DNA of 21,408 nucleotides from a virus: positions 1 through 21,408 of IMG/VR virus record IMGVR_UViG_3300049783_000835. One strand, written 5' to 3'. The position numbers were made by a program, and so were the translations under genes. The notes under the pieces are model-generated. The model was not told the DNA's origin, ran no database searches, and saw only the letters and a program-made list of their open reading frames with translations. This document shows positions 1-21,408 of the stretch, piece by piece; within the stretch, counting starts at the first letter, position 1, and every line of letters starts with the position of its first letter.

Positions 1-135
1 ACGTATTAAAAAATATACGCACCAAGCAAAAAGAAAAGAACATGATATAGTCATTTTGTGGTTTTTCTCTTTATAGTTAAAATAAACAGATATTGCATTT
101 AAAAAACTTAATGATATCCAAAATACTACTTCCAT
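1..135 (-). CDS. Small membrane protein, cut by the window edge
   Basis: The ORF starts at ATG 135 behind an exact copy of the A-rich leader seen before other genes here and stays open for 45 codons to the window edge, so its C-terminus is missing. It begins MEVVFWISLSFLNAISVYFN and is hydrophobic (residues 4-19 and 30-45), with a short basic loop YKEKNHK between, which suggests two membrane helices. It is a paralogue of the 49-residue protein at 3514-3663: both have N-(A/G)-I-x-x-YFNYK-x-K, then SF, then W-x-V. Function unknown. Confidence 0.65.
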   Translation of the reverse strand, partial: MEVVFWISLSFLNAISVYFNYKEKNHKMTISCSFLFAWCVYFLIR

Positions 136-161
136 AATTTTGTTTGTTTTAATTAGTTGTT
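133..161 (-). repeat. Repeated translation leader, long copy 1
   Basis: This 29-nt stretch is identical to 1360-1388. Its first 19 nt (CATAATTTTGTTTGTTTTA on the plus strand, start codon included) also occur at 821-839 and 1156-1174. Read on the minus strand it is an A-rich leader with no Shine-Dalgarno sequence, ending in the ATG of the 45-codon partial gene. Poly-A leaders are normal in Bacteroidota; exact identity over 29 nt is not. Confidence 0.85.
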
Positions 162-173
162 ATTGTATTAATT

Positions 174-434
174 TTAGTCAAGTGTTTGAAATATTTTTAA
201 GTTTTTTTTACTAACTATAGCGTTAAAATTATTAACCTTTTTTAAAACTGTATAATTTATTTTTCTTACATCAAGAAGATTAACCGCCTCACCTATACTT
301 TTAAATTGACAGTAATTTTCAACATCAGTAAATGCCTTAAATTGAATTTTATTTTTACTTAAAAACTTATAACCACTTAACCAGTTTCCAACTCTTACTC
401 CAAATTTATTGTTTTCAAATCTTACTACTTTCAT
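174..434 (-). CDS. Hypothetical protein, 86 aa
   Basis: Not recognised. It starts MKVVRFENNKFGVRVGNWLS and is basic (many Lys/Arg), with alternating beta-strand and helix character and no membrane segment or cysteine pair. The start is supported by an A-rich leader ending in ATTATG and no Shine-Dalgarno site. It follows the 46-residue gene at 462-602 on the same strand after a 27-nt gap and lies in the early leftward operon. Most likely an accessory early phage protein. Confidence 0.6.
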   Translation of the reverse strand: MKVVRFENNKFGVRVGNWLSGYKFLSKNKIQFKAFTDVENYCQFKSIGEAVNLLDVRKINYTVLKKVNNFNAIVSKKNLKIFQTLD

Positions 435-461
435 AATTTATCTTTGTTTTTATTAAATATA

Positions 462-602
462 TTAATACCACTTATTTAAAAACGCCAATAGTTTTTCTTT
501 AAAGCTTTTGTATTTAATAGATTCGTATAAGGATAATCTTAAATTTATATTACAATCCATAGAGTCTAATAAGTATTCTCTTTGCTTAAAGTTTTGTTTC
601 AT
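462..602 (-). CDS. Small hypothetical protein, 46 aa
   Basis: The ORF MKQNFKQREYLLDSMDCNIN... ends KEKLLAFLNKWY. It is preceded by an A-rich leader (AAACAAAATAAAAT before ATG) like its neighbours, and it fills the gap between the genes at 174-434 and 623-931, which supports it despite its length. It is basic and probably helical, with no membrane helix. An opposite-strand ORF over 508-690 is its shadow. Function unknown. Confidence 0.55.
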   Translation of the reverse strand: MKQNFKQREYLLDSMDCNINLRLSLYESIKYKSFKEKLLAFLNKWY

Positions 603-622
603 ATTTTATTTTGTTTTATTTA

Positions 623-931
623 TTACAACTTATCTACTGAAGTACTTCTGTATTTTCTTCTTAATTGATCGTAAGACTCAAGACCTATAAAGCTACTTAT
701 TTCATAAAAATTAGGTCTTAAATTTATTTTTAAGTGTTTAGTAATTTGTTCTAATCTATCTGATAATATTTCATTCTCTTTTTCTAGTAATAAGATTTTT
801 CTTTTCGTGTTTAATCCGAACATAATTTTGTTTGTTTTAATCCTTAATTTTAATTTTTTATTAATAAATTTTTTGGCATCACTTTTTTGACTTGATGTTG
901 CTGAACTGTATGGATCATTTATTGATAACAT
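623..931 (-). CDS. Hypothetical coiled-coil protein with two possible starts (102 or 66 aa)
   Basis: The full frame opens at ATG 931, which overlaps the TAA of the upstream gene (TAATG), giving 102 residues. However, an exact copy of the phage's 19-nt translation leader lies inside the frame at 821-839, directly before an in-frame ATG at 823, which would give a 66-residue protein MFGLNTKRKILLLEKENEIL.... Residues 37-67 of the long form are charged and heptad-like, suggesting a coiled coil. Either both starts are used, or a 36-residue upstream gene has fused to this one through the leader. Function unknown. Confidence 0.6.
   Translation of the reverse strand: MLSINDPYSSATSSQKSDAKKFINKKLKLRIKTNKIMFGLNTKRKILLLEKENEILSDRLEQITKHLKINLRPNFYEISSFIGLESYDQLRRKYRSTSVDKL
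821..839 (-). repeat. Repeated translation leader, internal copy
   Basis: An exact 19-nt copy (CATAATTTTGTTTGTTTTA on the plus strand) of the leader also found at 133, 1156 and 1360. Here it lies inside an open reading frame and is translated if the upstream start at 931 is used (residues K-T-N-K-I-M). It argues for initiation at 823. Confidence 0.8.
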
Positions 932-1158
932 TACTCTCTCTTTTTAAATAACGTTCTATACTTGCCTTTAATTGGTTCTCCGTTATGTATACTCATTCCT
1001 ACAAACCAATTTAATACACCTAGCAATCCAGTAGCCATCCATAAACATAATAGTTCTGGATCTGTATTTATATCGTTATCCTTTGTCCACCAGTAATAAA
1101 AACTATACATTCCTATTAAGTACCAAATTGCTAATCCTAATATTATTGTTATTCCCAT
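931..1158 (-). CDS. Membrane protein with two predicted helices, 75 aa
   Basis: Two hydrophobic segments are visible: residues 2-24 (starting GITIILGLAIWYLIG) and about 38-56 (CLWMATGLLGVLNWFVG), joined by a polar, acidic loop (TKDNDINTDPE). The C-terminus is basic (GKYRTLFKKRE), which by the positive-inside rule favours a cytoplasmic tail. The start is supported by an exact copy of the 19-nt repeated leader. The stop overlaps the next ATG, indicating coupled translation. It could be an inner-membrane takeover, exclusion or holin-like protein, but no family is recognised. Confidence 0.65.
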   Translation of the reverse strand: MGITIILGLAIWYLIGMYSFYYWWTKDNDINTDPELLCLWMATGLLGVLNWFVGMSIHNGEPIKGKYRTLFKKRE

Positions 1159-1174
1159 AATTTTGTTTGTTTTA
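1156..1174 (-). repeat. Repeated translation leader, short copy
   Basis: An exact 19-nt match to the leader at 133-151, 821-839 and 1360-1378. It diverges after that (GTTATG instead of ATTAGTTG on the plus strand) and serves as the leader of the 75-residue membrane protein. Confidence 0.8.
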
Positions 1175-1185
1175 GTTATGTTAAA

Positions 1186-1362
1186 TTATAAAGTAGCCTC
1201 TAAAATTCTAGCAGCTTTATAAAGATCTTTTATTATTTGCTTCTCTCTAGCATCCCATTCTTTTTGAGTATTACTTTCAAGCCACTGTGATGGTGCTGTT
1301 GTACCTTTCATTGTTTTTCTGTAATCCGCATCATTTCTTAAATTGTCTATTATGTATTTCAT
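1186..1362 (-). CDS. Small hypothetical protein, 58 aa
   Basis: The ORF begins MKYIIDNLRNDADYRKTMKG and ends KDLYKAARILEATL. The start at 1362 is well supported by the long 29-nt copy of the repeated leader. The protein is soluble, hydrophilic and mostly helical. It lies between the membrane protein at 931-1158 and the oxygenase-like gene at 1398-1991 with 27- and 35-nt gaps. No family recognised. Confidence 0.65.
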   Translation of the reverse strand: MKYIIDNLRNDADYRKTMKGTTAPSQWLESNTQKEWDAREKQIIKDLYKAARILEATL

Positions 1363-1388
1363 AATTTTGTTTGTTTTAATTAGTTGTT
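1360..1388 (-). repeat. Repeated translation leader, long copy 2
   Basis: Identical over 29 nt to 133-161. It is the leader of the 58-residue gene. The two long copies are 1.2 kb apart in the same operon, which could reflect gene-plus-leader duplication or a conserved initiation element. Confidence 0.85.
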
Positions 1389-1397
1389 GTTTTAATG

Positions 1398-1991
1398 TTA
1401 AAATTCATGGTTAATAGGTAAAGTGATTCTATACATTACCCTATGTATATCTTTATCTAAAGGCAAGCTTTCATGTATAAATTGAGAGTTGCCGTAATAA
1501 ACTTTGTTAGCATCTAACATAAAGCCATCATTTAATTTTAAGTGGCTACAATCGCCTCCTTCTTTTGCTTTATCGTTAAATATACCATGCCATCCTTTAC
1601 AAGCAGAGTAGTTAGACGCAATTAACATACCTCCTTTTTTACTTTCGTAAGATACAGCATGTTCTTTACTTGTTAGTTTAACTCCATTCTCGCCAACCTT
1701 CCAACCATTACCACCACCGCTACCCCATGAAGAAACTTCTTTTAAATAGTTACCGTCAATGTGAGGTGCTCCACGTCTTAAAGTTTTATATTTTTTTACA
1801 AATGCTCCATGCACGGTTAAGAATGCCTGACCGAATTGATTGGGTAAGTTTTTAACCATTTGTTTTGCCGTGTTTCTAAATTCTATTGGTAAGGTTTTTA
1901 AATCGCTTAAATCAAATGCAAGCATACTAACTTCACCCTTAAAAAAAGGTATCTCAATACTATTTAATTCTTTTGATATGCTTGTAATCAT
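1398..1991 (-). CDS. Probable 2-oxoglutarate/Fe(II)-dependent oxygenase-like protein, 197 aa
   Basis: The sequence shows a His-x-Asp motif (H77-I-D79, in GAPHIDGN) and about 95 residues later a His followed by Arg (H173 in FIHESLP, R184 or R188 in HRVMYRITLP). This HxD...H...R order and spacing fits the double-stranded beta-helix 2OG-Fe(II) oxygenases, where H/D/H bind iron and the Arg binds 2-oxoglutarate. A Gly-rich loop (SSWGSGGGNG) lies between. Phage members modify nucleic acids or proteins; the substrate here cannot be read. Its ATG overlaps the stop of the small gene upstream (ATGA). An alternative is a structural beta-helix protein without activity. Confidence 0.5.
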   Translation of the reverse strand: MITSISKELNSIEIPFFKGEVSMLAFDLSDLKTLPIEFRNTAKQMVKNLPNQFGQAFLTVHGAFVKKYKTLRRGAPHIDGNYLKEVSSWGSGGGNGWKVGENGVKLTSKEHAVSYESKKGGMLIASNYSACKGWHGIFNDKAKEGGDCSHLKLNDGFMLDANKVYYGNSQFIHESLPLDKDIHRVMYRITLPINHEF

Positions 1992-2137
1992 AATTTATCT
2001 TTGTTTTTTATTTCTAATTTAGTAATCTCATATTTAATAGAAGACCTTAAACTTTGTAAGTGCCAGTATGCGCTTAATTCAGGGTTATCATTTTGCAAAT
2101 CATAAGAGTCTCGTAATAATTTTAATAATGTTTCCAT
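1988..2137 (-). CDS. Small hypothetical protein, 49 aa
   Basis: The ORF begins METLLKLLRDSYDLQNDNPE and ends ITKLEIKNKDKL. Its stop overlaps the start of the oxygenase-like gene (ATGA), a coupling arrangement common in this operon. It looks helical, with a central aromatic stretch AYWHLQSL and a Lys-rich tail, and has no membrane segment. The start at 2137 has an A/T-rich leader. Function unknown. Confidence 0.55.
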   Translation of the reverse strand: METLLKLLRDSYDLQNDNPELSAYWHLQSLRSSIKYEITKLEIKNKDKL

Positions 2138-2153
2138 AACTTATATTTGTATA

Positions 2154-2591
2154 TTATGTTATTGGATCATTGTTACCTGTTAAAAAATGATAACCAATTA
2201 AATATTTTTTTAACCTAACAACGTCTTTATCCGTTAGCTCTTTAAGTCTTGTAATATCCATGTTGTCTTCTAAATCAGCAATTTTAACAACTGTGGCATA
2301 TCTATTGGATTGTACTCTATTAATATAATCTTCATACTTTTCGCCTTTACGTTTAGTCATTGCGTCAACAGCATTTACAACACTACTCCAAAAGAAGCAC
2401 TTTAAAACTTCTTTATTCCAATCAGGGCAATCTTCTAGTAAGTCGTGTAATAAAGCAACGGTTCTAATTTCTTCGTTTTTGTTTTTTAACTTTTCCTCTA
2501 ATCTGTTTAAATGCCCCATGTATGGCTTACCTGCTAAATCAGCTTTATTTCTAAAAGCGTATTCTACTATTTTTCTTGCTACTTCTATCAT
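2154..2591 (-). CDS. HD-domain phosphohydrolase, SpoT/MESH1-like (p)ppGpp hydrolase family
   Basis: All metal ligands of a RelA/SpoT-type HD hydrolase are visible: H27 (GHLNRL), H49-D50 with E53-D54 (LLHDLLED), and D106 (KIADLEDN). A TKRKGEKYEDYI stretch (residues 79-90) matches the K-x-x-x-E-x-Y-x-x-YI substrate loop, and K103/N110 fit the KxADxxxN motif. No synthetase, TGS or ACT domain is present: 145 residues is a stand-alone hydrolase, as in MESH1 and small alarmone hydrolases. The family hydrolyses (p)ppGpp to GDP/GTP plus pyrophosphate; whether this protein acts on alarmones or another nucleotide is inference. It lies two genes downstream of the sigma factor. Confidence 0.75.
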   Translation of the reverse strand: MIEVARKIVEYAFRNKADLAGKPYMGHLNRLEEKLKNKNEEIRTVALLHDLLEDCPDWNKEVLKCFFWSSVVNAVDAMTKRKGEKYEDYINRVQSNRYATVVKIADLEDNMDITRLKELTDKDVVRLKKYLIGYHFLTGNNDPIT

Positions 2592-2594
2592 GTT

Positions 2595-2819
2595 TTAAAT
2601 TTTGTATATTATATTTATTGCTTTTACCGCACGGTTAACGCTCTCAACTAAATTGTAGAACTCTAAATCTAAAGCTTCCTGACCTGATTCGTACAAGCTA
2701 TCTACAGAGGTCAAACCCTTACTATAGTCTACAACTAATTCAAGTGCTAGAACCTGTATTTCGTCTGACTTAATGTCATCTAAAAAAGTATCTAATGGTA
2801 TTGCGTTATCTTCGTCCAT
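2595..2819 (-). CDS. Hypothetical acidic protein, 74 aa
   Basis: It begins MDEDNAIPLDTFLDDIKSDE and has an acidic N-terminal half followed by helices, with no membrane segment or metal-binding motif. Its start lies 14 nt inside the 3' end of the sigma-factor gene, so the two are probably translationally coupled. Small acidic proteins coupled to a sigma gene may be sigma partners or anti-sigma factors, but nothing in the sequence shows this. No family recognised. Confidence 0.6.
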   Translation of the reverse strand: MDEDNAIPLDTFLDDIKSDEIQVLALELVVDYSKGLTSVDSLYESGQEALDLEFYNLVESVNRAVKAINIIYKI

Positions 2820-3324
2820 AATCTTTACTGTATTTATCTCTTAATATTTTAACTCTAATCTCTTCAATCTTTCTATTAACAGTTGCGTAATTCATATTTA
2901 GAATCTCGCCTACCTGTCTTAAAGAAAAGTCATAGCTTAAGGTCATAATCTCTTTTTCTTTGGCTGATAGAATCTTCAATCTATTACGATAATAGTTTTC
3001 CTTATGACATTCGTCTACTGGCTCATCTGTAATAAGATGATTAAAGTAAGTAAAATCAGAGTCTTCAGAGTCGTTGTCTGCAAAGCTTTCACTAAACGTG
3101 TTGCAATACTCCTGTTTATACTTTGGCTTCTTCTTACTATCCTTAAATAGATTGTGCATGACCACCTTGACAAAGTTATCATCAATATTTTCAGGCTTTA
3201 TCTTGTATTGCAGCATACGCATATACATTTTCTGTACTAATTCGTCTGCTTCGTCTCTATTACTTGTAAATCTAAACGCTACTTCACGCCATAGACTGTC
3301 TTTTTTAGCTAAATGTTCTAACAT
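2806..3324 (-). CDS. Phage RNA polymerase sigma factor (small sigma-70/ECF-like)
   Basis: This 172-residue protein has the two domains of a minimal sigma factor. Region 2-like helices span about residues 10-66 (FRFTSNRDEADELVQKMYMRM and KVVMHNLFKD), and a region 4 helix-turn-helix spans about 119-160 (LSAKEKEIMTLSYDFSLRQVG then NMNYATVNRKIEEIRVKI). An acidic linker (residues 76-104) joins them. Such proteins direct host core RNA polymerase to a phage-specific promoter set, usually late genes. ATG 3324 is chosen because the sigma region 2 starts soon after it. A structured non-coding element (3394-3471) lies just upstream and may control expression. Confidence 0.8.
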   Translation of the reverse strand: MLEHLAKKDSLWREVAFRFTSNRDEADELVQKMYMRMLQYKIKPENIDDNFVKVVMHNLFKDSKKKPKYKQEYCNTFSESFADNDSEDSDFTYFNHLITDEPVDECHKENYYRNRLKILSAKEKEIMTLSYDFSLRQVGEILNMNYATVNRKIEEIRVKILRDKYSKDYGRR

Positions 3325-3393
3325 ATCAGGGCAAGTTACAACTATTAATTTAATTAAAGCTATTTATTGTTATTTAATTACATAATTAATAAA

Positions 3394-3471
3394 ATTAGTA
3401 AAGCAAGCGAGGAGTTGCGCCTCTTTTCTCTTTCGAGTTACACCAATGCATTGTGTATTTGCCTTACTAAT
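3394..3471 (-). promoter_or_regulatory. Structured leader: candidate three-way-junction RNA before the sigma gene
   Basis: The 189 bases between 3325 and 3513 hold no gene but have nested symmetry. ATTAGTAAAGCAA (3394-3406) and TTGCCTTACTAAT (3459-3471) form a 13-bp inverted repeat with one mismatch. Inside it are ACACCAATGCATTGTGT (3440-3456, hairpin with a TGCA loop) and GAGG/CCTC (3409-3423). Read as minus-strand RNA, the pieces fold into a closing stem with two inner hairpins, followed by TTTTATT. It could be an attenuator or terminator, a cis-regulatory RNA, or a protein-binding site. No promoter box was found on the minus strand here. Confidence 0.5.
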
Positions 3472-3513
3472 AATATTAAAAATAGGTTTTAATGTTTATT
3501 TTAATAATTTTTA

Positions 3514-3663
3514 CTAAATAAATTCATGTATTAAATAAACTACCGACCAACCACACATAAAGGAAGAACACATAGCTGTCTTATAGCTTTTACATTTATA
3601 GTTAAAATAGGCAGCAATCCCATTTATAAAAATTAACAACGTCCATATTATTATTGTATCCAT
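3514..3663 (-). CDS. Small membrane protein, 49 aa, paralogue of the left-edge gene
   Basis: The ORF begins MDTIIIWTLLIFINGIAAYF and ends VVYLIHEFI. Two hydrophobic segments (about residues 3-21 and 30-46) flank a short basic loop NYKCKSYK. It aligns without gaps to the partial protein at 1-135: N-G-I-A-A-YFNYK, K at 25, SF at 34-35, W-S-V at 39-41, L-I at 44-45. The start follows an A/T leader ending in TTATG. The conserved loop suggests a shared role at the cytoplasmic membrane. No known family. Confidence 0.65.
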   Translation of the reverse strand: MDTIIIWTLLIFINGIAAYFNYKCKSYKTAMCSSFMCGWSVVYLIHEFI

Positions 3664-3682
3664 AATTTATTTATTTTAAATT

Positions 3683-3964
3683 TTATTTATTTACAATTAT
3701 TCTTATCGCTTCCTCCAAACTCATCACAATATAATACTCCGACCCCTTCCACTCATTTTTAAACTTCAATTCCCCGGGCGTTAACTTTCTTTGACTTGGT
3801 GGTTTCTTACCGTCCTTTATTTCTATTATAAAATCTTTACCTCCGTATCCTACCAAAACATCAAATGCGTTCTTTAAAGTGTGTGTATGTAGCACCGTAG
3901 CGCCAAACTTTCTTAAACCGTCTACAATGTATTTTTGATTACTATCTACTCGTGAATATGTCAT
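3683..3964 (-). CDS. PD-(D/E)xK nuclease (VRR-NUC / Holliday-junction-resolvase type), 93 aa
   Basis: This short nuclease fold shows the metal site in order: D35 in AFDVLVGYGG, then E48-I-K50 in FIIEIKDGK, with an N-terminal helix carrying Q10 before the GATVLHTH strand. After it comes the conserved helix TPGELKFKNEWKG and a final strand (YYIVMS). This is the layout of VRR-NUC and Hjc-like proteins, which cut branched DNA or nick during recombination and repair. It abuts the MazG-like gene (adjacent bases) in the early operon and probably works with the Rad52-like protein. The exact substrate is inferred. Confidence 0.65.
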   Translation of the reverse strand: MTYSRVDSNQKYIVDGLRKFGATVLHTHTLKNAFDVLVGYGGKDFIIEIKDGKKPPSQRKLTPGELKFKNEWKGSEYYIVMSLEEAIRIIVNK

Positions 3965-4318
3965 TTAATTATCTTTTACAAATGTTCCGTTAATCATTCT
4001 ACCTGTTCTTTTCTCTATGATATTTAAAGCTAATTCTAAAGCCTCTAAAGGGTTTACATGTTGCATCTTACAACCTATCAGAATCGTAACTAATATATCA
4101 CCAAACCCATCTATAATTTCTTCTCTGGTGTCTTTCTCAACTCCTTTTGAATTAATGTAACGCTGGAGGTTATTTGCTTGTGCTATTAATGCGTCTCTTG
4201 TTTCTTCTACTTCCTCAATGGTTTTACCCATTTGTGCTAATGGTGTTGCTTTTTGCAGGATGCCTTTATTTTTCGCCCAAGTAATAACTCTATTGTTTAA
4301 CTCTTTAAATTCTGCCAT
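3965..4318 (-). CDS. MazG-like nucleotide pyrophosphohydrolase
   Basis: The all-alpha NTP-PPase signature is present: E35-E36-x-x-E39 in GKTIEEVEETRDAL, then E67-x-x-D70 and D74 in EEIIDGFGDILVTI. A well-conserved C-terminal end RTGRMINGTFVKD is shared with phage MazG-like proteins. At 117 residues it is a single-domain member. The family hydrolyses NTP or dNTP to the monophosphate and pyrophosphate; phage versions are thought to reshape nucleotide pools or lower alarmone signalling. Its stop adjoins the start of the PD-(D/E)xK nuclease gene. Confidence 0.8.
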   Translation of the reverse strand: MAEFKELNNRVITWAKNKGILQKATPLAQMGKTIEEVEETRDALIAQANNLQRYINSKGVEKDTREEIIDGFGDILVTILIGCKMQHVNPLEALELALNIIEKRTGRMINGTFVKDN

Positions 4319-4329
4319 AATTATATTTT

Positions 4330-4626
4330 TTATTCGTAAAAATTTATTTTTTCTTCAAACCAATCATTATCAAATTGCACTCCTTTAGTGTATAGATAGT
4401 GTCTATGCGTAACTAAAAGATAAACCATGTATTTCTTTTTGTCTCCGTATTTAATGTGGTATTCACGAGTTAAGCACATTAAATTTTCTACTCTGTCTTC
4501 TCCTTTTTTCCCCCTGCCTATTATGTGATGTAAATCTACACCTAATAATCCGCTTATTTCACACGGTATAAAGTCGCACTCATCAAACCCTAATGCATTC
4601 AAGTAAACTTTTTTATATTTAATCAT
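4330..4626 (-). CDS. HNH endonuclease-like protein, 98 aa
   Basis: The core reads D-L-H33-H34-I (VDLHHIIGRGKKGEDRVENL), N48, then REYHIKYG with H57, matching the beta-beta-alpha metal fold of HNH nucleases of the D-x-HH-I-x-GRG type found in phages, including NinG-like and packaging or recombination nucleases. Only single cysteines (C17, C22, C51) are present, so a full zinc ribbon is absent. It overlaps the DnaA-like gene by 8 nt (start inside the previous 3' end). Likely role: DNA cleavage in replication or recombination. Confidence 0.65.
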   Translation of the reverse strand: MIKYKKVYLNALGFDECDFIPCEISGLLGVDLHHIIGRGKKGEDRVENLMCLTREYHIKYGDKKKYMVYLLVTHRHYLYTKGVQFDNDWFEEKINFYE

Positions 4627-5041
4627 TTACTAAAGTTAAATCATTTATAGATTTTGCTAAAAATGAATAATCAATTTCTGGATTCTTTTGTTTTTCCCAT
4701 AAAATATCATTTATAGCATTGTCAAGACAAAGTTTTAAAGACTCGACACTTTTTTTTGGCTCAAATAACTTGAACAAATCCATGTAAATTTCTAAATATT
4801 GTTTAAAAAAAGGTTGATTTTTAAATGTATCAAATTGATTTAAACCATTAATAACTGTCCCGTGATTAACTTTTCCAAATTCTAAAGCTATTTCAGTAAG
4901 TCCATTTTCGGTTAATTCACTGCACAATTTAAACCCTACAAACCTTCCATAGACTATGTGTCTTTTCCTTGACTCAATAGACAAACATTTTATATCTAAT
5001 TTAGATTCTAAAGTCTTTTTTATTTTTTGTATTGTAATCAT
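4619..5041 (-). CDS. DnaA domain IV-like DNA-binding protein, 140 aa
   Basis: Residues 24-70 follow the DnaA C-terminal domain: SRKRHIVYGRFVGFKLC matches its basic helix, and LTEIALEFGKVNHGTVINGL matches the DnaA signature (IGxxFGxRDHSTVxxA), including F55-G56, N59-H60 and T62-V63. The AAA+ ATPase domain is missing; about 65 residues of unknown helical sequence follow instead. The host domain reads 9-bp DnaA boxes. A stand-alone copy could mark the phage origin, recruit host DnaA, or block the host origin. Its 3' end overlaps the HNH gene and its start adjoins the gene at 5042. Confidence 0.7.
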   Translation of the reverse strand: MITIQKIKKTLESKLDIKCLSIESRKRHIVYGRFVGFKLCSELTENGLTEIALEFGKVNHGTVINGLNQFDTFKNQPFFKQYLEIYMDLFKLFEPKKSVESLKLCLDNAINDILWEKQKNPEIDYSFLAKSINDLTLVND

Positions 5042-5269
5042 TTATAGATTGTTTATTTCTGTACGCACATCCATGTAATAAATTCTTTTATTTACTTCAG
5101 ATTGTGTATTATTTATGTAAGGTATCGTGTCTAATAATTCATTTACACAAATTATTGCACATTTTTTCGCTCTTTTTACCTCTATTAAATGTTCTTCTTT
5201 ACTGTAATCAAAAAAACTTCCGTTATAAAATTTATTACCTAATTCGTTTGCTTTTTCTTTTGCTGTCAT
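5042..5269 (-). CDS. Conserved small phage protein, 75 aa
   Basis: It begins MTAKEKANELGNKFYNGSFF and contains RAKKCAIICVNELLDTIPYI, a pattern (MTAKEKAxEL..KF, then AKKCA..xVxE) recalled from small early proteins of many Bacteroidota phages and prophages. It is soluble and helical, and no catalytic motif is visible. It overlaps the next upstream gene by 4 nt and abuts the DnaA-like gene. Function unknown. Confidence 0.65.
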   Translation of the reverse strand: MTAKEKANELGNKFYNGSFFDYSKEEHLIEVKRAKKCAIICVNELLDTIPYINNTQSEVNKRIYYMDVRTEINNL

Positions 5270-5526
5270 TTTTTATATCTTTTTAATTCTCTATCTAAAT
5301 TGTAATTAAACTTTTCCTGAAGTATTTGATAAAACGTGCTTTTTCTTACAAACTTGTTTTTGTAAATCTCATCAACTAAAGGAATGATTTTATCTTGGAG
5401 GCTGTCTAAATCTCGCCTAATTAATTTCATCTCTGGTGTTAAATTTTCTTTAATGTCGTCAATATTTTCAATCAACATATCTATTAAAATTAAAGATTTA
5501 CTGTAATTTTTCTGCTCCTGCGTCAT
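5266..5526 (-). CDS. Hypothetical helical protein, 86 aa
   Basis: It begins MTQEQKNYSKSLILIDMLIE and is rich in charged heptad-like repeats (residues 10-60), suggesting a helical bundle or coiled coil. The C-terminal half has a basic, HTH-like stretch (RKSTFYQILQEKFNYN). Its start lies 29 nt inside the upstream gene and its stop overlaps the next start by 4 nt. No family recognised; possibly a small DNA-binding or adaptor protein. Confidence 0.55.
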   Translation of the reverse strand: MTQEQKNYSKSLILIDMLIENIDDIKENLTPEMKLIRRDLDSLQDKIIPLVDEIYKNKFVRKSTFYQILQEKFNYNLDRELKRYKK

Positions 5527-5692
5527 TGTTTATCTTCTCAAAAGTTAATTTATAAATGCTATTACCGTGTATAAAATTTGTAGTTATAATTTTTGGTATT
5601 TTTAAACCTAACATTGTCTTAATTAATATACCTCCTATCTTTTCTAAAATAAGTTCTAGTTCTTTTTTACTTTTTTTTGTTAATTTTTTCAT
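5498..5692 (-). CDS. Small basic hypothetical protein, 64 aa
   Basis: It starts MKKLTKKSKKELELILEKIG and has a strongly Lys-rich N-terminus followed by a mixed segment (GGILIKTMLGLKIPKIITTN). It overlaps both neighbours (26 nt upstream, 29 nt downstream), consistent with coupled translation. The basic charge fits nucleic-acid binding, but no motif decides it. Not recognised. Confidence 0.5.
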   Translation of the reverse strand: MKKLTKKSKKELELILEKIGGILIKTMLGLKIPKIITTNFIHGNSIYKLTFEKINNDAGAEKLQ

Positions 5693-5897
5693 TGTTCTTT
5701 AGTTTTAAATATACTTGTTCTAGTCTGTAAAAATACGGTAAATAAACCTTTTTACCACTATTATTTTTTAATAAATGTATTTGTGAGTTAACAAATTTCT
5801 GTAAATCGGTTATATCTGTACAGCTATTTAATTTTAAAACATTCTCTTCAAAGTTATAGTCTGAAAAGAATGTTTCTATAATCTTGAGGGAACTCAT
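5667..5897 (-). CDS. Conserved hypothetical phage protein, 76 aa
   Basis: It contains DITDLQKFVNSQIHLLKNNS followed by a proline-aromatic stretch YLPYFYRLEQVYLKL, an arrangement recalled from small proteins near phage DUF3127 genes. The start adjoins the stop of the DUF3127 gene. Mostly helical, with a Lys/Asn-rich C-terminus (KNNEKINKKK). No catalytic residues stand out; function unknown, perhaps tied to the ssDNA-binding protein by its position. Confidence 0.6.
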   Translation of the reverse strand: MSSLKIIETFFSDYNFEENVLKLNSCTDITDLQKFVNSQIHLLKNNSGKKVYLPYFYRLEQVYLKLKNNEKINKKK

Positions 5898-6248
5898 TTA
5901 GAAAGGAAGGTCGTCTGGAGCGTCATCAATTAGAGTAGCCTGCACAACTGGGGGAGTTGCTTTAGCTTGTGCCGTACTGCTTTCAATACGCCATCCTTGT
6001 ATCTGATTGAAATACTTTGCTTCGCCTTTCGGATTAATCCATTCACGACCTCTTAAATTGATTGATACCTTTACATCTTGCCCAACCTTATAATTGTTTA
6101 ACAAATCACATTTATCCTGCACAAATTCAATCATAATCATTTGAGGATACTGTTCATCTGTTGTTACTACTAATTCTCTTTTTTGGAAACCTTTCGCTCC
6201 AATAACTTGAACGTCTCCTAATAATTTAATTTTACCTACTACTTCCAT
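5898..6248 (-). CDS. DUF3127 single-stranded-DNA-binding-like protein with SSB-type tail
   Basis: This 116-residue protein has the DUF3127 beta-rich core typical of Bacteroidota and their phages, residues 1-88: MEVVGKIKLLGDVQVIGAKG, then KRELVVTTDEQYPQ, VKVSINLRGREW and FNQIQGWRIE. A flexible Ala/Pro/Thr-rich segment leads to the tip DDAPDDLPF, which copies the acidic end of SSB proteins that docks SSB partners. DUF3127 is an OB-fold-like family taken to act in phage replication. It probably coats ssDNA for the Rad52-like protein and the replisome. Confidence 0.85.
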   Translation of the reverse strand: MEVVGKIKLLGDVQVIGAKGFQKRELVVTTDEQYPQMIMIEFVQDKCDLLNNYKVGQDVKVSINLRGREWINPKGEAKYFNQIQGWRIESSTAQAKATPPVVQATLIDDAPDDLPF

Positions 6249-6257
6249 ATTATTTAT

Positions 6258-6560
6258 TTATTTACTATATGATACTATTTGATTTAAAACTGTTTTATAC
6301 TTTCTTTTTACTTTGTTACTTCTTAATTGATAAACAAAATTCTCAAAAATAACTCTTTTAAACTTAACTTTCATAAACAAACCTTTGCCTAAATTAGTTA
6401 TAACTATCCTAAATGATTTAGAGTTATTTTTAGATTCTTTTAATTCGTCTCTTAAATTTTTAGCTGTTTTAAATACATTTAAATACGGTTGTTCTTTTGT
6501 TATTGGATTAGAAACTAATCCGTTTTTTGAATAACTCTTTAAATAAGGTGTGTTTTTCAT
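6258..6560 (-). CDS. Hypothetical basic protein, 100 aa
   Basis: It begins MKNTPYLKSYSKNGLVSNPI and has a notably high Lys/Asn content with a mid-region beta strand pair (SFRIVITNLGKGLFMKVKFK). No membrane helix or metal motif. It lies 9 nt from the DUF3127 gene and 3 nt from the next upstream gene in the same operon. Not recognised. Confidence 0.55.
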   Translation of the reverse strand: MKNTPYLKSYSKNGLVSNPITKEQPYLNVFKTAKNLRDELKESKNNSKSFRIVITNLGKGLFMKVKFKRVIFENFVYQLRSNKVKRKYKTVLNQIVSYSK

Positions 6561-6563
6561 AAT

Positions 6564-6791
6564 TTAATTTTTGTTTTTTAATATTAATTCTCCTGTAAAA
6601 TCTTCAAAACACTTTGAAGTCCAAAATTCAGAAAAATCTCCAAGTTTATGCATGCTGCCGATACTTACACTTAATACGGTTCCAATAGATTTACTTGTAA
6701 ATAAGACAATTAAACCATTTTTTACTGATCTCATTAACTTTGGAAACTCATTGCTTGATTCTTTGTTTTCTACAATCTTCGATGTAATCAT
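6564..6791 (-). CDS. Hypothetical protein, 75 aa
   Basis: The pattern FPKLMRSVKNGLIVLFTSKS then GTVLSV, GDFSEFW and FTGELILKN gives a compact all-beta protein with a central G-x-V-L turn, a shape recalled from small conserved proteins in flavobacterial phages. The start at 6791 has an A/T leader ending ATTATG. No active-site residues seen; function unknown. An ORF on the opposite strand (6571-6810) is its shadow. Confidence 0.6.
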   Translation of the reverse strand: MITSKIVENKESSNEFPKLMRSVKNGLIVLFTSKSIGTVLSVSIGSMHKLGDFSEFWTSKCFEDFTGELILKNKN

Positions 6792-6802
6792 AATTTATTT
6801 AT

Positions 6803-7525
6803 TTAATTGATTATTGTTTTACCTAGTTCTTTTTCGGCTTGTTCTTTTGTGATGGTTTCTAGTATTTCTGCCCAAACACCGTTTTGAAAAATACATTCAT
6901 TATGACAATCACCAGAAGATAAACTATTATTTTTTATATCAAAATACATTCCTTTAAAATCACATATTGAACTCTGATTCCAAGCACTCTTAAATTGAAC
7001 CCCTTCTTTAAAACCTATCTTTTTAGCCTCTTTAATAAGTGCTTCTTCTACTTCTTTATCGGTTGATTTGTAGTCACCAACTCTTAATGTATAATTATGA
7101 GATAAATTTTCTTTCCATTTTCCAATAATATCTACACCATACTTCATAATTCCGTTTTCAAAAAACATACACCAATTTTTTGATGTCTTGTCTTTATACC
7201 AACCATTTGCTTTCTCTTCTTTCACAATAGGTTCTTTAATTATTTCCGCCCATTTACCATTTTTGTAAATACGATCATGATTTAAAGTAAGTGAATCTAT
7301 AGCAGGATAGTATTTATATCTATCTCCATTAACAACCTCTAACCTACCATCAACTACATCAATAAACTGAACCCCTTCTTTAAAGCCTCTTTTTTTAGCT
7401 TGTTGAATAAGTGTATCCCCTACTTGTTTAAATAATTTAGGGAATTCGTCCTCAATGTTTTTTTTCCATTGACTACAAGCAGCTTCATGCGCTTGCTTAA
7501 TAAAATTTTTTCTACTGTCTTTCAT
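6803..7525 (-). CDS. Early phage protein with an internal duplication, 240 aa
   Basis: Two copies of the same unit are visible. The first (about residues 38-98) carries AKKRGFKEGVQF ... DRIYKNGKWAEIIKEPI. The second (about 163-228) carries AKKIGFKEGVQF ... ECIFQNGVWAEILETIT. Each pairs a helix-G-F-K-x-G-V-x-F start with an xGxWAEI end, likely a small alpha/beta domain. A Trp-rich linker (WYKDKTSKNWCMFF) joins them. The repeat is recalled from phage early proteins with no assigned role; it might bind a ligand or nucleic acid in each unit. Confidence 0.65.
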   Translation of the reverse strand: MKDSRKNFIKQAHEAACSQWKKNIEDEFPKLFKQVGDTLIQQAKKRGFKEGVQFIDVVDGRLEVVNGDRYKYYPAIDSLTLNHDRIYKNGKWAEIIKEPIVKEEKANGWYKDKTSKNWCMFFENGIMKYGVDIIGKWKENLSHNYTLRVGDYKSTDKEVEEALIKEAKKIGFKEGVQFKSAWNQSSICDFKGMYFDIKNNSLSSGDCHNECIFQNGVWAEILETITKEQAEKELGKTIIN

Positions 7526-7530
7526 GTCTT

Positions 7531-7725
7531 TTAGTTTAAAACCTTTCTTTTTATTAATATTAATTTACGATCAAATATTTGTTCTATCTTTTTTCCGTAA
7601 TTCTCAAACCATTTTTCCGCAAGGGGTACGCTCTTAAATGATTTGCTGTATTGAGACATTCCTGTATGCCTATTTCTTAACCATCCTGTATGGTAAGCGT
7701 GTGTAATTGTGTAAGTATCTTCCAT
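7531..7725 (-). CDS. Small hypothetical protein, 64 aa
   Basis: It begins MEDTYTITHAYHTGWLRNRH and ends in a basic segment (RKLILIKRKVLN). It is soluble, with a central amphipathic helix (PLAEKWFENYGKKIEQIF). It is the first gene after the internal promoter at 7743-7769, so it may head a secondary transcript running left. The gap to the repeat-protein gene is 5 nt. Not recognised. Confidence 0.6.
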   Translation of the reverse strand: MEDTYTITHAYHTGWLRNRHTGMSQYSKSFKSVPLAEKWFENYGKKIEQIFDRKLILIKRKVLN

Positions 7726-7742
7726 ATTATTTATTTAAAGTA

Positions 7743-7769
7743 CAAATATAGTGTTATTTATTTAACCAA
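7743..7769 (-). promoter_or_regulatory. Internal Bacteroidota-type promoter
   Basis: On the minus strand a -7 box TATATTTG (7750 to 7743) is preceded by TTG (7769-7767) with a 16-nt spacer, close to the Bacteroidota pattern TTG...TAnnTTTG, where spacers of about 17-23 nt are usual. It lies in the 32-nt gap upstream of the gene at 7531-7725, so it would add transcription to the genes on its left within the long operon. It is the best -33/-7 pair seen in the window. Confidence 0.5.
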
Positions 7770-8240
7770 CCTACTTTTTTCTAAATAAATTTGCAAAGTA
7801 GCTAATGCTCGCCACGCAAATTTAGCTAAATGTAAAACTCCGTCTGTATCAATTGGGTTTTCTTCGTGATCCATAAGGTGTCTTACTGCTGAATCTGAAT
7901 TATCTGTACTCTTATCTTTATCCCAGTATAATTTATCGCCTTGGTTGTGCTGTTTTTGACCCGCTAAACTACATTTAGATACTTCTTTAATTGCATCGGG
8001 GAAATATTTTAAAACACCGCTAAAAACAGGCGTTGCTTTTCTTTGTTCGGCTTCATAGTGCAACCCGTCGTTTCCATTTTGCTCAACTATCTTTTGTCTC
8101 TCCTCGTTTTTCTCGCTAAATAATAAAGATTGTTTAAGTCTTAAATTTTCTTCCATTATTTCCTCATAAATTGCATCAGCACTCTGACTATTTTTTTTCT
8201 CTAATTGCTTTTCGTAAAATTTGCCTACACTATCTCCCAT
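7758..8240 (-). CDS. dATP/dGTP diphosphohydrolase family protein (MazZ-like, DUF5664)
   Basis: Residues 60-155 match the N-terminal dATP/dGTP diphosphohydrolase family by motif: Y-E-A-E-QRK-A-T-P (63-71), G-V-L-K-YFPDAIKEVS, G-Q-K-Q-H (94-98), SAVRHLMDHEE (117-127) and D-T-D-G-V-LHLAKFAWRALA (131-147). The first 55 residues are a charged coiled-coil-like extension. Characterised members (MazZ of 2-aminoadenine phages) convert dGTP to dGMP and can clear dATP. No PurZ or DatZ is seen in this window, so a Z-genome cannot be claimed; control of the deoxypurine pool is the safer reading. Confidence 0.75.
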   Translation of the reverse strand: MGDSVGKFYEKQLEKKNSQSADAIYEEIMEENLRLKQSLLFSEKNEERQKIVEQNGNDGLHYEAEQRKATPVFSGVLKYFPDAIKEVSKCSLAGQKQHNQGDKLYWDKDKSTDNSDSAVRHLMDHEENPIDTDGVLHLAKFAWRALATLQIYLEKSRLVK

Positions 8241-8243
8241 AAT

Positions 8244-8558
8244 TTATGATTCTTTTTTTAATATTGATAATTCGCTATTCATTGCAATGCTTACACCTCT
8301 TGCCGTTTCTAAAATCTTTCTGCTCATTCTTAATTCTGGAACTTCATAGTTTGCTTTTGTTACAGCTTTTGCATGGCTAGTTGATTCGTTATGAATTATT
8401 CCGTTCCATTTATTAAAAGCTTCTATGTTATGTTTTGTAAGATAATAAATATTAGCAGAAAGTTCTCTTTGCATTACTCTTAAATTCTCTACACTTTGCC
8501 ATAATCCGCTTTCATAAGTTTCGATTAAATCCGATATTTTTTCAAGTATTTCTTCCAT
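8244..8558 (-). CDS. Hypothetical helical phage protein, 104 aa
   Basis: It is almost entirely helical and charged: MEEILEKISDLIETYESGLW, then VENLRVMQRELSANIYYL and KAVTKANYEVPELRMSRKIL. Probably a long helical hairpin or coiled-coil dimer, with no metal or nucleotide motif. It lies 3 nt from the dATP/dGTP diphosphohydrolase gene and 7 nt from the next upstream gene. The layout is recalled from phage early proteins near recombination genes, but no family is confirmed. Confidence 0.6.
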   Translation of the reverse strand: MEEILEKISDLIETYESGLWQSVENLRVMQRELSANIYYLTKHNIEAFNKWNGIIHNESTSHAKAVTKANYEVPELRMSRKILETARGVSIAMNSELSILKKES

Positions 8559-8565
8559 TTAGTTT

Positions 8566-8886
8566 TTAGCGTTGATTATGTATTTCGTTTGCTTTTTCTA
8601 TTACTGCATCTCTTGCTTCTGGTCTTGTATTGTGTGCGTCAATATATTTAAAATCAACTTTAGATAAATACCTAAAATCATTAGCGCAACTATCTATATC
8701 ATCAACTACATTAATCCCTACACTATCAAAGAAGTCTACAAGTACTCCGTATTTAAAAGAATTATCCATTGTAATAAACATTTTCCAAACCGTTTCCTCT
8801 CCGTATTCAGAAATAGATAATTTACAGTATTCTTTTTTTAAATACCATCGCTTAAAATATACTTTACATTCTCCTGTTAATTTCAT
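8566..8886 (-). CDS. Conserved hypothetical phage protein, 106 aa
   Basis: It opens MKLTGECKVYFKRWYLKKEY and contains SFKYGVLVDFFDSVGINVVD, both recalled from a conserved family in Bacteroidota phages and prophages (MKLTGxCxxxFxxWY ... YGVxVDFFDSVGI). The C-terminus (DAHNTRPEARDAVIEKANEI) carries the R-x-E-A-R-x-A-x-I-x-K-A helix usual in such proteins. The function of the family is unknown. The start follows an A-rich leader. Confidence 0.65.
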   Translation of the reverse strand: MKLTGECKVYFKRWYLKKEYCKLSISEYGEETVWKMFITMDNSFKYGVLVDFFDSVGINVVDDIDSCANDFRYLSKVDFKYIDAHNTRPEARDAVIEKANEIHNQR

Positions 8887-8889
8887 ATT

Positions 8890-9042
8890 TTATTCGTTTA
8901 AATTTTTATAATACCTTCTTAAAACTCTTTCTTTATTTAAAATACTTTCTGATAAATATTTAATTAAATTTTCTTCTCCATAAATGCCCATTAAATCCAT
9001 TAATTGATCTTCATTTTCTCCTTGTATTTCGTCTTCTATCAT
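8890..9042 (-). CDS. Small acidic hypothetical protein, 50 aa
   Basis: The ORF begins MIEDEIQGENEDQLMDLMGI and ends RVLRRYYKNLNE. The N-terminal half is very acidic and the C-terminal half basic, all likely helical. It fills an otherwise unexplained gap between the genes at 8566-8886 and 9072-9317, with a 3-nt gap downstream, which supports it. Not recognised. Confidence 0.55.
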   Translation of the reverse strand: MIEDEIQGENEDQLMDLMGIYGEENLIKYLSESILNKERVLRRYYKNLNE

Positions 9043-9071
9043 GTTTATATTGCCTTATTAAAGGACTTTTT

Positions 9072-9317
9072 TTAGTTAATACTTAATGCTTTCAATAATA
9101 TTTTAATATCTTTAATTTCTTTAAAAAACCAAATAGCAAACTCAACTCTTAATGTTGGCATAAAAACACTATCGTTAAAATTAGATCCTAAATCTTTTTC
9201 AATAGTTAATATGAATCCGCATTTTTCCCAACAAAAACAGCTAACACCTGTTTGTTTAATTTTATGGGTTCTTATTTTTTTAAAACCTAGATCCCTCATT
9301 TTTTCGTCGGTAATCAT
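9072..9317 (-). CDS. Hypothetical protein, 81 aa
   Basis: It begins MITDEKMRDLGFKKIRTHKI and has a cysteine pair motif C-F-C-W-E-K-C (residues 27-33, GVSCFCWEKCGFILTIEKD) flanked by strands. The N-terminal (M)-R-x-LGF-K-K pattern is recalled from small phage proteins that start with a helix and then form a beta-meander. A metal-binding role for the cysteines is possible but unproven. Three nucleotides separate it from the upstream gene. Confidence 0.6.
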   Translation of the reverse strand: MITDEKMRDLGFKKIRTHKIKQTGVSCFCWEKCGFILTIEKDLGSNFNDSVFMPTLRVEFAIWFFKEIKDIKILLKALSIN

Positions 9318-9320
9318 TAT

Positions 9321-9572
9321 TTAGTTTTTATCATTTATATACTTTTCCTTCGCAACTCTTGCGTTTTTTTCTATCTTAATAAGCTTTCTAAAATGCTCAT
9401 CTCTTTGGTATAAGTCGTTTGTGTCGGTTATAATCTTAAAATCAATCACGCTAACTTCTCTTCTTAAAGCCTCTTCTATATCGTGAAGTTCACCACCTAT
9501 AACTTTAAAGGTGGTGTTAACTGTATATTCTTTTTCTCGCATATTTATAAATGCCTCTGAACTTTTCCCCAT
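9321..9572 (-). CDS. Hypothetical protein, 83 aa
   Basis: It contains EYTVNTTFKVIGGELHDIEE, a strand followed by a glutamate-rich helix, and a second half that is helical and basic (FRKLIKIEKNARVAKEKY). It shares one base with the stop of the Rad52-like gene (TAATG), so it is coupled to the recombination gene and may be an accessory to it. No catalytic residue or membrane segment is seen. Not recognised beyond a general resemblance to small early phage proteins. Confidence 0.6.
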   Translation of the reverse strand: MGKSSEAFINMREKEYTVNTTFKVIGGELHDIEEALRREVSVIDFKIITDTNDLYQRDEHFRKLIKIEKNARVAKEKYINDKN

Positions 9573-10261
9573 TATAAAAGTTTTTTTAATTGTGTGCGTT
9601 CATCATCTGACATTCTAAAGTTTTCTACAAAGTGTTTTGCGTGTGCTTTATTTTTTGACTCTATAACAGATTTAAATTGAGAATCTTTTATAGCTGGTTT
9701 TCTATCTTCAGCAGCTTTTTTAGCGTCTTCAATTTCTTTTAACTCTTCAGCTTTTTCTGCATCTGTTTTAAAATCATTTTTAATAGAATCAACATATCTT
9801 ACGTCATCAAATTTACCTAAAAATATATCTGCGTTAAAACCTAATTTTGATAAAGCTTTTGTCAATGCATCGGTTTCTAATTTCTTTGCATAGTTGTCAT
9901 CTATTTTAGAGTGCTTATTATCTGTAAAAATCTTAATGGAATTTGTTATTTGAAACTCACCATCAGGATAAAAAAACAATGCCTTAAAACCAACTAAACC
10001 AAGTATTGAATTTATTTCTGTGGTTACCTTCGTGTGGTAATCGGTAACGCTTAAAGTAATAGGAGTGTTTGTTATAGAGTAATCTAAATCTATATGTTTA
10101 AAACCCCATGATTTACCATAACTACCAAACTGCTCTGTAGCATTCATTATTTGAAACTGTGGTGCAATTGAGGTAATACTCATTCCCCCTACCTTTGCTT
10201 TTTTTGTGTACTTTGGATTAGTTTTTTCAACTGTATTCCATAATTTTAAATTATCTTCCAT
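9572..10261 (-). CDS. Rad52-superfamily single-strand annealing protein (Sak/Sak3-like)
   Basis: Residues 1-155 fit phage Rad52-like annealing proteins: WNTVEKTNPKYTKKAKVGG, TSIAPQFQIMNATEQFGSYG and a DALTKALSKLGFNADIFLGK helix (131-150) followed by FDDVRY. The D-A-L-T-K-A-L-x-x-LG motif corresponds to the basic helix in Rad52 that holds ssDNA. The last 75 residues are a charged linker (EKAEELKEIEDAKKAAEDRK) plus a helical end, often used to contact SSB. The family anneals complementary single strands in phage recombination. Expected partners here are the DUF3127 protein and the PD-(D/E)xK nuclease. Confidence 0.7.
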   Translation of the reverse strand: MEDNLKLWNTVEKTNPKYTKKAKVGGMSITSIAPQFQIMNATEQFGSYGKSWGFKHIDLDYSITNTPITLSVTDYHTKVTTEINSILGLVGFKALFFYPDGEFQITNSIKIFTDNKHSKIDDNYAKKLETDALTKALSKLGFNADIFLGKFDDVRYVDSIKNDFKTDAEKAEELKEIEDAKKAAEDRKPAIKDSQFKSVIESKNKAHAKHFVENFRMSDDERTQLKKLL

Positions 10262-10335
10262 TTTATTTTTATGTTTGTTTATTAATTGTTTTAATCTTTA
10301 TAGGTGTTATATGGTTGTTGTAAATAATTAAAGGG

Positions 10336-10614
10336 TTAGTTAATTAGTTCATTGTACATAAAATTTATTGCAAACTCGTCAACTTCCTGCCCGTTTAAAA
10401 AGTATTTACCCTTATCTTTTAGTATGTTTTTGTATATTAAATATCCTTCAAAAGTCATTGATCCCTTATCCTTTAACTCCGTACAACAACCTGTATAATT
10501 AATAGCTTCTTTTTGCATATCTATAACAGTTTGTAAAACAATATTAGCTTCATTGTAACCATCTTCGACTAACATTAACTCTAGTCTTTCTAATTTAATT
10601 TGTAATTTGTTCAT
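10336..10614 (-). CDS. Hypothetical protein, 92 aa
   Basis: It begins MNKLQIKLERLELMLVEDGY and has two helices and a region with Cys-Cys (NYTGCCTELKDKG). The end GKYFLNGQEVDEFAINFMYN suggests a compact alpha/beta domain. A 74-nt stretch with no visible gene or promoter separates it from the Rad52-like gene. Not recognised. Confidence 0.55.
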   Translation of the reverse strand: MNKLQIKLERLELMLVEDGYNEANIVLQTVIDMQKEAINYTGCCTELKDKGSMTFEGYLIYKNILKDKGKYFLNGQEVDEFAINFMYNELIN

Positions 10615-10617
10615 TTT

Positions 10618-10746
10618 TTATTTATTTTTAGTTAAATATTCTTTTACTATTGCTCGATACTTTTTCTTAACATCTTCGTCGTAAAAATCATCTTTAATAA
10701 TTGATAACGCTTCACGATACTTGTATTTAGTTGTTACTGACACCAT
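10618..10746 (-). CDS. Small basic hypothetical protein, 42 aa
   Basis: The ORF begins MVSVTTKYKYREALSIIKDD and ends YRAIVKEYLTKNK. It overlaps the 3' end of the next upstream gene by 20 nt and leaves 3 nt to the gene at 10336-10614, so it exactly fills a gap in a packed operon. It is helical and Lys/Tyr-rich. Too short for a family call; could be an unrelated open frame. Confidence 0.45.
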   Translation of the reverse strand: MVSVTTKYKYREALSIIKDDFYDEDVKKKYRAIVKEYLTKNK

Positions 10747-10960
10747 TCTCTTTAATCTTATTTAAATAATTAATAGTCATTTCTAACTGGTATTTACTAG
10801 CTTTATATGCCTCTCCAAAAATATCGAAAAACTCAAAGACCTGTAAATTATAGTCAAATATAAGGAAAATATCTTGAGTATTCAATGTTATTTTGTTATA
10901 TTTTACTTGAGGCTTTTCAGCAAACAGTATGTCGGTAAATTTTAAAAGTGATAGTTCCAT
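10727..10960 (-). CDS. Hypothetical protein, 77 aa
   Basis: It begins MELSLLKFTDILFAEKPQVK and has a beta-rich first half (YNKITLNTQDIFLIFDYNLQ) and a helical second half (AYKASKYQLEMTINYLNKIK). It adjoins the stop of the gene at 10961 with no gap. No motif recognised. Confidence 0.55.
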   Translation of the reverse strand: MELSLLKFTDILFAEKPQVKYNKITLNTQDIFLIFDYNLQVFEFFDIFGEAYKASKYQLEMTINYLNKIKENGVSNN

Positions 10961-11197
10961 TTAGAATAGTTTTAAATCGTTGTTAACATCTATAATAGCA
11001 CCGTTAACGTCTTTTAACAAAGTGTCAAGTATAGTTTGACGTTCTTTTAACAAAGTACGCCTTAATTTAACTAAAGGCGATACAGGTACAATATTATATC
11101 CAGAATGAAGATTTGCTGAATTAATTTGTTCTATATTTTTTCTGTTGTAATTTAGTAATTTTTGATTATTTTCTAATCTTAATATTGTATCAGTCAT
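10961..11197 (-). CDS. Hypothetical protein, 78 aa
   Basis: It begins MTDTILRLENNQKLLNYNRK and includes VPVSPLVKLRRTLLKERQTI, a basic amphipathic helix. Soluble, with a mixed helical profile. It is the third gene from the leftward promoter, with a 27-nt gap from the gene upstream. Not recognised. Confidence 0.55.
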   Translation of the reverse strand: MTDTILRLENNQKLLNYNRKNIEQINSANLHSGYNIVPVSPLVKLRRTLLKERQTILDTLLKDVNGAIIDVNNDLKLF

Positions 11198-11224
11198 GTT
11201 TTAGTTTTTTAAATATATTCGTAA

Positions 11225-11485
11225 TTAATTTAACAACTCGTCTATAAAAATTGAAGATAAGTCGTTTTGTTCTTTTGTAGCCAAGTGTGTTATGCTAAAT
11301 GATTTTACTTTATCTGTTTTAAGATCCATTATATCATGCCAAATCTTTTCTTCGTCGGTTTCGGTTGTATAGATATCAACATAATGTAATTCTGTAGTTG
11401 TTCGAAACGCAGCTCTTGCTCTTAATTTGTAGCCTTCAAAACTTTCTCTTGAATACTTTTCTCCCTTAATTTTCTTTATTTTCAT
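11225..11485 (-). CDS. Hypothetical protein, 86 aa
   Basis: It begins MKIKKIKGEKYSRESFEGYK and appears to form an alpha/beta fold with strands (HYVDIYTTET, VKSFSITHLA) and short helices. The N-terminus is strongly basic. It is the second gene after the leftward promoter, 2 nt from the membrane microprotein gene, so it should be among the earliest expressed. No family recognised; early promoter-proximal phage genes often encode host-takeover proteins. Confidence 0.6.
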   Translation of the reverse strand: MKIKKIKGEKYSRESFEGYKLRARAAFRTTTELHYVDIYTTETDEEKIWHDIMDLKTDKVKSFSITHLATKEQNDLSSIFIDELLN

Positions 11486-11487
11486 AA

Positions 11488-11625
11488 TTATTTATTTTGC
11501 AGCATTAAACAAAAAGCAGCAAATGCAAATACTATAATGACAGCCATAAATCCTACACCTATAATAGTGTTTAAAATTTCTGATTCATTATTTAATTCCT
11601 GTTTCTTTTTTTGTAATTCCTTCAT
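11488..11625 (-). CDS. Promoter-proximal membrane microprotein, 45 aa
   Basis: The ORF begins MKELQKKKQELNNESEILNT and then has a single hydrophobic helix (about residues 20-42: TIIGVGFMAVIIVFAFAAFC). The charged N-terminal half looks coiled-coil-like and probably faces the cytoplasm. It is the first gene of the leftward operon, about 30 nt downstream of the -7 box at 11655-11662. Possible roles are membrane anchoring or superinfection exclusion, both speculative. Confidence 0.6.
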   Translation of the reverse strand: MKELQKKKQELNNESEILNTIIGVGFMAVIIVFAFAAFCLMLQNK

Positions 11626-11654
11626 TATTTATGTATTTAATTATTATTGATGTG

Positions 11655-11662
11655 CAAATCTA
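11655..11662 (-). promoter_or_regulatory. Leftward early promoter (-7 box)
   Basis: On the minus strand TAGATTTG matches the Bacteroidota -7 consensus TAnnTTTG. It lies about 30 nt upstream of the first leftward gene and is followed by CA. No exact TTG is found at the ideal -33 distance, but the DNA there is T-rich. The flanking TTGT...TATG...TTTGCA pattern is mirrored in the rightward promoter, so one regulator may read both. Confidence 0.55.
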
Positions 11663-11719
11663 CATAGAACAATTCAATAAAAAAAACTTTTTTATGATTA
11701 TTATTAATTAAATTAGTTG

Positions 11720-11727
11720 TATGTTTG
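11720..11727 (+). promoter_or_regulatory. Rightward early promoter (-7 box)
   Basis: TATGTTTG matches TAnnTTTG and lies 24 nt upstream of the first rightward ATG at 11752. A T-run (TTTTTT around 11688-11693) occupies the -33 region. With the box at 11655 it forms a divergent pair about 60 bp apart, the only such switch in the window. Confidence 0.6.
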
Positions 11728-11751
11728 CAGAACAATAATTAAAGATACAAA

Positions 11752-11979
11752 ATGAACTTACAAATACAGAAACACGATAAATGTTTAAGTCAAAGATTTC
11801 ACAAGTCTCCCCGATGGATGGAATCGTCTAAAGCCAAATCACAAGCATTAAAAGATATAGCAAAATGTATAAATGAAGAAGGTAATATGACAAGAAATTA
11901 CTTGACTATTGAGTACTTGGTACTTACAGCTTGCCGTTGCAATATGGTTTTTATTAATATAAACACAAATAAATTATAA
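11752..11979 (+). CDS. Hypothetical protein, first rightward gene, 75 aa
   Basis: It begins MNLQIQKHDKCLSQRFHKSP and is Cys-containing (C11, C38, C60, C62), with a helical middle (KAKSQALKDIAKCINEEGNM). It directly follows the rightward promoter with a short leader. The position suggests an early regulator or takeover protein, but there is no clear helix-turn-helix. A 4-nt gap leads to the next gene. Not recognised. Confidence 0.5.
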   Translation: MNLQIQKHDKCLSQRFHKSPRWMESSKAKSQALKDIAKCINEEGNMTRNYLTIEYLVLTACRCNMVFININTNKL

Positions 11980-11983
11980 AATT

Positions 11984-12295
11984 ATGGAATTTAAAGGAAC
12001 ACAAGATGATTGGATTGCAGATTATTCTTACGAATCAGAAACTTACATTAGCTGTAATGGTTTAAGAATTGCGGAAGTAAAACACTATAAACATTATGAT
12101 TTAAACGATCCATCAACCGAAGAGGGCAGAGCAAACGCTAAACTAATAGCAGCAGCGCCAGAGTTGTTAAAGGCTTTGCAGTTGGTTGCAGATGAATTAT
12201 TCCAAGCTATTGAGTGTATTAACGGCTTAGAAAGTGCTAAATTAAGTACAACCATAAAAAAGGCAGACGAAGCAATTAACAAAGCATTAAACTAA
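11984..12295 (+). CDS. Conserved phage protein with an ANAKLIAAAPELL motif, 103 aa
   Basis: The first 40 residues are beta-rich (WIADYSYESETYISCNG). Then comes EEGRANAKLIAAAPELLKAL, a motif recalled from a widespread family of small phage proteins, followed by a long helix (LQLVADELFQAIECINGL). The role of the family is unknown. It lies 3 nt from the next gene in the rightward operon. Confidence 0.75.
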   Translation: MEFKGTQDDWIADYSYESETYISCNGLRIAEVKHYKHYDLNDPSTEEGRANAKLIAAAPELLKALQLVADELFQAIECINGLESAKLSTTIKKADEAINKALN

Positions 12296-12298
12296 ATT

Positions 12299-12721
12299 AT
12301 GGAAGTACAAGAATTAAGGATTGGAAATTATCTAATAATAGACGGTGTTTTAGTTAGGGTAAGAAGTGTTTATTCCTTTACTAATGGCAGTTTTAAAAAT
12401 AACGAAGGTACAGTAGAAGCTTATAGATATGACTCTATTTTTGAGCCTAAAAAAATAAGTGCAGGCATAAATCGTTTTGAGCCAATACCACTAACAAAAG
12501 ATTGGAATTTAAAATTAAGCGATGATGAATTTGAGTTTGTAGGATTTGGAACTAGGTTAATTTATCAGCATAAAATACATAAAGCAATAAAACTTGAATG
12601 TACACACGAACAAGTAGCTGTTTATTTTAACGATAATCTAATAAGTTTTAAAGACTACTTGCATGAATTACAAAACTTTATTTTCGAATTGACTAACGAA
12701 GAAATAACAATTAAAAAATAA
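12299..12721 (+). CDS. Conserved Bacteroidota phage protein, 140 aa
   Basis: It starts EVQELRIGNYLIIDGVLVRV and ends DYLHELQNFIFELTNEEITI, with FEPIPLTKDWNLKL in the middle. This ELRIGNyv ... PIPLTxxW ... HELQNxxFxLTxEE order is recalled from a conserved family found next to replication genes in Bacteroidota phages and prophages. The N-terminal part looks like an SH3-like or beta-barrel fold. Function unknown. Confidence 0.75.
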   Translation: MEVQELRIGNYLIIDGVLVRVRSVYSFTNGSFKNNEGTVEAYRYDSIFEPKKISAGINRFEPIPLTKDWNLKLSDDEFEFVGFGTRLIYQHKIHKAIKLECTHEQVAVYFNDNLISFKDYLHELQNFIFELTNEEITIKK

Positions 12722-12724
12722 ATT

Positions 12725-12883
12725 ATGAAATCAAAAATTAAAAACTTTACAGGTTATAGATGGTGGGAGCAAAAGAATAAGCTTTACAGAGAAGATTGCT
12801 TTAAAAAATCACTAGAAGAAACTATTGAGCTGAAAGGGAATTACGATTATTTTATAAAAAAAACTAATAAAATAGAATCTTAA
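12725..12883 (+). CDS. Small hypothetical protein, 52 aa
   Basis: The ORF begins MKSKIKNFTGYRWWEQKNKL and ends FIKKTNKIES. Its TAA overlaps the ATG of the HNH gene (TAATG), so the two are coupled. Leader AAATTATG is like its neighbours'. Basic and aromatic (YRWWEQ), perhaps a DNA-binding helper of the nuclease; not recognised. Confidence 0.55.
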   Translation: MKSKIKNFTGYRWWEQKNKLYREDCFKKSLEETIELKGNYDYFIKKTNKIES

Positions 12884-13140
12884 TGGCTAAAAATAAAAAT
12901 AAAGAACATCGTTTTAAGGTTTATTTAAGAGATAATTTTAGCTGCTGCTATTGCGGTCTTTTATTTATTATTCCATTTAAATGGAATAGAAAAGAAGCTC
13001 TACATAACGGTGAAATGTTTTTAGAGATAGATCATATTAAACCACTATCTAAAGGTGGTTCTGATAATATTGAAAACAAACAATCTCTTTGTCAAAAGTG
13101 TAATAATAAAAAATCAGATAATTATGGAGAAACCAACTAA
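12883..13140 (+). CDS. HNH endonuclease, 85 aa
   Basis: The complete zinc-type HNH core is visible: C21-C22-x-C24 (SCCYCG), D50-H51 in LEIDHIKPLSKGGSDN, N65 in IENKQSLC, and C70-x-x-C73-N (LCQKCNNKK). This matches the McrA-type HNH fold with a zinc ribbon and a beta-beta-alpha metal site. Such small phage nucleases act in packaging, replication or as free-standing homing-like enzymes. Its 3' end overlaps the start of the replication gene (13124) by 17 nt, which makes it look resident rather than recently inserted. Confidence 0.8.
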   Translation: MAKNKNKEHRFKVYLRDNFSCCYCGLLFIIPFKWNRKEALHNGEMFLEIDHIKPLSKGGSDNIENKQSLCQKCNNKKSDNYGETN

Positions 13141-13765
13141 AAGAAAAGCGTTTAATTTTCTGCGAAGTTATTTTGATGTTTTAAACGAACTAGATAAAGA
13201 TGCTGATAAACTTGCATTTTTATTATCAATTATAGACAAGCAATTTTTAGACGAAGACCCAACAGAATTAAATTTTATAGTTAATTTATGTTATTCTAGT
13301 CAAAAACACGCAATAGAAAGCAGTGTAAAAGGCTGGAAACGAGCAAGCAAGACCACCCTAGAGGGTAACCCTATGACTACCCCACCGACTAACCCTACAA
13401 CCAACCCCAAGGAAGAGAAAGTACAAGTAAAAGAGAAAGAGAAAGATGAAGATGAAGTAGAAGATGAAACCATCAACAACATTTTTTTAGAACACAGAGA
13501 AAAATACAAAGTTTATGCTAATCAGCTTTTTAAAGATAGTATATTTGTAGACTCTATTTGTAAAGAGTTCTTAAAAGTAGACAACAAAGAAGTTCGTTCT
13601 TTAACTTTAAGAAAATATTTAGGTTTATTTTTAAACAGTTTAGATCAATCTAAAAAGATACACAATAATAAAAAAGAATTTCAGCAACATTTTCCTCATT
13701 GGATGCGTAAACAACCAGCAATAGTAAAAGTTTATCCAGAAGCGAAAAAAATAAGATACAGTTAA
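13124..13765 (+). CDS. DUF6291-like replication protein, 213 aa
   Basis: The N-terminus MEKPTKRKAFNFLRSYFDVL and the FLDEDPTELNFIVNLCYSSQ stretch fit the DUF6291 domain, an HTH-containing domain recalled from phage replication-initiation proteins. It is followed by a low-complexity Thr/Pro/Asn linker (TPPTNPTTNP) and a Lys/Glu run, then a C-terminal domain (TINNIFLEHREKYKVYANQL to KYLGLFLNSLDQ). The ATG at 13124 is preferred because an upstream in-frame extension translates into the HNH coding region. It sits before the methyltransferase and helicase genes and is likely an origin-binding or helicase-loading factor. Confidence 0.7.
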   Translation: MEKPTKRKAFNFLRSYFDVLNELDKDADKLAFLLSIIDKQFLDEDPTELNFIVNLCYSSQKHAIESSVKGWKRASKTTLEGNPMTTPPTNPTTNPKEEKVQVKEKEKDEDEVEDETINNIFLEHREKYKVYANQLFKDSIFVDSICKEFLKVDNKEVRSLTLRKYLGLFLNSLDQSKKIHNNKKEFQQHFPHWMRKQPAIVKVYPEAKKIRYS

Positions 13766-13777
13766 AAACAAATAATT

Positions 13778-14404
13778 ATGATAAATATAACAAACGAGTG
13801 CAACATGGAATTAATGGCAAGGTATGAAGATAATCACTTTGATTTAGCTATTGTAGACCCGCCTTATGGAATTGGAATAGATGGACAAAAAGAAGATATA
13901 AAAGATGGTGTTCAAATTAGAAAAGCACATGCTTTTAAAGATTGGGATAATGAGTGCCCTAACGAAGATTATTTTAATGAACTAAAAAGAGTAAGTAAAC
14001 ATCAGATTATTTGGGGAGCAAATTACTTTCCACAATTTTTAGAAAAAAGTAAAGGTTGGGTTGTTTGGTATAAGGGTCAAATGGGGCTGACAATGTCTGA
14101 TTGCGAATTAGCATATTCTAACATAAAAAGCCCCACAAGAGTTGTTAATATACATAGAACTCATATTTGGAAAGACAAGCCAATACACCCAACGCAAAAA
14201 CCTACTAAACTATATGAATGGCTTTTAGATAATTACGCAAAAGAAGGTGATAAGATATTAGACACACATTTAGGTTCTGGAAGTATTGCAATTGCTTGTC
14301 ATAATAGAGGCTTTAATTTAACAGCTTGTGAATTAGATACAGAATATTACAACGCAGCAATTAAGAGATTAAAAATACACCAACAACAATTAACAATGTT
14401 TTAA
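13778..14404 (+). CDS. DNA adenine methyltransferase (DPPY type)
   Basis: Motif IV DPPY (residues 27-30, FDLAIVDPPYGIGIDG) comes first, then HPTQKP (137-142), and motif I DTHLGSGSIAIA (162-173) comes last. This is the order of beta-class amino-methyltransferases acting on N6-adenine or N4-cytosine. The specificity domain is short and no restriction partner adjoins, which fits an orphan phage enzyme guarding its own DNA from host restriction or marking replication. The target sequence cannot be read from the protein. A 12-nt gap follows the replication gene. Confidence 0.85.
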   Translation: MINITNECNMELMARYEDNHFDLAIVDPPYGIGIDGQKEDIKDGVQIRKAHAFKDWDNECPNEDYFNELKRVSKHQIIWGANYFPQFLEKSKGWVVWYKGQMGLTMSDCELAYSNIKSPTRVVNIHRTHIWKDKPIHPTQKPTKLYEWLLDNYAKEGDKILDTHLGSGSIAIACHNRGFNLTACELDTEYYNAAIKRLKIHQQQLTMF

Positions 14405-14405
14405 T

Positions 14406-14915
14406 ATGGAAAACGACGATAAAATAAAGTACTCAAAAGAGTACTGGGATGTTAAAAATAGTGGTAAAAGACTATTGTATAAATTATCACCTATGAAGAA
14501 TGGTAAATACAGAGCGTTTGAGGTTGAGGAAAAGGATTTTAACGCACTTAAAAGCTTATTAGGTTATATTAATAGGGTTGAGTCTAAAACCATCTTAAAC
14601 AACCAAGTAATGGCTAAATTGTATATTATGGAATTAGTGGGACAAATTAGAGAAAATGAAACAACTATTTTTAATGATTTGCTTTTTAAAGAATTATCTA
14701 ACCAATTAGGAAAACCTTTAGATTTGTTTTATAAAGCATTTTACGAAGATTTATGTAGTAATCAATTAAATAGATTAGCAAAAGAAACTATTACAGATAA
14801 AGAAGGAAAGGAAATTGTAATGGATTATAAGCGATTTAAAGAAACATTTTCTTTGCAATACGTAACAAATAAGATAGATGAAATGATTAATTTAACATTA
14901 CATAAAAGAAGTTAA
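14406..14915 (+). CDS. Hypothetical protein between methyltransferase and helicase, 169 aa
   Basis: It begins MENDDKIKYSKEYWDVKNSG and is largely helical, with a central Leu/Asn-rich stretch (FNDLLFKELSNQLGKPLDLF). No nucleotide-binding or metal motif is seen. Its TAA is followed at once by the helicase ATG, so the two are coupled. The location suggests a helicase loader or a primase-associated factor, but nothing in the sequence proves it. Confidence 0.6.
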   Translation: MENDDKIKYSKEYWDVKNSGKRLLYKLSPMKNGKYRAFEVEEKDFNALKSLLGYINRVESKTILNNQVMAKLYIMELVGQIRENETTIFNDLLFKELSNQLGKPLDLFYKAFYEDLCSNQLNRLAKETITDKEGKEIVMDYKRFKETFSLQYVTNKIDEMINLTLHKRS

Positions 14916-15947
14916 ATGTTTGAAATAGATAAACCAGAAGATTTTTTAAAAGACGATAATGATTTTGACTATAAAAAGTATATTATTAAATCTGAAACCA
15001 TTAACAAAGATGTTGAGGATTTTGTTACTGGCAGAATACCGCATGGGTTTTCTTGTGGAATAAGTGATTTAGATAATCATTTTTTGTGTAAAAAGAATGA
15101 GTTTTATTTAATGACTGGTAAAAAAGGAGACGGAAAAACAACTATACATCAATGTTTAGAAATAATGTACAGCATAGTTAACAATTTAATATGGGTAGTT
15201 GCATTTCAGGAAAATAGCGAATGGAGCGTAAAATTAAATTATATGGGATATTTGCTAGGCAGATTTCCAAAAGATGTTTACAAAGAAGATAGAGAGCTTT
15301 ACAACAAAGCTAGTAAATGGGTTGACAAACATTTTTATTTTATAGAGGTTGAGGATATTAAGACAGCCACTGAAGTGACTAAATCAATTATACATAGTGG
15401 TGTTGATGTTCATGGATTAGTTATTGATCCAGTTAACTCTTTTAGTTTTGGTTGGGATGATACAGGTAACGACCATACAGACGGTAAAGTAGCAGGTAGA
15501 AAAATGTTAAACTTTACTAAAAAATATTGCAGTATTCACGCCTCACAACACCCTATTATGTCAGTTCAAAGAAGCAAAGAAGACGTTACAAGTTACAGCG
15601 GTGAAGGTGGTCATTATCTTAACAAAGCATCATTTACTTATTATATTAATAGACGTGGTAAAAATGAAAATGAGTTTTCTGTTGATAACGTCAGAAATAA
15701 ACATACAGGAGGTAATACCACGGAAATGGAAAACCCTTTGGTTATTTATTGGAATCCTACGACAATTGACGTGGGTTATAGAATGAGCAGTGAAAAGGAG
15801 GATGACGTAATTTTACAAATTAAAAAAAAATATAATCCTTTAAATGAAATCTTTAAAATAAAACCAGAATTTCAAGAAGATAAAAAACCTGTCCCTAAAA
15901 TAAGTGCAAAAGATGCATTTCTTAAAGAAGATGATGTACCTTTTTAA
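14916..15947 (+). CDS. DnaB-like RecA-fold replicative helicase / ATPase, 343 aa
   Basis: Walker A is GKKGDGKT (68-75), preceded by FYLMTGK. The catalytic Glu is E99 in VVAFQEN, Walker B is GLVIDP with D171, and a ring-type SIHASQHP motif follows, as in DnaB and Twinkle C-terminal domains. No N-terminal DnaB domain or primase is attached, so it is a core-only helicase or recombinase-type ATPase. The protein ends KEDDVPF, an SSB-like acidic tip, as does the DUF3127 protein. Expected role: unwinding at the phage replication fork. Start adjoins the previous gene. Confidence 0.75.
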   Translation: MFEIDKPEDFLKDDNDFDYKKYIIKSETINKDVEDFVTGRIPHGFSCGISDLDNHFLCKKNEFYLMTGKKGDGKTTIHQCLEIMYSIVNNLIWVVAFQENSEWSVKLNYMGYLLGRFPKDVYKEDRELYNKASKWVDKHFYFIEVEDIKTATEVTKSIIHSGVDVHGLVIDPVNSFSFGWDDTGNDHTDGKVAGRKMLNFTKKYCSIHASQHPIMSVQRSKEDVTSYSGEGGHYLNKASFTYYINRRGKNENEFSVDNVRNKHTGGNTTEMENPLVIYWNPTTIDVGYRMSSEKEDDVILQIKKKYNPLNEIFKIKPEFQEDKKPVPKISAKDAFLKEDDVPF

Positions 15948-15978
15948 AAATAAAACGTATTTATTAAAATATTAGTAT

Positions 15979-15986
15979 TATATTTG
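15979..15986 (+). promoter_or_regulatory. Promoter before the phosphoesterase gene (-7 box)
   Basis: TATATTTG fits TAnnTTTG exactly and lies in the 59-nt gap after the helicase stop, 20 nt before the TTG start at 16007. T-rich DNA occupies -33. This suggests that the phosphoesterase and the cassette region can be transcribed separately from the replication operon. Confidence 0.5.
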
Positions 15987-16006
15987 TAAAACTTAAAACC
16001 AATAAT

Positions 16007-17245
16007 TTGAAATTAAGAAAACGATTGACAAAAAAAGAGGCTGTTTATTTGGGTCTAGTGGTTAAAGAAGATGGAAATGACGGATCAAATGCAAGATACA
16101 TGGTATCTGAAGAGCAGCAAGATGCAATAACATTATTAAGATGCAAACCTAACGAGCGTAATTTTGTAGAAACTCAAATCAAAAAAGGTAAAGACGGTGA
16201 AACGCTATCGACTTTAGAAAAGTTGCAAAGTGAACCAGTAGATATTCCAGACAACTTTGAGGTTATAAAAATAAGTACTTCAAAGACTACAGGGCAGCAA
16301 TGGATACAATACGCCCCTAAAAAAGAAAGCATTTTAGAAATAGTTGAAGGATTTGACTTTAAAAGCGTAATTGAAAAGTATATAAACCCTTTAAAAAAAC
16401 AAAAACCATTTGATAATTCGAATTTTAAAGACGGTAAAGATTTTGATGCGTTAACTTATACGGATGTGCATATTGGAATGGATTCAGATTCCGATAATAA
16501 TACAATGTATGTTCGTACTTGGAACAAAACAGAGTTGTTTAAATCAGCCGATGAATTAATAAGAGTAACTTTACAGGAACAAGAAAGCAATATATTGTAT
16601 GTTGATGATTTGGGTGATTTTTTAGACGGATTTGATGGAATGACCACTAGAAAAGGTCATGCACTGCCTCAAAATATGACTAATAAAGAATCTTTTGATT
16701 ACGGTTTAGAATTTAAAATGAGGGTGCTTTACGGTTTAGTTGATAACTATGAAGAAATACATTTTAATAACATTTGTAACGATAACCATTCGGGAGATTT
16801 TGGATATTTTGTGAATGAGGCGTTTAAGCAAATTGCAGAAATACAATTCAATAACGTAAAAGTTGTAAATCACGTTAAATTTATAAACCATTATTTTGTG
16901 GGTGACATTTGCTTTTTAATTTCGCACGGTAAAGATGATAAGTCTTTAAAGTTTGGATTTAAACCATTTTTAGATTTAAAAGGAGCTGATAAAATAGATC
17001 AATATTGCAAACAATACGGAATTTATAAGACTGCGAAACTAATTATCTTTAAAAAAGGAGATAGTCATCAAGCATTGTTTGATATGTGTACGTCTGATGA
17101 CTTCTTTTACTTTAATTATCCCGCTCTTTCACCGTCTTCTAACTGGATTAAAAACAACTTTAAGCTTGGTAGGCGTGGATTTGTTAATGAGTCTTTTAAA
17201 GGCCTTAAAAATTACTTAAAACCAAACTTTATATTATGCCAGTAG
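16007..17245 (+). CDS. Calcineurin-like metallophosphoesterase, 412 aa
   Basis: Metal motifs appear in order: D153-x-H155 (TYTDVHIGMD), G203-D204 with D207 (VDDLGDFLDGF), N260-H261 (ICNDNHSGDF, standing for GNHD/E) and H307 (LISHGKDD). This is the calcineurin-like fold, shared with MRE11/SbcD nucleases and nucleotide phosphatases. A 140-residue N-terminal region, basic and helical at first, precedes it and may bind DNA. The start is a TTG at 16007: a stop lies upstream in frame and no ATG occurs until codon 32. The substrate is unknown; phage members next to helicase genes are often suspected nucleases. Confidence 0.7.
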   Translation: MKLRKRLTKKEAVYLGLVVKEDGNDGSNARYMVSEEQQDAITLLRCKPNERNFVETQIKKGKDGETLSTLEKLQSEPVDIPDNFEVIKISTSKTTGQQWIQYAPKKESILEIVEGFDFKSVIEKYINPLKKQKPFDNSNFKDGKDFDALTYTDVHIGMDSDSDNNTMYVRTWNKTELFKSADELIRVTLQEQESNILYVDDLGDFLDGFDGMTTRKGHALPQNMTNKESFDYGLEFKMRVLYGLVDNYEEIHFNNICNDNHSGDFGYFVNEAFKQIAEIQFNNVKVVNHVKFINHYFVGDICFLISHGKDDKSLKFGFKPFLDLKGADKIDQYCKQYGIYKTAKLIIFKKGDSHQALFDMCTSDDFFYFNYPALSPSSNWIKNNFKLGRRGFVNESFKGLKNYLKPNFILCQ

Positions 17246-17307
17246 TTATCTTTGCGTGTGTGTTGTTGGTGTTTTATGGGTTGTGTAAAGATGCGCCTTT
17301 TAAATAA
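17236..17307 (+). CDS. Hydrophobic microprotein, 23 aa, first ORF of the cassette-like run
   Basis: The ORF MPVVIFACVLLVFYGLCKDA (then PFK) is one hydrophobic helix with a charged tail, so likely a membrane peptide. Its ATG overlaps the end of the phosphoesterase gene. Its TAA stop forms the first bases of the palindromic element at 17305-17363. At 23 residues it could be chance, but its shape and the stop-plus-TAAC arrangement match the following ORFs. Confidence 0.4.
   Translation: MPVVIFACVLLVFYGLCKDAPFK
17247..17254 (+). promoter_or_regulatory. Weak candidate promoter of the cassette region
   Basis: TATCTTTG matches TAnnTTTG, 2 nt after the phosphoesterase stop. No TTG at the ideal -33 position. 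It lies inside the microprotein frame, so it would serve only the genes from 17378 onward. Chance is possible. Confidence 0.25.
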
Positions 17308-17365
17308 CGCTGAGTGTATTATTAAGTGAAACGACCCGATAGGGTTAATTATAAACATTGTTATT
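17303..17365 (+). repeat. Palindromic cassette element A
   Basis: Left arm TAACGCTGAGTGTAT (17305-17319) and right arm ATAAACATTGTTA (17351-17363) pair at TAAC/GTTA and, with one mismatch, GTGTAT/ATAAAC. An apical hairpin ACCC-GATA-GGGT sits at 17334-17345. Both arms resemble those of element B (11 of 15 and 11 of 13 identical). The TAA is also the stop of the 23-residue ORF. Confidence 0.6.
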
Positions 17366-17377
17366 AATAGTAAAATT

Positions 17378-17620
17378 ATGGCTGGAATAGATAAAATGAA
17401 TATGACCAAAGAGCAATTTTATAAATTTTGCGAATGGTTCTTTGAACACTACTCAGTAAATGAGGAAGGTAAAGAAATAATGGAACAGATGAACTACCAA
17501 AATGTAATGGAGTATGATAGAGCAACTTTCAATTTCCCGAAAAATGTTGATGAATACCTAAATAAAAATTGCGGATTAGATTTTGTGCAGAAAAGATTGA
17601 AGGAGCAATACTGTGAATAA
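17378..17620 (+). CDS. Cassette-type hypothetical protein, 80 aa
   Basis: It begins MAGIDKMNMTKEQFYKFCEW and is soluble, helical and rich in aromatic and acidic residues (FFEHYSVNEEGKEIMEQMNY). The start ATG 17378 follows AAAATT; an alternative ATG lies at 17396. It lies between palindromic elements A and B, 12 nt after one and followed 12 nt later by the next: one ORF per element. Not recognised. Confidence 0.6.
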   Translation: MAGIDKMNMTKEQFYKFCEWFFEHYSVNEEGKEIMEQMNYQNVMEYDRATFNFPKNVDEYLNKNCGLDFVQKRLKEQYCE

Positions 17621-17632
17621 TTTTATTGTTTA

Positions 17633-17719
17633 TAACGGTTTGTGTATGAAATGTAGCCCGTACACAGGCTTTAATAATCATAACAAAACTTTATAGGCTA
17701 TTTTTTATACACGTTGTTA
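17633..17719 (+). repeat. Palindromic cassette element B
   Basis: Left arm TAACGGTTTGTGTAT (17633-17647) pairs with right arm ATACACGTTGTTA (17707-17719), and TAGCC (17654-17658) pairs with GGCTA (17696-17700). The resulting 87-nt imperfect hairpin has internal bulges, the architecture of an integron attC site. The bases after GTTA are GCG, so the classical GTTRRRY core is not met. It is the best-formed of the set. Confidence 0.65.
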
Positions 17720-17730
17720 GCGTTTCGTTT

Positions 17731-17744
17731 TTTGAGCGTTGGCA
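17731..17744 (+). repeat. 14-nt direct repeat, copy 1
   Basis: TTTGAGCGTTGGCA occurs here, between element B and the start of the 68-residue ORF, and again at 17940-17953 inside the end of the same ORF. The copies are 209 bp apart, close to one cassette length. Confidence 0.8.
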
Positions 17745-17759
17745 TTTAAAACTAAAATT

Positions 17760-17966
17760 ATGAGTACAAATTTTGTAGACAGAAAAAACGATGAGGAAAT
17801 AATAGACCTTATAAACAGTATTTTATCAAACGGTAAAATGCAAGTAGAAACTATTAACGAAGCTGTATTGGTTAAGTTGATGGAGATTAGAAACACTCCT
17901 GTAAAATACGATAAATCATTTAGGGATATTGATAAAGACTTTGAGCGTTGGCAAAATGAACGCTAA
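17760..17966 (+). CDS. Cassette-type hypothetical protein, 68 aa
   Basis: It begins MSTNFVDRKNDEEIIDLINS, helical and acidic, and ends DFERWQNER. The ATG at 17760 is chosen because it follows ACTAAAATT, the local leader; an upstream TTG at 17739 would run into the direct repeat. The stop TAA starts palindromic element C. The C-terminal FERWQ codons contain the second copy of the 14-nt direct repeat. It resembles no known family; size and charge would suit an antitoxin, which is only a guess. Confidence 0.6.
   Translation: MSTNFVDRKNDEEIIDLINSILSNGKMQVETINEAVLVKLMEIRNTPVKYDKSFRDIDKDFERWQNER
17940..17953 (+). repeat. 14-nt direct repeat, copy 2
   Basis: An identical copy of TTTGAGCGTTGGCA lies here in the last codons (F-E-R-W-Q) of the 68-residue ORF, 10 nt before element C. 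Confidence 0.8.
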
Positions 17967-18009
17967 CAAAAGTATAAAATGGCGTTTTAATGCATTTTAT
18001 ATAATGTTA
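17964..18009 (+). repeat. Palindromic cassette element C
   Basis: TAAC (17964-17967) pairs with GTTA (18006-18009), and TATAAAATG (17973-17981) pairs perfectly with CATTTTATA (17993-18001), with an 11-nt loop. It is similar in shape to A and B and ends in ATGTTA like A (CATTGTTA), but its arms are more AT-rich and less similar in sequence. The TAA is the stop codon of the 68-residue ORF. Confidence 0.55.
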
Positions 18010-18053
18010 TTTAATTTTTCGACGAATGTTTTTTTTAGTAAGTTTAAATACTG

Positions 18054-18061
18054 TATATTTG
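18054..18061 (+). promoter_or_regulatory. Promoter before the 26-aa microprotein (-7 box)
   Basis: TATATTTG fits TAnnTTTG, with a T8 run about 17 nt upstream at the -33 place. The first ATG is 22 nt downstream (18084). This gives the rest of the array its own transcription, independent of the operon upstream. Confidence 0.55.
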
Positions 18062-18083
18062 TGTAAATATTAAAACATAAACC

Positions 18084-18164
18084 ATGAAGAAAAAAGAAAT
18101 AATAAGATTAGTAATAGGAGTCATAGTGTTTGTAATAATTTTAAATTTATTGATTTGTAGTTAA
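18084..18164 (+). CDS. Single-helix membrane microprotein, 26 aa
   Basis: MKKKEIIRLVIGVIVFVIIL continues NLLICS. A short basic N-terminus (KKKEIIR) precedes one hydrophobic helix ending in Cys-Ser. This resembles small membrane toxins or small helper peptides, but it has no clear relative. It is directly downstream of a promoter with an A-rich leader, which supports real expression. Its stop begins the TAACG motif of half-element D. Confidence 0.55.
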   Translation: MKKKEIIRLVIGVIVFVIILNLLICS

Positions 18165-18176
18165 CGTTGAATCTAT
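18162..18176 (+). repeat. Cassette motif D (left arm only)
   Basis: TAACGTTGAATCTAT matches the left arm of element A at 12 of 15 positions and starts with the stop codon of the 26-residue ORF. No matching right arm was found before the next gene at 18223; it may be degenerate or truncated. Confidence 0.4.
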
Positions 18177-18222
18177 GGTTAGTGGCGTAAATTAATAACT
18201 GAACTTTATAAATAAAGACAAA

Positions 18223-18519
18223 ATGAAAACAACAAACTACAAAGGAAAAGGTGAACACTCGGTTAATGAACTAGAGTTAATAATAGAGAAACAAGCAGAA
18301 GAACTGCACTTAATAAGAAGTGGACAAAAGCCATTAATTATAGATAGTGTTATTGAACGTTTACCGATTGGTGAAGTAATAAAGTTAATAGACAACGAAG
18401 ACTTTAAAGGATTTACAGGTGAATTAAGTATAACTGGACATTGTAGTTATATGGGTAAAAATGTAGGATACTTAGTTAATGGAGAAGGAATTTTCTTAAT
18501 AGAAGACTTTGTGAGGTAA
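18223..18519 (+). CDS. Hypothetical protein, 98 aa
   Basis: It begins MKTTNYKGKGEHSVNELELI, with a helical first half (EKQAEELHLIRSG) and a mixed second half (LPIGEVIKLIDNEDFKGFTG then YLVNGEGIFLIEDF). Its ATG follows a leader AAAGACAAA. Eight nucleotides after its stop comes the motif TAACAAGCGTAT (18528-18539), like a shortened left arm of the palindromic elements. Not recognised. Confidence 0.6.
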   Translation: MKTTNYKGKGEHSVNELELIIEKQAEELHLIRSGQKPLIIDSVIERLPIGEVIKLIDNEDFKGFTGELSITGHCSYMGKNVGYLVNGEGIFLIEDFVR

Positions 18520-18527
18520 ATGTTTTA

Positions 18528-18556
18528 TAACAAGCGTATAACAACAATACATAAAT
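18528..18556 (+). repeat. Repeat E (upstream copy of a split repeat pair)
   Basis: TAACAAGCGTAT, then CGTATAACAACAATA (18535-18549) and ATAAAT. The 15-nt core is identical to 18977-18991. In the downstream copy this sequence runs almost directly into AAAAAGCCTCGCAATAA; in this copy the two parts are separated by the 46-residue ORF. Confidence 0.65.
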
Positions 18557-18560
18557 TAAC

Positions 18561-18701
18561 ATGAAGGATATAATTTATAGTTATTTAGAAAAAGGAAAAG
18601 ACGGATTAGATAGGGATATTAGATACATAAAAGAAGAAAATTTACCTAATTTAATAAAAGAGTTAAATCAATATTTTAAATTTAATATTTTTAGTGAATA
18701 A
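18561..18701 (+). CDS. Small hypothetical protein, 46 aa
   Basis: The ORF begins MKDIIYSYLEKGKDGLDRDI and ends KFNIFSE. It is highly charged and helical. It lies exactly between two halves of a repeat that are nearly contiguous at 18977-19017, so it may be an inserted unit. Leader AATTAAC precedes the ATG. Not recognised. Confidence 0.5.
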   Translation: MKDIIYSYLEKGKDGLDRDIRYIKEENLPNLIKELNQYFKFNIFSE

Positions 18702-18716
18702 AAAGCCTCGCAATAA
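18700..18716 (+). repeat. Copy of the terminator left arm
   Basis: AAAAAGCCTCGCAATAA here is identical to 19001-19017, where it forms the left half of the terminator hairpin. This copy has no partner arm nearby and lies in the leader of the next gene. Confidence 0.7.
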
Positions 18717-18738
18717 AACACAAAACTATAAAACAAAA

Positions 18739-18996
18739 ATGAGTTGGAATCACAGAGTATTAGCACATAAAGATGGAGATGAAATGATTTTTCAGATACA
18801 TGAAGTTTATTACGATAAAGATGGCAATCCAGAAAGTTATACAGAAAATAGTGTGAGCGTGAGTGCTGAAAGTTTGGATGGTATAAAATGGGTACTAGAT
18901 AAAATGAGAGATTGTGCTAATAAACCCATTCTTTTATTGGACGGATTTCCGAATGAGTATAATGGTGGACAACAATCGTATAACAACAATAAATAA
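18739..18996 (+). CDS. Conserved small protein, MSWNxRV family, 85 aa
   Basis: It begins MSWNHRVLAHKDGDEMIFQI and continues HEVYYDKDGNPESYTENSVS, then GIKWVLDKMRDCANKPILLL. This pattern (MSWNxRV, HEVYYDxDGxPxSYTExP, then WxLxxMxxAxxKPIL) is recalled from a widespread bacterial family of unknown function, often seen as single accessory genes, some in gene cassettes. The ATG at 18739 is chosen over a GTG at 18694 because the family starts with MSWN. Its last codons (SYNNNK) are made of the repeat at 18977. The bidirectional terminator follows at once. Confidence 0.75.
   Translation: MSWNHRVLAHKDGDEMIFQIHEVYYDKDGNPESYTENSVSVSAESLDGIKWVLDKMRDCANKPILLLDGFPNEYNGGQQSYNNNK
18977..18991 (+). repeat. 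Repeat F (downstream copy of the split repeat pair)
   Basis: CGTATAACAACAATA is identical to 18535-18549 and similar for about 8 nt beyond. Here it encodes the C-terminal S-Y-N-N-N-K of the conserved 85-residue protein. Nine nucleotides separate it from the terminator left arm. Confidence 0.65.
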
Positions 18997-19000
18997 ATAC

Positions 19001-19030
19001 AAAAAGCCTCGCAATAATGCAAGGCTTTTT
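19001..19030. terminator. Bidirectional intrinsic terminator
   Basis: AAAAAGCCT (19001-19009) pairs with AGGCTTTTT (19022-19030), and GCA pairs with TGC around an ATAA loop, with one mismatch. It carries a T-run on each strand. It lies between the convergent plus operon (ends 18996) and minus late genes (last stop 19046), so it should stop transcription from both sides. Confidence 0.85.
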
Positions 19031-19045
19031 AAATAATAAGTAATT

Positions 19046-19558
19046 TTAAGCTACTAAAGCTAATAAAGCTGTTACTGTTGCAGCATCTAAACTAGGAGAG
19101 TATCCTTTTTGTTCAGCCACTAAAGTAACGTTGTAACCGTTAGGGTCATTTCTACCACCACCTGTAACTAATTCACCTGTTGATGTTACGTTAAATCCCT
19201 TAATTGCTACCCATCTATATTGATCGTTAAAATCTTTATAAACTGCTGAAATTCTAGTTTCTAAAAGCTTATCTAATTCAACATTTGTTTCTGAATTTAC
19301 TTGTTTTAAAAACGAAACTAAAGTAACTGTATTTACTTTGTTTCCAGTTTTTTTATCTGCAATATTAGACTCCGTTAAAGTGTTACCGTCTCCTTGTATA
19401 TCGTAATTGTAAACCGCTGTTAAACCTGCGTTAATTGCGGTTGCTACGTTTGCCGTTACCGTAAAAGCGTCGGCTAGATAATTAAAGAAGTAAATGGTCT
19501 CCACACCCCCCTGTAAATTATCATCGGTTCTTAATCTTCCTGCTGCTATATCTGACAT
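19046..19558 (-). CDS. Probable virion structural protein, 170 aa
   Basis: It begins MSDIAAGRLRTDDNLQGGVE and has an all-beta, Thr/Asn/Gly-rich profile, ending in a hydrophobic tail (AATVTALLALVA). FNVTSTGELVTGGGRNDPNG and YNVTLVAEQ look like beta-sandwich strands. The composition and position after the capsid gene suggest a head decoration, neck or tail-tube-type protein. It is separated from the capsid gene by a strong terminator, so expression is likely lower. No family is certain. Confidence 0.6.
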   Translation of the reverse strand: MSDIAAGRLRTDDNLQGGVETIYFFNYLADAFTVTANVATAINAGLTAVYNYDIQGDGNTLTESNIADKKTGNKVNTVTLVSFLKQVNSETNVELDKLLETRISAVYKDFNDQYRWVAIKGFNVTSTGELVTGGGRNDPNGYNVTLVAEQKGYSPSLDAATVTALLALVA

Positions 19559-19575
19559 ATTTTATTTTGTTTTAT

Positions 19576-19608
19576 AAAAAAAAGAGGTACAGGATTAACC
19601 TATACCTC
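19576..19608 (-). terminator. Intrinsic terminator after the capsid gene
   Basis: On the minus strand a stem GAGGTA/TACCTC (19608-19603 with 19589-19584), a mismatch, then AGG/CCT around a 5-nt loop, is followed by eight T's (19583-19576). It lies in the 76-nt gap between the capsid gene and the downstream virion gene. Readthrough would give a lower level of the latter. Confidence 0.8.
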
Positions 19609-19634
19609 CTTTTCAATGATTAATTATTTAAATT

Positions 19635-20678
19635 TTATCCACCGTAGAGGGTCACATATTTTTGACCAACGACCCATGTCGTTGCCGTTTGAATGTTCTT
19701 AATATAACGTTGTCTTGCACCGTTAGCCATTTGCCCAACCTCTAAAGAAGATACATCAGACGTTAAGTCCATTAACAATTTCAAATAAGATGGAATTGCT
19801 AAAATCCTGAATCCTGTTAAAGGCACGAAATAGATTTCTACGTTGTTGTAAAAAATTCTTTCATTTTCTCCAAAACCTTCAATTATAAAGTTTTTGTTAC
19901 TTGCTGCACCTACAGAGTTGTTAGCAGATTTGATAAGTTGTCTGTCGCCATAAGGAGCGTAGAATCTTGGCGTTTCTTGTCTGTTATTGATTACTTTAGA
20001 ATCAGCAGCCTGATAAATTTTATCATATTCCGCTGCAATAGAAGCTTTATCAACCGCTGCAATGTTTAGTACTTTAATGTAGTCACCTAATCCAGCTCCT
20101 GGAGTTGCTTTAGCTTGTGAATCATTGTGTAATATTGTTGCTGGTAAAGAATTAAACAAGTTAGTTGGCATCGCTGCTACTAATGTTTGCGCTCCTGCTG
20201 AAATAGCACCTTGTGCTGCTCCTGGGGTTAAATCCGCAATTAATGTTTGTTGTGCAGCCGTTGCTCCGTTCCATATAAAGCCTTCTACAGCCTCACTAAT
20301 TGCTGGTGCAACTTGTATTAATACTTCTCTGTCAAATTCTGCTGAATCGATGTTAAATGCTCCTGCTGCCATAGACTTCTCAAATCTAGTACCTAGTAAA
20401 GATACTTCATCAATTACGTCTTGGAATTGGTAAGAAACTAAATTAACAACTGATTTGTTAACGTTTAAATCAACGTCTCCTGTTGCTGTTACGCCCGCTG
20501 TAGTTGCTGCACTTACTGTTACACCTACGCTAGATTCGTAAACCTCTGTTCCAGATTTATGACCCTGATTAACTTCTATCCACTGCTCTCTGATAGTGTC
20601 AGATTCCGCGTATAATTCTCTTTGTATTTTCTCAAATACTGATTTATCGGTTTTAGTTCCGCTATAATTTACACTCAT
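19635..20678 (-). CDS. Major capsid protein (HK97-fold type), 347 aa
   Basis: The protein has an N-terminal helical arm (FEKIQRELYAESDTIREQWI) and a long Ala/Thr/Val-rich beta-domain typical of HK97-fold capsids: AAGAFNIDSAEFDREVLIQV ... AISEAVEGFIWNGATAAQQ. Near the end come a strand FIIEGFGENERIFYNNVEIY and an arm EVGQMANGARQRYIKN with the basic patch usual at capsomer contacts. Position next to a scaffold-like gene and a small conserved head gene, and the length of 347 residues, both support the call. No maturation-protease gene is visible; it may lie outside the window. Confidence 0.75.
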   Translation of the reverse strand: MSVNYSGTKTDKSVFEKIQRELYAESDTIREQWIEVNQGHKSGTEVYESSVGVTVSAATTAGVTATGDVDLNVNKSVVNLVSYQFQDVIDEVSLLGTRFEKSMAAGAFNIDSAEFDREVLIQVAPAISEAVEGFIWNGATAAQQTLIADLTPGAAQGAISAGAQTLVAAMPTNLFNSLPATILHNDSQAKATPGAGLGDYIKVLNIAAVDKASIAAEYDKIYQAADSKVINNRQETPRFYAPYGDRQLIKSANNSVGAASNKNFIIEGFGENERIFYNNVEIYFVPLTGFRILAIPSYLKLLMDLTSDVSSLEVGQMANGARQRYIKNIQTATTWVVGQKYVTLYGG

Positions 20679-20684
20679 AATTTT

Positions 20685-20858
20685 TTATTTTTTTGTTTTT
20701 AAATTTTTTAATTCTGTTTTAATCCAATCAATTTGGTTAGCATCTAATTTAGCAGCCTTTAATAAAGAATCTACTGTAATTTTTCCTTTAACATTTGACA
20801 AAAAAGCTTCGTAAGAAACACCTACATTAAATGGATTGGTTGTATCTAATTTCGCCAT
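20685..20858 (-). CDS. Small conserved head-region protein, 57 aa
   Basis: The ORF begins MAKLDTTNPFNVGVSYEAFL and ends WIKTELKNLKTKK. The NPFNVGVSYxxFL ... VKGKITVDSLLKxxKL ... WIKTEL pattern is recalled from a small gene that sits just before the capsid gene in many Bacteroidota phages. Gaps of 3 nt (scaffold side) and 6 nt (capsid side) flank it. Possibly a scaffold partner or capsid-assembly helper. Confidence 0.7.
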   Translation of the reverse strand: MAKLDTTNPFNVGVSYEAFLSNVKGKITVDSLLKAAKLDANQIDWIKTELKNLKTKK

Positions 20859-20861
20859 TTT

Positions 20862-21377
20862 TTAGTATTTAGATTTTCTCATGTTATGTTCCATTTTCTG
20901 AACGTTGCTCATTTGAGCGTATGGTAATTGACTAGGAGCTTGCTTAATTGATTTAGTTGCTCGTTCTTTTGAAAATGCTAAAATTTCTTCTTTTAAAGTT
21001 TCATTTTCTTTAGCGAATGCAACGTTAGATTTCTCAATTGCCTCAACTCTTTTAGCTAATTCAACCGTCTCTTTTTTCATTTCAACATCCTCATCCATTA
21101 AAGGAGTCATCATTTCTTGAATGTTAGCTATGATTTTTTCTAACATTGAATTAATGTCGGTATGTTCAGCCATTTTAGTTTTCTCTTTTTCCTCATCTTC
21201 ATGCTCCATTAAGTCAACTTTTTCCTCTTCTTTTTCTTCAAGTTTAACTTCTTCTTCTTCTTTTGACTCTTCATGCTCTGCCAATTTTACCTCTTTAGGC
21301 TTTAAAAATTCCTTTAATTGCGCAAATCTGGTATCAATAGCTGATAACAAATCATTGTCTTTCTTATTTTCACTCAT
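20862..21377 (-). CDS. Scaffold-like acidic coiled-coil protein, 171 aa
   Basis: The middle (residues 32-72) is a run of Glu/Lys repeats (EEKEEEKVDLMEHEDEEKEK) followed by long coiled-coil helices (LMDEDVEMKKETVELAKRVE) and a basic C-terminus (NVQKMEHNMRKSKY). This acidic-helical-basic profile is typical of phage head scaffolding proteins, whose basic end binds the capsid protein. The frame stays open for ten more codons upstream to the window edge, so the true start could lie outside; ATG 21377 is preferred because A/T-rich leader DNA precedes it. Confidence 0.65.
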   Translation of the reverse strand: MSENKKDNDLLSAIDTRFAQLKEFLKPKEVKLAEHEESKEEEEVKLEEKEEEKVDLMEHEDEEKEKTKMAEHTDINSMLEKIIANIQEMMTPLMDEDVEMKKETVELAKRVEAIEKSNVAFAKENETLKEEILAFSKERATKSIKQAPSQLPYAQMSNVQKMEHNMRKSKY

Positions 21378-21408
21378 GTTTAATTGATTTAAATTTAATT
21401 GTTCTTCA

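Follow-up and report, generated by a model that had tools for sequence, protein, structure and literature searches.

We found that positions 17302-19031 of the viral DNA analysed here are probably an array of exchangeable small genes, in which exchange would take place at an AAC box at the gene end. The whole stretch, which we call the window, comprises the 21,408 nucleotides of the IMG/VR record IMGVR_UViG_3300049783_000835. Repeats and hairpins were observed in the array, one relative carries another array at the same junction, and in three pairs of other viruses most edges of exchanged stretches coincide with the gene-end box. The record is viral, and distant relatives of its late genes occur in phages of Cellulophaga and Nonlabens; the window belongs to a phage of Bacteroidota-type bacteria.

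The early genes on the plus strand and the late genes on the minus strand converge at about 19,030, and six small ORFs of 26-98 aa were placed between them in 17302-19031 (Table 1). None of the six matched Pfam. In a PHROG scan of five of them (the 26-aa ORF was left out), only the 85-aa ORF gave a match, phrog_21321.

Table 1. Sites, genes and repeated blocks of the array, with window positions.
Feature	Position	Strand	Remarks
attC-like hairpin site 1 (AAATAACG ... ATT GTTATTA)	17302-17366	+	by reading; below the 8/10 scan threshold
ORF, 80 aa	17378-17620	+	no match in PHROG or Pfam; distantly related sequences in L101 and L102
attC-like hairpin site 2 (TTATAACGG ... GTT GTTAGCG)	17630-17722	+	9/10 arm pairs
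ORF, 68 aa	17760-17966	+	stop codon within box CGCTAAC
attC-like hairpin site 3 (CGCTAAC ... GTTATTT)	17961-18012	+	spacing (5,4), 9/10 arm pairs
ORF, 26 aa	18084-18164	+	stop codon within box AGTTAAC; no Pfam match
Possible decayed site (AGTTAACG ... GGTTAGTGG)	18159-18185	+	by reading; no convincing arms, one doubtful long-loop scan match
ORF, 98 aa	18223-18519	+	sole relative found is in the identical contig L049
Block A, upstream copy	18529-18556	+	from AAC box TTATAAC onwards
ORF, 46 aa	18561-18701	+	named in the sequence-only reading; no PHROG or Pfam match
Block B, upstream copy	18700-18716	+	lone left arm of terminator
ORF, 85 aa	18739-18996	+	phrog_21321; relatives between attC-like sites in L096 and L125
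Block A, downstream copy	18971-18998	+	from AAC box GGACAAC onwards; within the final codons of the 85-aa ORF
Bidirectional terminator hairpin	19001-19030	.	left arm is the downstream copy of block B (19001-19017)
First late gene beside the array, 170 aa	19046-19558	-	phrog_19091

The hairpin sites share one layout. An AAC foot is separated by 5-6 nt from the first arm; behind the loop and the complementary arm, 3-4 nt lead to a GTT foot. They were detected with an in-house geometry scan at a threshold of 8/10 arm pairs, and with looser and then fixed-spacing versions of it. At least two attC-like sites, with R''/R' boxes and paired arms, lie close together in the window (sites 2 and 3), and site 1 was added by its likeness to another locus, L166: 17302-17380 matches L166 12701-12778 at 93.7% identity, and the gene behind it differs. 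The window sites were missed by a strict detector requiring paired R boxes, and an Rfam search gave no match.

Several comparisons with shuffled sequences were made for these sites. With the spacing (5,3), scans of three array regions gave 10 matches, where shuffled sequences averaged 0.33 per spacing class. The left half of the hairpin, TAACGGACGAGTRTATG, was accompanied by a matching right half at 40 of its 73 occurrences and at 0 of 1420 in shuffles; the other 33 occurrences had no right half within 230 nt. At the 71 loci with the pattern the scan reported 231 sites in the real sequences and 79 in the shuffled ones, so that about a third may be chance. An ORF of at least 30 aa ended at or near the box in 95/159 sites, compared with 37/464 in the control, and the commonest stop at the box was the TAA of TAAC. 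The hairpin pattern looks virus-typical, being present in 71 viral stretches and in 1/395 Bacteroidia genomes, two collections that differ in size. The sole Bacteroidia match is the MAG that is the source of the contig L125, which may itself be mobile. Separately, a 93-kb viral contig (L196, IMGVR_UViG_3300025839_000011) was seen to carry 17 hairpin sites on one strand within 14.6 kb, together with three Y1 transposase matches.

Another array was found at the same early/late junction in a relative whose late gene is 84% identical (L105). In this array, a gene that reads as a Dam-type DNA methyltransferase lies between CTAAC...GTTAG sites. Three other relatives (L106-L108) have a different ORF and no site at that junction. 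This ORF (L106:5570-6430, the same in L107 and L108) contains many YYLDNKE-like repeats and, by reading, an HNH-type end. At 15 loci retrieved by way of the capsid gene, with the near-identical contig left aside, no convincing array was found downstream, and a rescan of these loci with wider spacing gave a few weak 8/10 matches.

The 85-aa gene was also found between attC-like sites in L096 and in the Bacteroidota MAG contig L125, and no site was seen beside four other relatives of the gene. The gene ends can be aligned as GGTG-GACAAC in the window, GGTG-CATAAC in L096 and GGTG-GCTAAC in L125, with divergence behind the box. This alignment indicated that the AAC before the downstream copy of block A occupies the position of the R'' box in the other copies. 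A short way behind the relative of the 85-aa ORF in L125, another gene is present (L125:1420-2595), which we take to be similar to IS605 OrfB/TnpB.

The position of exchange was read from pairs of other viruses with related arrays. Every match of 250 nt or longer in the named loci was collected, which gave 23 edges before exclusions. Four edges of L204/L216 were excluded (L216 is the same contig as L200), as were three in P12002L/P12002S outside the arrays and two in the methylase gene, which is 91% identical between P12002L and a Cellulophaga phage. The 14 edges left came from three pairs: P12002L/P12002S, L200/L204 and L154/L184 (one edge). Eleven of them fell at the gene-end AAC box (R''), two inside the left arm and one at GTT (R'). 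The two edges in the left arm represent one junction, about 13 nt inside, and the script labels one of them as box. Positions near such a motif amount to 5-11%. At several edges only about five or six bases were shared (TAACG or TAACGT), and then both sequences diverged. A modular rearrangement by a mechanism acting at gene ends, which the sequence-only reading had proposed for the window, is thus supported for the family by the edges in related arrays.

According to Kang 2015 (PMC4615864), P12002L and P12002S were both isolated on the same host from a single enrichment of a single seawater sample. In their array regions the shared stretches are about 99-100% identical. Compared with P12002L, P12002S has one extra unit from box to box, consisting of a hairpin, the methyltransferase gene gp38 and the box TTGCTAAC. 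The gene upstream of this unit keeps its box GGTAAC in both phages, with different hairpins behind it, and the hairpin that follows it in P12002L is the one that follows gp38 in P12002S. The viral contigs L200 and L204 have three stretches in common at 98.6-100%. Two of these run from AAC box to AAC box with the hairpin first and the gene second, and the third, of 284 nt (L204:411-694), extends exactly from an AAC box to a GTT box and has an 81-aa ORF within the hairpin loop. In P12002L a hairpin-less tail of 68 nt has two copies, 100% identical, which follow different genes; one copy precedes an ORF and the other adjoins the convergent junction. Identical 68-nt tails (100%) were likewise noted in P12002L and P12002S at L127:29172-29239 and L128:9609-9676, where they follow different genes, each directly after an AAC box. 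Flavobacterium LMO phages have a methyltransferase stretch in common with P12002L, and the one locus of these that was read, mumin6-1, gave a single weak site match.

Shorter matches gave a less clean picture. Among 75 starts, 47 were at R'' and 25 inside the hairpin, a preference for R'' that is favoured because most loci were found by a pattern beginning with TAACGG. Among 73 ends, 44 were at R', 19 beyond it, 9 at R'' and 1 inside the hairpin.

Edges at the gene-end AAC box imply that the hairpin moves together with the gene downstream of it, the reverse of the behaviour of classical cassettes. In the standard integron layout a cassette consists of a gene and a downstream attC, and cassettes are thought to move with this downstream attC. 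We weighed whether the window holds an ordinary CALIN of standard polarity, since decayed, in which a gene and its downstream attC were moved by a host integron integrase via the G|TT of R'. The AAC/GTT boxes, the arms and the gene-array layout resemble attC arrays. CALINs, which are attC clusters lacking an integrase, have been published from virulent phages including Polaribacter phage P12002L, and IntI1 activity was reported for 5/6 phage attC sites, with one of two P12002L sites recombining (Qi 2023, PMC9892861). The same paper gives G|TT in R' as the standard crossover junction, and its main text mentions P12002S solely in the title of a reference. With this polarity, however, the crossover would lie in R' and the hairpin would stay with the upstream gene, but the relatives had one edge at R' against 11 at R''. 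The flanks of repeated hairpins pointed the same way: 104 near-identical hairpin pairs were compared, 50 with both flanks alike were set aside, and among the 54 pairs with different flanks, which are not all independent, none shared the upstream flank and four shared the downstream flank. An ordinary CALIN is thus unlikely.

In the array of the window, two blocks are repeated. The core of block A, CGTATAACAACAATA, occurs in exact copies at 18535-18549 and 18977-18991, and block B, AAAAAGCCTCGCAATAA, is repeated without mismatch (17/17) at 18700-18716 and 19001-19017, which confirmed exactly the positions reported earlier around the ORF 18561-18701. The downstream copies of A and B are separated by 9 nt. 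In register, A extends to 26/28 matches, from the AAC at 18529/18971 to 18556/18998, and both copies start at a gene-end AAC box, TTATAAC behind the 98-aa ORF and GGACAAC in the 85-aa ORF. Upstream of this AAC the two copies agree at 11/24 positions, meaning that the left edge is not perfectly sharp; on the side of the 85-aa ORF this upstream stretch is ordinary coding sequence, also present in L096. The downstream copy of A is itself coding, with the codons of QQSYNNNK, the last residues of the 85-aa ORF. The start of both copies at such a box supports a mechanism acting at gene ends. The sequence-only reading is corrected on one point: the downstream copy lies inside the coding sequence and not after the gene end. 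Block A lacks a right arm and gave no fold. Its 15-mer had 95 occurrences in the fetched viral loci, and a setting like that of the window was seen only in the two of L049. The downstream copy of B is the left arm of the bidirectional terminator hairpin at about 19001-19030. The upstream copy overlaps the stop codon of the 46-aa ORF by 2 nt and is a left terminator arm alone within the leader of the next ORF (ATG 18739), just as the sequence-only reading had noticed.

That reading explained the blocks by duplication of an A-9nt-B gene-end segment, followed by insertion of a cassette with the 46-aa ORF into one copy. The way in which A and B are ordered and matched on either side of the ORF agrees with such a scenario, but the insertion was not supported as stated. 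An empty site was found in no relative. The near-identical contig L049, the only contig found with the same region, has 0 mismatches over 17201-19100 (1900 nt) and the same arrangement, and this identity says nothing about turnover; the proposed search for relatives with and without the 46-aa ORF gave no such pair. Deletion of the 46-aa ORF from the downstream copy would explain the same data, as would addition of ORF46, the upstream B copy (B') and ORF85 as a unit. The 85-aa ORF that lies between the copies also occurs flanked by such sites in L096 and L125, so that addition of a 442-nt unit (ORF46, B' and ORF85) or of a second array end is a reading as good as the insertion. No AAC box follows ORF46, unlike in the units seen elsewhere. 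We consider insertion of the 46-aa ORF unlikely. Two array ends in tandem are favoured instead, ORF98-A-ORF46-B' and ORF85-A-B-terminator, in which the 46-aa ORF would stand between A and B in only one of the two ends. Block A would then be the start of a unit without a hairpin, attached through the AAC box to two different genes. This reading of A is strengthened by P12002L, in which the two copies of the hairpin-less tail likewise follow different genes.

Which strand forms the hairpin was judged by two measures. Among 143 distinct sites, those without the search pattern, arm mismatches of the G-T type numbered 101 on the gene strand and 17 on the other strand, compared with 48 and 35 in shuffled sites. 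The more stable fold was that of the gene strand in 91/106 sites and that of the other strand in 13. The G-T bias and the stability suit a model in which the gene-sense strand folds and is cut at the box at the gene end, and the sites fit attC-like sites in reverse orientation to the genes. The strand bias is support and not proof because selection on RNA fits too. The hairpins may act in RNA, in processing, attenuation or weak termination behind each gene, with the genes turned over by ordinary phage mosaicism via short shared sequence. A G-T bias on the gene strand would stabilise RNA too, the sites are at gene ends, and attC sites presumably contain weak terminators (Qi 2023, PMC9892861, section 3.4). 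Five or six shared bases at several edges are, however, little for homologous recombination, and the AAC/GTT feet and their spacing are constant, so we regard this explanation as quite improbable.

Chance similarity of AT-rich spacers is hardly credible: over the full window some 15-mer repeat is to be expected (56/60 shuffles), but the A copies match at 26/28 and are collinear with B, and an exact repeat of at least 15 nt arose in 0/300 Markov (dinucleotide) shuffles of 18223-19050. In shuffles of the longer region 17246-19050 such a repeat arose in 9/300 and a 17-nt repeat in none. The A/B pair is thus not chance as judged by the local shuffles, and block A counts because of its position, extension and collinearity with B, 15-mer repeats over the whole window being ordinary. 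Elsewhere in the window, a 68-nt stretch occurs twice at 82% (6991-7058 and 7363-7430), inside one 240-aa ORF.

Most gene ends carry an AAC box, often a TAA stop followed by C, and behind it a single-strand hairpin whose other foot is GTT; box and hairpin together resemble the attC site of integrons. As judged by the breakpoints in relatives, we propose that exchange takes place at this box and probably involves the gene-sense strand. The movable unit would then be the hairpin, the leader and the gene up to the next AAC box, and the window array itself would have moved by such box-to-box exchange. The putative driver is a site-specific single-strand recombinase of the host or the phage. As a more tentative generalisation, which we hold possible but not probable, phages of Bacteroidota may have a virus-typical, integron-like exchange of reversed polarity: the gene-sense strand would fold and be cut at AAC^G, the hairpin and the downstream gene (sometimes a gene in the hairpin loop) would be moved by a putative recombinase, and arrays of small genes and methyltransferases, including that of the window, would be built in this way.

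We searched for enzymes that could belong to such a system. Tyrosine recombinases (PF00589) were found in 3/18 array-bearing records, and the window was not among the three; the window record, which is a fragment, had no PF00589 match, so no integron-integrase was seen in the array. With the integron-integrase model TIGR02249, 1/395 Bacteroidia genomes scored over the cut-off, and the locus of this match (L137) had one weak site.

In the open-licence literature, we found no report of an R'' breakpoint rule or of reversed polarity. The comparison of isolated near-identical phages indicates that genes are swapped at the box opposite to that of classical integrons, in arrays that bear methyltransferases. 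If this is true, two questions become open to tests: by what route a gene acquires or alters its attC, and by what means lytic Bacteroidota phages collect accessory genes without carrying a recombinase.

IS200/IS605 elements and REP/RAYT systems also have single-strand hairpins that bear a short box at their base, and the sites described here resemble them in this respect. In contrast to these systems, the units here have unrelated genes as cargo, the foot is formed by GTT paired with AAC, and 16 of 17 array-bearing records, the window record not among them, lack a Y1 transposase. The Y1 (HUH) transposase expected of an IS200/IS605-type element (PF01797) was found in one of those 17 records. 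Phage morons at operon ends are similar in that small extra genes stand before a terminator and are replaced between relatives (L105 compared with L106-L108), but the genes described here form an array with a common recombination-like box. The closest likeness is to the CALIN of P12002L: small genes run in the same direction with AAC...GTT hairpins between them and no integrase nearby, the hairpins have the same form as those of the window, and methyltransferase cargo is present in both L105 and P12002L. Unlike in the standard integron cassette, the exchange edge in the compared pairs is the R'' box at the gene end, and the hairpin goes with the downstream gene.
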